Part shown: piece by piece, positions 1-45,651 of the stretch
Position numbering within the stretch: position 1 is the first letter of the stretch
How the letters are laid out: each line of letters starts with the position of its first letter
From: a virus
Direction: 5' to 3' (one strand)
IMG/VR virus record: IMGVR_UViG_3300050033_000555
Location: 1-45,651 of that record
Length of the DNA: 45,651 nt
Notes under the pieces: model-generated
Told to the model about the DNA's origin: nothing
The model's input: only the letters and a program-made list of their open reading frames with translations
Database searches by the model: none
Program-made: the position numbers and the translations under genes

Positions 1-681
1 ATCGGTCAGTCTCCTCAGCTTTCGCTTCAATGCCCCATTCAACTGGATAACTTCCGCTAGCTCCTGTGGCAAGCGGCCCCACATCGAGTTCCGGCGTGCC
101 AGGTCGGCCCGTGAGATGCACTCCAGATTCCCTATTGCGCAGTTGTCGCGCTGGCCATCACGGAAGACGATTACGTGCCCGGGCGGTATCGGTCCGTTGC
201 TTTCTTCCCAGGTGCGCCGGCTGAGAAAGGGCCAGCATTTCTGATTGCCGAATCCGGTGGGCTCAACTCCGTGTACCGCCTCGCGCACTTTGATCCGGGG
301 ATACCCATCGCCGTCGAGAAGGACCGTGCCGATTGGCTTCCAGTTTTTCTGAGCTATCCCAGTTCTGCAGCCTTTTTTGAACTGCGTCTCTTTCATCCGC
401 CCGGTGGACCATCCCGGGCGTCGCACGCCTTTGTTCGCAGGGGCTTGCCCCTTCTTGAATTGGGTGGCAACGCTCTCGGGCCGCGTCTGTCCTTTGCGCA
501 GCAAGCCTGATTCCTCGCTCTGCAGGAATTCCTTTGACTTGCGCAGACCGAGGTTGTATGCGGCGTTGTAGACGCTGCGCACGGACCGCCGCAGTCTTTC
601 CCCGAGCGCGCGCGTAGTGCGAGTCGGATATAGCTCCCGCACAATTCTCAATTCGTCCGCGGTCCACGCGTTGCCGTTCAC
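1..681 (-). CDS. HNH endonuclease, C-terminus cut by window edge
   Basis: 227 codons are visible with no stop, so the end of the protein lies left of the window. The N-terminal 60 residues look like a small DNA-binding helix-turn-helix (WTADELRIVRELYP, then RRSVRSVYNAAYNLGLR). The C-terminal part carries the phage HNH signature: PPGHVIVFRDGQRDNCAIGN followed by LECISRADLARRNSM, with the zinc/catalytic HVIVFRDG...N..NLE pattern. The start is GTG at 681-679; it overlaps the TGA of the next upstream gene (GTGA), which supports this choice. Such endonucleases are free-standing homing nucleases or packaging-associated nickases in phages; here it is last in the visible leftward operon. Family is sure, biological role is not. 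Confidence 0.85.
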   Translation of the reverse strand, partial: MNGNAWTADELRIVRELYPTRTTRALGERLRRSVRSVYNAAYNLGLRKSKEFLQSEESGLLRKGQTRPESVATQFKKGQAPANKGVRRPGWSTGRMKETQFKKGCRTGIAQKNWKPIGTVLLDGDGYPRIKVREAVHGVEPTGFGNQKCWPFLSRRTWEESNGPIPPGHVIVFRDGQRDNCAIGNLECISRADLARRNSMWGRLPQELAEVIQLNGALKRKLRRLTD

Positions 682-977
682 GGTTCGCGCTCCTCAAACA
701 TCGGCGCCGCCGCGTTATTCGTGGCCAACTCTTCGGGAATCGGAACCTCGGCCAGCCGATTCTTACTGCCCGGCGGCCGGCCGCGCAACTTCGGGCCAGT
801 GTAAATCTGGCCGAAGACTTCAGCCCACCGCAATCCCTCTTCGGCTTCCTTCCGCTCCTCGGCGGACAGGTTGCTCCACAGCGCCTGCGCATTGCGTAAG
901 GCGATGACGTACTTCTCGGCGTTGCTCTGGCCATGTTGACGGATGACCGGAGCATCGGAGGTAGATCGGCGTGGCAT
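678..977 (-). CDS. hypothetical protein, 99 aa
   Basis: Start MPRRSTSDAPV; the ATG overlaps the stop of the preceding gene (TGATG). The middle is a charged helical stretch (AEKYVIALRNAQALWSNLSA, EERKEAEEGLRWAEVFGQI) followed by LRGRPPGSKNR, an AT-hook-like GRPPGSK motif that could touch DNA. No family recognised. The first seven residues and the DNA around the start are nearly identical to the next gene upstream, a shared initiation cassette (see findings). Confidence 0.7.
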   Translation of the reverse strand: MPRRSTSDAPVIRQHGQSNAEKYVIALRNAQALWSNLSAEERKEAEEGLRWAEVFGQIYTGPKLRGRPPGSKNRLAEVPIPEELATNNAAAPMFEEREP

Positions 978-1189
978 CAGTTTGCCTCCGTCGTTGGCCA
1001 GTACATGAACCCGATCAGCGCCACCCCAAAAGCGTAGAAGCCCCATTTGTGCCACGCATACGGCAGTGGGTGCCGAACCCCTTTCACCCCGCGCCAGAAC
1101 ACACGCAAGCATCGTCCGCGAAAGTGGAAATCCATGCTCGGCCGCATCCAGCGCGGCTCTTCTTCCCCGGAGGTAGATCGGCGGGGCAT
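977..1189 (-). CDS. small membrane-type hypothetical, 70 aa
   Basis: Starts MPRRSTSGEEEPRW like its downstream neighbour. The C-terminal third (WHKWGFYAFGVALIGFMYW) is one hydrophobic, aromatic segment compatible with a single membrane span, preceded by a basic stretch. Start and stop both overlap neighbours (TGATG), so it is translated by coupling. Function unknown. Confidence 0.6.
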   Translation of the reverse strand: MPRRSTSGEEEPRWMRPSMDFHFRGRCLRVFWRGVKGVRHPLPYAWHKWGFYAFGVALIGFMYWPTTEAN

Positions 1190-1470
1190 CAGGCAACCTC
1201 CCCGGCGGCGTTGACCTTGGCTCTCACGCGTGACACCAGATAGCATCCCGAGATTCCATCCATCAGAACCACCGCCGAGTGGCCGGGGTCCTTGCGTGAT
1301 GGCTCGGCCCCCAACATCCAGGCGACAGAGCGCGTCGTAGTGGCGCGGATCTCGCCAGAATCCATTTCCACGGTCACTGGCGTGCCGATTGGATACTTTA
1401 GGTTCCAGATCTCGCAGGCTTGCTCCTGCTCTTTCGGTGACGGGCGTTTCGTTTTACTCCGATATTTCAT
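1189..1470 (-). CDS. hypothetical protein, 93 aa
   Basis: MKYRSKTKRPSP start chosen because the ATG overlaps the stop of the upstream gene (ATGA). After a basic N-terminus the protein reads as a compact beta fold (GTPVTVEMDSGEIRATTTRS, then HSAVVLMDGISGCYLVSRVR). This resembles small phage proteins of an SH3-like barrel type, but no family can be named. Confidence 0.7.
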   Translation of the reverse strand: MKYRSKTKRPSPKEQEQACEIWNLKYPIGTPVTVEMDSGEIRATTTRSVAWMLGAEPSRKDPGHSAVVLMDGISGCYLVSRVRAKVNAAGEVA

Positions 1471-2141
1471 GAACGGTACTCCTCTCTCAGCTCCTTGCCG
1501 AGTTCGCAGCGTTTCCGGCTGTGCGCTGGCAGGTCGTCGCTGTGGATCGGACCGTGGGTGGAGCACCAGTCATAGCCTCCGTCACTCGAACTGTACAGAG
1601 CGTCGTGGCCCACGGGCACGTCTAGCCGCAAATCATCGGGATCGAGGTATTGCTCAAACAATCGGATCACGTTGCCCGCTTGCTTTGGGGCCAACGGCTT
1701 CTCGTCGAACGACATACCTTCCGACTCTCGCCCCCGCATGACGTTGTAGAGGCTGTCCATGCGGGTGCGATAGTAGTCGCCCGTCCATCGATCAGTTGGG
1801 ACAAACAGTTCCACCAGGGCGTGCCAGAACGACTGTGCTTGCTCGGGCGTGATACAGTCACCGCCCTTTATCGGCTTGCGTCCCCATTCGCCGAACTGTT
1901 CGTAGAGCCGGCGTACCCACGCGTTATGTTGCTCGATGGTCTGGCAGAGGTACTTGTCATCCTCTATTGCCGCCAGAGCCTTATCGCGCGGACTCCAGTG
2001 CCAGCCCTCCTTTCCGGGCTCGATCCCGAGCCGTCGTTCCGTCTCGGCCACCGCAGCCAGGATGCTTACGAACGTGCCCTTCGGGCAGCGCAATGGCCGT
2101 GACAGGCCACTGGAAAATGCAAAGAACACTTGGACGCTCAT
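1467..2141 (-). CDS. hypothetical protein, 224 aa
   Basis: Start MSVQVFFAFSSGLSRPLRCP with a GGGGAAACG ribosome site just upstream; the ATG overlaps the stop of a 19-codon reading frame. N-terminal part contains a helical ETERRLGIEPGKEGWHWSPR stretch; the middle has WVRRLYEQFGEWGRKPIKGG and the C-terminus is rich in D, Y and C. No known domain. Conserved-looking length and codon use support a real gene in the leftward early operon. Confidence 0.7.
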   Translation of the reverse strand: MSVQVFFAFSSGLSRPLRCPKGTFVSILAAVAETERRLGIEPGKEGWHWSPRDKALAAIEDDKYLCQTIEQHNAWVRRLYEQFGEWGRKPIKGGDCITPEQAQSFWHALVELFVPTDRWTGDYYRTRMDSLYNVMRGRESEGMSFDEKPLAPKQAGNVIRLFEQYLDPDDLRLDVPVGHDALYSSSDGGYDWCSTHGPIHSDDLPAHSRKRCELGKELREEYRS

Positions 2142-2197
2142 CGTTTCCCCGGTTTCCCCGCCCGAAGAATCGTGATGCATTTGGCTGGGCGGGGCAT
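2138..2197 (-). CDS. possible 19-residue leader peptide
   Basis: An ATG inside the TGATG junction at 2197 opens a frame of 19 codons (MPRPAKCITILRAGKPGKR) whose TGA overlaps the ATG of the 224-aa gene (ATGA). It uses the same initiation cassette (GAGGCTGCCTGATGCCCCGCC) as two other genes of this operon. It could serve only to couple translation of its neighbour. Whether the peptide matters is unknown. Confidence 0.35.
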   Translation of the reverse strand: MPRPAKCITILRAGKPGKR

Positions 2198-2403
2198 CAG
2201 GCAGCCTCCCCGGCGGCAAGCATCTTACCGTCATGTGCTGGCCGCGGTTCTTGGGGCAACTTCCGGCGCCAGTCTGCGGCCATCTGCCGCGACCAGGCCT
2301 CAAGCACGCTCTGCTGATGTTGGCGGTAAAACTCGGCGCCCGATTCGTGGAACTCAACCCGGCGCTCAATGTACCTTTCGGTGGGGCGAAGGGGCTCAAT
2401 CAT
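2197..2403 (-). CDS. hypothetical protein, 68 aa
   Basis: MIEPLRPTERYIERRVEFHE start with a GGGGGGAGACC ribosome site; ATG overlaps the stop of the upstream gene (ATGA). Almost wholly alpha-helical and charged, with QHQQSVLEAWSRQMAADWRR in the middle. Function unknown. Confidence 0.65.
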   Translation of the reverse strand: MIEPLRPTERYIERRVEFHESGAEFYRQHQQSVLEAWSRQMAADWRRKLPQEPRPAHDGKMLAAGEAA

Positions 2404-2948
2404 CGAGGTCTCCCCCCGGCAGTTAGGATATCCGCCTCGGTCAACGGGTTCACGATCGGGTCGCGGCGGCGCTCCTCTTGCAGCCATTCCCGCCGGCGCC
2501 GCCGCAATTCCTCCATATCCGCATCAGTGAACGGCTTTCGCTCTATCCGCACGACCGCGTTGAGATCTTTTCCCCTCGCCAGTTCGCAGACCAAGCGATC
2601 CAATTCAGGATCGGCACTCACTTTACGCCCGGGCGGCAACTGGGCATAGGATGGAGCCTCAATCCTTCTCTCCGGTGGCGGACCATCCGGGAATGCCGCC
2701 GTACTTCCGGCTTCGATCCCGTCCTGTGGCCGAAACCTGGCGCAGAAAATCTGCCGGAGTACCAACGGACCCGGCCACTCATTGCACAGGCCCAAGGTCC
2801 GATGGACCAACCATTCGACCTGATCTTCCGAGGCCGCCATGCGCCCGACCAACTTTGCGAGTTCCAACCGGGAACCTACGTCGGAGGGGAAGAAGTTTAG
2901 CAACGTGAGACCTCCGAGCAGTTCCAAGACCCGCGGCGTATCGAGCAT
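2400..2948 (-). CDS. hypothetical protein, possible helicase-loader-like
   Basis: 182 aa. The first 80 residues form a helical domain (LTLLNFFPSDVGSRLELAKL ... EDQVEWLVHRTLGLCNEWPG, then LRQIFCARFRPQDGIEA) that is reminiscent of the small N-terminal domain of phage helicase loaders such as SPP1 G39P-type proteins. That is a resemblance of pattern only. A basic helix (MEELRRRRREWLQEERRRDP) is near the C-terminus. It lies directly downstream of the HTH protein (TGATG overlap), a common place for a replication partner. Confidence 0.6.
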   Translation of the reverse strand: MLDTPRVLELLGGLTLLNFFPSDVGSRLELAKLVGRMAASEDQVEWLVHRTLGLCNEWPGPLVLRQIFCARFRPQDGIEAGSTAAFPDGPPPERRIEAPSYAQLPPGRKVSADPELDRLVCELARGKDLNAVVRIERKPFTDADMEELRRRRREWLQEERRRDPIVNPLTEADILTAGGRPR

Positions 2949-4252
2949 CAGATCCTCCCGTATTTTTTGAGGCGTCTCTCCGCCTCGGCCATGACTCCCT
3001 CCGCGAAACCGAGCTTGCGTGCCCTCGGCTGCGTCTCTGCCTGAGCGGCCATGGCTAGCGGCCTGCGGGGCCCCATGGTCGCCAGTTTCTGGAACTCTTC
3101 GAGCAGCGACGGGAGCACTCCGCCGTGCCGCGGCTTGCGGCTCTGTAATTCAAGCGGCGAAAGCCAGTCCAGAAAATCTCCGGTGGCCGATCCCAGGGCG
3201 TCAAAAAGGGGATCGGTATGCTTTCTGCTCGGTATGCCAGCGCCCACATCGTGGAATCGAATAGCCAGCACGTCGTGGAAGTCGGCCGCCGCTTCCTCCC
3301 GGACCTTCGAGATTCCCGCCTGAGGCGAGCTTCCGCCGGTGCTCCGCCCCATGGTGGAAGATTTCTCAGTGGCCCCATGCTCAGGAGTTCGTTTATTGGA
3401 GGTTTTGGGTGCTTTGGGTGCCTTGGTAACTCGCTCCTGAGTATTTGGATTTGGGGCCACTGGAGGGGTATCGACGGTCCTACGGCGGGGAGCGGGAGCC
3501 GAGGAGGTATAGACCTGCTCTGCGCCGAGTGGATTTAGGGCCGCCGAATCTTGGACTGCTGAATTCTGAGGGAGTGGCGAGAAGTCGAAAAGGTCGATCT
3601 GCACCTTGACGTGGGCCGTTTTGGCGCGCCTCTCTTGACGTTCCGGAAGGCTCTTTACGGTGACCTTGTACTCGCCGTAGAGCGCTGTCTCGTAGGGCTT
3701 CATCTTCTCGCGGGCGGCCTGCATAGCGTCCGCCTCCACATCCTTGCGGGCATGGTCCCATGCCGTCCAACGGGCTGCCAGCTCCGCGATGCGGCCGGCC
3801 GGGAGTTGGGCCACCTGCTCGCGCAGGTACGGCGCCAGGGAGTCCAGGTAGGATTCGGTAGGGTTGATTGAGACGACATTCGCGGTGGGCGCGTCTTCAG
3901 TGAGGATCGGGTACTTGACCTTGAAATCGGCCCGTAGCCAGAGTTTGCCTTCGGTCTTTCGGGCGTAGTGTTTCGCCTCGATGCGCGCCCAGACCCTCTG
4001 GGTATGCCGCGTCGTCCACTTAAAGAATGCTGCGACATCTTTCAGCGTCAGCACCCGTCCCAATTCGTCCGAAGCATACGGGGTGTGGATCGGGTACCTA
4101 ATCGTTCGGTATTGGAGCCATCCCATCACCTGCTCCACCGGATCGCGGCTGGTCATGAGCCGCATATACCACTCCGGAGCCGTGGGATCGTAGGTCCCGC
4201 TGGTGGACCCCATAGCCAACATCAGCTCTTTGTGGGTCGTGAATTCGCTCAT
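2948..4252 (-). CDS. HTH protein, possible phage replication initiator
   Basis: 434 aa. Residues about 60-110 hold a winged/HTH-type segment (LTLKDVAAFFKWTTRHTQRV, then WARIEAKHYARKTEGKLWLR) like Rep or helix-turn-helix 36-type DNA binders. The middle is a low-complexity, basic P/T/K/S linker (about 240-320). The C-terminus is helical and ends in MAEAERRLKKYGRI. It heads the compact leftward operon and stands beside a control region with palindromes and a large hairpin, which suits a replication initiator or early regulator. This role is inference; no catalytic motif is visible. Confidence 0.6.
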   Translation of the reverse strand: MSEFTTHKELMLAMGSTSGTYDPTAPEWYMRLMTSRDPVEQVMGWLQYRTIRYPIHTPYASDELGRVLTLKDVAAFFKWTTRHTQRVWARIEAKHYARKTEGKLWLRADFKVKYPILTEDAPTANVVSINPTESYLDSLAPYLREQVAQLPAGRIAELAARWTAWDHARKDVEADAMQAAREKMKPYETALYGEYKVTVKSLPERQERRAKTAHVKVQIDLFDFSPLPQNSAVQDSAALNPLGAEQVYTSSAPAPRRRTVDTPPVAPNPNTQERVTKAPKAPKTSNKRTPEHGATEKSSTMGRSTGGSSPQAGISKVREEAAADFHDVLAIRFHDVGAGIPSRKHTDPLFDALGSATGDFLDWLSPLELQSRKPRHGGVLPSLLEEFQKLATMGPRRPLAMAAQAETQPRARKLGFAEGVMAEAERRLKKYGRI

Positions 4253-4264
4253 TTACTTGGCCCC

Positions 4265-4290
4265 AAAAGCGTCTGTACAGATACGCTTTT
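4265..4290. promoter_or_regulatory. palindrome with GTAC core (operator or terminator)
   Basis: Perfect 8-bp arms AAAAGCGT / ACGCTTTT surround a 10-bp palindrome TCTGTACAGA. As DNA it is a good operator for a dimeric repressor, 13 bp upstream of the HTH gene start. As RNA the arms with flanking T4/A4 form a short bidirectional terminator-like hairpin between this gene and the one upstream. The GTAC core recurs in the array at 5106-5160. Confidence 0.6.
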
Positions 4291-4340
4291 AAAAATAAGT
4301 GCTTTGTTTCCAATATTTAAGTTTTCCACCGCCAACGTCG

Positions 4341-4589
4341 TCATATGGTGGCTCCTCGCGCTGGGAAAAACTGCTGTGTGGCCTCACCGCGCTCGATCCG
4401 ATGCACCGTCATACCCGTGCGGATGTCCCAGATCCAGGTTTTCTGCCGGGTGGCGCCGTGATGCCTTCGGGCGAACGCGATCTCCGCGTTCAGGTCGGTG
4501 CCGATGCCGATTTCTTCGATACCCGCGGGGCCGTCAGTGCGGACGCTGTAGCGGGGGCGTACAGGCGCAATGGATCTCTTGGAACTCAT
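4341..4589 (-). CDS. hypothetical protein, 82 aa
   Basis: MSSKRSIAPVRPRYSVRTDG start, with AAAGGAG 11 bases upstream. The rest (EEIGIGTDLNAEIAFARRHH, WIWDIRTGMTVHRIERGE) reads as a small beta-rich protein. No family recognised. Upstream frames overlap slightly with a doubtful gene at 4534-4824. Confidence 0.55.
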   Translation of the reverse strand: MSSKRSIAPVRPRYSVRTDGPAGIEEIGIGTDLNAEIAFARRHHGATRQKTWIWDIRTGMTVHRIERGEATQQFFPARGATI

Positions 4590-4824
4590 GGGAATGCAAA
4601 CTCCTTTCAGGACCATTAGAAAAGGTTTGCGCTTGGAGGGGTTCTACGGCACAATCAAGGTAGGTCGCGTCGTCTCTCCAGCGCGTTGGCTTATTGCTGC
4701 TCCGTTCCGCCAAGATAGAAGCAGCGACGAGAAAGCATTGGGAGGCGGTCTCGCGCGGCCAATGCTTCTGGTAACGGATATTGCGCCAAAAGTTGACATA
4801 ATATTCGTCATCCGCATCCGACAT
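4534..4824 (-). CDS. doubtful small ORF, 96 aa
   Basis: MSDADDEYYVNFWRNIRYQK start; acidic and aromatic N-terminus like small phage inhibitors, but the C-terminal 30 residues overlap the better supported gene at 4341-4589 and the ribosome site is weak. May be a shadow. Confidence 0.3.
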   Translation of the reverse strand: MSDADDEYYVNFWRNIRYQKHWPRETASQCFLVAASILAERSSNKPTRWRDDATYLDCAVEPLQAQTFSNGPERSLHSHEFQEIHCACTPPLQRPH

Positions 4825-4864
4825 CCGAAAGTCCGTTTGTTATCGGAAGCAGATTTCGAAGTTC

Positions 4865-5050
4865 TCAACTCGCCGCCCCTTCCTGTTTCACTTCATACCC
4901 CGCCGCTCGCACGCGCTCTAGGGCTTCGGCCAATTTGCGCGCTGTGGCGCGATCGGTACGGATCTGATTCAGCTCCGCCATCAGGCGCCGGCGCTCCGCC
5001 AGGGGAACTTTCCTCCAGCGGCGTTTTGGGTGTTTGGTGGGGGTAGACAT
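4865..5050 (-). CDS. small basic hypothetical protein, 61 aa
   Basis: MSTPTKHPKRRWRKVPLAER start chosen over longer upstream frames because those run through the A+T-rich control region. The body is one charged helix (LMAELNQIRTDRATARKLAE). This is the first gene of the leftward operon, 13 bp inside an inverted repeat CAATCGG/CCGATTG (5052-5076), so it may be under direct operator control. Function unknown. Confidence 0.55.
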   Translation of the reverse strand: MSTPTKHPKRRWRKVPLAERRRLMAELNQIRTDRATARKLAEALERVRAAGYEVKQEGAAS

Positions 5051-5105
5051 CCAATCGGTATAGTACGTCCGATTGATGCTAATCGTCAAGAGAAAAAATA
5101 AGGGA

Positions 5106-5160
5106 CTTCGTACAGACCCTTTTCCACTTCGTACGAAGTCCGATTTCAAATTGTACAGAA
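5106..5160. promoter_or_regulatory. array of three GTAC-centred operator-like sites
   Basis: Three related sites: ACTTCGTACAGA (GTAC at 5110), the perfect 14-bp palindrome ACTTCGTACGAAGT (GTAC at 5131) and TTGTACAGAA (GTAC at 5153). Centres are 21 and 22 bp apart, two helical turns, as in cooperative repressor binding. The site at 4265-4290 has the same core. They lie 60-110 bp upstream of the first leftward gene. Confidence 0.55.
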
Positions 5161-5223
5161 CGCTTTCTCCGGCCCTATATATAAGGAACGCGCGCGTCGG
5201 ACAGAAGAAGAAGTAATAAGAAG

Positions 5224-5303
5224 AAAGAGGGGGCGCTCTTCTCTCATCATTATCATTTCCAATCCAACCCCGAAGATGATGAGAGAAGATCCCTTCCCTC
5301 TTT
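5224..5303. other. large two-tier hairpin in the divergent region
   Basis: Inner arms of 14 bp are perfect (5237-5250 TCTTCTCTCATCAT with 5276-5289) around a 25-base loop; outer arms AAAGAGGG (5224-5231) and CCCTCTTT (5296-5303) extend it. One strand is purine-rich and the other pyrimidine-rich. Candidates are an origin structure, an RNA leader on either strand, or a terminator (T5 follows on the plus strand). No coding frame is convincing here. Confidence 0.55.
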
Positions 5304-5343
5304 TTGTTCGTTTCTTTTAAAACCAACCCAGCACCGGGAGTAC

Positions 5344-5370
5344 GTACCTGGTACACCCCACCCGGTACAC
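5344..5370. repeat. GGTACAC direct repeat near rightward leader
   Basis: GGTACAC occurs at 5350 and 5364, each preceded by CC and followed by a C-rich triplet, with a further GTAC at 5344. Spacing of 14 bp and position upstream of the rightward gene at 5478 suggest protein-binding sites, but there is no further proof. The surrounding 5304-5477 shows no gene. Confidence 0.3.
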
Positions 5371-5477
5371 TACCCGCTTGACCGAATGCCTGTTTGGGTG
5401 GAATATCGAAAACGAAGCGGGGCCCGCGCTGCTATCAACAGCACGGACCCCAGCAGGACGCCAATGAGGTGGCGATC

Positions 5478-5991
5478 ATGCAAAACAACAATATCACCGA
5501 AATCGACAAAATGATCCGATTACCGAATACGTGCCCTGAGAACCGGCGGCAATTCACCCACGTCCGAATGCTCACCCAGGTCGAACCAGACGCCTGGAGC
5601 GCGGCGGGCTTCCACGGCGCCCTATTTCAGCCGGGCGGCCAGATTCTAGCCGCCGAACTCCGAGAGCATCCCGCCGCGCTGGAGTTTGCCGGCCCGCAAG
5701 GCACTTGGCGCCAACGCAACCGGGAGCGGGAGAATCTCTGGATTCTGTGGCGCTACGACCGGGTGGCCAGAGACTGGCGGGAGATCGCGCGGGCGCTGGC
5801 TGTGGGTTCCGAGTGGGCCTTGATTTTGCGTGAGCCGGCTATTCGGGCCTTACAACCGCGGCCGGGAAGTCAGCGAACAGGTCCTGGCGGCCATCGAGTC
5901 GGCGCTGGCGCCGGAGCCGCCGGCAGTGAGGAAGGCCGTACTCTGCGCCGTCTACGACCGGATGGCGGGGCGCCTGGCTGCGGCGGCGTGA
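5478..5991 (+). pseudogene. hypothetical gene with a frameshift near 5815-5830
   Basis: The first 115 codons from ATG 5478 (ribosome site GAGGTGG) look coding: MQNNNITEIDKMIRLPNTCP ... WRQRNRERENLWILWRYDRV, DWREIARALAVGSEWALI. After that the same frame degenerates to G/R/P-rich nonsense, while the +1 frame becomes protein-like (SRLFGPYNRGREVSEQVLAA ... VLCAVYDRMAGRLAAAA) and ends at 5991. One extra T in the ATTTTG run near 5823-5827 explains it. Alternatives are two genes, the second starting at GTG 5830, or programmed slippage. It converges on the HTH gene with 40 bp overlap. Function unknown. Confidence 0.55.
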
Positions 5992-6269
5992 GGGGCGAGG
6001 ATCTGGTAGATCCGGGCTCGGGTGAGGTGGTGCTGGTCCGCCAGGTCGCGGACTGGAACTATCGCCGCCGCGAGCCGGATGGCCCGATCACGCTCGACCG
6101 CCGCCGCACCGCCGCGCTTGGCCCGTTTCCCGGTGCCGGCCAGGATCTGGGAGATGCGCGGGGCCGTCAGCCCGACCGCCTGCGCGATATCCCGCTGGAG
6201 GACGCCGCGCCGGCCCATGGCGTGGATTTTGGCGAGCTGCGCGGGGGTGAGGGTGGATGGCCTGGCCAT
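5952..6269 (-). CDS. HTH transcriptional regulator with two HTH repeats
   Basis: 105 aa from MARPSTLTPAQLAKIHAMGR. Two helix-turn-helix units can be seen: residues about 20-43 (GVLQRDIAQAVGLTAPRISQ, IL) and about 78-98 (VRDLADQHHLTRARIYQIL). Divergent from the anti-CRISPR-like operon, sharing the 6297-6347 promoter region, so it may control that operon in the way Aca proteins control acr genes. That role is inference from position. Confidence 0.7.
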   Translation of the reverse strand: MARPSTLTPAQLAKIHAMGRRGVLQRDIAQAVGLTAPRISQILAGTGKRAKRGGAAAVERDRAIRLAAAIVPVRDLADQHHLTRARIYQILAPHAAAARRPAIRS

Positions 6270-6317
6270 GCCCCCAGTATAGGCCAGGAGAGGCAAAAAT
6301 AATTATTAATTTTGTGC

Positions 6318-6347
6318 TTGACAAAGTGTGCCGGAAGCTGATATTCT
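6318..6347 (+). promoter_or_regulatory. sigma70-type promoter of the acr-like operon
   Basis: TTGACA (6318-6323), 18-bp spacer, TATTCT (6342-6347). On the other strand TTGTCA with a 17-bp spacer and TATTTT gives a divergent promoter for the HTH gene, so the two promoters overlap and could be mutually exclusive. Confidence 0.65.
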
Positions 6348-6364
6348 GAAAATGCAATAAGGGA

Positions 6365-6405
6365 CCGGGACACCCGGCCAGAAGCACCCCGCGGCCATCG
6401 GCCGC
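6365..6405 (+). other. two leader hairpins before gene 6422
   Basis: CCGGG-ACA-CCCGG (6365-6377) and GCGGCC-ATC-GGCCGC (6391-6405) lie between the promoter and the ribosome site AAAAAGGAG. They may stabilise the 5' end of the transcript or modulate initiation. Confidence 0.5.
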
Positions 6406-6421
6406 AAAAAGGAGTCACACA

Positions 6422-6688
6422 GTGACCAATAATTCGACGATTACCCCCACCATTCGCCGCGCGATCCTGCGCTCGGCAAACCAGCCCCAAGCCAACATCC
6501 ACATCGAGGTTATCCCCGGCATCGCGCTCGCACCGCGCACGGCCGGCGAGTCCTACTACTGGACGACCCCGAGCGGCAAGACCATCGTACGGCACCCCTC
6601 GGCCTATCGCTGGCCGACGTGGTACCACGCGAGCACCAGGCGCGTGCAGGTCGGAGCGGATTGGATCGCGCTCGCCTGTGCCGCATAG
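6422..6688 (+). CDS. hypothetical protein, 88 aa, upstream of ribozyme
   Basis: GTG start with AAAGGAG 9 bases upstream. MTNNSTITPTIRRAILRSAN at the N-terminus, later ESYYWTTPSGKTIVRHPSAY and a tryptophan-rich end. No family recognised. First gene of the operon; its TAG stop (6686-6688) lies in the 5' strand region of the hammerhead stem I, so ribosomes finishing this gene must unfold the ribozyme. Confidence 0.65.
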   Translation: MTNNSTITPTIRRAILRSANQPQANIHIEVIPGIALAPRTAGESYYWTTPSGKTIVRHPSAYRWPTWYHASTRRVQVGADWIALACAA

Positions 6689-6743
6689 CCCCTGACGAGT
6701 CCCCCTGGGCCGGGGACGAAACGCCGTGAGGCGTCGGGCACAG
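6676..6743 (+). ncRNA. hammerhead ribozyme, type I
   Basis: All core parts are present in the right order. CTGACGAG (6692-6699) matches CUGANGAG; stem II GTCCCC/GGGGAC (6699-6704 / 6712-6717) closes a 7-base loop; GAAA is 6718-6721; stem III ACGCC/GGCGT (6721-6725 / 6730-6734) has a GTGA tetraloop; the H17 residue is C6735. Stem I is GCCC/GGGC (6688-6691 / 6736-6739), extended by CTGT/ACAG (6676-6679 / 6740-6743) across an 8-base bulge that could dock with loop II. Predicted cleavage is after 6735. Stem I is the open stem, hence type I. It sits between gene 6422 and gene 6761, 26 bases before the latter's ATG. Confidence 0.9.
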
Positions 6744-6760
6744 CCCAAAGGAGCAACACC

Positions 6761-7861
6761 ATGCAAGCAACGATCACTTATCTGCTCACCGAGCAGGCAC
6801 AGAGAGCGCAGATGGCGGCCACTGGCCAGCCGGTAGCGCGCAAACAATCCATTAGTGTAGAGGTGCCCACTGAGGACCTCGCGCTCATGCAGGTCACCGA
6901 CGACGGCATGCCGTACCTCAACCTCTGCCCCGCTGCCACGCGGAAGGAAGACGCGCAAGTCATCAACGTGACCGTCCCGCAGTACAAAGCGCTTCTGGCG
7001 GCTGGCTGCGAGGAAGGCCGGCAGTGGTACAAGGGAGCCTCGGGGAGCCATTACGGCTTGGATATCCCCCTGATCCCGGATGCACAAGCCGACATCCTGG
7101 CGCTGGTCAAGAGCGGCATCTCGAAATTGGCCGCGGCGGAACAGGCCAAGGTGGATAAGACCGATGCCGCGATCCGGGAATTCCTGGCGTCGGACAAGCC
7201 GGTCACCTCCGAGTATGATCGCCGCCACGTCGCCTATACCGACATCAGCGACCGGACGGATGATATGGCGACAGCTTATGTCGCCGAAGCGTCGCGCCGC
7301 TTCGCGGAGTTTCTGGCGGCCGAAAAAGAGAAGAGCGCGATCTATGCCCGGAAGTGCGCCGAAGAGAAAGCGCGCAAGGACGCGGCTGACGCTGCTCTGG
7401 AGCAAGCCAAGACCGACGCCATCGCCGCATTCGTCGCCGCCTCCGGTGACGCGCTACTCCAGCAGCAGTACGCCGAGGATCTCCTCTGCCGCAAGACCGT
7501 CATCAGCCGCATGGCCAACGCCGCGCTGGATGCCGCCGGGCTGCCGGCGGAGTGCCCGGATTCCGTGGTCTGCCAGGATAACGATTGCCCGTGCGGTGAC
7601 TCTGGCGTCGATTGCATCCCGCCCGCCGTATACGCGCGATGGAAGCACATGCAGGCCCCTCCGGACCCGGAAGTAAATCTCCCTAACCCACGTCTGATGT
7701 TGCCGGATGGGTCCACCGTCGAATTCCGCAAGGTTCTCAATTGCACGCGGGATGAGGATGGGGTCATGGATCCCGAAGACCAACCCGGCCCGACCGAGTA
7801 CCACGCGCTGGTGACGATCCCCTCAGGGCCGTTCCAGTTTACCCGGCGGATCAAGGTCTGA
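6761..7861 (+). CDS. hypothetical protein, 366 aa
   Basis: ATG after AAAGGAG, 25 bases downstream of the hammerhead cleavage site. Residues about 110-235 are a long charged helix/coiled coil (AAAEQAKVDKTDAAIREFLA ... KARKDAADAALEQAKTDAIA). A cysteine cluster follows at about 268-287 (CPDSVVCQDNDCPCGDSGVD), which could bind metal. The C-terminus is beta-rich (PDGSTVEFRKVLNCTRDEDG). No family recognised. Its position between the ribozyme and an AcrVA2-like gene makes an early host-takeover or anti-defence role possible, without direct proof. Confidence 0.65.
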   Translation: MQATITYLLTEQAQRAQMAATGQPVARKQSISVEVPTEDLALMQVTDDGMPYLNLCPAATRKEDAQVINVTVPQYKALLAAGCEEGRQWYKGASGSHYGLDIPLIPDAQADILALVKSGISKLAAAEQAKVDKTDAAIREFLASDKPVTSEYDRRHVAYTDISDRTDDMATAYVAEASRRFAEFLAAEKEKSAIYARKCAEEKARKDAADAALEQAKTDAIAAFVAASGDALLQQQYAEDLLCRKTVISRMANAALDAAGLPAECPDSVVCQDNDCPCGDSGVDCIPPAVYARWKHMQAPPDPEVNLPNPRLMLPDGSTVEFRKVLNCTRDEDGVMDPEDQPGPTEYHALVTIPSGPFQFTRRIKV

Positions 7862-7863
7862 TT

Positions 7864-8022
7864 ATGCGGCGGTCCTACTTCTTCTGGTACTTCGCATTTC
7901 GGCTTGCGCTCATCGTGGAGGCGCAAGCCGTCCGGCTGCGCGATCTGGCGCAACGGCGCAAGATGGCGTGCGTCCCCCAGGTGCCCGGCTTCTGGAGCGA
8001 TTGGGAAGGCGGTGGATGGTGA
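7864..8022 (+). CDS. small protein, 52 aa, possible membrane anchor
   Basis: MRRSYFFWYFAFRLALIVEA starts 2 bases after the preceding stop and reads to a TGA overlapping the next ATG. The first 20 residues are hydrophobic and aromatic after an RR, like a membrane anchor or signal. Function unknown; translational coupling on both sides supports it. Confidence 0.5.
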   Translation: MRRSYFFWYFAFRLALIVEAQAVRLRDLAQRRKMACVPQVPGFWSDWEGGGW

Positions 8023-9230
8023 AGCGCCACGGCTGCATTGATTGCAAACTGATGGAGCCGATAGCCGGGCAGTGGATCGGAGGCCTCTGCCCGGCCTGCA
8101 CGAAGATGCGCGCGGAGCGGAAAGCGCTCCAGGCGGGGCCGGTCGCACCCGAGGTGCCCAAGCCGCCCAAACGGGACGAAACCGCCGAGCGACTTTGCCG
8201 GATGGTCGCCGATTATTCTAGGGTGTCTCCGAACACCTGGCGCGCACTGGATGCGATGCGGCGGAATCGTATCAGCGATTGGCCGTCCTGGTGCTTTCTT
8301 CCCGTGTCGGTGCTGGGCGCCTACATGCAGGTTCAGCAAAGCGCCACGGGAGCCGTCCCGAGGCTCACCCCACTCAGCCCTTCCCTCGCCGGCCACGTCC
8401 ACGGGCTTGCACTTTTCGGCGCATGGCGGACGACGCAGGGCATCTACCGTTATGACCCGACCATTTTTGAGGCGCTGTGGGAGACGCCAATCGACGGCCA
8501 ACTCCCGGTGGAAGCGTTGCACCAGATTCCGGAGTGGTGCGTATACATTGAGACGCCGGCCCGCAGGCTTTCATCGACGGGCGAGCCTATCGACGGATTT
8601 TTCGCGCATCTGGATTACGTCAACAAGGGCGAGCATCATTTGCGCCTGGGCCTGGATATCGCAGGATCCGCGCTGAAAATCATCCCCCTGACCTTGCGCG
8701 GGTCGCTCCCAGAGGCGCTTGCCGACATGGAGGCGGATTATCGCGCCTATCGGGAAAAGTACTCGCCCATCAACGAGGAGACGGACCGCATCGCCCACGA
8801 GATGCAATATGGCGCGGCCGATCTCGCCCCGCTCATCAGCCTGGTCCTCTACCTCTGCTCGACCAACGCCGAGATGTGCCAGCGGGACACCGGACGCTTG
8901 CGGCCCTCGAAGCCGACGCTGACGAAGACCAAGGACGGCATGCGGATGTTCCCGGCCGAGAAGCCCGCGGCGTGGGATGTCGGCTTCCGCCTGGGCGCCG
9001 CTATCCGCCATGCCCGCGAACAGGAGCAGAGGAAACCAGGCGACGGCACTCATGCCAGTCCGCGGGCCCATATCCGGCGCGCGCACTGGCATTCGTTCTG
9101 GACTGGCCCGAAGGCCAAGGTGGGGATGCTGGCGCCGGATCGCAAACTGGTGCTGAAGTGGTTGCCGCCGATGGCGGTCAATGTGGAGGATGAATTGGAA
9201 ACCGTGCCGACGATCCACCCGGTGCAATAG
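8016..9230 (+). CDS. AcrVA2-like anti-CRISPR family protein
   Basis: 404 aa from ATG 8016 (GGAAGGCGGTGG before it). A zinc knuckle C7-x2-C10 ... C25-x2-C28 opens the protein. The body matches what is remembered of the Moraxella AcrVA2 sequence: LFGAWRTTQGIYRYD at about 133-147, IPEWCVYIETP near 170, then HIRRAHWHSFWTGP near 360 and KLVLKWLPPMAVN near 385. AcrVA2 (322 aa) lowers Cas12a levels by acting on its nascent chain and mRNA. Homologues occur widely, including where Cas12a is absent, so the target here is open. The N-terminal zinc knuckle is an addition. Operon partners: hammerhead-headed gene 6761 and the Dam-type methylase. Confidence 0.8.
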   Translation: MVKRHGCIDCKLMEPIAGQWIGGLCPACTKMRAERKALQAGPVAPEVPKPPKRDETAERLCRMVADYSRVSPNTWRALDAMRRNRISDWPSWCFLPVSVLGAYMQVQQSATGAVPRLTPLSPSLAGHVHGLALFGAWRTTQGIYRYDPTIFEALWETPIDGQLPVEALHQIPEWCVYIETPARRLSSTGEPIDGFFAHLDYVNKGEHHLRLGLDIAGSALKIIPLTLRGSLPEALADMEADYRAYREKYSPINEETDRIAHEMQYGAADLAPLISLVLYLCSTNAEMCQRDTGRLRPSKPTLTKTKDGMRMFPAEKPAAWDVGFRLGAAIRHAREQEQRKPGDGTHASPRAHIRRAHWHSFWTGPKAKVGMLAPDRKLVLKWLPPMAVNVEDELETVPTIHPVQ

Positions 9231-9239
9231 CAGGGCGGC

Positions 9240-10409
9240 GTGAGCGGTGTGCGGGAACCTGCCTACTTGACATCAGCGGCGTTTTCGCCGATTCTGGATC
9301 CCATGGGCTATCCAGGTGGAAAATCCGGACCGGGGGTCTATCACCGGCTGATCAATCTTATGCCGCCGCATCCGGTTTACTGCGAACCGTTCCTCGGCGG
9401 GGGTGCGGTAATGCGGCTAAAGCGGCCGGCGGCGTACAACATCGGCGTGGACCTGGATGCGGAGGTAATCGCGTCGTGGCGATCGCATACGGGCGAAAAC
9501 GCCGTCAAGGACCTGAGCGGCGAAAGCGCCGGGGCTCGAGGAACGGCGGAAAAGCCGGGGGGAGCAGCTTGGCGCGACCTGGTGGGCGCGGCAGGTTTGC
9601 CGCTGTATCCGGGAGCGGTTGGTCCGCCGTCAGTTCCAGGAAGCGGTGCCCATCACCAGGCGGCATATCCGCCGCTGAAGGCCTCCGGCGGTAGGTTCAC
9701 CGCTGGCCGATCAAGGACGGCTGCCGTCGGCGGCGCAATCGCCGCTCCGGTACCGGAGTACTCCGGCGGCAGTCTCGCCGATTGTGGATCCGCCGCTGGT
9801 CGATCGAGCTTTCGGTTCCTCCGCGGCGACGGCCTCACCTTCCTGGCGTCGTACCCGTTCCAGCCTACCGACCTAATCTATTGCGATCCACCCTACTTGA
9901 TGGAAACGCGTTCCGGTGGGCGACTCTACCGCCACGAAATGAGCGACGAGCAGCACGCGGAGTTGTTGGCCACCATTCTGGAATTGCCGTGCCGGGTGAT
10001 GATTTCGGGGTATTGGTCTGAGATGTACACCTTCAGGCTGAAACGGTGGAACTGCATCCACTTCGAGGCGATGACGCGGGGCGGGATGGCAACCGAATGG
10101 CTCTGGTTCAACTTTGCCGAACCCGTGGAGTTGCACGATTACCAATTTTTGGGCGAGAACACGCGCCAGCGCCAGGACCTCAAGCGGCAGATCGCAAGCT
10201 GGGCCGGAAAGCTCGAACGCATGCCGCCACTGAAGAAACGAGCGCTTCTCGCAGCGATCGCGGATGCCGGAGTTTCCAGGTGTGCGACAAACGGTAAGGA
10301 CCGCACCCCGCAACCGGCCAAACGTCAGGCTTTAACTGGCGCTCACTTTCGCGGTTTTTGCGGAGGGGTTTTACGCACACCCCCGAGCGCCTGCCGGATC
10401 GAGGACTGA
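9240..10409 (+). CDS. Dam-type DNA adenine methylase (D12 class)
   Basis: Motif X/I region YPGGKSGPGVYHRLINLMPP then YCEPFLGGGAVMRLKRPAAY (SAM binding), and catalytic motif IV DLIYCDPPYLMETR; C-terminal half includes GYWSEMYTFRLKRWNCIHFE. These define N6-adenine methylases of the Dam/MboIIA type. GTG 9240 gives 389 aa; ATG 9303 (MGYPGG) is the other choice. Residues about 80-195 are a long Gly/Pro/Ala-rich insert whose middle (9517-9678) looks more protein-like in another frame (see findings). Likely protects phage DNA from restriction or alters host regulation. Overlaps the converging recombinase by 67 bp. Confidence 0.85.
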   Translation: MSGVREPAYLTSAAFSPILDPMGYPGGKSGPGVYHRLINLMPPHPVYCEPFLGGGAVMRLKRPAAYNIGVDLDAEVIASWRSHTGENAVKDLSGESAGARGTAEKPGGAAWRDLVGAAGLPLYPGAVGPPSVPGSGAHHQAAYPPLKASGGRFTAGRSRTAAVGGAIAAPVPEYSGGSLADCGSAAGRSSFRFLRGDGLTFLASYPFQPTDLIYCDPPYLMETRSGGRLYRHEMSDEQHAELLATILELPCRVMISGYWSEMYTFRLKRWNCIHFEAMTRGGMATEWLWFNFAEPVELHDYQFLGENTRQRQDLKRQIASWAGKLERMPPLKKRALLAAIADAGVSRCATNGKDRTPQPAKRQALTGAHFRGFCGGVLRTPPSACRIED

Positions 10410-10957
10410 GGTATCCCCAACTCGCGGGCGATAGTGCGCCAGCTCACCGGTGGATTCTGGCTGCGCATATCCCGGGCACGCTGGCGGTCGAAGACTTTTG
10501 CCGGCCGGCCCCCCACACGACCCTTGGACCGCGCGTAGGCCAGCCCCGCTAAGGTGCGCTCGCGAATCATCTCCCGCTCGAACTCCGCCACCGCTCCCAA
10601 GAGGTGCGTCATGAGCCGGCCCACAGGGTTGGACTCGTCGGTATCCAGATTCTGCGTCGCGGCAATCCAACGCACGCCGAGGCCTTTCAACTCCTCGAGG
10701 CTGCTCACCAGGTGGGAGACGGAGCGCGCCCACCGGTCAAGTTTCCAGACCAGGACGCAGTCCACGCTGCGCTTGCGCGCGTCCCGCATGAGCCGGTCCA
10801 ATTCCGGCCGGGATGCTTTGGCACCAGACCAGCCGGTGTCGACGTACTCACCGGCGAGATCCCAACCGCGGGCCTGCACGTAAGTTCGCAGCTCGGCGAG
10901 TTGGAGCGCGCACGTTTGATCGGTGGTGGAGACGCGGGCATAGACGGCGGCGCGCAT
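10343..10957 (-). CDS. serine recombinase (resolvase/invertase family)
   Basis: 204 aa. MRAAVYARVSTTDQ places the nucleophilic serine at residue 10. Further family motifs: VDTGWSGAKASRPELDRLMR, VLVWKLDRWARS (the D-R-x-x-R site), then EFEREMIRERTLAGLAYARS and a C-terminal HTH (SWRTIARELGIPQSSIRQAL). The small size is that of DNA invertases and resolvases, not large serine integrases. Might flip a segment or resolve dimers. A relative with about the same layout is at 25228-25794. Confidence 0.9.
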   Translation of the reverse strand: MRAAVYARVSTTDQTCALQLAELRTYVQARGWDLAGEYVDTGWSGAKASRPELDRLMRDARKRSVDCVLVWKLDRWARSVSHLVSSLEELKGLGVRWIAATQNLDTDESNPVGRLMTHLLGAVAEFEREMIRERTLAGLAYARSKGRVGGRPAKVFDRQRARDMRSQNPPVSWRTIARELGIPQSSIRQALGGVRKTPPQKPRK

Positions 10958-11010
10958 AGCTTTAAACCGCCGCCACACGCTGTGGTTGAGTCCACGGAAT
11001 TCGCCGCCGC

Positions 11011-11193
11011 TCAGTCTTCGGCATAGAGCCAATCCTCGTAGGCTTGGATAGCTTCAGCCATCGTGTATACAGTCTCTGGCTCTCCAGCCTTCCACCATTT
11101 GTCGCAGTCCGAATCCGACTCCCAACCCCGGTTGTAGAGTTGGTCGATATCGACCGATTCATCGCTGCCCCATGCTTCCCAACTCATGATCAC
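11011..11193 (-). CDS. small acidic hypothetical, 60 aa
   Basis: Starts GTG-ATC-ATG; MSWEAWGSDESVDIDQLYNR onward. Very acidic and tryptophan/tyrosine-rich (KWWKAGEPETVYTMAEAIQA), the profile of many small phage inhibitor proteins. No family recognised. Confidence 0.55.
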   Translation of the reverse strand: MIMSWEAWGSDESVDIDQLYNRGWESDSDCDKWWKAGEPETVYTMAEAIQAYEDWLYAED

Positions 11194-11196
11194 CGC

Positions 11197-11592
11197 CTAT
11201 TTGATTACACCTGCCGTAGAGACTTCGGGTTTCTCCGATTTACGCATGACGGCGATGCCGGCCACCACCAAGACCGCTCCAGCCCCGATTCCCGAAGCGC
11301 CGATGGCCGTTTTGTCCTTCTGAAACCACGAGGATCCACAGGAGCCCGCGCCTGCCAGGCTCCCGGTTTGCAGGGATATTTGCTGAGAGCGGTCCACAGC
11401 GGGGCAGGGCCGCGATAAAGCGATAGCGCCCAGAGCCACCAAGCCGACGCCGCCGACAAATAGCAATGTGCCGAGCGCCTTGTGATGGTGCTTCGGTGCC
11501 ACCGGCGCCGGACTGGCTTGGATCTGAGCGGTGGCAATGACAGCCGTGAGTATCAGCCCCATTAAGGCGGCGAGGACGTTTCGTGTTCGCAT
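11197..11592 (-). CDS. membrane/exported hypothetical, 131 aa
   Basis: MRTRNVLAALMGLILTAVIA TAQIQA is a typical signal peptide or first membrane span; a second span is LGTLLFVGGVGLVALGAIAL and a third is IGAGAVLVVAGIAVM. Between them lies a Cys/Ser-rich loop (residues about 62-95). Strong AAGGAGAACA ribosome site. Possibly a lysogenic-conversion or superinfection-exclusion protein; there is no direct evidence. Confidence 0.65.
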   Translation of the reverse strand: MRTRNVLAALMGLILTAVIATAQIQASPAPVAPKHHHKALGTLLFVGGVGLVALGAIALSRPCPAVDRSQQISLQTGSLAGAGSCGSSWFQKDKTAIGASGIGAGAVLVVAGIAVMRKSEKPEVSTAGVIK

Positions 11593-11622
11593 TGTTCTCC
11601 TTCTACTTTTTCCTGAGGTGTG

Positions 11623-11754
11623 TCAGCCCCGCAACACAATGCGGGCTTTTTCTGTTCCGGGATCTTCTTGATTATTCGTTTGGCCCCACGGTCCCGTTTC
11701 GTGGTTGCGCAGCCACATCGTGTAGTGCCAGTAAGTTGTTGATTCTTCGTTCAC
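11623..11754 (-). CDS. small hypothetical, 43 aa
   Basis: GTG start overlapping the stop of the upstream gene (GTGA). MNEESTTYWHYTMWLRNHET and an acidic tail. Too short for family assignment; kept because of the tight overlap and clean frame. Confidence 0.45.
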   Translation of the reverse strand: MNEESTTYWHYTMWLRNHETGPWGQTNNQEDPGTEKARIVLRG

Positions 11755-12371
11755 CGGTTTTTCGCCTTTCCGCCCTTCGAGGCGATTGCACGGTAGTGCT
11801 TGGCTCTCGGGCTTTCCAAGTTCGCCAAGTGCAGCGCCATGGCCTGCCCGATGCTCATTTCCGGCGCGCCAGCGTACTGAAGTGCCGCGCCGCGCCGGGC
11901 CTTCTTCATCTCGCGGATCTTCTGCCTTTGGAGCCGCAGGTTGTCCGCCGAAACTCGCGGTAGCAGCCACGCCCGAAGCCGCGCTTCCGCCCCTTCCAGA
12001 GATTCGGTGTATTGTTCCGGCGAGGCATCATCCGTGGACACGAACCCAGCCTTAACCTTGAGCACCTGCGGAACGTGCGCGTACTCCGACATGGCCAGCC
12101 ATCCCTGCCGGGGTTCGGACTCCATCTTCTTCCTGACGACCTGATCCCCCTGCTGTTGGTACATGCCGGCGATCACTCCCAAAAGTACGTGTGCCTGAGT
12201 TGAGGGGTCCAATTCCTGCATCAGGTTGAAAGCGCGGGCGCCGGGATCGTAGAGGCGGCCAGGGGGATTATCCCGCAGGTCTTTTTTGATGGCGTCGGTC
12301 ACGGTTGCCTTGGCCAATTCCTGCCGGCCTGGCGTTTCGTTTCGTGCTACCGTCGTTTTCAGATCATCCAT
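11751..12371 (-). CDS. hypothetical protein, 206 aa
   Basis: MDDLKTTVARNETPGRQELA after a GAGGAGAC ribosome site. Mostly helical; a basic segment near residues 140-160 (LQRQKIREMKKARRGAALQY) and C-terminal ASKGGKAKNR suggest nucleic-acid contact. No known family. Confidence 0.6.
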   Translation of the reverse strand: MDDLKTTVARNETPGRQELAKATVTDAIKKDLRDNPPGRLYDPGARAFNLMQELDPSTQAHVLLGVIAGMYQQQGDQVVRKKMESEPRQGWLAMSEYAHVPQVLKVKAGFVSTDDASPEQYTESLEGAEARLRAWLLPRVSADNLRLQRQKIREMKKARRGAALQYAGAPEMSIGQAMALHLANLESPRAKHYRAIASKGGKAKNR

Positions 12372-12402
12372 GAGAGTCTCCTCGTGTTTGATTTAGGGCC
12401 GT

Positions 12403-12426
12403 GGGGAAGGAGTCTACCCTTTCCCC
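12403..12426 (-). terminator. hairpin between zinc-ribbon gene and next gene
   Basis: GGGGAAGG (12403-12410) pairs with CCTTTCCCC (12418-12426) apart from one mismatch. It could be an attenuator or mRNA-processing hairpin; there is no strong T-run. Confidence 0.35.
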
Positions 12427-12436
12427 GACCCGGCTT

Positions 12437-12613
12437 TTACCTGCCCGCCTTTGCCTTCGCTTTCGCCGCCTTAGGGCGCCCAACGCCAGGCGATGGGGTG
12501 TCCCACTTCGGCTGCTTGCACTTCGGACAACTGAACGGCCTACGCTTTATCCGCTTGATCCAGCCGTGTCCGCATCGTAGGCAGTCGCAAACCATTTTTG
12601 GGTCTATCGGCAT
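12437..12613 (-). CDS. zinc-ribbon protein, 58 aa
   Basis: MPIDPKMVCDCLRCGHGWIK opens a compact zinc ribbon: C11-x2-C14, then C29-x2-C32 (FSCPKCKQPKW), with a basic link RIKRRP between. The C-terminal tail is Lys/Ala-rich. First gene of the leftward group that ends with the recombinase; divergent from the gene at 12814 across a promoter/operator region. Likely a small DNA/RNA-binding protein. Confidence 0.7.
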   Translation of the reverse strand: MPIDPKMVCDCLRCGHGWIKRIKRRPFSCPKCKQPKWDTPSPGVGRPKAAKAKAKAGR

Positions 12614-12675
12614 GTTCGCAATCGTAACATATTCACTCTACCATAAAATATATTGAGAAAGCCAGTAGATTTCCC

Positions 12676-12707
12676 TTGACACAACATATTGACAATGATA
12701 ATATGTT
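12676..12707 (+). promoter_or_regulatory. sigma70 promoter with embedded operator
   Basis: TTGACA (12676-12681), 17-bp spacer, TAATAT (12699-12704). Inside it lies a perfect inverted repeat AACATATT-N9-AATATGTT (12683-12707). A third AACATATT half-site is at 12626-12633 in the divergent leader. A repressor bound here would block the rightward operon and could also touch the leftward zinc-ribbon gene. Confidence 0.65.
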
Positions 12708-12710
12708 TTT

Positions 12711-12810
12711 AGGGTTGGACGGGTGTACGAGACGCACCTGCCAACCCTACCCCCCGCGGGGGCTTCCTCGCAGGGAAAGAAGAGAGTTGTGACCCGGGAA
12801 CGGAGGTTCC
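12711..12810 (+). other. structured leader with three hairpins
   Basis: AGGGTTGG (12711-12718) pairs perfectly with CCAACCCT (12741-12748) around an inner GGTG/CACC. Next CCCCCC-GC-GGGGG (12750-12762). Finally GGAAC-GGAG-GTTCC (12797-12810) holds part of the ribosome site of gene 12814 in its loop. This may be a translation or attenuation switch for the operon. Confidence 0.5.
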
Positions 12811-12813
12811 TAT

Positions 12814-13182
12814 ATGCAGTACGCCGCCACTACCGAAACCTGCAATACCTGCCAAACCACCTTCCACCACCTGGACCGCGACGAAGACGGCCGCGCGTCC
12901 ATCCCCTCCGTAAAGTGCGCCGATCCGAGTTGCGACACCTGGCTCTGCTTGTCCGTCTGCTTGGAACACTTCGGCTTCCACTGCGATGGATGCGGCCACC
13001 GCTTCTGCCTGGCGCACCTGATCCTGATCCCCGATGGCGCCGACCGTCCGTTGAAGTGCTGCGCAATCTGCGCCGCCGGGATCGAGATGGCGCCGGAACC
13101 GGTCATCCGGCGGTATGTCATGCTGGCCGAGGCCGGCTGCACGCTGGAAGAAGCAGCGGCATTTATGCAAGAGGTGGCGTGA
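12814..13182 (+). CDS. cysteine-rich zinc-finger protein, 122 aa
   Basis: Pairs of cysteines and histidines (CNTCQTTFHHLD, KCADPSCDTW, CLEHFGFHCDGCGHRFCLAH, CCAICAAG) look like two or three interleaved zinc sites of RING/B-box or zinc-ribbon type. First gene of a long operon behind a strong promoter. C-terminus is a helix (EEAAAFMQEVA) ending in the TGATG junction. Could be a host-interaction or regulator protein; no family certain. Confidence 0.65.
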   Translation: MQYAATTETCNTCQTTFHHLDRDEDGRASIPSVKCADPSCDTWLCLSVCLEHFGFHCDGCGHRFCLAHLILIPDGADRPLKCCAICAAGIEMAPEPVIRRYVMLAEAGCTLEEAAAFMQEVA

Positions 13183-13301
13183 TGCTGAATAGAGCGAGCT
13201 CCGCAATTGTAGGGATTCTGCTGGGCATTCTGTTGGCGTTCGTTTTCGCTTGGTTGTGCGGCACGCCCTTGCCGTGGAGCGGATCGGCGGTGCGGCCATG
13301 A
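13182..13301 (+). CDS. single-span membrane peptide, 39 aa
   Basis: MLNRASSAIVGILLGILLAF VFAWLCG is one hydrophobic span with a short cytoplasmic start. ATG overlaps the previous stop (TGATG) and its stop overlaps the next ATG (ATGA). Function unknown. Confidence 0.6.
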   Translation: MLNRASSAIVGILLGILLAFVFAWLCGTPLPWSGSAVRP

Positions 13302-13570
13302 CAAAGAATGATGTATTTGCTCAACGTATGTTGGGTTTCGCTTTAGATCGTGGTTGGAAGCCGAGCCAGGGGGACCTGGCTCCTTTCATGGAAGGGCTTG
13401 TAATCCGCTACGAGCGCGCCCGCGATGCAGGCAATGAGGACACGCGCCGGCTGGATGACCTGCACAATCGGCTTATGCAGGCTCCGGAGGAAGTATCGGA
13501 GTCGCTCGGGCTACCGGATGGCTGGACAGATCTCCGCAAGGCGATCGACGAAACGGACGGGCGCCCATGA
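13298..13570 (+). CDS. hypothetical protein, 90 aa
   Basis: MTKNDVFAQRMLGFALDRGW start (ATGA overlap). Helical throughout, with KPSQGDLAPFMEGLVIRYER and DLHNRLMQAPEEVSESLGLP. No family recognised. Confidence 0.6.
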   Translation: MTKNDVFAQRMLGFALDRGWKPSQGDLAPFMEGLVIRYERARDAGNEDTRRLDDLHNRLMQAPEEVSESLGLPDGWTDLRKAIDETDGRP

Positions 13571-13791
13571 CCCTACTCACCAAACCAGTGACCCGCGAAT
13601 CAACCTGCATGGACCGCGGCAAGCCTCTGATTGTCACCCTGCACCCGAGACACCTCGAGGTGCGGCCGAAGGGCACCCGGCAGCGCTACACCATCAGCTA
13701 CGACGCCTGCCTCTGGCTGGCCGTGAAGCGGGTGATCGAGGAACAGCGCAAGGAGAAGCGGCAAGCACGGAAAGGACGGAGGAGTTTATGA
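13567..13791 (+). CDS. small basic protein, 74 aa
   Basis: Begins MTLLTKPVTRESTCMDRGKP; beta-type middle (PLIVTLHPRHLEVRPKGTRQ) then a very basic helix (IEEQRKEKRQARKGRRS). Possibly nucleic-acid binding. ATGA overlap with both neighbours. Confidence 0.6.
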   Translation: MTLLTKPVTRESTCMDRGKPLIVTLHPRHLEVRPKGTRQRYTISYDACLWLAVKRVIEEQRKEKRQARKGRRSL

Positions 13792-14072
13792 CAATCAGCG
13801 AACGCTGCATCTGCCTGAGCGAACAGCCGCAAGGTATCCGGCCCAGCCCGAATACGCAGACGCGCCTGGAGGCCGATCCGAAGTGCCGCGCCTGTAACGG
13901 CGAAGGTAATCTGCTGATCTCCGTGGACTACGTACGTCCGCCTATCCCCACATGCCAGTTCGATTGGGCGGCGGTGATTGACGGCCACGAAGAATATGGG
14001 CCGTACGGATACGGCCCGACGAAGGCTTCCGCAGTGGCGGATTTGATGATCCGCCTCGAGGAGGCAAGGTGA
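13788..14072 (+). CDS. hypothetical with zinc knuckle, 94 aa
   Basis: MTISERCICLSEQPQGIRPS then CRACNGEGNLL, a half zinc-finger of DnaJ type, together with the early CIC. The C-terminal YGPYGYGPTKASAVADLMIR is helix-forming. ATG follows GGAGGAG. Unknown function. Confidence 0.6.
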   Translation: MTISERCICLSEQPQGIRPSPNTQTRLEADPKCRACNGEGNLLISVDYVRPPIPTCQFDWAAVIDGHEEYGPYGYGPTKASAVADLMIRLEEAR

Positions 14073-14275
14073 ACCGCTTGGGCCGCCGCCTCATCGAGAT
14101 GGAAGACCAGGAGCCGCGATGCACCTGCACGCAGACGGACGTCGATCTGTTCGACGCCCGCGGCTGCGAGTTGCACGACCCTGAGAGTTGGTGGAATGTA
14201 GCCCTTCGCGCGGTGACGCCGGCAGAGCGCTACGAACAGTACGAGCCCGTTGTGGCTCAAGAATGCCCATTTTAA
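14069..14275 (+). CDS. hypothetical protein, 68 aa
   Basis: GTG start overlapping the previous stop (GTGA). Contains RCTCTQTDVDLFDARGCELH, a Cys/His arrangement that may bind zinc. Unknown function. Confidence 0.55.
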   Translation: MNRLGRRLIEMEDQEPRCTCTQTDVDLFDARGCELHDPESWWNVALRAVTPAERYEQYEPVVAQECPF

Positions 14276-14286
14276 AAGAAGGGACG

Positions 14287-14760
14287 ATGATGAAACTACT
14301 CAGATCGAAACTCGAAGAGGTCCTACAGGCCGGATTCTCGGATGAAGCGCTCGCGGCGGCCAATAAGCAGGCCCGAAGCATCGCGGATACCCTTACCGAA
14401 TCCATCGAATACGGCATCAAAGGCTCGCTGGCGTATAATCTCGCTTCTCACGTCGAGCGCATGGCCACGAATGCGGTTGAAGCTCTACTGGCCGGTAACG
14501 ACGAGATGATGCGCGGCTACCTGTCGTGCGATGAACGCTGGTATACGGGCAGGGGAAAGGAGCACCCAGTCATTCATGGTGCGCTGTTCGAAACAGGCTG
14601 TATCGAATTGCGAAAGAAGATCGTAGATGCGCACGCCGAATTGCTGAAAAGCGAGCGAATTATGGACTTGGAGGATCAGGTCCGCAGTCTCGTACTTCAA
14701 GTCAACAAACTGGAAGCGGACAACAGAGATCTTAGACGGCGGCAAAGTGAGGTGGCGTAG
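14287..14760 (+). CDS. helical hypothetical protein, 157 aa
   Basis: MMKLLRSKLEEVLQAGFSDE start preceded by GAAGGGACG. Residues about 115-155 form a coiled coil (DAHAELLKSERIMDLEDQVR, SLVLQVNKLEADNRDLRRRQ). Otherwise helical. Possibly a structural or regulatory adaptor; no family. Confidence 0.6.
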   Translation: MMKLLRSKLEEVLQAGFSDEALAAANKQARSIADTLTESIEYGIKGSLAYNLASHVERMATNAVEALLAGNDEMMRGYLSCDERWYTGRGKEHPVIHGALFETGCIELRKKIVDAHAELLKSERIMDLEDQVRSLVLQVNKLEADNRDLRRRQSEVA

Positions 14761-15126
14761 ATGCTGCGAGGGAATATCGTTATGCGACTCGACAAGTTCT
14801 ATTCGACCATGGCCGCCCAGGTGGTGGAATCGCTCAGAGAGGAGCACCTCGACCTGGACCGCTTCGTGCCAGCGCTGTACCAGGAGATGCGCTCCGCGGT
14901 GAAGACCATCAACGACAGCGCCGACGATTACGAGCCCGACGAATTGAGCTGGGCGGCGGACCAGGACCGCGAAGCGAAGTTGCACATGGAAGGGCTCTCA
15001 GACGCGATTGCGGAACTGGAGGTGGTGGACCGCTACTCGCTGCCCAGCGACGACCAGATCAACCTGCACCACGTAAAAGCTGCAAAGGCGACTTTGCAAA
15101 ATCTCAAACGCAGGATGGAAGCGTAG
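14761..15126 (+). CDS. helical hypothetical protein, 121 aa
   Basis: Begins directly after the previous stop. All-helical, acidic (NDSADDYEPDELSWAADQDR). Ends in KRRMEA, whose DNA is repeated at 15366-15386 and serves as a ribosome-site cassette for the gene that follows each copy. Confidence 0.55.
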   Translation: MLRGNIVMRLDKFYSTMAAQVVESLREEHLDLDRFVPALYQEMRSAVKTINDSADDYEPDELSWAADQDREAKLHMEGLSDAIAELEVVDRYSLPSDDQINLHHVKAAKATLQNLKRRMEA

Positions 15127-15129
15127 GCC

Positions 15130-15330
15130 ATGCCACAGTTTGTGAGAATCCAATACTTGCGTCGGAGGGGCGACGCGGCCCCCGTCTTCGATTCGTACGT
15201 CATGGAGGTGGTTGCTTCTCTTGACGAGACTGTCAAGCGGTTGCAGGCCAATGGCTTCTCCCGTGAGAACACGCAGCATACCTTAACGACGAAGAAGAAC
15301 GGATCATGCCGGCGGCCATCCTGTCGGTGA
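15130..15330 (+). CDS. hypothetical protein, 66 aa
   Basis: MPQFVRIQYLRRRGDAAPVF with AGGATGGAAGCG upstream. Short alpha/beta protein; the last 15 residues overlap a small frame at 15306-15386. Unknown. Confidence 0.5.
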   Translation: MPQFVRIQYLRRRGDAAPVFDSYVMEVVASLDETVKRLQANGFSRENTQHTLTTKKNGSCRRPSCR

Positions 15331-15386
15331 CCCCGTGCAACGAGCGCGGCTACAGCACGCACGACAAACGAAGGATGGAAGCGTAA
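15306..15386 (+). CDS. possible 26-residue peptide
   Basis: MPAAILSVTPCNERGYSTHD then KRRMEA and TAA. Its tail repeats that of the gene ending at 15126, so it may be mainly a duplicated ribosome-binding cassette (AGGATGGAAGCGTA) feeding the next ATG. Confidence 0.3.
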   Translation: MPAAILSVTPCNERGYSTHDKRRMEA

Positions 15387-15569
15387 ATGCCGGAACCCCC
15401 TCAGCCCCGCTGCCCGGTCTGCAACACCCTGTTGCGGCCGGTCGGCACCAAGCCGGGTGAGGGGAAGGAGTGGATTTGCCCCGTGGCCCTGGAGGCACAG
15501 CGTAGAGGACTCCTGGGGAAACCGGGACGGAAGCACGAAAAAGTTTGGATTTACAAAACGAAGGTATAG
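15387..15569 (+). CDS. zinc-ribbon protein, 60 aa
   Basis: MPEPPQPRCPVCNTLLRPVG has a C-x2-C pair; a later ICPVALEAQRRGLLGKPG has one more Cys. Basic C-terminus. Ribosome site is the duplicated AGGATGGAAGCGTAA. Probably nucleic-acid binding. A short gap (15570-15704) that follows has only G+C-rich hairpins. Confidence 0.55.
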   Translation: MPEPPQPRCPVCNTLLRPVGTKPGEGKEWICPVALEAQRRGLLGKPGRKHEKVWIYKTKV

Positions 15570-15704
15570 GAGGGGTGAATGTCAGGCCGCGGGTTCCTTC
15601 CCCCATCGCACTGCGGCGCCCCTGCGGCCCCGTTCGCGGCGCCCCGTTTTCGCCTACAGATTTTACAAAGCCGTGGCGGGCTCTAAACCGCCAGAAAGGA
15701 ACGT

Positions 15705-16433
15705 ATGAATAAGGTGTTATTTCAGCCCAACGTGATCGAAACTATTGCCCTCAAATTCCCCGAAGGCAAGCTCGACCAGACCGGTCGTTTTGGCGATCAG
15801 ATGTTTTACTCGCTGGCAGATGGTCGCTGCATGTACCTCAACCTGGATGTGTCGGCCAAGTTGAATCTATTGGAGCCGCACAGAAATGAAACCATCGCAA
15901 TCTGCAAGCGCTGGACTGGCAAAAAGGGTGATCCCGTGCAATGGGATATCTGGAGACCGCAGACTGGCGAGGTCAACACCGCTACCGCGCCTTCTCCCGC
16001 CGCACTGGCCGGCATCCCGGAAAGCGACATCGAAGCCGAAGTCCGCGCGGGGATACTGGCGCGTAAGGCAAGGGCCGGAGCGAGCGTATCAGCGCCCGCC
16101 CCGGTCGAAGCGGCTATCGTGCGTGCCGCTCCTAACAACAACGCATACGGCGATGGTATCAAATCCACAAACGGTAACGGCAACGGCGCGCCGCCACCCA
16201 ACGGCAGCAACGGCGCTCCCAAGCCGTACCTCACCGCAGGCATCCCGGCACCGCCGGTGAAGATTCCCTACGACGTGGCCTTCCGCGAGTTGCTCCAGGT
16301 TGTGGTCGACGCGCTGAAGGCGGCCGGCGAGCAATGGAGCGATGCGGCCAAGCAGGACGCCGTCTCTACCCTGTTGATTCAGGCGGCCCGCGACGGTTTT
16401 CTGTCCTGCTGGCAGCGCGGCGGTGCGAGGTGA
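15705..16433 (+). CDS. hypothetical protein, partner of RecB-like nuclease
   Basis: 242 aa. N-terminal 95 residues are beta-rich (ALKFPEGKLDQTGRFGDQMF, YLNLDVSAKLNLLEPHRN), followed by an Ala/Pro/Asn-rich linker (about 95-175, with NGNGNGAPPPNGSNGAP), and a helical C-terminal domain (VAFRELLQVVVDALKAAGEQ, WSDAAKQDAVSTLLIQAARD). The fold plan of a beta domain plus acidic/linker tail resembles ssDNA-binding or recombination partners. The next gene is a PD-(D/E)XK nuclease with GTGA overlap, which supports a recombination role. Inference only. Confidence 0.6.
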   Translation: MNKVLFQPNVIETIALKFPEGKLDQTGRFGDQMFYSLADGRCMYLNLDVSAKLNLLEPHRNETIAICKRWTGKKGDPVQWDIWRPQTGEVNTATAPSPAALAGIPESDIEAEVRAGILARKARAGASVSAPAPVEAAIVRAAPNNNAYGDGIKSTNGNGNGAPPPNGSNGAPKPYLTAGIPAPPVKIPYDVAFRELLQVVVDALKAAGEQWSDAAKQDAVSTLLIQAARDGFLSCWQRGGAR

Positions 16434-17218
16434 GCGCCGCCCGCACGGCGATTCTCTACGACGCTCCGGGGGACATCCTGTCCCCCAGCAGCGCTAATCA
16501 ATTTTTGGGTTGCGGCGCCAAGTGGTACTTCCGGAAAATTGCGAAGTTACCGGATCCGCCCACGGGAGCGCTGACGCTGGGATCGGCCGTCCACGCCGCA
16601 ATCGGTGCCAACCTGGAACAGAAGATCGAAACCAAGCGGGACCTGCCGGCCACTGGCGTAATTGCAATCTATCGCCAGGCGTGGGCGGAAAAATCGGCCG
16701 AGGCCGAATTCCGTGACGATGAAATCCCCGCGGATCTCAAAGCGCAAGGCGAAGCACTTGTGCTGAAGTACCTGGATGAAACCTGCCCGGAGATCGAGCC
16801 GGCGGCGGTCGAACTCCCCGTGTCCGGTCGCATCGGCGGCGTGCTGGTGCAGGGTTATGTGGATCTGTTGGAGGTCAACGGGCGCATCCGGGACTTCAAA
16901 ACGGCCGCGCGCAAGCCGTCCGAGATCAGCCCGGACTATCGGTTTCAGACGTCGACATATGTGCAGATCACGCCGGGTGCCAGCGGCAAAGTGCAGGTCG
17001 ATACGCTGACCAAGACCAAAGTGCCGGCCCTGATATCCCAGGACTTCACGGTGTCCCAGGCCGACGTGGACCAGACGACTAAGATGTACCCCCTCGTGCA
17101 GCAGGCAATCCGCGCGGGCATGTTTCTGCCAAACCGTAATTCTAATTTGTGCTCTCGCAAGTACTGCGCGTTCTGGCGCGCGTGCACTCAGGAATTCGGC
17201 GGGAAGGTTGCAGAATGA
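16430..17218 (+). CDS. RecB/Cas4-family PD-(D/E)XK exonuclease
   Basis: 262 aa from GTG 16430. LSPSSANQFLGCGAKWYFRK (first Cys of an Fe-S set), GALTLGSAVHAAI (catalytic His), GVLVQGYVDLLEVNGRIRDF then KTAARKP (the D...D-x-K core), YRFQTSTYV (motif QxxxY), and a C-terminal CSRKYCAFWRAC giving three more cysteines. This is the Cas4/RecB nuclease pattern with a likely 4Fe-4S cluster. In phages it does single-strand annealing-type recombination or DNA end resection. Confidence 0.85.
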   Translation: MSAARTAILYDAPGDILSPSSANQFLGCGAKWYFRKIAKLPDPPTGALTLGSAVHAAIGANLEQKIETKRDLPATGVIAIYRQAWAEKSAEAEFRDDEIPADLKAQGEALVLKYLDETCPEIEPAAVELPVSGRIGGVLVQGYVDLLEVNGRIRDFKTAARKPSEISPDYRFQTSTYVQITPGASGKVQVDTLTKTKVPALISQDFTVSQADVDQTTKMYPLVQQAIRAGMFLPNRNSNLCSRKYCAFWRACTQEFGGKVAE

Positions 17219-17424
17219 GCAGCCCTATCAACGTCCCCATCCTGCGCGAACTGCGCGGCGAAGTTTGCCAATGTGGCGGGGAAAAGTCGAAGGGTCAGAC
17301 TTTTTGCCGCACGTGCTACGAACGCCTGCCGCGCGCCCTGCAGCTACCCCTATGGAAGCACCTCGGGGATGGCTACGAGCAAGCCTACACCGCGGCGCTC
17401 CAGTTTCTACGGAGGCCGGTATGA
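17215..17424 (+). CDS. zinc-ribbon protein A, 69 aa
   Basis: ATG overlaps the nuclease stop (ATGA). CQCGGEKSKGQTFCRTCYER supplies four cysteines, then LPLWKHLGDGYEQAYTAALQ and FLRRPV. A close paralogue lies at 18232-18435, with identical layout (CQCG ... FCVECYERLP ... KHLRDGYEGAY). Function unknown, probably nucleic-acid binding. Confidence 0.7.
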   Translation: MSSPINVPILRELRGEVCQCGGEKSKGQTFCRTCYERLPRALQLPLWKHLGDGYEQAYTAALQFLRRPV

Positions 17425-17849
17425 AGGCCCTTACCCTCACCCAGCCCTACGCGACCTTGATCGCGATTTCGGCCAAGAAGATTGAGACACGCTCATGGCG
17501 CACATCCTACCGTGGTCCGCTGGCTATCCATGCGGCGAAGGGGTTTCCAAGGTGGGCGCGCGAGTTTACTTTGGAGCCAGTTTGCTACGATGCCGCGCGA
17601 ATCTTCGCCACGCCGATCGGCAAGATTTACGCCGCCTATCCTCTTGGCTGCATTTTGGCAACATGCCGCCTTGTCGCGTGTACCCTGACATCGCTCGCAT
17701 TCGAAGAACGACTCGATGCCAGAGAGCGCGCCTTCGGGGACTATTCGCCAGGTCGTTTTGCATGGATTCTCGAAGACGTGGAGCAACTGCCCGAGCCGAT
17801 TCCCGCCACGGGCGCGCTGGGACTTTGGGAATGGGAGCGTGCCCTATGA
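17421..17849 (+). CDS. ASCH-domain protein, 142 aa
   Basis: MKALTLTQPYATLIAISAKK, then IETRSWRTSYRGPLAIHAAK and the later PLGCILATCRLVACTLTSLA and GRFAWILEDVEQLPEPIPAT follow the ASCH (PUA-like) fold used for RNA binding or nucleoside deamidation. Another ASCH-like gene is at 27654-27974. Partner of small zinc ribbons in an operon. Confidence 0.8.
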   Translation: MKALTLTQPYATLIAISAKKIETRSWRTSYRGPLAIHAAKGFPRWAREFTLEPVCYDAARIFATPIGKIYAAYPLGCILATCRLVACTLTSLAFEERLDARERAFGDYSPGRFAWILEDVEQLPEPIPATGALGLWEWERAL

Positions 17850-18235
17850 ACCTCGGACGCTGGCTCTCCTATACCATTTTCGGCAGCAAGACGCTCAACC
17901 CTCGCCGGCGCCGCAAGCCCCGCCGGGGGCCGGATCGGGCCGAAGGCTACCGCGCCTGGATCCGCCAGCAGGCTTCGGTCGTGTCCGGATCGACCCGCTA
18001 CATCGAAGCTGCGCACACCGGGCCCCACGGACTCTCGCAAAAGTCCAGTGGGTTCACCTGCATCCCTCTCACACACGACGAGCACATGGAGTTGCATCGG
18101 ATTGGCCCTGCGAAGTTCCAGGCGAAGTACATCATCGATTTCGCCATCGTCATCGAAGCGTTATTCACGGAATGGTCCGACGCCCAGACTCGGCGCGGCC
18201 GGAACTCCGTGCGGACTTCCTTGGAGGCATTATGA
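17846..18235 (+). CDS. HNH-type nuclease, DUF968/Ref-like
   Basis: 129 aa. YRAWIRQQASVVSGSTRYIE, AAHTGPHGLSQKSSGFTCIP, LTHDEHMELHRIGPAKFQAK. The AAHTG ... PLTHDEHMELH pattern recalls DUF968/Ref nucleases acting in recombination. The usual zinc cysteines before the first His appear lost, so activity is uncertain. Basic N-terminus (RRRRKPRRGPDR). Confidence 0.65.
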   Translation: MNLGRWLSYTIFGSKTLNPRRRRKPRRGPDRAEGYRAWIRQQASVVSGSTRYIEAAHTGPHGLSQKSSGFTCIPLTHDEHMELHRIGPAKFQAKYIIDFAIVIEALFTEWSDAQTRRGRNSVRTSLEAL

Positions 18236-18435
18236 CCCGTGCCGGCGTTCTCATGCGCGAATTGAGCGGCGAGGTCTGCCAGTGCGGCGCCCATAAATTC
18301 CAGAAACAAGCCTTCTGCGTGGAGTGTTACGAGCGGTTGCCCGTGGTCATGCAAAACGCGCTGTATAAACACCTGCGCGATGGATACGAAGGAGCCTACA
18401 TGATCGCGCTCCAATTCCTGCGAGGTGCTGCATGA
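18232..18435 (+). CDS. zinc-ribbon protein B, 67 aa
   Basis: Paralogue of the gene at 17215-17424: MTRAGVLMRELSGEVCQCGA, FCVECYERLPVVMQNALYKH, LRDGYEGAYMIALQFLRGAA. Start ATG overlaps the stop of the HNH gene (ATGA). Duplication with two genes between the copies. Confidence 0.7.
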   Translation: MTRAGVLMRELSGEVCQCGAHKFQKQAFCVECYERLPVVMQNALYKHLRDGYEGAYMIALQFLRGAA

Positions 18436-18647
18436 CGACCCTGACCATCATCCTGTTCGCCGGCTGCATCCCGCTCGCCCGCGCCATCACCCTGTCCCGC
18501 GCTGCCGGGTTCCGGGGCTGCGTCGGTTTCGCCGTCTGGGCGCTGGAGACCCTGGCGCGCGAGGCGACGATCCTGGCGACTGGCCTGCGCGAATTTGACC
18601 GGGGCCGCAAGGCGCGGCGGGCGCAATTGTCCGAGGAGGCGCGATGA
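18432..18647 (+). CDS. small membrane hypothetical, 71 aa
   Basis: MTTLTIILFAGCIPLARAIT is hydrophobic, then a second less clear span (FRGCVGFAVWALETLAREAT) and a basic tail. ATGA overlaps on both ends. Unknown. Confidence 0.55.
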   Translation: MTTLTIILFAGCIPLARAITLSRAAGFRGCVGFAVWALETLAREATILATGLREFDRGRKARRAQLSEEAR

Positions 18648-18757
18648 TGCTCAAGCGAGAGATCCGCCTTACATTGGAGGCTCTGGCCGGAGCATGGCCG
18701 GGGCTTGTTCTGGTGATCGGCTTCGCGCTGGTCACCTGGTTTGTAAATGGGAGGTAA
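18644..18757 (+). CDS. 37-residue signal-like membrane peptide
   Basis: MMLKREIRLTLEALAGAWPG then LVLVIGFALVTWFVNGR. Its first 90 bp are directly repeated (with scattered changes) as the signal peptide of the gene at 19327. Here the frame stops after the membrane span. Unknown; perhaps a remnant copy. Confidence 0.5.
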   Translation: MMLKREIRLTLEALAGAWPGLVLVIGFALVTWFVNGR

Positions 18758-18760
18758 CCA

Positions 18761-19327
18761 TTGAAAATACAAGTTCAACGTTTGACCTGCATGGTTTGCA
18801 AGCGCGTCTTCGAAGCGGAGACGGTGGCTGAATCGCCCATTGAGGTCTGGATTGCTTCCGTCAATGCGGTTCATTGTCCGAAGTGCGGCGCCGGAGCTTG
18901 TCGCCTCGGCTTTGGCGGCGCGTTTGGTGACGCTCCGCCGCTCACCAAATCCATCGAGATTCGAGCTGCGTGGTGGAAGAGGCGCGGAGATGTGGGGGTG
19001 AGTAGCGAGACGATATGGGCCACGCTTCTTGTGGGTCACCGAATACAGAATCCCGATATACCGCACGACCCGGACGACTTCAGCCGCTGCCGCGCGCTCC
19101 TGGTGCTGATCCCGGAGTGGCGAAGCCAGCTCTCACTCGTCAGCGATAGGTATCCCTGGTGGAAGCCGTTTGTAGATGCCTGGGACGAATTGGACGTGAT
19201 GTTTACCGAGGAGGACAGCCGGCAGTGGAAAAAACCGAACCGGATGTACAAACGAATGCAGGCGCTCAAAACTGAGAGCCGGCGCATGCGCCAAGGAGAA
19301 CGCATGATCCTGGAGGAGCCCCGGTGA
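18761..19327 (+). CDS. zinc-finger hypothetical protein, 188 aa
   Basis: TTG start, chosen because GGGAGG stands 6 bases upstream (ATGs come much later). MKIQVQRLTCMVCKRVFEAE and VHCPKCGAGACRLGFGGAFG give a four-Cys zinc ribbon in the first 50 residues. The rest is W/R-rich and helical; C-terminus RRMRQGERMILEEPR. Unknown function. Confidence 0.6.
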   Translation: MKIQVQRLTCMVCKRVFEAETVAESPIEVWIASVNAVHCPKCGAGACRLGFGGAFGDAPPLTKSIEIRAAWWKRRGDVGVSSETIWATLLVGHRIQNPDIPHDPDDFSRCRALLVLIPEWRSQLSLVSDRYPWWKPFVDAWDELDVMFTEEDSRQWKKPNRMYKRMQALKTESRRMRQGERMILEEPR

Positions 19328-19974
19328 TGCTCAAGCGAGAAATCTGTCTTACATTGAAAGCACTGGCTGGAGGATGGCCGGGGCTTGTTCTGGTGATCGG
19401 CTTTGCGCTACTCGCCCGGGTAGCTTCGGCGCAAGGAGCCGACACACACACCGCATCGGGAAACTTCCCGCGGGATCTCTACGGCCCGGTGGATACCCGG
19501 ATGGCGAACGTATCCTGCAGCGTCGGCCCTTGCATCTGGGGCCATGCCGACTCCGCCATGCTGCCAATCCCGTTCTACCCGCCGGCGGGCTATCGGGTTC
19601 GCATCCTCGCGCTGCGGGGTGACCTGGTGGCCTGGATCAAGAGCTTGCCGGGTGACCCGCCGACGCCATTGGAAAGCGGCGCGGGCGTGCTCATGGGATT
19701 CCAGACGACTTCCATGGGGGGTACTCAAGAATGCGACTACTGCGCCAGCGGATGCCTGCTCTACCTGCAGGATGCCGTGGTGGAGAAGGAGCCGAAAACC
19801 AGGTTGCCCTACGATAAGCAGATCAACATCTTGCTCGATTCGGATAATATGCTCAATCTGAAAATCGCTTCCTGGTTGAATACGACAGGAAAGCCAATTC
19901 ACCTTGAGGCCACCTACGACACCATCATGTTCCGGTACGAACCGATTCAAGGAGAACAAACTGATGCCAAATAG
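19327..19974 (+). CDS. secreted hypothetical protein, 215 aa
   Basis: N-terminus MLKREICLTLKALAGGWPGL VLVIGFALLARVASAQG is a signal peptide with a likely cut after ASA. The mature part is beta-rich (GYRVRILALRGDLVAWIKSL) with a Cys-rich stretch near 130 (ECDYCASGCLLYLQDAV). The leader is duplicated at 18644. Its stop lies 11 bases past the next ATG. Likely exported to the envelope; a possible prophage cell-surface factor. Confidence 0.65.
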   Translation: MLKREICLTLKALAGGWPGLVLVIGFALLARVASAQGADTHTASGNFPRDLYGPVDTRMANVSCSVGPCIWGHADSAMLPIPFYPPAGYRVRILALRGDLVAWIKSLPGDPPTPLESGAGVLMGFQTTSMGGTQECDYCASGCLLYLQDAVVEKEPKTRLPYDKQINILLDSDNMLNLKIASWLNTTGKPIHLEATYDTIMFRYEPIQGEQTDAK

Positions 19975-20329
19975 GACACCGAAGTGGACACCTGGACCGT
20001 GGCGCATCACCGAGCATCGGGATGCGCTCGATGCGCCGACTCACTACGGGATAGCGGCGGGTGGCAAGATACCATACTCCTACCCGAGCGGAACTCATGG
20101 CGAGACCGATGAAATTGACGTAGTGGAAGTCTCCTGCGACCGGGACTACAACTACCCGGAAGGCGGCATCGTCAACCCGGCTGACGCCCACCTCATTGTT
20201 GCGGCTCAGGATCTGTACGCCGCCGTCATGGCTGCGCTCAACATGGTGGATGGCGATGGTGCCCCTCCGGACTGGGACATGCTGCGGGCCGCCGCGAAGA
20301 AAGCACGAGGAGAATCCGATGCCGCTTGA
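19964..20329 (+). CDS. phage conserved hypothetical, 121 aa
   Basis: Contains TPKWTPGPWRITEHRDALDA and NPADAHLIVAAQDLYAAVMA, the widely seen phage pattern GPW...NAxLIAAAPDLLEAL of Ead/Ea22-like proteins. Role unknown. AAGGAG ribosome site. Confidence 0.7.
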   Translation: MPNRTPKWTPGPWRITEHRDALDAPTHYGIAAGGKIPYSYPSGTHGETDEIDVVEVSCDRDYNYPEGGIVNPADAHLIVAAQDLYAAVMAALNMVDGDGAPPDWDMLRAAAKKARGESDAA

Positions 20330-20669
20330 TCCGATGACCGTAGTCGAATGGCGGACCGAAGCCATAAGGCGCTTCGGCCCAGATCCGCTGAACTGGCGCT
20401 TCGCCTGTCCGGTCTGCCACCACGTTGCTTCGGTGTCCGACTGGAAAGCCGCTGGTGCCACCGAAGGAGAAGCTGCCTTCTCATGCGTCGGGCGGTGGAC
20501 CGGCGGCCGTCAGGCGTTCGGAGAAGGCACCGGCCCCTGCAACTATGCCGGAGGCGGCCTCTTTCGGCTCAACCCTCAACCCGTCATTGACGAAGAGGGC
20601 AAGACCCATCACGTATTTGCTTTCGCACCGGCGATGGCAAAAGCCCGAGGAGAATCCGATGCCAGATAA
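20319..20669 (+). CDS. VVA0879-like zinc protein, 116 aa
   Basis: MPLDPMTVVEWRTEAIRRFG, then FACPVCHHVASVSDWKAAGA and FSCVGRWTGGRQAFGEGTGP, with a CNYAGGGLF segment. This matches the VVA0879-type phage family (PVC...DWKxAGA...CVGRW). Start overlaps the previous gene; the ribosome site lies in a GAGGAGAATCCGATGCC cassette that is repeated before the next gene. Confidence 0.7.
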   Translation: MPLDPMTVVEWRTEAIRRFGPDPLNWRFACPVCHHVASVSDWKAAGATEGEAAFSCVGRWTGGRQAFGEGTGPCNYAGGGLFRLNPQPVIDEEGKTHHVFAFAPAMAKARGESDAR

Positions 20670-20991
20670 TACGAGCCCCCGATCCCGTCTCGAAGCCAAG
20701 CGCGGCGAGGCGCTCAATCACTTAGCCCACTTGCGCGGTCACATCGAAGTAGAACGAACGGCAGAATCGCAGGAGAGCGCGGTTAACCTCTACGCGCGAG
20801 ATAACACCGCTAAAGAGATTGAGTGCGCCGGAGTGGGCCTGGCGATGGTCGAGGAAGCTCTGGCGCGGCTAAATAACGGGACGTACGGCGAGTGCATCGA
20901 ATGTGGCAAGGCGATCAGGGAGAATCGGTTAAAGGCGGTACCGGAGACGCGACACTGCATTCGGTGTGCGGTGGCGGAGGTCCTGCGATGA
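20659..20991 (+). CDS. TraR/DksA-family zinc finger protein
   Basis: 110 aa. C-terminal NNGTYGECIECGKAIRENRL, KAVPETRHCIRCAVAEVLR is the C4 zinc finger of DksA/TraR. The N-terminal half is a helical coiled coil (LEAKRGEALNHLAHLRGHIE). TraR-like proteins enter the RNA polymerase secondary channel and mimic ppGpp/DksA; a phage copy could retune host transcription. Ribosome site cassette GAGGAGAATCCGATGCC as for the previous gene. Confidence 0.8.
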   Translation: MPDNTSPRSRLEAKRGEALNHLAHLRGHIEVERTAESQESAVNLYARDNTAKEIECAGVGLAMVEEALARLNNGTYGECIECGKAIRENRLKAVPETRHCIRCAVAEVLR

Positions 20992-21323
20992 GCGATACGT
21001 GGACTGTTGTAGATCCGGCGGGAGACAACGTCGATTGTCCGACCCTGGAGTCCGCGTTGGAAGCTGCTGCCGAGGTCATTGAAGCCTATTTAGACTGCGA
21101 CGGGTGGTCAGCCAGTGTTACCGATATGCACATCACCTACGCCGGCCAGGTGACGCACCGCGCCATCGAGGTGCCCAAAGACCCGCCGGATGACGTCCAG
21201 GAGGCGATGGAGGATGACCCGGACTACCGGCCGCCGTACGATTACTACTGTGACTACGAGATGCAGCAGGTAGCACCGACGCGGGCGCGTGACGGGGCCG
21301 GGGTGGTAACCTTGGAATCGTAG
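20988..21323 (+). CDS. acidic hypothetical protein, 111 aa
   Basis: MSDTWTVVDPAGDNVDCPTL start (ATGA overlap). Acidic C-terminus (VQEAMEDDPDYRPPYDYYCD). Last gene before the operon terminator. Unknown. Confidence 0.55.
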   Translation: MSDTWTVVDPAGDNVDCPTLESALEAAAEVIEAYLDCDGWSASVTDMHITYAGQVTHRAIEVPKDPPDDVQEAMEDDPDYRPPYDYYCDYEMQQVAPTRARDGAGVVTLES

Positions 21324-21350
21324 AACACTCCTTTGGCTGAACAGGCTTAT

Positions 21351-21383
21351 GGCGCCGCCTCGTCCGGGACGGCGCCGTTTTTT
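21351..21383 (+). terminator. rho-independent terminator of the 12814-21323 operon
   Basis: GGCGCCG (21351-21357) and CGGCGCC (21370-21376) form a 7-bp stem, followed by G then T6 (21378-21383). It lies 27 bases after the last stop, and would also end leftward transcription of the gene at 21390 only weakly. Confidence 0.8.
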
Positions 21384-21389
21384 GTTTTG

Positions 21390-21791
21390 TTATCCGGCGG
21401 CCGTCATCGTCTTCGGCTGCCGCTTGGCGCGGTGCCGTTTCTGCGCTGTCGGTACCGGCGCAGTCTCGCCTGCGATTGCTTCTGCTTCCCGTTTCTTCGC
21501 CCAGCGCGCCTTTTGCGCAGCGGCGATCCTCTTCCTGCCGGCGGCGCTCAACGTGCGTGGCTTGCGCGCGGGCGTGAAAGTTGCGGTGATTGTTTTGCGT
21601 CGCTGGCGTCTCAGAGCCGGCAGCGGCGCACCCGTCACGGAGGGCGCGGCACTCGCGGTCTGCATCATCTCGTTGAGGTTGATCTGGATCTGCTGGAGGG
21701 ATACCCCGCCAATGCGGTAATATCCGTTTTCGAAGCGCTCAACCAGGAAGGTTGGTGTCTGTGTTGGTAGTTCTAAGGCAAGTCTGCCCAT
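21390..21791 (-). CDS. basic hypothetical protein, 133 aa
   Basis: N-terminus MGRLALELPTQTPTFLVERF. The second half is very basic with RKPRTLSAAGRKRIAAAQKA then RWAKKREAEA, a helix often seen in DNA-binding phage or histone-like proteins. Converges on the rightward operon at its terminator. Confidence 0.6.
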   Translation of the reverse strand: MGRLALELPTQTPTFLVERFENGYYRIGGVSLQQIQINLNEMMQTASAAPSVTGAPLPALRRQRRKTITATFTPARKPRTLSAAGRKRIAAAQKARWAKKREAEAIAGETAPVPTAQKRHRAKRQPKTMTAAG

Positions 21792-21824
21792 AAGTTGATT
21801 CTCCTTACCTCAGTCTAATACGAG

Positions 21825-22211
21825 TTAGTCTGGAGAGGCGGACGGTGGGGGAGCCGCTGGTGGTAGATCTTTCCAGTCCATCGGATCCCTCAACTGAGTT
21901 ACGAGTTCTCGCGCGGTTGGCACATCCGGGGACAGGCTTGTGGCCCTCATATAGCAGCAGCAGGGGCACGCGCAAGTCGCTGAATTGTGGAGCCCCGGCA
22001 TGAAACGGCCGCCCTTGGACAGCGAGGCCGGCGATTGGAACAAAAACACGAGGAGTTCGTATCGGCTGTGCAACGCCGCCTTGCGGATTGCACTACGCAT
22101 GTGCCGGCCGACGCTCGAAACCGCCATTTCCAAATCCTCGGCAATTTCCGTAGCGCTGTGACCGTTTGTCAGTGCGCGGCAGACTAGGCGTTCTGTGCGA
22201 TTAAAAACCAT
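21825..22211 (-). CDS. LuxR-type HTH regulator, 128 aa
   Basis: Residues 5-60: TERLVCRALTNGHSATEIAE, DLEMAVSSVGRHMRSAIRKA form the LuxR/GerE HTH without an N-terminal sensor domain. The C-terminal half has a Cys cluster (CACPCCCYM). Divergent from the 22323 operon; the AT-rich 22212-22322 gap (TATAAT at 22243-22248) holds their promoters. A likely regulator of the switch to the middle or late operon. Confidence 0.7.
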   Translation of the reverse strand: MVFNRTERLVCRALTNGHSATEIAEDLEMAVSSVGRHMRSAIRKAALHSRYELLVFLFQSPASLSKGGRFMPGLHNSATCACPCCCYMRATSLSPDVPTARELVTQLRDPMDWKDLPPAAPPPSASPD

Positions 22212-22322
22212 GTCACGGTCAAAACATACCTAAGTACCTGATTATAATATATCCGCTTTTGTTTAATTTGGCACGGAATTCAGTCTTGGCAAGCCCAAGG
22301 ATCCAGGGCACCATGGATTTTG
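22212..22322. promoter_or_regulatory. divergent control region
   Basis: A+T-rich stretch TTATAATATATCC (TATAAT at 22243-22248) between divergent LuxR-type and 22323 genes. No confident -35 hexamer is seen on either strand. GTAC occurs at about 22234. Confidence 0.35.
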
Positions 22323-22748
22323 ATGGCTACCAAAACTGCTCCGGCTATCGATTCCCCCTCCGCTTGCGACATCGATCGGTGTGCCTACCTCTTGGCCAGA
22401 GAGCGCGAGCAGAAGCCCGAGCGGGACGAACTGGCGAAGCTCAAAGCCAAACTCCAGCAGCAGTGTGAGACCCGCCCGGCCAACCTGCCGATACGGCTCA
22501 CCGGGCGCCTCTACTATCTCGATCTCACGGCGCGCGAATTCCGGCGCGAAATAACCAACAGGCCCAAAGCGCTTGCGCTGCTACGCAAAGCCATGGGTCT
22601 CGATGGCCTGCTCTCGAAACTCACGATTCCATTCAAGCTGCTCGACGCGGAGATCCCCGCGGACAAACAGACCGGCTTCGTCACCAGCGAGCGTACCGGC
22701 TCGCGCGACGTCTCCGGCGGCCTTCTACAGACGCCCGTAGCGGCGTAA
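22323..22748 (+). CDS. hypothetical protein, 141 aa
   Basis: MATKTAPAIDSPSACDIDRC start (an upstream TTG is also possible). Helical charged middle (EREQKPERDELAKLKAKLQQ) and a beta C-terminus. No family. A loosely structured 66-bp gap to the NusG-like gene follows. Confidence 0.55.
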   Translation: MATKTAPAIDSPSACDIDRCAYLLAREREQKPERDELAKLKAKLQQQCETRPANLPIRLTGRLYYLDLTAREFRREITNRPKALALLRKAMGLDGLLSKLTIPFKLLDAEIPADKQTGFVTSERTGSRDVSGGLLQTPVAA

Positions 22749-22813
22749 ACAGCCCGGCGTTAGACCGGTTTTAGCAGCCCCAAAAAGTAAGTAAGGGCGC
22801 GGAGTGTGTCTCG

Positions 22814-23314
22814 ATGCTGCCGTGGTATGCCTTGCACGTCGCTTCCAACACCGAAGGCCAGGTCGTCGACCGGCTCTCCGAGGCCCGCATCGACAGCTTC
22901 TTCCCTCACGTGATGGCGAAGTCGCGCGATAAGCGCCGTGACATCACCCGCAAATTCTTTCCTGGGTACGTGTTCGCCAATTTCGACCTGGCCGAGCGCA
23001 CCCCGGTCATTCGAATTCCCCAGGTTATCTCAATTTTGGGATGCGCCCATTCTCCGGTGATCATCCCAACCTCCGAGGTCGACGCGATTCGCACCATGAC
23101 CCTATTCGCAACAGCGGATGTCACCGCCTGCCCGTATGTGGCTGCCGGCGAACAAATCAGAATCAGGTGTGGGCCGCTTGTCGGCCTCGAAGGGTACGTA
23201 ATCGAAATGAAAGGCGAGGCCCTTGTGGTGGTTTCGGTCACGATGTTCCAGCGGTCAATTCGCACTCGGGTTGCAATTGAAGATATCCAAGTGATTGAGC
23301 GGAAGGTCGCATGA
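22814..23314 (+). CDS. NusG/RfaH-family transcription elongation factor
   Basis: 166 aa. Residues 1-105 are a NusG N-terminal (NGN) domain (WYALHVASNTEGQVVDRLSE, ITRKFFPGYVFANFDLAERT, IPQVISILGCAHSPVIIPTS). From about 110 a KOW domain follows (GEQIRIRCGPLVGLEGYVIE, MKGEALVVVSVTMFQRSIRT). It is a specialised paralogue of the UpxY/LoaP/RfaH group. Such proteins usually act on one set of long operons through an RNA or DNA element. The structured leaders at 23905, 30495 and 41102 are candidate targets. Confidence 0.85.
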   Translation: MLPWYALHVASNTEGQVVDRLSEARIDSFFPHVMAKSRDKRRDITRKFFPGYVFANFDLAERTPVIRIPQVISILGCAHSPVIIPTSEVDAIRTMTLFATADVTACPYVAAGEQIRIRCGPLVGLEGYVIEMKGEALVVVSVTMFQRSIRTRVAIEDIQVIERKVA

Positions 23315-23562
23315 TCCTTGGCCCCGACGGCAGAGAGTTGCGGCGCCCGCTCGGCTTCATTCGCGCCTATGGTCCCGTAAAGCGCGAGAAGTTCGAAACC
23401 TCCGCTGTCGGTTCAGATCGCGTGTATGAAGCATGGAGCGATCCAATAGACGGCCTGAATTCCGCTCCGGTTAAAGCTATCGGGGTCCTGCCCTTTTGTG
23501 CGAGGCGCTCGCTCCACGCCGCCGCTTCAACCGTCGGCCTACGGCCGCTGAAGCGGCTCTGA
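23311..23562 (+). CDS. hypothetical, C-terminus formed by a repeat
   Basis: ATG overlaps the NusG stop (ATGA). Residues 1-53 look coding (MILGPDGRELRRPLGFIRAY, GPVKREKFETSAVGSDRVYE). The last 30 residues are encoded by a 93-bp repeat shared with 39139-39233, so the original end of the protein may have been replaced. Confidence 0.5.
   Translation: MILGPDGRELRRPLGFIRAYGPVKREKFETSAVGSDRVYEAWSDPIDGLNSAPVKAIGVLPFCARRSLHAAASTVGLRPLKRL
23470..23562 (+). repeat. hairpin repeat D, copy 1
   Basis: Begins TTAAAGCTATCGGG, ends GCCGCTTCA (23521-23529) ... TGAAGCGGC (23549-23557) TCTG. The outer stem is 9 bp; an inner CCGT/ACGG stem follows. Copy 2 lies at 39139-39233. Inner stems differ in sequence but both pair. 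Confidence 0.65.
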
Positions 23563-23577
23563 AGTCAAAACAGATTT

Positions 23578-23883
23578 ATGCGACCCAACCAGCAAAACAC
23601 GAATCGCGCCCCTGCCCAGGTGACGCGGATCGCAGCGGAAGGCCCACGGGCTCCGCTCAAAGAAGCCAGTCTCACCACCAGGACCGATGAGGCATTGAAG
23701 TGGAGCGGCGAACTCGAACGCCATCTGTGCGCCATTCACGCGAATCTCTTCGGGCCAAGAGCCGGTGATCCCGAACTAACTGAACTCAGCACCATCGAAG
23801 AAAAAATCGCCGCCCTGGGTTTGCGGCTGGCATGCCTCTGCGGTTTTGCCGCCACTATCGCACAGCGCATCGAGAACAAATAA
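23578..23883 (+). CDS. hypothetical protein, 101 aa
   Basis: MRPNQQNTNRAPAQVTRIAA, then helical ELERHLCAIHANLFGPRAGD and IAALGLRLACLCGFAATIAQ, the latter weakly hydrophobic. Unknown. Confidence 0.55.
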   Translation: MRPNQQNTNRAPAQVTRIAAEGPRAPLKEASLTTRTDEALKWSGELERHLCAIHANLFGPRAGDPELTELSTIEEKIAALGLRLACLCGFAATIAQRIENK

Positions 23884-23904
23884 GGCTCTCCGGTAGCTGA
23901 CTTC

Positions 23905-23998
23905 AGAGCCGGGCCAGCGCCGTCCCACGGCGACGGTTGGGCCAGGCGGCGCATCACGAGCGCGCACCCTGAAGCCACCAAACCTCGAACCCTTTAAC
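23905..23998 (+). ncRNA. structured leader element, copy A
   Basis: Starts CAGAGCC. Hairpin 1: GCCGGGCCA with TTGGGCC-A-GGC closes an inner CGCCGT/ACGGCG stem with the conserved GACGGT on the 3' side. Hairpin 2 GGC-GCATCACGA-GCG abuts it, then the conserved tail AGCCAC ... CGAACCCTTTAACCG. It leads into the membrane protein/sigma factor pair. Copies B (30495) and C (41102) share the layout. Confidence 0.6.
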
Positions 23999-24053
23999 CG
24001 CTGAGTTTTGCGCGGAGTACCAAAGAAATCCAACAAGAACAAGGAGTATAGCC

Positions 24054-24296
24054 ATGCCAAACATTGTTCCGTATATCTCCGCGATTTTTGCCATTCTGAC
24101 GACCATTATCCTGGCCCTCATCGGCTTCGGGCTCAAGACCCAATTGGAAGCATTGCGCAATGAATTTCACGTGGCACTGGCCGCCGCGCAGATTCAGTTT
24201 TTTAGCCTGGTGAACGGCAAATACGTGAGTAAAGAGAATCTGGAATTGCGGCTGGCAGCCCTCGAACAAAAAAAAGTGCGCACCTCCCGGAAATAG
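24054..24296 (+). CDS. single-span membrane protein, possible holin-like
   Basis: MPNIVPYISAIFAILTTIIL ALIGFGLK is one membrane span, followed by a helical soluble part (EALRNEFHVALAAAQIQFFS, ELRLAALEQKKVRTS). Size (80 aa) fits holins or spanin-like proteins, but no lysin is near, so this is only a guess. Downstream of element A; stop is 3 bases before the sigma gene's GTG. Confidence 0.5.
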   Translation: MPNIVPYISAIFAILTTIILALIGFGLKTQLEALRNEFHVALAAAQIQFFSLVNGKYVSKENLELRLAALEQKKVRTSRK

Positions 24297-24298
24297 AA

Positions 24299-24823
24299 GT
24301 GGAATCGATCCCTGCGGAAATCACGAAGAGGATCACTTATGCTGTACGGCGGGTGCCCGGTTATCTACGAGAAGATGCGGAGCAGGAAGCGGCGCTCGCC
24401 GTGCTTGTAGCGATGGCGCGATTCGACCCGAGCCGAGGTACAAGATCGCATACCTTCCTTGGCTATCGTGCGGCGGGGGCGGTCGCGGATTGGTGGCGCC
24501 GCGAGGACCCGGCCACCCGGTCGCATCGCCGCGCGATCAAAGCCGGGGATGCCACGGGGATCGCCTTCCGAACCACGCGCGTCCTACGGAATCACGCAAG
24601 TCCCGAGCCGTCGCCGGAGGCCCAATATCTTCGCAACGAAGCGGGGTACCGGCTGAGATCGGCCATGTGCAGATTAAGCCCATTGCGGACCCGGGTTCTG
24701 ATAGGTCTGTATTTCGAAGACCGGACCTACAAGGATCTGGCGGCCGCTATGGGGCGTTCGGTCGAATCGATTGGTCAAAGCAGGGCGCAGGCGTTGAAGC
24801 AATTGCGGCGCCTGCTGAAGTAA
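24299..24823 (+). CDS. sigma-70 family RNA polymerase sigma factor
   Basis: 174 aa from GTG 24299. Region 2-type sequence YLREDAEQEAALAVLVAMAR FDPSRG then HTFLGYRAAGAVADWWRRED; region 4-type RTRVLIGLYFEDRTYKDLAA AMGRSVESIGQSRAQALKQL. A phage sigma factor that may direct late transcription. The weak ribosome site GAAATAGAA suggests coupling to the preceding gene. Confidence 0.8.
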   Translation: MESIPAEITKRITYAVRRVPGYLREDAEQEAALAVLVAMARFDPSRGTRSHTFLGYRAAGAVADWWRREDPATRSHRRAIKAGDATGIAFRTTRVLRNHASPEPSPEAQYLRNEAGYRLRSAMCRLSPLRTRVLIGLYFEDRTYKDLAAAMGRSVESIGQSRAQALKQLRRLLK

Positions 24824-24843
24824 AACGATCTTTGCAGCAGAGA

Positions 24844-24901
24844 GCGGAGTCTTCCTCTATGGGCGCTCCTACCCCGTCGACGCGGTGGGAGCGCACTCCG
24901 C
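24844..24901 (+). terminator. strong bipartite hairpin after the sigma gene
   Basis: Outer GCGGAGT/ACTCCGC (24844-24850 / 24895-24901) and inner GCGCTCC/GGAGCGC (24863-24869 / 24888-24894) with a further CGTC/GACG tip. It is followed by CTTTCCGTTTGTT. It may terminate the operon or process its RNA. Confidence 0.55.
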
Positions 24902-24925
24902 CTTTCCGTTTGTTGAAATAGTTCT

Positions 24926-25231
24926 ATGTTTGCCATGTCTCGGATGTCCAACGTCGAGCGCAGAACCCATGCTGAGAGAGCCTGTTCGGTAGCAGCCGCG
25001 GCGGCGCATGACGTCAACGACGAATTGACCATCATCCTCAACGGCACCGCAGAACTGCTGGCCGACGTGGGTCTCTTGCATTACGCCCATCCGATGCTGT
25101 TGGATATCCACGCCGCGGCCGCGCGGTGCGCTCGCAAGACCGCCGGCCTTCTGGCACATAGCGCGCGCGGCGGCGCCCGGCCGGTGAACGTGCCGTTGGA
25201 AAAGCTCATTGCGGAAGTGCGGGAACAATGA
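24926..25231 (+). CDS. orphan HisKA/DHp-like domain protein, 101 aa
   Basis: Residues about 24-80 (AAAHDVNDELTIILNGTAEL, DIHAAAARCARKTAGLLAHS) have the H-D-x-N-x-L-T-x-I pattern of a histidine-kinase dimerization helix, with a candidate phospho-His in AAAHD. No ATPase domain follows. It overlaps the recombinase ATG by 4 bases. Confidence 0.6.
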   Translation: MFAMSRMSNVERRTHAERACSVAAAAAHDVNDELTIILNGTAELLADVGLLHYAHPMLLDIHAAAARCARKTAGLLAHSARGGARPVNVPLEKLIAEVREQ

Positions 25232-25794
25232 AGGCGGCCATCTACGCTCGGGTGTCGACCAAAGATCAGCACTGCGAAATGCAGTTGACCGATCTCCGCA
25301 AATATGCTGGCCGGCAGGAATGGGAAACGGTCGAGTACGTTGAGAAGGCGTCGAGCGTCAAGAAGCGGCCCGTCTTCGAGTCGATGCTCAAGGACGCACA
25401 GGCCGGCAAGATGGATGTGGTGCTGGTGTGGCGCATTGATCGCTTTGCGCGGTCGATGAAGGACTTCGTTTCGACTACCCTGCAACTCTCCTCCTGGAGA
25501 GTGCGGCTGATCTCGATCACGGAAGGCGTCGACTCGGGCAATGAGAACCCGTTCGCCAAATTCATGCTCGGGCTCCTGGCGCTCCTGGCCGAACTGGAGC
25601 GCAACATCATCGTGGAGCGGGTGAACGCCGGCCTGGCAGAGGCTAAGCGGCAGGGCAAGCACTGCGGCCGGCCAGCGAAGGTGTTCCGGCGCGACCGCGC
25701 CAAGGAGCTCCGCAAGCAGGGAATGAGCTGGCGGAAGATTGCCGCGGAGTTGGGCGTCAATTTCGCAACCGTCCGGCGGGCCGTGGCGGCATAG
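25228..25794 (+). CDS. serine recombinase (resolvase/invertase family)
   Basis: 188 aa. MKAAIYARVSTKDQ puts the serine at 10; DVVLVWRIDRFARS and ELERNIIVERVNAGLAEAKR, then HTH SWRKIAAELGVNFATVRRAV. Second small serine recombinase of the window. Confidence 0.9.
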   Translation: MKAAIYARVSTKDQHCEMQLTDLRKYAGRQEWETVEYVEKASSVKKRPVFESMLKDAQAGKMDVVLVWRIDRFARSMKDFVSTTLQLSSWRVRLISITEGVDSGNENPFAKFMLGLLALLAELERNIIVERVNAGLAEAKRQGKHCGRPAKVFRRDRAKELRKQGMSWRKIAAELGVNFATVRRAVAA

Positions 25795-25833
25795 GCGCGA
25801 GCCTGTGTCAAAACCGTCTTTTCAGAAGGCAAT

Positions 25834-26049
25834 ATGCGCGTTGCAAACAATAGGACAGCGGAGCCGGTTTCGGGTGTGTCGCAACCAATTGGTTTAGACA
25901 CGGCTATGGCAGCTAAAACCAACAGAATGAACGGGCTGAAAGGCGCCGCTGAGTTCACCGGCCCCATTGATTCCACCGGGCGCTGTTTCCCGGCCGCCGG
26001 CCCTTCCCCGGCTTTTGGCACTGCATTAAAAAAGAGCCCCACCTTATGA
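25834..26049 (+). CDS. possible small ORF, 71 aa
   Basis: MRVANNRTAEPVSGVSQPIG; AGAAGG ribosome site; stop overlaps the ParB-like ATG (ATGA). Composition is ambiguous and no family is seen. Confidence 0.35.
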   Translation: MRVANNRTAEPVSGVSQPIGLDTAMAAKTNRMNGLKGAAEFTGPIDSTGRCFPAAGPSPAFGTALKKSPTL

Positions 26050-26579
26050 AGTCATCCCCTCCCGCGCTCCCCGGCGCCATGCAGATCGAGATGTGGCCGA
26101 TTGACCGGCCCGTCCCGTACGCGCGGAACGCCCGCAAGCTCTCCGCCTCCGCGGTCGACAAGGTCGCCGCATCCCTAAAGGAATTCGGCTGGCAGCAGCC
26201 CATCGTGGTCGACGCCCAGGACGTGATCGTCGTGGGCCACACGCGCCTGATGGCCGCGAAGAAACTGGGCATGGCCGAAGTGCCGGTGCACGTGGCGGCA
26301 GACCTGACGCCGGGGCAGGTGAAGGCATACCGGCTGATGGACAACCGGGTGCACGAGGAAACCAGTTTCGATTTCGAGCTGCTCGGGCTGGAATTGTTCG
26401 AAAGCAAGGCTCTGGGCATGGATCTGAAACTGACGGGTTTCGATTCGGACGAATTGGGCACGATGTTCGCGGCCGAGGGTTGGGAAGCCCCGGAGGATGC
26501 GCCGAAGGGCGGCAAGATTCCCGATAAATACGAAATTCTTGTTGACGAAGGGGTTTCATGCCGTGCGTTGATATCGTAA
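26046..26579 (+). CDS. ParB N-terminal domain (Spo0J-like) protein
   Basis: 177 aa. MQIEMWPIDRPVPYARNARK, then VVVDAQDVIVVGHTRLMAAK, KLGMAEVPVHVAADLTPGQV, KAYRLMDNRVHEETSFDFEL. This is the ParB/sulfiredoxin-fold domain that in phages is usually fused to a DNA methyltransferase; here it ends before any methylase and is followed by an ABC-GNAT gene. It may guide the modification enzyme to DNA. Confidence 0.8.
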   Translation: MKSSPPALPGAMQIEMWPIDRPVPYARNARKLSASAVDKVAASLKEFGWQQPIVVDAQDVIVVGHTRLMAAKKLGMAEVPVHVAADLTPGQVKAYRLMDNRVHEETSFDFELLGLELFESKALGMDLKLTGFDSDELGTMFAAEGWEAPEDAPKGGKIPDKYEILVDEGVSCRALIS

Positions 26580-27679
26580 GACGAACGGAGATAAACCGTT
26601 CCGGCCGCGTGATGCAACTGGAGGGGCTGTTCGCCGTCCCGCCCTCGCAACACAGCGAAGTCAAATGGGCCGTTCATCTGCCGATTGAGCAGCGAAAGTG
26701 GAACGTCGGGCTTATTGTCGGGGCATCGGGCAGCGGGAAGACAACCGTCGCGCGGGAACTGTTTGGCGCGCAAATGATTCCCGGGTTTCAGTGGGCTCCG
26801 CAGCGGGCTATTGTTGACGATTTCCCCGCGCAGATGCCAGTGAAAGAAGTGGTCGAGATTCTGAACTCGGTAGGATTCAGTGACCCGCCGTCGTGGCTTC
26901 GGCCCTTTTCCGTGCTGTCCAATGGAGAGCAATTTCGCGTTACCGTCGCGCGGGCCATTGCGCAAGCCAGCGGCCTTTTTGTGATAGACGAATTCAGCAG
27001 CGTGGTGGACCGGCGCGTGGCGCAGTTGGGCTCATGCGCCATCGCGCGAACGGTTCGCAAGCGTGACGCGCAGTTTATCGCGGTTTCGTGCCATTACGAT
27101 ATTGCCGAATGGCTTCAGCCGGATTGGGTGTTCGAACCGGGGACAGATACGTTCCAGTGGAGGGAGCTTCAGCGAAGGCCAAGCATCAATCTCACCATAC
27201 GCAGAGTGCATAAAAAAGCTTGGGCCATTTTCCGTCACCATCACTATCTAGACACGGATCTCTCGCCAGTAGCTCAATGCTTCGCCGCATTCATCGACGA
27301 TTCGCCCGTGGGGTTTGTCGCCTACCTACCGTTCCCCCACGCTGTGCGGCCGGGATGGCGTCTGCATCGGCTGGTGTGTTTACCGGACTACCAGGGCGTA
27401 GGGATTGGGGTTGCGCTCGCTGATTACGTATCCAGCCTTCTCAAGGCCACGGGGCGGCCTGTGTTCCGGACGGCTGCGCATCCCGCAGTTGTTGCGCATT
27501 GCCGGAAGTCACAAATCTGGCGAGTCAATCGTGAAATGAGCAGAGTGGGGCCGCAAGGGAAAACCAGCACGGTGAAAATGAAAACCACGGCATCCGGTAG
27601 ATTCACGGCAGGCTTCGAGTACATCGGGCCGCCGGCGGAGAGACGGGAAGCGCTTATGTTCGGGCTGTCGGTGGCGTGA
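26558..27679 (+). CDS. ABC-type ATPase fused to GNAT domain, Mom-like?
   Basis: 373 aa. ABC part: Walker A GASGSGKTT at 55-63, signature LSNGEQFRV near 120, Walker B LFVIDEFSS near 140. C-terminal part (about 215-373) is GNAT-like: AWAIFRHHHYLDTDLSPVAQ, FAAFIDDSPVGFVAYLPFPH, WRLHRLVCLPDYQGVGIGVA with a CoA-binding Q-G-x-G-I-G. The HHYL and RLVCLPDYQG segments recall the Mu Mom adenine-modification family and its relatives fused to ABC ATPases. Placed after a ParB-like gene, it may be a DNA-modifying anti-restriction system. Chemical role is inferred. Confidence 0.75.
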   Translation: MPCVDIVRRTEINRSGRVMQLEGLFAVPPSQHSEVKWAVHLPIEQRKWNVGLIVGASGSGKTTVARELFGAQMIPGFQWAPQRAIVDDFPAQMPVKEVVEILNSVGFSDPPSWLRPFSVLSNGEQFRVTVARAIAQASGLFVIDEFSSVVDRRVAQLGSCAIARTVRKRDAQFIAVSCHYDIAEWLQPDWVFEPGTDTFQWRELQRRPSINLTIRRVHKKAWAIFRHHHYLDTDLSPVAQCFAAFIDDSPVGFVAYLPFPHAVRPGWRLHRLVCLPDYQGVGIGVALADYVSSLLKATGRPVFRTAAHPAVVAHCRKSQIWRVNREMSRVGPQGKTSTVKMKTTASGRFTAGFEYIGPPAERREALMFGLSVA

Positions 27680-27974
27680 AGTGGAACACGTAGAACGGCC
27701 CCTCGGCGGCGCCGTAGCAGTCGGCTAGATCGATTGCGGACACCAGGCCGGCCGCAAGCAAGGATGCGCGCGCGTGAACGTCCACGCGCTCCACGTTGAG
27801 TCGCAATCGCCCGTTGATAGAGAGCGAATCGCCGGGGCGGACGTTGCGATACCGAGCACCGTAGCGAATTTCCCAGGTCTTCGTGCCGGCCTGGATCTGA
27901 TCGACGAAGCGCTGCTTGACGAATAGCAGCATGCCGAAAATGGGAAGCAATGGAGCCCCTTCAAACAGCAACAC
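27654..27974 (-). CDS. ASCH-like protein, 106 aa
   Basis: GTG start with GGGAGG 6 bases upstream; MLLFVKQRF at 27932 is the alternative. LLFVKQRFVDQIQAGTKTWE then IRYGARYRNVRPGDSLSING matches the ASCH/PUA beta barrel. Last gene of the leftward cluster; its end overlaps the ABC-GNAT gene by 26 bp. Confidence 0.65.
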   Translation of the reverse strand: MLLFEGAPLLPIFGMLLFVKQRFVDQIQAGTKTWEIRYGARYRNVRPGDSLSINGRLRLNVERVDVHARASLLAAGLVSAIDLADCYGAAEGPFYVFHFTPPTART

Positions 27975-28767
27975 GAGAGGCCTCCCGCGTCCAACGCCAC
28001 ACGGAAGACTGCGGGGCGTTCAATTGGCGAGCGATGGCGGCCAGGGGCACGTGCTGCCGTCGCAATGCGATAGCCCGCGTCCGGGTGTCGATGTCGATAG
28101 GTTCGCATCGCTTGACGCGTTCGGATGCAACTGGCGTCACCGTAGCGCGAGTGGGCGCTATCAATTCGAGTTCCAGGTTCATAATCGCCTGGCGGATGTT
28201 GTATTCGGCCGCCTTCACGATCCCGGCGAAGTCCGGCGCGCGAACGTCCGGCGCTTCGGTTTGCCAGATGGTTGCCAGTAGCGCGCAGGCCGGCCCGAGT
28301 AGCCCCTCATGACTGAACTTCACCACACGGCAGCGGCTCAGGAAGCGATCCTCCAGCAGATTCGTGGCGTTCGCGGTGAACAGGAAGATGGTGTTGGGCG
28401 GTGCCGCGGTGGTATCGAGCTTGGACAGGAACGCGAGCTCCGCGGGCCGGCTCATCTGATCGGCCTCGTCGCACAGAATGACGTGCCACGGCGACTGGCC
28501 GAACATCGGCGCATAGTGGCAACTCGCCGTGATACGCTCCACGGTTTCCAGGTCGCATTGCCGGGAAGGGATATGATGGACCTCCCCGCCGATTTGTTGG
28601 GCGAGCGCCAGGGCCATGGTGGTTTTACCCAGGCCGGACGGGCCGAGCAGCAGCCAGGCCGAGGCGTAAGGGTTCGTGGCCAGGTGGCCCAGGATGGCGC
28701 GCGGGCGATCCAGGCCGGCGAAGGCGTCAATCGTCGCGGGCTTGTACTTCTCAACGAGGGGCGTCAT
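27961..28767 (-). CDS. AAA+ clamp-loader-like ATPase (RFC small-subunit type)
   Basis: 268 aa. Walker A GPSGLGKTTM at 42-51, Walker B VILCDEADQM near 96-105, sensor 1 FLFTANATN near 130, SRC motif RFLSRCRVVKF. N-terminal PLVEKYKPATIDAFAGLDRP is the RFC-type start. The C-terminus is an HTH (LAAIARQLNAPQSSVWRWTR). Likely phage replication helper, although a matching sliding clamp is not visible. ATGA overlap with upstream gene. Confidence 0.85.
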   Translation of the reverse strand: MTPLVEKYKPATIDAFAGLDRPRAILGHLATNPYASAWLLLGPSGLGKTTMALALAQQIGGEVHHIPSRQCDLETVERITASCHYAPMFGQSPWHVILCDEADQMSRPAELAFLSKLDTTAAPPNTIFLFTANATNLLEDRFLSRCRVVKFSHEGLLGPACALLATIWQTEAPDVRAPDFAGIVKAAEYNIRQAIMNLELELIAPTRATVTPVASERVKRCEPIDIDTRTRAIALRRQHVPLAAIARQLNAPQSSVWRWTREASRVAV

Positions 28768-28982
28768 GCGGCCTCCGGCAGGGTGTACCATTCGAGCAAA
28801 GCCGACGCCTCGCGCGTGATGCCCCACCCCGGTTGATCCCATTGAACCGATACATCTTGTCCGTGCGCGCCGTCTACCGTGCGCACGGTGCCAGTGAGTT
28901 CCGGCAGCGCCACGTAGTACACGCGGTCGCCCGGCTTCCAATTGTTCATACTGCCGATGGTGATAGGGATAGGGGATGTCAT
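28764..28982 (-). CDS. small SH3-like hypothetical, 72 aa
   Basis: MTSPIPITIGSMNNWKPGDR; VYYVALPELTGTVRTVDGAH, VSVQWDQPGWGITREASALL reads as a small beta-barrel (KOW/SH3-like). Overlaps the clamp-loader start. Role unknown. Confidence 0.6.
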   Translation of the reverse strand: MTSPIPITIGSMNNWKPGDRVYYVALPELTGTVRTVDGAHGQDVSVQWDQPGWGITREASALLEWYTLPEAA

Positions 28983-28984
28983 GG

Positions 28985-29278
28985 CTACGCCACCTCCGCC
29001 AGTTCCAGAGCGCGCTTGGCTGCGCGCTCCAGGCGGATTGCGTCACCCGACGGGGTGTAGACGCGACGGCCGAAGCCTTCGCAGGGAACCCACTGCTGGC
29101 CATCCCACACGAGCTGATGCCAAGTGGCGCCGTCCGAAACGCGGGACACGGACCAGCAGTCCGAGTACGCCACGCGCTTGGAGCGGAACGCCAGGCAGGC
29201 GATAATCGCATGGCCGAGGCTGGAATAGATGCGGCTTTCCGCCGTTCGGTGGTTCCGGGTTTCGTAGAATTCGTTCAT
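28985..29278 (-). CDS. hypothetical protein, 97 aa
   Basis: MNEFYETRNHRTAESRIYSS; DGATWHQLVWDGQQWVPCEG, GFGRRVYTPSGDAIRLERAA. Beta-rich then helix. No family recognised. Start is ATG overlapping the previous stop by one base. Confidence 0.6.
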   Translation of the reverse strand: MNEFYETRNHRTAESRIYSSLGHAIIACLAFRSKRVAYSDCWSVSRVSDGATWHQLVWDGQQWVPCEGFGRRVYTPSGDAIRLERAAKRALELAEVA

Positions 29279-29463
29279 CAGAACATCTCCTCTTGTGCCG
29301 CTCCACCAAAGAGCGGGCTTTCGTTAATGGGTTGGCGCCCGGCATCCAGCCGGCGCGCGGAAGGTGCGCGGAATTCCCATGTGACGCGCTCCGCGTCCAG
29401 ACGGGCGGCGCGCTCGGTGTCAGCCGCAGCGGGGATCGGCGGCGCTTCTGTTTTGGTTTGCAT
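29278..29463 (-). CDS. small hypothetical, 61 aa
   Basis: MQTKTEAPPIPAAADTERAA; acidic/proline start, GGAGAG ribosome site. Ends QEEMF directly at the next start. Unknown. Confidence 0.5.
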   Translation of the reverse strand: MQTKTEAPPIPAAADTERAARLDAERVTWEFRAPSARRLDAGRQPINESPLFGGAAQEEMF

Positions 29464-29493
29464 TGGGATTGATCTCTCCAGTGAAAATGGGGA

Positions 29494-29512
29494 GGGGGGT
29501 CAAAGCCCCCCC
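29494..29512 (-). terminator. G6/C6 hairpin between genes
   Basis: GGGGGG (29494-29499) pairs with CCCCCC (29506-29511) around TCAAAG. It lies between the DUF932 stop and the next start; on the leftward transcript the run CCCCATTTT follows. Could attenuate or stabilise. Confidence 0.4.
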
Positions 29513-29519
29513 GCCATCC

Positions 29520-30351
29520 CTACGCAACGAGCTTGCGCATCTCCTCGGTGAGGGTCCAAAGCGCCTTGTTCAGGCGGGTGTTCTCGCTGATCCCGGCGAC
29601 CGGGCGGGTGTGCATGCGGCGCTGAGTCTCGCTGTTACGGCCGCGCAGGCCTCCGCCGACCAGGTTCTCTTGGGCGACGTTGAACGTGTTCCAGAAGTGT
29701 CGGGTCGTTGTCTTCGAGCCGGCGCGGGCGCATCACCTGCGCGGGTGTGATGGGCGATTCGCCGGCATCGTAGCGAAGTTCAAGGGCAGCCGTGGCAAAC
29801 GCGGCGCGCTGGCCTTCGTTCAGGCGGAGCTGGGAAAACTTCTCGACCGATTCGAGCATCTTCGGGAACTCCTCGACTATCGAGTACGGCGCGTCGATGA
29901 TGCCGTCTACCGATCCCGAGTGGCGGACGTTGATCTGCGACACGGTCCCGTCGCTGACAACCATGCCGTTGAGGCAGACCAGGCGAAACAGACCCGCGTC
30001 GAGTTTGTAAGCGGACGCGCCGTCGTGGGAATTCGTCAGAACCAGCTCGGGGTAGATCGAGCCCAGCGTCCGGATGGCCGGGGCGTCGCCGTTGCGCACG
30101 TCGCGGAAGCGGATCATGTGCTTGGTGAAATCCTGCTTGCCCTCGATACGGGTGCGGGATTGAGATGCGGCGACCGGGACGAAGCCCTCGCTGCGCATTT
30201 TCTCCACCACTTGGATGGTGGGGATGAAGGCGTATTTCGCGCTCATCCGGTCCCATGGCTGGGTTGCGAACACGGAAGGCGCCGTGCGCATCAGTTGGTC
30301 GTTCGTCAGGTGCTGGTTACCGCGGGTGATACTATTCGTTAGGTTGGACAT
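29520..30351 (-). pseudogene. DUF932 family gene with a frameshift near 29695
   Basis: From ATG 30351 (GGAGACACCC ribosome site) the protein reads MSNLTNSITRGNQHLTNDQL ... VFATQPWDRMSAKYAFIPTI, typical of DUF932. At ACACTTCTGG (complement of 29691-29700) the frame breaks: the expected DPT-LWNTFNVAQENLVGGGLR continues in the other frame and ends at TAG 29520-29522 (TRLNKALWTLTEEMRKLVA). Removing one pyrimidine restores about 277 codons. The cause may be a sequencing error, a real mutation or +1 slippage. DUF932 proteins occur in phages and conjugative elements; their role is unclear. Confidence 0.75.
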
Positions 30352-30375
30352 TGGGTGTCTCCAGTGTTCGATTTA

Positions 30376-30453
30376 AGGGTTCAGCGGCGGTTAGTGGCCG
30401 CTTCTGAACCCTGCTTACAAAACAACTATAGGACGCCAAGGTAAGGAAAACAA
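30376..30453 (-). promoter_or_regulatory. leftward promoter and leader hairpin of DUF932 operon
   Basis: On the minus strand TTGTTT (30448-30453) and TATAGT (30425-30430) with a 17-bp spacer. Downstream, AGGGTTCAG/CTGAACCCT (30376-30384 / 30404-30412) forms a 9-bp hairpin in the leader. Confidence 0.5.
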
Positions 30454-30494
30454 GGACTTTACCGCCTAGGCAGTCAATAGGTTAGCCGTTATCC

Positions 30495-30597
30495 CAGAGC
30501 CGATGCTGCATCGGGCCGCTTTTGCCCGATGACGGTAGCGTCGGCGGCGGAGCACGAGCCGCCTGGCAGAAGCCACGCAACCACGAAGCCTTCTCAA
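30495..30597 (+). ncRNA. structured leader element, copy B
   Basis: Starts CAGAGCC. Hairpin 1: GCCGATGCT / AGCGTCGGC (3' strand 30537-30545) around the inner CATCGGGC/GCCCGATG stem; GACGG is kept on the 3' side. Hairpin 2 GGCGG-AGCACGAG-CCGCC (30546-30550 / 30559-30563) abuts it. Tail AGCCACGCAACCACGAAGCC TTC. Sequence of hairpin 1 differs from copies A and C, yet pairs fully (covariation). It ends 9 bases before the terminase small-subunit ATG. Confidence 0.65.
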
Positions 30598-30605
30598 CCT
30601 AAACC

Positions 30606-31022
30606 ATGCCTCCTTCCAAGAACCCTACCGGCCGCCCCCCTGTCGCCGTAGACATCGAGAAGGTGGAGCTGATGGCGGCCATGGGCTGCACGGTGGAAGA
30701 GATCGCCGCCGAGCTGCGCATCTCTAAGCGCACCCTGATGCGCCGGCAGAAAGACCCGAAGTTTCTGGAATCGATCGAGCGGGGTAAGGCCCGCGGCCGC
30801 GCGACGTTGCGGCGCCTTCAGTGGAAATCGGCCAACGCCGGCAACGTCACGGCCCAGATCTGGCTGGGCAAGCAGCTCCTGGGACAGCGCGACCAGTGGG
30901 CCGTCGATCACTCCGGAGCAATCGCGCATAAGGCAGTCCTACCCGAATGGTTGCTGAAGCAGTTGAAACCGGCTGGCGATATGAGCCTCTCCCCAGTCAA
31001 CGAAGATTCCACGCCGACCTGA
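30606..31022 (+). CDS. terS: terminase small subunit
   Basis: 138 aa. N-terminal GRPPVAVDIEKVELMAAMGC, TVEEIAAELRISKRTLMRRQ is a DNA-binding HTH, then EKGKARGRATLRRLQWKSAN -like helices (SIERGKARGRATLRRLQWKS) and NVTAQIWLGKQLLGQRDQWA, a common TerS core. The next gene is the large subunit. Directly downstream of structured element B. Confidence 0.8.
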   Translation: MPPSKNPTGRPPVAVDIEKVELMAAMGCTVEEIAAELRISKRTLMRRQKDPKFLESIERGKARGRATLRRLQWKSANAGNVTAQIWLGKQLLGQRDQWAVDHSGAIAHKAVLPEWLLKQLKPAGDMSLSPVNEDSTPT

Positions 31023-32308
31023 GCACGCTCTACAAGGGCTACTCTGGGCCGATTGGCAGCGGAAAATCGTATGCGCTGATTTACGAGGCGCTCTTTCTGG
31101 CGGCGATGAATCCTGGGTTGCCCGGGCTCATAGGAGCCCCGACGTACCCGATGCTGCGCGATGCCACCCTGCGGACGGTCTACGAGATTCTGGACTCCGA
31201 GGATATCCGTTTCGACTTTGGGGTTACCGAAAGCATCCTGACGCTGCCGGACCCGCCCTTCTATGGCTCCGAGATTCTGTTTCGCAGCCTGGACAACTTC
31301 GAACGGTTGCGCGGCACGAACCTGGCATGGTTCGGACTGGATGAACTGACCTACTGCCCGCCGGCCGCCTGGAGCCGGTTACAAGGCAGGTTGCGGCATC
31401 CTGCGGCCAACCGGAGATGCGGATTCGCCGCATGGACGCCCAAGGGCTTCGATTGGGTCTACGAGACCTTCATCGCGGATCCGAAGCCGGGCTACAAAGC
31501 CACCCTGGCTTCTCCGCGCGAGAACAAGTACGTGGCCGAGACCGGGATGTACGAAGCCCTGCAAGCGGGTTACGACGAACGGCTCTACCGGCAAGAGGTG
31601 ATGGGCGAGTACCTCTCGCTCAACAGCGGAGCCGCCTACTACGCCTTCGACCGCCGGCAGAACGTCCGCGAATTGGAATACGAACCGCGCAGCCCGCTTT
31701 ACTGGTCTCTGGATTTCAACATCAACCCCATGTGCTCGATAATCGCTCAGATCGAAGACCAGTCGGATCGCAGCGATGTCCTGATGGGCCGCAGACGCCT
31801 GGCGGTGCACGTGATCGACGAATTGTTTCTGCCGGATTCGAATACCCCGGAAGCCTGCGAAGAGTTTGTGGAGCACACGAAGCTCTTTCACCACGGAACT
31901 CCTCTCCAGGTCTACGTCTACGGTGACGCCTCGGGTAGTGCGAGACAGCGGGCGGTGGGCGCCGGCGCCAACAGCGATTGGGCGGTGATCCGGCAGTTCT
32001 TCGCCAACCGGCGAGAATACCAGGTCAGTTTCAAGTACAAGTCCTCGAATCCATCGGTGCGCGATCGCGTCGCCGCGGTGAATGCCGGGCTCTGTAATTC
32101 CCAGCAGCAGCGCCGCGTGTTCGTGGATCCGCGATGCAAGAACCTGGTGCGCGACTTGGAGCGGGTGACGTTCAAGCCGGGTACCGGATCGCTCGATCAG
32201 ACCTCGGATCCGCAGTTGACGCACGTGTCCGACGCGCTCGGGTATCTGATCGAAAGCGAGATGGGCCTACGGCAGCCGGGCGGGGCGAGGCCGGAACGGC
32301 TGATCTAA
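30947..32308 (+). CDS. terL: terminase large subunit
   Basis: 453 aa. Walker A GPIGSGKS at 34-41, Walker B NLAWFGLDEL at about 125-134, motor domain to about 230; nuclease domain with SLDFNINPMCSIIAQ, VYVYGDASGSARQ and PQLTHVSDALGYLIE, whose aspartates fit the RNase H-like site. It starts 76 bases inside the small-subunit frame, an unusually long overlap; a later start would cut into the N-terminus (WRYEPLPSQRRFHADL). PBSX/T7-type packaging motor. Confidence 0.9.
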   Translation: MVAEAVETGWRYEPLPSQRRFHADLSTLYKGYSGPIGSGKSYALIYEALFLAAMNPGLPGLIGAPTYPMLRDATLRTVYEILDSEDIRFDFGVTESILTLPDPPFYGSEILFRSLDNFERLRGTNLAWFGLDELTYCPPAAWSRLQGRLRHPAANRRCGFAAWTPKGFDWVYETFIADPKPGYKATLASPRENKYVAETGMYEALQAGYDERLYRQEVMGEYLSLNSGAAYYAFDRRQNVRELEYEPRSPLYWSLDFNINPMCSIIAQIEDQSDRSDVLMGRRRLAVHVIDELFLPDSNTPEACEEFVEHTKLFHHGTPLQVYVYGDASGSARQRAVGAGANSDWAVIRQFFANRREYQVSFKYKSSNPSVRDRVAAVNAGLCNSQQQRRVFVDPRCKNLVRDLERVTFKPGTGSLDQTSDPQLTHVSDALGYLIESEMGLRQPGGARPERLI

Positions 32309-32380
32309 CGGGATCACGGGATAGCACTTTCAAAACACGGTTTCGTGGCGACCGAAAGGCCACGTACAAGGAGCAAAACG

Positions 32381-32629
32381 ATGAACGTCACATTTAGGTT
32401 TTTGCAGGGTACCGGAGACGCGCAAGAAATGATGCTGGAGATTTATAACCCAGCGCATGGAGTGGGCGGGAAGCACGAAGAGTCGAAGAAGACGGCCATT
32501 CGGATTGCGCAGCCGGCAGAGAGCGACACGATGGAAGACCGGCATTTCATCGAGACGATAGTGCTCATGACGAAGGCGCAGGCGCGGGCAGTGGCGAGCG
32601 CCTTGATGGGCGCCGCATCTGAGCTGTAA
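32381..32629 (+). CDS. hypothetical protein, 82 aa
   Basis: MNVTFRFLQGTGDAQEMMLE after AAGGAG; GTGGC/GCCAC hairpin lies just upstream in the leader. Unknown function. Confidence 0.6.
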   Translation: MNVTFRFLQGTGDAQEMMLEIYNPAHGVGGKHEESKKTAIRIAQPAESDTMEDRHFIETIVLMTKAQARAVASALMGAASEL

Positions 32630-32714
32630 GAACGCTAGCGGAGCTGAATCTGACAGGGCGGTGTGATGCCGCCCAACACATAACCACACGATAGGGCAGC
32701 CAACCACACCCGTT

Positions 32715-33014
32715 ATGACCACGAAAACTCCCCTCGGACCTAACGTGCGCCGCCTGCTTGCAGAGCGAGCCGCCCAAATCCAGGTCGAAGCTGCCAAGGA
32801 GAAATACGGCAAGGCCGGCGTGGGCGAGATTGCGGCGTTGTTGGCGTCCGATGGCCCGGCCGGCCTTCAATCGAACGTGAGGCAGGCATTCGAATGGCTG
32901 CGGAGCGCGTTAGCGGCACTGCGGCGTTCCCCTGGCGCAGAGCAGTGGGCAGACGACGAAGCGATGGCCGGCGAAATTGTGCGACAGATCAAAGAACGAC
33001 GGAACTCACTATGA
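32715..33014 (+). CDS. hypothetical protein, 99 aa
   Basis: MTTKTPLGPNVRRLLAERAA; helical, charged, with a GGGCGG/CCGCCC hairpin (32656-32674) in the leader. Unknown. Confidence 0.6.
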   Translation: MTTKTPLGPNVRRLLAERAAQIQVEAAKEKYGKAGVGEIAALLASDGPAGLQSNVRQAFEWLRSALAALRRSPGAEQWADDEAMAGEIVRQIKERRNSL

Positions 33015-33382
33015 AACTGCCGGCGACGCTCAAGATCAACGGGTTCGAGTGGAAGGTGGTGGAGTCGGACGCTGTGTCCAGAGAGGGCAGCGTCTTCGGG
33101 TCTTGTCACTACGCGACCCAGACGATTTACATCGACCCCAACACCACGGACCAGAAGAAAAAACAGTGTCTTCTGCACGAGATCATGCACGCGGTCGCAT
33201 GGCAGACCGGGCTATCGAAACGATTGAAGGATGACAAGCTCGAAGAAGAAATCGTTACCGCGCTTTCCTTTGGCATGTATCAGGTGCTGGCAGACAACGG
33301 GATGCTGACTGGGTTCGACAAAGAACATCCGGCGACGGGACAGCAGCTTCAAAAGCCCCAAAACAGAATCAAAAAGAAATGA
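33011..33382 (+). CDS. zinc metallopeptidase-like protein, 123 aa
   Basis: MKLPATLKINGFEWKVVESD; YIDPNTTDQKKKQCLLHEIM HAVAW contains HExxH (HEIMH), the zinc-binding helix of gluzincin/ImmA-type peptidases. Lies among packaging genes; possible role in removing a repressor or in virion assembly. ATGA overlaps on both sides. Confidence 0.7.
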   Translation: MKLPATLKINGFEWKVVESDAVSREGSVFGSCHYATQTIYIDPNTTDQKKKQCLLHEIMHAVAWQTGLSKRLKDDKLEEEIVTALSFGMYQVLADNGMLTGFDKEHPATGQQLQKPQNRIKKK

Positions 33383-34362
33383 ACTGCTCGCACGTTTCCC
33401 CTCACGTAAAACCAATCGAAGACCGTCTGCACGTGGTCGCAGCCGTATTCAACCCGGACCGTTTCCGTAGCCGCTACATGCACTACCGCTGTTTCGCGGA
33501 GCACATGGCGGCGTCGGGCGTTGTCCTCCACACCGTGGAACTGGCCTATGGCAGACGGGCGTTCGAACTGACCGAAGCCGGCAACCCGCTGCATATCCAA
33601 CTGCGCACCAATCAGGACATGTGGTACAAGGAGAACCTGCAAAATATCGCCGTGCAGCGCATGGGCCCGGAGTGCCAGTACTTGGCCTTCATCGACGCCG
33701 ATATGCAGATGACGCGGCCGGACTGGCCCTACGAGGCCATCCACCTGATGCAGCGTTATCCGGTAGTGCAGTTGTTCACGAGCTACAGCGCCTTGCAGTC
33801 CGGGTTCCGGCACGAAAGCACGATGCCCAGTTTCATGGGAGCCTGGCGGCAGGGCAAGCGCCCCGATGCAGAGGGGACCGGATGGCTGGGCGCCACCGGC
33901 GGAGCATGGGCAATGACGCGTTCAGCCTACCAGACGCTGGGCGGCCTACTGGACACCGAGCCCGTGGGCAGCGCCGACTGGCACATGATTTTCGCCCTGT
34001 TGGGGCTGACGGATCCGTACCTGCGCAAGCAAATGGTTAGCCCCGGATACTGCCGGGCGCTCGAGCAATGGGCGGCACGCGCCGCGCTGCTGCACGGGCG
34101 CATCGGGGTGGTGGACAATCACGCGATCCACTACTATCACGGGCCGATCAACCAGCGCGGCTACAGCACGCGGTGGCAGATTTTGACCAAGTACGCCTTC
34201 GATGCGTCAACCGACCTGGTGAAGGATCCGCAGGGCCTCTGGCAGTTCGTGGGCAACAAGCCGGACATGGAAAACGAGATTATCGCGTATCTGGAAGGCC
34301 GCGGAGATGATGTGGTCCCGCCGGCAGCCCCTGCGGTCCCGTTTGTGGGGTATGGGGCATAA
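33379..34362 (+). CDS. glycosyltransferase (GT2/GT-A-like)
   Basis: 327 aa. LHVVAAVFNPDRFRSRYMHY at the N-terminus, the DxD motif in YLAFIDADMQMTRPDWPYEA, WLGATGGAWAMTRSAYQTLG near the acceptor side, and the C-terminal YYHGPINQRGYSTRWQILTK. Phage glycosyltransferases may decorate virion proteins or DNA. Paired with the TPR-GT9-FkbM gene at 37022. Confidence 0.75.
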   Translation: MNCSHVSPHVKPIEDRLHVVAAVFNPDRFRSRYMHYRCFAEHMAASGVVLHTVELAYGRRAFELTEAGNPLHIQLRTNQDMWYKENLQNIAVQRMGPECQYLAFIDADMQMTRPDWPYEAIHLMQRYPVVQLFTSYSALQSGFRHESTMPSFMGAWRQGKRPDAEGTGWLGATGGAWAMTRSAYQTLGGLLDTEPVGSADWHMIFALLGLTDPYLRKQMVSPGYCRALEQWAARAALLHGRIGVVDNHAIHYYHGPINQRGYSTRWQILTKYAFDASTDLVKDPQGLWQFVGNKPDMENEIIAYLEGRGDDVVPPAAPAVPFVGYGA

Positions 34363-34408
34363 GCAACCGCGCGGCTGAAGCCAGCGGTTTCTCGCGCAAA
34401 GGAGTTTT

Positions 34409-34741
34409 ATGATCTTTTCAGCCTTGATTACCTTCGGTTCCACCGCTATCCAATTGACGGATCCCACCAACGGCGTCACCGACTGGCCGGCACATGCCCT
34501 GGCGCGGCGCGTCCTGATCGAGCCCTTGCGCGGCAACGGCGCCGCGGCCTACGTCGGACTCGCCAATGTTTCCAACAATGGAACGGGCGTCAGTATCCAG
34601 GAGCTCGCGGCCCCAGTGACCGGCGTGCCGTTGGACCGCTTCAACGATCCGGTGTCCGGCGCATACCTGGTGGATCCCGCGGTCTTCTGGGTCCATGGCA
34701 CCTCGGGCCAAAAAGTGAAAGTTACGCTCGTTTCAAATTAA
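34409..34741 (+). CDS. small virion protein candidate, 110 aa
   Basis: MIFSALITFGSTAIQLTDPT; all-beta, G/V/T-rich (ALARRVLIEPLRGNGAAAYV, ETAPVTGVPLDRFNDPVSG-like). Fits a small decoration or fibre-head protein. Leader contains the hairpin AACCGC/GCGGTT (34366-34390). Function inferred from position and fold type. Confidence 0.55.
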   Translation: MIFSALITFGSTAIQLTDPTNGVTDWPAHALARRVLIEPLRGNGAAAYVGLANVSNNGTGVSIQELAAPVTGVPLDRFNDPVSGAYLVDPAVFWVHGTSGQKVKVTLVSN

Positions 34742-34751
34742 GGCTCCCTGA

Positions 34752-36362
34752 ATGCCCCAAGTCCCCGTTGCCAAACTCAACCGCCGCTCCCCTGAGCATG
34801 TGCTTTACTCTGAGGCCTGGGAGATGTTCGAGCTTCTCGCCTCCGGGGGAATCCGGCTCAAGCAGGCGGCCGAGCAGTTCCTGGTGAGGGCGCCGAAGGA
34901 GCTCGTTGATGTATACGCAGAAAGAATCCGCCGGTTGACCTACCAGAACATCCTGGGCACCGTCTTGGGCTGGTATACCTCGCAGCTCTGGCGCAGGAAT
35001 CCACAGATCAACATCAAGCCGGATGGCGCCGATCCCTGGTACAAGGAGTTCCTTGGCAATTGCGACCGCGCCGCGAGCTCCTACAGCGATTTTCACCGGG
35101 CGACGTTCCGCAACTTGGCGCTCTATGGCCGAGCCTGGATACTGACGGACCGCCCGAAAGCCCTGGCGGAGCCGCAGAGCCGCGCCGATGAACAGCAGAT
35201 GGGCCTCGACAAGCCCTACGTGGTGCAGTACGCCCCGCAGGACGTGCTGAATTGGGCGACGGACGAAGCCGGCAACCTGGAATGGGTGGTCATCAAAGCC
35301 ATCGAGGACCAGCGCACGTTTCTCGAAGCATCGGGGACCGTGATCCGCTGGTATTACTTCGACCGGCAGAAATACCAGGTCTACAAGTGGGACGGCACCG
35401 AGAAGGCGATCCAGGGCAAGAACCAGGACGGATTCACGGACGGTCAGACCATTCAACTGATCGATTCCAACGGGAAAAACATCCAGCAGGAAAGCGCCTT
35501 TGCCGAGTTGGAAGATGAGGGAACGCACGCCCTGGCCGCGGTCAATCGGGTGCCCATCCGCCGTATCGTGTTGCCTGAGGAATTGTGGCTGGGCAATCGC
35601 AGCTTCCTGCAATTGGTCGATCACCTGAACCAGGACAATTCGCTGGCCTGGGGCTTGTTCATGGGCAACATCCCCATGCCGATTGTGTTCAGCGACCGCG
35701 ATCCCGGGCCGATGACCATCTCGCAAGTGGGCTACCTGATGTTCGGCCCGAACGACAAGTTCGAATGGGCGGCGCCGCCGGCGGCCAGTTACGCGCTTTC
35801 GCAGGCCCGCCTCGATACCTTGCGCGAGGAAATCTACCGAAGTTTCTACCTTCAGGCGCAGGGACGATCTTCGAGCGCTTCGGCGTCGGGAGCCTCCGGC
35901 TATTCGAAAGAGATAGACATGATGCCGGCCAACGAAATTCTCAACGGCTTCGGCGACCGCATCATCAACGTCATGCAGGACGTATTCGCCGACGTGGTAG
36001 TCGCCCGCGGGGGAGACGACGAGACAACCACTCTGGACGTTTCTGGTTTCACCTTCACCACGGAGCCGGTGACCGAATCCATTGGGACTGCCCAGGAGAT
36101 GCTGGATCTTGGCATCTTCGAAGCCAGCAAGACGCTGGAAAAAGCCTGTATGAAGCGAGTGGCGGCGGACTATCTCGAAGACCGCAACGAAGACATCAAG
36201 CAAACGATCTTCGACGAAATCGACGCATCGCCTACCACGGCGGAACGCGAGCAGCAAGGGAAGGATCAGCAGGTAGCTCAACAGCAGCAGGCCTTTGCGC
36301 AGAGCTTCAACCGGCTGGCCACGCGACAGCAGGCGAAAAATGAAGTGGGGGCAGTGGCGTAA
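34752..36362 (+). CDS. phage portal protein
   Basis: 536 aa. N-terminal VLYSEAWEMFELLASGGIRL and VYAERIRRLTYQNILGTVLG, then YVVQYAPQDVLNWATDEAGN, VGYLMFGPNDKFEWAAPPAA, and a Q/E-rich C-terminal coil (EREQQGKDQQVAQQQQAFAQ). It matches DUF4055/portal-type organisation and lies between terminase and capsid. Forms the dodecamer through which DNA enters the head. Confidence 0.85.
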   Translation: MPQVPVAKLNRRSPEHVLYSEAWEMFELLASGGIRLKQAAEQFLVRAPKELVDVYAERIRRLTYQNILGTVLGWYTSQLWRRNPQINIKPDGADPWYKEFLGNCDRAASSYSDFHRATFRNLALYGRAWILTDRPKALAEPQSRADEQQMGLDKPYVVQYAPQDVLNWATDEAGNLEWVVIKAIEDQRTFLEASGTVIRWYYFDRQKYQVYKWDGTEKAIQGKNQDGFTDGQTIQLIDSNGKNIQQESAFAELEDEGTHALAAVNRVPIRRIVLPEELWLGNRSFLQLVDHLNQDNSLAWGLFMGNIPMPIVFSDRDPGPMTISQVGYLMFGPNDKFEWAAPPAASYALSQARLDTLREEIYRSFYLQAQGRSSSASASGASGYSKEIDMMPANEILNGFGDRIINVMQDVFADVVVARGGDDETTTLDVSGFTFTTEPVTESIGTAQEMLDLGIFEASKTLEKACMKRVAADYLEDRNEDIKQTIFDEIDASPTTAEREQQGKDQQVAQQQQAFAQSFNRLATRQQAKNEVGAVA

Positions 36363-36498
36363 GTTCGCGTTCCGGTTGCCGCGCCCGCATCATTCGGTGC
36401 GCGCGATCACGGGCTTCCAGTTAGTGCCGCAATTCAACTGGCATGGCCGGCGCCGCTTCACGGCGTATTGGCTCGGCTGGTGTTGGAGAAATTGGTAA
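36340..36498 (+). CDS. small aromatic basic protein, 52 aa
   Basis: MKWGQWRKFAFRLPRPHHSV; W/F/R-rich throughout, overlapping the portal stop. Likely a small head or connector protein. Role unknown. Confidence 0.5.
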   Translation: MKWGQWRKFAFRLPRPHHSVRAITGFQLVPQFNWHGRRRFTAYWLGWCWRNW

Positions 36499-36509
36499 GG
36501 GGGACTTCG

Positions 36510-36689
36510 ATGGCGGAAGAAACGGGAGTTCATGCGGAAGCGACGTTCCAGATTTCGGATGTGACCAAGGTGCTGGCGGTACCGGATCTACTGAAGATGT
36601 ACATGGCACCAGCGGTGGCGGCGATCGCGCAGAAAGTCGAAAACGACTTGCTGGCGCTGCACGGGGGATTCACGGAGAAACTCATATGA
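36510..36689 (+). CDS. fragment of the major coat protein, 59 aa
   Basis: MAEETGVHAEATFQISDVTK, VLAVPDLLKMYMAPAVAAIA, QKVENDLLALHGGFT corresponds closely to residues about 86-128 of the coat protein at 43190 (VESTFNIPDATKVLASVDLL, DTYLRPAIIAIATRIENDLL). Own ATG with AAGGGGG and coupling to the next gene (ATGA). It may be an evolved assembly factor or a duplication relic. Confidence 0.65.
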   Translation: MAEETGVHAEATFQISDVTKVLAVPDLLKMYMAPAVAAIAQKVENDLLALHGGFTEKLI

Positions 36690-37021
36690 TGACGGGATTA
36701 CAGAAGTTGGCGGCAGAGAGGACCTTTGCTCGGGGGACCAGCAAAGCGGCGGTTCGCCGGAGCGCGGAGCGCGGGCGTGGCACGCTGTACCGCGGCAAGC
36801 CGGGCGACGTGATCGAAATGGACCGGGAGCGCGTGTACCGGGTTGCTCCGGACGGCAGCTTCCGCGGCACGCTTGCCGCCGTTACCTCCTCGCCTTCAAA
36901 GGCGAGCCGCGCGCGTAAGGCTCCGCGGTGTCGGGCACCTTGGATGCGGCACGATTGGCTGGAGGACGTGTGCGCCCGGTGCGGCGCCGCGCGGAACGTG
37001 ACGACAAAGGCGGCGGCATAA
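36686..37021 (+). CDS. basic hypothetical protein, 111 aa
   Basis: MMTGLQKLAAERTFARGTSK, then R/K-rich, with CARCGAARN near the end. The first part (RGTLYRGKPGDVIEMDRERV) could be a small barrel. Unknown. Confidence 0.55.
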   Translation: MMTGLQKLAAERTFARGTSKAAVRRSAERGRGTLYRGKPGDVIEMDRERVYRVAPDGSFRGTLAAVTSSPSKASRARKAPRCRAPWMRHDWLEDVCARCGAARNVTTKAAA

Positions 37022-39142
37022 ATGACGTGCGCCACCGAACTCGCCGCTTTCCTCGCCGAGCTGGCCGGTGCCAAGCCCAAGGAGTCGGAAATCACCCGGC
37101 GGGTCTACGAATGGGCGCTGGAGTTGGACCAAGCCAACGCCAAAGCCTGGAACGGCCTCGGCCGCTGCCATATGGCAGCCAAAGAGTGGACACGCGCGCG
37201 TGAGTGCTTCATCCAGGCGGCCAGTCTGGATAGCAAGGACCCCTTGCCGTGTATCAATCTGGCGTTGGCGTGCGACCACCTGAGAGACTTTGCTCAGGCG
37301 AACAACTGGTGTGGGCAGGCCCTGATGGCCGACCCGATGTGCGTCTCGGCCTACCTCGAGCTCTATTCGATCTACGAGCAACAGGGCCTGGTGGAAAGCG
37401 CCGGCTGGGCTCTCTGCGATGGGCTCCAGATCGAACCCGGCAACCACGATCTGCTCTTCGCCCGCGCCTGCCTGAAGTTGAAACTAGGCGATTATGCGCA
37501 GGGGTGGAAGGACTACGAGCACCGGCCCAGCCGCATCAGCCTGGTTGCCCCGATGGATGAATACCCGGAGTGGGATGGCGAGCCGCTCGCTGGCAAGACC
37601 ATCATGGTGGTCCGGGAGCAGGGGCTCGGCGACGAGATCATGTTCTCGCGCTATTTGCCGCTGCTGCATGACCTGGGCGCCAACGTAATCGTCTACGGCT
37701 ATCCGGAGTTGGCGCGATTGTTCGCCCGCGCGTTTCCCTGGGCTCGAATTGTGACCTCGGATGCCGAGGCGCATACCGTGCAACTGGATTGCTGGGTGGG
37801 CATGAGCAGCTTGCCGCTGAAACTGGGTACGGCTCGGATTCTCGAAACCGCAGGGCCATATCTCGGTCGTGCGGTCACCCGGACATCGAGCTTTCGCGTG
37901 GGTCTTTCCTGGAAGGGCAACCCGAAGCACGCGCGCGATGAGTTCCGCTCCATGGCCTTCGAACACCTGAAGCCCCTGCTCGAGGTTCCGGGCGTCGAAT
38001 TCGTGTCGCTTCAGATGAAGGACACGGAATCGGGCCTGCATAACCTGCGGGACCTTTGCCACGATTGGGCAGACGTAGCCGACGAGATGGCCCATCTGGA
38101 CCTCGTGATTTCGGTCGATACCGGTATGGCGCACTTGGCGGGCGCGCTGGGCAAGCCGGTGTGGGTGCTGCTTTCGACGTTGAGCGACTGGCGGTGGGGC
38201 GCGGAAGGGACGCGGACCCCATGGTATCCCTCCATGCGGCTCTACCGGCAGGAGGAGACAAACGATTGGCAGGCCGTGATCGAGCGGGTGAAGAGGGACT
38301 TGTCCGACGCTGTACAGACGCTGCAAACGAACACTGGTGTCGAGCCTATAAGAGCAACTACCATCACCCGCCAGTGCCGCTACGGTCCGATGACGTTCTA
38401 CCCCACAGACCAATGGCTCGGCCGATCGTTGGACCTTTATGGGGAATGGTCTGAAGGTGAAGCCGGCCTCTTCCGCCGCCTGCTGAAGCCGGGCGATGTG
38501 GTCGTGGAAGCCGGAGCCAACATCGGCGCGCATACCGTGGTGCTGGCGCAGATCGTGGCCCCCACCGGTTGCGTCTTCGCGTTTGAGCCACAACTCGGTG
38601 TCTTCCAGATATTGTGTGAGAATGCGGGGCGCCCCGGCGTCTATAGTTTCCGCTCCGCTCTCGGTGCCAGTTGCCGCGAGATCCGGATGCAGGGATTCGA
38701 CGCACGGAACCCCGGCGGGTGCGCCGTTATAGAACAGCCAACCGACCCGTTGAGCCCCACCGTCATGCAGAATACGCTCGATTGTTTCCAACTGCAATGT
38801 CTGGACTTCCTCAAGGCTGACTGCGAAGGTCACGAGCTGGACGTCCTCAAAGGCGCGGAGCAGACCATCGCGCGCTGCCGGCCGCTCATCTACGTGGAGA
38901 ACGACCGCGAGGGATCGACGCAAGCCTTGGGCCTCTGGCTCACGGAGCACAATTACCGGCTGTATCAGCACCACATCCCGCTCTATAACCCGAACAATTT
39001 TCGTAACAACCCGGTCAACGTATTCGGCGGCATCGTGTCGGCCATGATCCTCGCCGTCCCCACGGAACGGAAGGATCTGCGAACGGACACGCTGGGCGGC
39101 AAGGTGGACCGGATCCGCTGGAGAACGAACGTTAACGCTTAA
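37022..39142 (+). CDS. TPR - GT9 glycosyltransferase - FkbM fusion
   Basis: 706 aa. TPR repeats occupy residues 1-170 (AWNGLGRCHMAAKEWTRARE, PLPCINLALACDHLRDFAQA). GT9-like section about 190-430 (KTIMVVREQGLGDEIMFSRY, VGLSWKGNPKHARDEFRSMA, ISVDTGMAHLAGALGKPVWV). FkbM methyltransferase about 480-680 (DVVVEAGANIGAHTVVLAQI, FAFEPQLGVFQILCENA, LDFLKADCEGHELDVLKGAE). Bacterial analogues glycosylate proteins or polysaccharide. In a virion module it may decorate capsid or tail proteins. No signal peptide. Confidence 0.85.
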   Translation: MTCATELAAFLAELAGAKPKESEITRRVYEWALELDQANAKAWNGLGRCHMAAKEWTRARECFIQAASLDSKDPLPCINLALACDHLRDFAQANNWCGQALMADPMCVSAYLELYSIYEQQGLVESAGWALCDGLQIEPGNHDLLFARACLKLKLGDYAQGWKDYEHRPSRISLVAPMDEYPEWDGEPLAGKTIMVVREQGLGDEIMFSRYLPLLHDLGANVIVYGYPELARLFARAFPWARIVTSDAEAHTVQLDCWVGMSSLPLKLGTARILETAGPYLGRAVTRTSSFRVGLSWKGNPKHARDEFRSMAFEHLKPLLEVPGVEFVSLQMKDTESGLHNLRDLCHDWADVADEMAHLDLVISVDTGMAHLAGALGKPVWVLLSTLSDWRWGAEGTRTPWYPSMRLYRQEETNDWQAVIERVKRDLSDAVQTLQTNTGVEPIRATTITRQCRYGPMTFYPTDQWLGRSLDLYGEWSEGEAGLFRRLLKPGDVVVEAGANIGAHTVVLAQIVAPTGCVFAFEPQLGVFQILCENAGRPGVYSFRSALGASCREIRMQGFDARNPGGCAVIEQPTDPLSPTVMQNTLDCFQLQCLDFLKADCEGHELDVLKGAEQTIARCRPLIYVENDREGSTQALGLWLTEHNYRLYQHHIPLYNPNNFRNNPVNVFGGIVSAMILAVPTERKDLRTDTLGGKVDRIRWRTNVNA

Positions 39143-39233
39143 AGCTATCGGGCCTTGGCCTCAGCGCGCGGGGCGCTTGCTCGGCGCCGCCGCTTTAACC
39201 GTCGGGCCGAAGACGGCCCGCTGAAGCGGCTCT
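39139..39233 (+). repeat. hairpin repeat D, copy 2
   Basis: TTAAAGCTATCGGG (39139-39152) through GCCGCTTTA (39189-39197) ... TGAAGCGGC (39222-39230) TCTG. Similar to 23470-23562. The TAA of the preceding gene sits in its first bases. It fills the gap before gene 39254. Confidence 0.65.
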
Positions 39234-39253
39234 GGGGGAGCTAAGATTGAACC

Positions 39254-39676
39254 ATGATGAATCGCCGCCAACTTTTTGCCCTGTTGCCTCTCCTGGGAGC
39301 GCTGCCTCTCATTGGGAAGCTGAAACCGAAGGGAACCGAATGCTACCCTTATTGGGTGATACCGGAGGGCACCGGATGCCCCCCGTATTGGGCGGAAGTG
39401 AAACGCTTAGAATCGGAACTCCGTGCGGACTTCCCGGGTTTCACGGAATGCACCATCACCTCCATCGAAAACAAGCGCATGGGAATGGTGGGGGGTCAGT
39501 CCTTCAAATGCGTTTTCTGGAATGCCGCTATGCGAATCGCTGACGGAACGCACCGATTATCGACGGAGGTTGAGGTGCTTGAATTCCGGGCCGATGAGCT
39601 AGAGCACGCCGAATGGCTGGCATCGACTTCACGGCGAAGGGCCGCCGTCTGGGTGGGGCGCTCCGCCGCAGCATGA
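39254..39676 (+). CDS. exported protein with capsid-module-like domain
   Basis: 140 aa. MMNRRQLFALLPLLGALPLI is a signal-like start. The segment ITSIENKRMGMVGGQSFKCV and AAMRIADGTHRLSTEVEVL parallels TSIENRRTGMVGGQVFPASA / LADGTHKKSTPEE of gene 44198. The two share a small unnamed domain. Function unknown. Confidence 0.6.
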   Translation: MMNRRQLFALLPLLGALPLIGKLKPKGTECYPYWVIPEGTGCPPYWAEVKRLESELRADFPGFTECTITSIENKRMGMVGGQSFKCVFWNAAMRIADGTHRLSTEVEVLEFRADELEHAEWLASTSRRRAAVWVGRSAAA

Positions 39677-39693
39677 AGCATTTGGCGTAGTGG

Positions 39694-39990
39694 ATGAAAG
39701 GGAGAATGGCTAAAAGTATCGCTGGGAGCGGGAATGTCTTTGCTGACATTGGCTTCGCTAATGCTGGCGAAATGCTGGCAAAGTCGGACCTCGTGCGCCA
39801 CATCAACAAGATCATTGAACAGCGGGGACTTACCCAGGTAGAGGCGGCGAAACTGCTCGGCATCAACCAGCCGAAAGTGAGCGCGCTGAAACGCGGCCGC
39901 CTGACCCAGTTTTCTATTGACCGCCTGATGCGCTTCCTGGTCACACTCGGACAAGGCAGTCGATATCAGCGTCCGCCCGACGGGGGTTGA
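39694..39990 (+). CDS. HigA/XRE-family antitoxin-like regulator
   Basis: 98 aa. VFADIGFANAGEMLAKSDLV RHINKIIEQRGLTQVEAAKL LGINQPKVSALKRGRLTQFS gives a full XRE HTH of the HigA2-type. No HigB/RelE-like toxin adjoins, so it may act as a solitary regulator. Confidence 0.75.
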   Translation: MKGRMAKSIAGSGNVFADIGFANAGEMLAKSDLVRHINKIIEQRGLTQVEAAKLLGINQPKVSALKRGRLTQFSIDRLMRFLVTLGQGSRYQRPPDGG

Positions 39991-40011
39991 GGCGCTGTCC
40001 GGAGAATCATT

Positions 40012-40359
40012 ATGAAAGAACTCACACGACTGACGCCGTCGTTCAAGGGCATGCACAAACTCGCTGAGGGCGTATACTGTCACGACAAAACGAGAACCAT
40101 ACATGTCGTTCTGACTGGCGACTTGCCGTGTCACGAAGCAGTACTCGACGCAATTCAAAACGGCTTACAACAGCAGCTTTCGCATTCATCCGATGGAGAC
40201 CCCGAAGTGATTCTCCGTGTCCGGGACACGGCCTCTATCGAAACATTGCAGGGCGTCCGTAAAGTCGTCATCCATTGTCAAACAGGGAAGTCCAGACCAC
40301 GCCGTTTTACTTCAGCCAGAGTGGATTCCAGTGTTGGGGCCGCCCAGCCCATGCGTTGA
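40012..40359 (+). CDS. hypothetical protein, 115 aa
   Basis: MKELTRLTPSFKGMHKLAEG; TIHVVLTGDLPCHEAVLDAI; VILRVRDTASIETLQGVRKV. GGAGAATC ribosome site. Its last 27 codons overlap the converging gene. Unknown. Confidence 0.5.
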   Translation: MKELTRLTPSFKGMHKLAEGVYCHDKTRTIHVVLTGDLPCHEAVLDAIQNGLQQQLSHSSDGDPEVILRVRDTASIETLQGVRKVVIHCQTGKSRPRRFTSARVDSSVGAAQPMR

Positions 40360-40805
40360 TGGAAGCTCAAATCTTCGCGCCAGAGCCCAGACGTAGGCCC
40401 CGGAAAGTCATCAATCTCCACATAGTGAAGTCGGCGAAGACCTTCCTGGGGCATCATGACGGTTAGGTTCCTGGCCCAAATGTCCAATTCATGATCGGTT
40501 GCCTGGATAACGCCATGGGTAATTTGGCGAAGGGCCATTACCATCATCACCACGGCCTGGCCTCCATCGTCACTTTCCCAATCACTGTGCAGCAGGACGT
40601 CTGGGAATTGGGACAACAGTGTTGACAAGGCTTCCTCGCTAAGGGCTTCATACCTGCGCGCAATGTTCGGATTGACGTGCGGCACATAGCCGCTTTCCGG
40701 ACATACGTCAAACACTTCCAGCAACAGATGCATGGTCCCCTTGAGGATAGGACCCGGAAGTGGTTTGACTGTTCTACGTTCACGCCACCGGCGTATTTTA
40801 GGCAT
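40278..40805 (-). CDS. hypothetical protein, 175 aa
   Basis: MPKIRRWRERRTVKPLPGPI; HLLLEVFDVCPESGYVPHVN, LSTLLSQFPDVLLHSDWESD, and VMMVMALRQITHGVIQATDH. Start overlaps the stop of the HTH gene upstream. Less G+C-rich than neighbours. Unknown function. Confidence 0.6.
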   Translation of the reverse strand: MPKIRRWRERRTVKPLPGPILKGTMHLLLEVFDVCPESGYVPHVNPNIARRYEALSEEALSTLLSQFPDVLLHSDWESDDGGQAVVMMVMALRQITHGVIQATDHELDIWARNLTVMMPQEGLRRLHYVEIDDFPGPTSGLWREDLSFHQRMGWAAPTLESTLAEVKRRGLDFPV

Positions 40806-41037
40806 CCCGGCTCGCCAGTTCGCCGGGCACTGAAAGATAATGCGGGCTCGACTCTATCCACGCCTCCAATTCGATGCGGTTGTAGCGTACCAAAGTCCCG
40901 CCGACTTTCAAGTACGGCGGCCCCTTCTTGCGGGTTCGCCACCCCTGTAGAGTACGCGAGTTGATGCCGTATTCTTCTTCGACTTGCCGCTCGCTGAGTT
41001 GTGTCGCCTGCACAGAATTCATAACTCCATTACGCAT
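40798..41037 (-). CDS. excisionase/AlpA-like HTH protein, 79 aa
   Basis: LSERQVEEEYGINSRTLQGW RTRKKGPPYLKVGGTLVRYN RIELEAWIES is the MerR-like HTH_17 of excisionases and AlpA regulators. With the 40278 gene it forms a leftward two-gene unit inside the rightward late region. Confidence 0.75.
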   Translation of the reverse strand: MRNGVMNSVQATQLSERQVEEEYGINSRTLQGWRTRKKGPPYLKVGGTLVRYNRIELEAWIESSPHYLSVPGELASRDA

Positions 41038-41101
41038 GCTTTCGCGTGTTTTGTCAATAGCGCGTCAGAATTGCCTTGGACTTCATGTGGACAGTTGGCC
41101 C

Positions 41102-41200
41102 CAGAGCCGGCCCAGCGCCGTCCTACGGCGACGGTTGGGCCGGCGGCGCATCACGAGCCCGCACCGTCACAGCCATCCATCCGCGAAGCCTTTCACCGCT
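41102..41200 (+). ncRNA. structured leader element, copy C
   Basis: CAGAGCC then hairpin 1 GCCGGCCCA/TGGGCCGGC (9 bp perfect) around CGCCGT/ACGGCG with GACGGT on the 3' side; hairpin 2 GGC-GCATCACGA-GCC abuts; tail CAGCCATCCATCCGCGAAGC then CTTTCACCGC. It precedes the ferritin-like gene 41226 by about 25 bases. Confidence 0.65.
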
Positions 41201-41225
41201 TTAAGTAATTGAGGTTCTGAAAACC

Positions 41226-41708
41226 ATGGACGCATCCAAACAGACAATTACCAATCTACAGGCAAGTGCCCAGATCCTGGCCAGCCTGGCCGACCAATTC
41301 CAGATGGACGCCCGCTGGGTGAAGGCCCTCGGCGTCAAATGGCTGGCGCGGCATATCCACGGCTGGCACGAGAAGGCCGAGTGCCAGTCCATGATCTTCC
41401 TGGACCGGCTGCTCTACATTGAAGTGCCGATCTCCTTCCAGCCAGACAAAAGTAGCGCTCCCGCCATGGGATCCGGAACCATCGCCGGGATATTGAAGGC
41501 CGAGCAGGGGCTGGTCGACAAGGCGCTCACCACCTTCACGGATTACCGCAGCGCGGCATGGGAAGAGCAGGCCGACTATACTCCGGACCTCTACGAACAC
41601 GCCATCGAGTGCCTGGAAAAGCAGTCCGTGAAACTGGCCCGCGAGCTGCGGCTGCTGGCCAAGTTGGAAGAATCCGGGTACATCGGGGCCCGGATCGAGG
41701 ACTGCTAA
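41226..41708 (+). CDS. ferritin-like-fold protein, 160 aa
   Basis: Helices LASLADQFQMDARWVKALGV, KWLARHIHGWHEKAECQSMI, FLDRLLYIEVPISFQPDKSS correspond in order to bacterioferritin helices, and QADYTPDLYEHAIECLEKQS to its helix D. One ferroxidase histidine seems replaced, so iron storage is doubtful. In a head module it could be a structural protein with this fold. Confidence 0.55.
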   Translation: MDASKQTITNLQASAQILASLADQFQMDARWVKALGVKWLARHIHGWHEKAECQSMIFLDRLLYIEVPISFQPDKSSAPAMGSGTIAGILKAEQGLVDKALTTFTDYRSAAWEEQADYTPDLYEHAIECLEKQSVKLARELRLLAKLEESGYIGARIEDC

Positions 41709-41971
41709 TGTTCCGTATCGTCGCCGACTTCGTTCCGCAACCGAACCTACTGCTGCTCTGCGATGACCGCCACTGCGGGTGCTTCGCCACAGCCGTGTTG
41801 CCGGCGGGGCTATCCGAAGAGGAGCGCAACGCGGCCGTGATGCCCTTTGTGAAAGGCGCCATCGAAGCCGGGTGGGCCATCGGCATCGACCGGCATCTGT
41901 GTCCGCAACACGCCAGCCGCATCGCGCAGGGACGGAAGCTGGTCGAAGTTCCGCAGTTCAAATTGAATTAG
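41708..41971 (+). CDS. small hypothetical protein, 87 aa
   Basis: MFRIVADFVPQPNLLLLCDD; CGCFATAVLPAGLSEEERNA, HLCPQHASRIAQGRKLVEVP. Cysteines (CDDRHCGC ... CPQH) may bind zinc. ATG lies in TAATG overlap with the previous stop. Unknown. Confidence 0.55.
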   Translation: MFRIVADFVPQPNLLLLCDDRHCGCFATAVLPAGLSEEERNAAVMPFVKGAIEAGWAIGIDRHLCPQHASRIAQGRKLVEVPQFKLN

Positions 41972-41978
41972 CAACAGG

Positions 41979-42005
41979 CCCGCCGTGGGGCTATCGAAGC
42001 ACGGG
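41979..42005 (+). repeat. GCC-bulge hairpin, copy 1 (before scaffold)
   Basis: CCC-[GCC]-GTG ... CAC-GGG: a 6-bp stem split by a three-base GCC bulge, loop starting GGG. Ends 45 bases before the scaffold start. Copies at 42799 and 43086. Confidence 0.6.
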
Positions 42006-42050
42006 TTACGTGGCCGCGCACTTCAATCGCGGGAAGGAAGCAAAACATTT

Positions 42051-42782
42051 ATGGCCGTAAAACTCGGGGATCCCGTCGTGGACCCCACCAACCCCAACCC
42101 CACGCCTCCACCGCCCTTCGACCCGGAGGCTTTCACCGCCCGAATTTTGGGCGAGTTCAACAAAGGCATCAACGCCCTGGACAAGAAATTCGCAGCGTTG
42201 AGTAAATCCGTCACGCCGGCCGCGCCGGCATCCGCCGACCCCGCCGCCCCGCCAGACCCCGCCGCCCCGGTGGTGGATCCGCCGCCCAATCCGAAAATTG
42301 CACCGGAAATCAATGCGGAACTCGCGGCGCTGAAACGCCAACTGTCGCAAGTCGAAGCCCGCGAGAAAAAAGCCAACGAGGATAAGGACGCGGAACGGAA
42401 GTCCCGCCTCGATACGGAGCGCGCGACCGCCATTCGGGGTGCCCTGAATGATATCCCGTTTCACACCGAAGGTCTCCGCACGCTCTTCTTTCGCGCCACC
42501 CAGAGTGACATCAGGCGCGAAGACGACGGCAGTTTTGTAGCCGACAGCGAGAACGGTGTCCTGCCCATGAAGGCCTATCTGAAAGATCTGGCGGAAAGGG
42601 ACTATGCTCAGATGCTGGTACCTAAAGGCGGCGGCGGCGCCGGCGCTGCCGCGGGCAATGCGTCCCGCAAAAGCAGCGGCCCACTCAAGCTGTCCGACAT
42701 CACGCCCCAAAAGATGGCAGGGAAGACGCCGGCTGAGCTCCAGGCCATGCTGCAGGACATCAAGGACGGCAACGTAACCTAG
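42051..42782 (+). CDS. capsid scaffold protein
   Basis: 243 aa. Pro-rich start (DPTNPNPTPPPPFDPEAFTA), long coiled-coil helix (EINAELAALKRQLSQVEARE KKANEDKDAERKSRLDTERA), then C-terminal helix (KLSDITPQKMAGKTPAELQA). Typical P22/HK-type scaffolding layout, directly upstream of the coat gene region. GGAAGGAAG ribosome site. Confidence 0.75.
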   Translation: MAVKLGDPVVDPTNPNPTPPPPFDPEAFTARILGEFNKGINALDKKFAALSKSVTPAAPASADPAAPPDPAAPVVDPPPNPKIAPEINAELAALKRQLSQVEAREKKANEDKDAERKSRLDTERATAIRGALNDIPFHTEGLRTLFFRATQSDIRREDDGSFVADSENGVLPMKAYLKDLAERDYAQMLVPKGGGGAGAAAGNASRKSSGPLKLSDITPQKMAGKTPAELQAMLQDIKDGNVT

Positions 42783-42798
42783 CCTTTTCCACAAGTTT

Positions 42799-42823
42799 CC
42801 CCGCCGTGGGGGCAAGCACGGGG
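42799..42823 (+). repeat. GCC-bulge hairpin, copy 2
   Basis: CCCC-[GCC]-GTG-GGGGCAAG-CAC-GGGG, before gene 42858. Confidence 0.6.
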
Positions 42824-42857
42824 CCGTACAAATCCAAATCAAGGAGGCCTTCCCCTT

Positions 42858-43055
42858 ATGTCTGCTTCAGTTTCCAGTCCCAAGACCTGCACCGTCGATC
42901 TCGCCCCGCATCTTACGGCCACGACCTTGACCGCCCTGCTGGCAGTCGCGCCCGAGAACATGACCGTCGCGCAATTCAAGCAGCTCGGCGACGCGCTCGA
43001 CCGCGTTTCCGGCGGCCACACTCCCACCACCACGTTGACGACGCTTCTGGTGTAG
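42858..43055 (+). CDS. small hypothetical protein, 65 aa
   Basis: MSASVSSPKTCTVDLAPHLT; helical hydrophobic-Thr pattern (ATTLTALLAVAPENMTVAQF). Between scaffold and coat; a possible head accessory protein. Confidence 0.6.
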   Translation: MSASVSSPKTCTVDLAPHLTATTLTALLAVAPENMTVAQFKQLGDALDRVSGGHTPTTTLTTLLV

Positions 43056-43085
43056 CGTCTCAGTTTTCCCATCGTTGTTCCTAAC

Positions 43086-43110
43086 CCCCGCCGTGGGGAT
43101 AATCACGGGG
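43086..43110 (+). repeat. GCC-bulge hairpin, copy 3 (before coat)
   Basis: CCCC-[GCC]-GTG-GGGATAAT-CAC-GGGG, 80 bases before the coat-gene ATG. Confidence 0.6.
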
Positions 43111-43189
43111 TCCGCTCCACTGGCCAGGCAGTTCCCCTCCTGGGTGATTCAGACGCACCACCAATCCAAACCCACAGGAGGCCATCTTT

Positions 43190-44131
43190 ATGGCTAACGA
43201 AATCACCTCCGTAAATATCGCGCAGGCCATCGCCAAATTCGTGGCGGCGCGCGCCCTTGAGCCGCTCGTCGGAAATCTCGTCATGGGCAATCTGGTCAAC
43301 CGCGACTTCGACCCCGTCATGGTCGCCGGCGGCGACACCGTCAACGTGGCAATCCCCCCGAGCATGAGTGCCAACAACCTCATGGAAGCCGGCACGGTCA
43401 CCAATCAGAATCCGTCTCTCGGCAACGCCCAGATCGTGCTCAACCAGCACGTCGAGTCCACCTTCAATATTCCCGACGCCACCAAGGTACTGGCTTCGGT
43501 CGATCTGCTCGACACCTACCTGCGTCCGGCCATCATCGCCATTGCCACGCGCATCGAAAACGATCTGCTGGCCTGCTACACGCTGTTCACGGCCAATACG
43601 GCCCTGGGCGGCGCTTCCACGTTCGACGAAGCCCGCCTGGATTCCGCCGAAACGGCCCTGGCTAACAGCCTCGTCCCGCAGGGCGATCCCCGTTTCGCTG
43701 TGGTCGGCACTTCGGCCTATTCGGCCATCCGCCAACTGCCGCGCTTCAGCGAGTTCCAGATGCTCGGCCCCTCGGGTCAGCCGTCGCCGATCCAAACCGG
43801 CGCGCTGCCCGGCGGAAGCCTGGCCGGCACGGTAGGCGGAACCCTCAAGGGTATTTCGATCTACCGCTCGCAGTACGTACAGACCACGACGACCACCACG
43901 TATCACAACCTGGTATTCGCCCGGAACGCGCTGGCTCTCGTGATTCGTCGTCTGCCGCAGCCTCTTCCCGGAACCGGCGCCATTGCCGAGTACGCCGAGA
44001 TGGGCAACTTCGGTGTACGCGTGGTCATGTCCTACGCTCCCGGCACTCTCGCGCAGCAGTTCACGGTCGATTGCCTCTACGGGGTCGGCGTCCTCCGCAA
44101 CAACTACGGCGTCGACGTCCAGAGCCTGTAA
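43190..44131 (+). CDS. major coat protein, P22 gp5-like
   Basis: 313 aa. MANEITSVNIAQAIAKFVAA, NRDFDPVMVAGGDTVNVAIP, FNIPDATKVLASVDLLDTYL, and FTVDCLYGVGVLRNNYGVDV. Length, composition and place after the scaffold identify the HK97-fold coat protein. A 45-residue portion recurs in gene 36510. RBS GGAGG. Confidence 0.85.
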   Translation: MANEITSVNIAQAIAKFVAARALEPLVGNLVMGNLVNRDFDPVMVAGGDTVNVAIPPSMSANNLMEAGTVTNQNPSLGNAQIVLNQHVESTFNIPDATKVLASVDLLDTYLRPAIIAIATRIENDLLACYTLFTANTALGGASTFDEARLDSAETALANSLVPQGDPRFAVVGTSAYSAIRQLPRFSEFQMLGPSGQPSPIQTGALPGGSLAGTVGGTLKGISIYRSQYVQTTTTTTYHNLVFARNALALVIRRLPQPLPGTGAIAEYAEMGNFGVRVVMSYAPGTLAQQFTVDCLYGVGVLRNNYGVDVQSL

Positions 44132-44197
44132 CCCCGCCCGGCGGCTCTGGCATACCCCCTCCCATTCCACATTTTCTGGCGGGACAAAGGATCATTC

Positions 44198-44608
44198 ATG
44201 TTCGCAACGACATCGCAATCCGCTCAAGGCACGAGTGCCTATTGGCAGGACCAAATGGCCATCCAGGCCGAACTCGCGGCCACCGGCCAGAAAACGTTCT
44301 ACGTCACGTCCATCGAAAACCGCCGGACCGGCATGGTGGGAGGCCAGGTGTTCCCGGCCAGCGCTCATAATGCCGCCAGCCGCCTGGCCGACGGGACGCA
44401 CAAGAAATCCACGCCCGAGGAGATCGAGCGTTACACGCGGGAGCGAGCCACGGAAGTGGCACGCCTCGCCAAGATCGAAGAATCGCGCAAGAATACCATG
44501 ATTATCCGCAGTTCGCCCGAAGACGACGGGCGCCTGGCGATCGTGGTGGCCGCCGCGGTTCAAGCCGCCCTCGGCAACAAGCCCGAGCGCGCGAAACAGG
44601 ACAAATAA
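44198..44608 (+). CDS. capsid-module hypothetical, 136 aa
   Basis: MFATTSQSAQGTSAYWQDQM; YVTSIENRRTGMVGGQVFPA, RLADGTHKKSTPEEIERYTR; C-terminal helical. Shares the TSIEN-GMVGGQ-ADGTH block with gene 39254. May be a head accessory protein. Confidence 0.6.
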   Translation: MFATTSQSAQGTSAYWQDQMAIQAELAATGQKTFYVTSIENRRTGMVGGQVFPASAHNAASRLADGTHKKSTPEEIERYTRERATEVARLAKIEESRKNTMIIRSSPEDDGRLAIVVAAAVQAALGNKPERAKQDK

Positions 44609-44619
44609 GGAGGCCTAAA

Positions 44620-45003
44620 TTGGCCAACATGACAATCGGTGCAGTTACCACGGGGGTACAGACGGTCACCGGGACCGGTGCCGTCACCCCGACCGCGGGA
44701 CTCGACGTGTCCGGAGTGACAAAGGATTTCACTTTGTTCCTCCAGGTCCAGTCGGATACCGCCGGGAAAAACTTCCAAATTCAAATCGAAGAGTCCACCA
44801 ACGCGTTCACCGGAACGCCGGTCGCGGACCTGGTGGTCGGCGGTGAAGGAGCGGTCAGCTCCGCGGCCGACAAAATCTGGAGCGTGCGCAAGTACCAGAT
44901 CCCGGGTAGCGCCATCGGCACCACGGGCGCCGTACTTCGCGCGAATGTGACCGAAATCGATGCGAATTCCAGTTTGAAGCTCCGTGCTTGGCTGGAATAT
45001 TGA
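44620..45003 (+). CDS. head decoration-type protein, 127 aa
   Basis: TTG start (AAGGAGG 6 bases upstream; ATG 44629 is 15 away). Beta-rich MANMTIGAVTTGVQTVTGTG, FTLFLQVQSDTAGKNFQIQI, VADLVVGGEGAVSSAADKIW. Similar in kind to small phage decoration proteins. Confidence 0.55.
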   Translation: MANMTIGAVTTGVQTVTGTGAVTPTAGLDVSGVTKDFTLFLQVQSDTAGKNFQIQIEESTNAFTGTPVADLVVGGEGAVSSAADKIWSVRKYQIPGSAIGTTGAVLRANVTEIDANSSLKLRAWLEY

Positions 45004-45208
45004 CGCACATTCCAACGCCTTAACACTTGCGGGTGCGTATTGTCACGCGCACCCAAATCACAACCACCTCTCCAGTTCCCCGCCGGGCCCCCCTCCTGGC
45101 GGGAGGACGCCTCCGACTCGTCCTCGGGAGCGTCCATTGCCGCGGGCGCGCGCCGGCATTTCTCCCCGGCCGCGCCCGTGCTCTTTCTCGTAGACAAAGG
45201 AATCTCTC
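45004..45208 (+). other. long leader with hairpins, no gene
   Basis: GGGTGCG/CGCACCC hairpin near 45030-45055, CCCGCC/GGCGGG hairpin near 45077-45107; no convincing frame. It precedes the 58-aa gene at 45209. Confidence 0.45.
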
Positions 45209-45385
45209 ATGAATCCAATCGAAGCCGCCATTCTCTTTCTGCTGCGCCATGTGGCGAGTCACGCCGATGGCCCTACCGCCAAGCAGGCGCAAAAGCATCT
45301 CGATGCCGTGGAGCAGGTGTTCGCTCCGCACGCGCCGGAAGCTCCGACTGCCGAGCCCGCTCCCTCCCTTCCCGAAACCGAGTAA
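45209..45385 (+). CDS. small hypothetical protein, 58 aa
   Basis: MNPIEAAILFLLRHVASHAD; helix then acidic P/A-rich tail. Unknown; between head genes. Confidence 0.55.
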   Translation: MNPIEAAILFLLRHVASHADGPTAKQAQKHLDAVEQVFAPHAPEAPTAEPAPSLPETE

Positions 45386-45391
45386 TCCACC

Positions 45392-45651
45392 ATGCTCCTC
45401 ACAGACAGCGATGTGATTTCGACGGCGACATTGCAGTCCCTGGACTCGGAGTGCTCCCGCGTGGCGGCGGCCGAAACCCCGCCCATCCAGATCGAGGGGC
45501 CGGACAGTATCATCCGCCGCGCCGTCACCACCTGCGGAGACGAACTGAAGGCCGCGTTTCAGAACTTCTCGGGCTACCTGCTCTCGCCGTCGATGAACAT
45601 CAACCACGTGGCCGCGGTGATGAACGTCTACTCGGCCGCCATCAGCCGGCC
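45392..45651 (+). CDS. head-completion protein candidate, partial
   Basis: MLLTDSDVISTATLQSLDSE, CSRVAAAETPPIQIEGPDSI; runs off the window end. Fits a gp6-like connector/adaptor position after coat genes. N-terminal only, so family is open. Confidence 0.5.
   Translation, partial: MLLTDSDVISTATLQSLDSECSRVAAAETPPIQIEGPDSIIRRAVTTCGDELKAAFQNFSGYLLSPSMNINHVAAVMNVYSAAISR

Follow-up and report, generated by a model that had tools for sequence, protein, structure and literature searches.

The viral DNA analysed here, a stretch of 45,651 nucleotides referred to below as the window, contains at positions 6688-6739 all invariant bases of a type I hammerhead ribozyme, together with its three stems. The element lies between genes 6422 and 6761, where the first-pass annotation had placed it. 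This is probably a functional hammerhead in the leader of gene 6761, stabilised by a pseudoknot between loop II and the 3' tail, with a role in providing the gene with a compact and separate mRNA. The elements of the ribozyme and of the leader that follows it are listed below.

6688-6691, + strand: 5' strand of stem I, GCCC (read directly; invariant in the three relatives)
6692-6698, + strand: catalytic core CUGACGA (CTGACGA in the DNA), C3 to A9 (letters, RF00163 match and independent covariance model)
6699-6717, + strand: stem II with loop II; GTCCCC (6699-6704) pairs with GGGGAC (6712-6717), 6 bp
6705-6711, + strand: loop II, CTGGGCC (read directly)
6706-6710, + strand: loop II arm of the candidate pseudoknot, UGGGC; partner GCCCA at 6743-6747 (GGGC/GCCC invariant in the three relatives)
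6718-6720, + strand: core GAA, G12 A13 A14 (letters, RF00163 match and independent covariance model)
6721-6734, + strand: stem III, 5 bp, ACGCC (6721-6725) with GGCGT (6730-6734), closed by a GUGA (GTGA) loop
6735, + strand: C17 (H17), with predicted cleavage 3' of C6735 (position in the hammerhead core)
6736-6739, + strand: 3' strand of stem I, GGGC, the new 5' end after the cut (letters; relatives)
6736-6746, + strand: possible 5'-terminal hairpin of the downstream product, GGGC-ACA-GCCC (minimum-energy fold; arms invariant in the three relatives)
6747-6753, + strand: Shine-Dalgarno sequence AAAGGAG (letters; invariant in the three relatives)

Anatomy of the hammerhead

The core positions C3 U4 G5 A6 N7 G8 A9, G12 A13 A14 A15.1 and U16.1 H17 are unmutated (6692-6698, 6718-6721 and 6734-6735), and the pairs flanking the core are intact: N1.1-N2.1 is G6736-C6691, N10.1-N11.1 is G6699-C6717 and A15.1-U16.1 is A6721-U6734. 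Core bases and flanking pairs together satisfy the rules by which Perreault et al. 2011 (PMC3088659) accepted hammerheads. Stems II and III are closed by loops and stem I is open, as in type I hammerheads. The minimum-free-energy structure of the isolated 58-nt core is exactly the hammerhead fold (-25.2 kcal/mol, 57% of the ensemble). The complete type I hammerhead claimed in the first-pass annotation is borne out by the letters, the core-only fold, shuffling and an independent covariance model, and its cleavage site at C17 is upheld as a predicted cut after C6735, given the place of this nucleotide in the core. The same annotation had set the upstream stop codon inside stem I; the overlap exists, and the TAG of gene 6422 (6686-6688) shares just one base with the stem.

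Detection and chance resemblance

A strict descriptor, demanding the core and at least 4 bp in every stem, finds one match in the window against one across 8,234 first-order Markov windows (752 Mb). The best Rfam family is RF00163 (Hammerhead_1), which matches 6689-6738 with 22.7 bits and an E value of 0.002 for 221 bases. Since this score does not reach the gathering score of 34, a default Rfam scan reports no hit in the window; the cmscan check proposed in the first-pass annotation recovers the expected family, below the gathering level. The cut-off of 34 bits is a reporting threshold and not a biological definition. Pattern scans for canonical cores in viral contigs returned at least 119 stretches with one pattern and at least 120 with a second. 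A gathering-level cmscan of 13 of those contigs, which hold dozens of canonical hammerheads in 120 kb, reported none, and none of the 14 phage records scanned with RF00163 reached 34 bits. Every phage leader hammerhead tested in the viral contigs is missed at this cut-off. The Rfam miss of the window hammerhead is not meaningful, since the cut-off also overlooks dozens of canonical phage hammerheads.

We therefore built a covariance model of our own, trained on 37 phage hammerheads with the window and its relatives excluded. The first-pass annotation had staked its claim on a covariance-model hit, and the independent model gives the window 61.2 bits (E 8.8e-18). Neither this model nor an earlier scan finds a second hammerhead in the window. 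Pair counts from the 37-sequence alignment were set aside as proof because the sequences had been picked for having the stems. Shuffled folding energies for the whole region are unremarkable. A chance resemblance to the hammerhead, in favour of which stands the score below the Rfam gathering cut-off, has next to no probability: it is already refuted by the shuffling control, by the E value of the independent model and by conservation of the element in two further phages.

Conservation among related phages

An 83.9-kb viral contig contains, without any difference, the first 12 kb of the window. Five more distant homologues of gene 6761 occur in other viral contigs (L003, L128, L126, L129 and L130). 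The ribozyme heads the homologue in L003 and L128, with 55.1 and 55.5 bits under the 37-sequence model; a scan with the same model finds no ribozyme in front of the homologues in L126, L129 and L130. In the three-way alignment of the window, L003 and L128, the core except the free position N7, stem I, the GGGC of loop II, the tail GCCC and AAAGGAG are all invariant. Stem II differs by one compensatory double change of C-G to G-C and by one U-G pair, and stem III is longer in L003 and L128 and of other sequence, with its pairing kept. The changes in stems II and III between phages thus maintain pairing, as expected of a structured RNA. Sliding the stem partners lowers the pairing from 100% to 30-47%; the shuffling control on the alignment, with three sequences only, is not significant (161/500).

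In a DNA comparison with the L128 phage, similarity runs from 6688, where stem I begins, to 6879 within gene 6761. The 40 bases before 6688 are unrelated to L128 (30% identity), and the upstream gene of that phage is unrelated to gene 6422. Homology thus sets in with the first base of stem I, so that the ribozyme and the gene start move as a block; the ribozyme goes together with the start of gene 6761 rather than with gene 6422.

Genes around the ribozyme

The ribozyme is surrounded by the following features.

6318-6347, + strand: sigma-70-like promoter, TTGACA-18-TATTCT, second hexamer preceded by TG (assigned by consensus alone, with 10 of 12 bases agreeing)
6422-6688, + strand: upstream gene 6422, 88 aa, stop TAG at 6686-6688 (homologues in L003, L126 and L130)
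6761-7861, + strand: downstream gene 6761, 366 aa, conserved N-terminus MQATITYLLTEQAQRAQMAATGQPVARKQ (homologue alignment)
7968-9230, + strand: AcrVA2-like protein, PHROG 6160, second gene after the ribozyme (PDB 7ci1, AcrVA2, E 2e-16)
9240-10409, + strand: D12-class adenine DNA methyltransferase (family matches)

The transcript carrying the ribozyme probably starts at the promoter, which lies upstream of gene 6422. Gene 6422 has no family match. Its leader holds a perfect GCGGCC-ATC-GGCCGC hairpin (6389-6417) abutting AAAAAGGAG, and its homologues in L126 and L130 have different hairpins at roughly the same place; a rule of hairpins before Shine-Dalgarno sequences was inspected by eye across the genes of the window and is anecdotal only. 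In L003 (3000-3250) a small deletion frameshifts the homologue of gene 6422, and the DNA is well conserved as far as the ribozyme.

In the family of gene 6761 the first 29 residues are almost invariant and the C-terminus is conserved, with a highly variable part between them. Pfam, PHROGs, PADLOC and PDB offer no family match for gene 6761, and no relatives of it were found in a collection of 84,980 bacterial and archaeal species or in 50,697 named phage records. The AcrVA2-like protein behind it has an extra N-terminal part and homologues in named phages of many hosts. Together with the methyltransferase it makes the region behind gene 6761 look like a counter-defence region, a setting which recalls the hammerhead reported before the anti-restriction gene ardA (PMC3088659). 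AcrVA2 is reported to trigger decay of Cas12a mRNA (PMC13131331), which implies no link to the ribozyme. The first-pass annotation had the ribozyme heading an AcrVA2-like operon. The downstream AcrVA2-like gene is real, and the link to the ribozyme fails in the relatives: the gene was not found in the 14.5 kb (L003) and 13.5 kb (L128) fetched around the ribozyme, and in L129 it follows the gene 6761 homologue without one. We therefore rejected a tie between the ribozyme and acr genes, or a role as leader of an acr (AcrVA2) operon, for want of a consistent association in these three phages. The gene directly behind the ribozyme, 6761, is of a different family from AcrVA2.

Stem I, a candidate loop II pseudoknot and an alternative pairing

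An outer extension of stem I around a bulge that could dock with loop II had been proposed. The pairing of CTGT (6676-6679) with ACAG (6740-6743) exists in the letters, gains only about 0.4 kcal/mol and is found in neither relative: in L003 the two segments read CTGC and AAAG, and L128 has no counterpart. The outer helix was accordingly rejected as a tertiary dock. A putative pseudoknot between UGGGC of loop II and GCCCA of the tail fits better and is the likely stabiliser. Its arms are identical in the window, L003 and L128, so that this set of orthologues, without covariation, says nothing for or against the contact. Support comes from the wider class of phage hammerheads with a stem I of 4-5 bp and a long stem II, in which 18 of 35 have loop II/tail helices of at least 4 bp, where swapping predicts 7.4 and at most yielded 13. 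A second set shows a weaker excess (8/25 against 4.3 expected, largest 11). The arms vary widely across the class (UGGGC, UUGGCU, UGACU, CGCGGC, GACGCA and others), which argues for the contact. Pseudoknots between stems I and II have been described in about 40% of hammerheads, and in a type II example the reaction rate depended critically on one (PMC3088659).

The window, unlike its relatives, also allows a 7-bp helix between CUGUGCC (6676-6682) and GGCACAG (6737-6743). This helix would break stem I, and by computation it beats the hammerhead fold by about 5 kcal/mol when tertiary contacts are disregarded (-30.1 against -25.2); it could slow or gate cutting. The first-pass annotation had suggested that translating ribosomes gate the folding. 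In its full form, this idea has the alternative helix blocking the cut unless ribosomes finishing gene 6422 cover 6676-6682, so that cutting would depend on translation of the upstream gene. Such gating is possible to the extent that the helix beats stem I in isolation and has its 5' arm in the last codons of gene 6422, and we hold it to be quite improbable: it depends on a pairing that is absent from L003 and L128, and a ribosome on the stop codon would cover stem I too. The computed minimum-energy fold of L003 also differs from the hammerhead. These alternative folds of the window and L003, and the fact that activity of the ribozyme is only predicted, might be taken as signs of an inactive relic whose core is retained through recent descent. 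Such a relic is very improbable, given that core and pairing are held while stem III and the loop lengths vary among the phages, and that the sequence upstream of the L128 ribozyme has already diverged to 30% identity.

The leader after the predicted cleavage

The predicted 3' product, GGGCACAGCCC, folds as a hairpin beside AAAGGAG (fold of 6736-6775). This agrees with the earlier proposal that the new 5' end refolds as a small hairpin ahead of the Shine-Dalgarno sequence, and the arms are retained in all three relatives. The tail GCCC would pair with loop II before the cut and with the freed GGGC of stem I after it. A re-pairing hairpin is plausible at the window ribozyme. Across a first set of phage hammerheads, 50 of 119 have a re-pairing hairpin within 20 nt against 17 by swapping, among the matches listed and with a bias in part of the set, for which some loci had been retrieved through a GGGC-loop pattern. 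An independent second set gives 24 of 98 against 20-22 expected, and the hairpin was rejected as a general law of phage hammerheads. A trend appears in the class with a stem I of 4-5 bp, a split that was chosen post hoc (23/50 against 8.2, then 6/26 against 2.7).

Position of hammerheads in phage genomes

Among the matches listed, 127 of 210 deduplicated phage type I hammerheads are followed, no more than 75 nt past the cut, by the start of a frame of at least 40 codons with a Shine-Dalgarno sequence. For random positions on these strands the figure is 14%, and on the antisense side only 6 of the hammerheads show such an arrangement. The distance from cut to start has a median of 30 nt, with quartiles of 26 and 41, among the matches listed; the window ribozyme, 25 nt from gene 6761, is typical. 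When the Shine-Dalgarno condition is dropped, an ATG with a frame lies within 60 nt in 169 of 210 cases, among the matches listed, against 28%.

Some contigs contain rows of 4-8 leader hammerheads, in which several small genes in succession each have one in front: eight in L100, seven each in L018, L054, L165 and L204, and four in L192 and L015. Some of the row-bearing contigs supplied training sequences of the covariance model. Perreault et al. already saw multiple hammerheads flanking phage genes, so the idea of processing is not new; it had been proposed, and what is added here is the quantification of the leader position.

Proposed role

Anatomy and conservation of the window ribozyme are observations; from them we infer cutting, message stability and the role of the hairpin as follows. 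Transcription would probably start before gene 6422 and read through the ribozyme, and the nascent RNA would fold and, to judge by the intact core, cut itself after C6735. The message of gene 6422 would then end in a 2',3'-cyclic phosphate, and the downstream message would begin with a 5'-OH and a leader of 25 nt. The GGGC freed from stem I would re-pair with GCCC into a small 5' hairpin directly before AAAGGAG. The most likely purpose would be to give gene 6761 and the following genes a compact mRNA of their own, apart from gene 6422, that resists decay and leaves the ribosome site open. Phage hammerheads have been proposed to divide long transcripts into mRNAs of operon or gene length, and cleavage in vivo has been demonstrated for some of them (PMC3088659). 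RNA with a 5'-hydroxyl is cut poorly by RNase E via its 5' sensor, and a 5'-OH made by a hammerhead is seemingly not phosphorylated efficiently in E. coli (PMC4191395, the latter citing unpublished data); the likely benefit would therefore be a stable, separately translated message. Against this explanation stand the three homologues of gene 6761 that manage without a ribozyme (L126, L129 and L130), the more stable alternative pairing of the window, the computed fold of L003, the invariance of the pseudoknot arms in the close relatives and the failure of the re-pairing hairpin as a general law.

Any cut separates genes 6422 and 6761, and hammerheads are reported to flank genes on either side (PMC3088659). 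Cleavage might thus serve to end or release the message of gene 6422, or to uncouple both genes, with the shape of the leader incidental. We consider this unlikely, as the conserved block comprises the ribozyme and the start of gene 6761 and not gene 6422, the upstream gene in L128 is unrelated, and phage hammerheads keep a narrow distance before gene starts (median 30 nt, among the matches listed). We prefer the role in the leader of gene 6761, and tentatively extend it in a joint proposal that is possible rather than likely: in the subgroup with a short stem I the tail would be the partner of loop II before the cut and of the freed stem I strand after it, and phages would widely use leader hammerheads, often in arrays that put one ahead of every small gene, as a built-in maturation of mRNA 5' ends. 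If true, the double use of the tail would make cutting irreversible, and the hairpin would cap the mRNA beside the ribosome site.

Comparison with known systems

What hammerheads do in bacteria and phages has been an open question from 2011 on, and according to a 2023 paper it is still unknown why they are associated with phage genes (PMC10085705). Among the matches listed, most phage type I hammerheads are found about 30 nt before a gene start, with 4-8 in a row in several phages. This placement and these rows, hidden by the Rfam cut-off, make the mRNA-leader hypothesis directly testable through mapping of 5'-OH ends.

Polycistronic phage mRNA is also cut near gene starts by RNases, as at the RNase III sites of T7 and by RegB of T4; these are host or phage protein enzymes, whereas the window RNA would cut itself. 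The Theta (HDV-like) ribozymes of gut phages are likewise self-cleaving phage RNAs, of an unrelated fold, and are described as tied to tRNAs and recoding and not to mRNA leaders (PMC10879173). The closest likeness is to the pseudoknotted type I hammerheads of bacteria and prophages (PMC3088659), which share the core, the order of stems, the intergenic place in phages and a proposed function in mRNA processing, whose pseudoknot the candidate contact between loop II and tail would match, and one of which lies just upstream of ardA. Unlike in those hammerheads, the tail in the window can also pair with the freed strand of stem I and form a 5' hairpin beside the Shine-Dalgarno sequence; the gene family and the phage are new as well. 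As do the other phage leader hammerheads tested, the window scores below the gathering score of RF00163 (34), and it looks like a member of a known set, the pseudoknotted type I hammerheads of phages, that the standard Rfam library overlooks.
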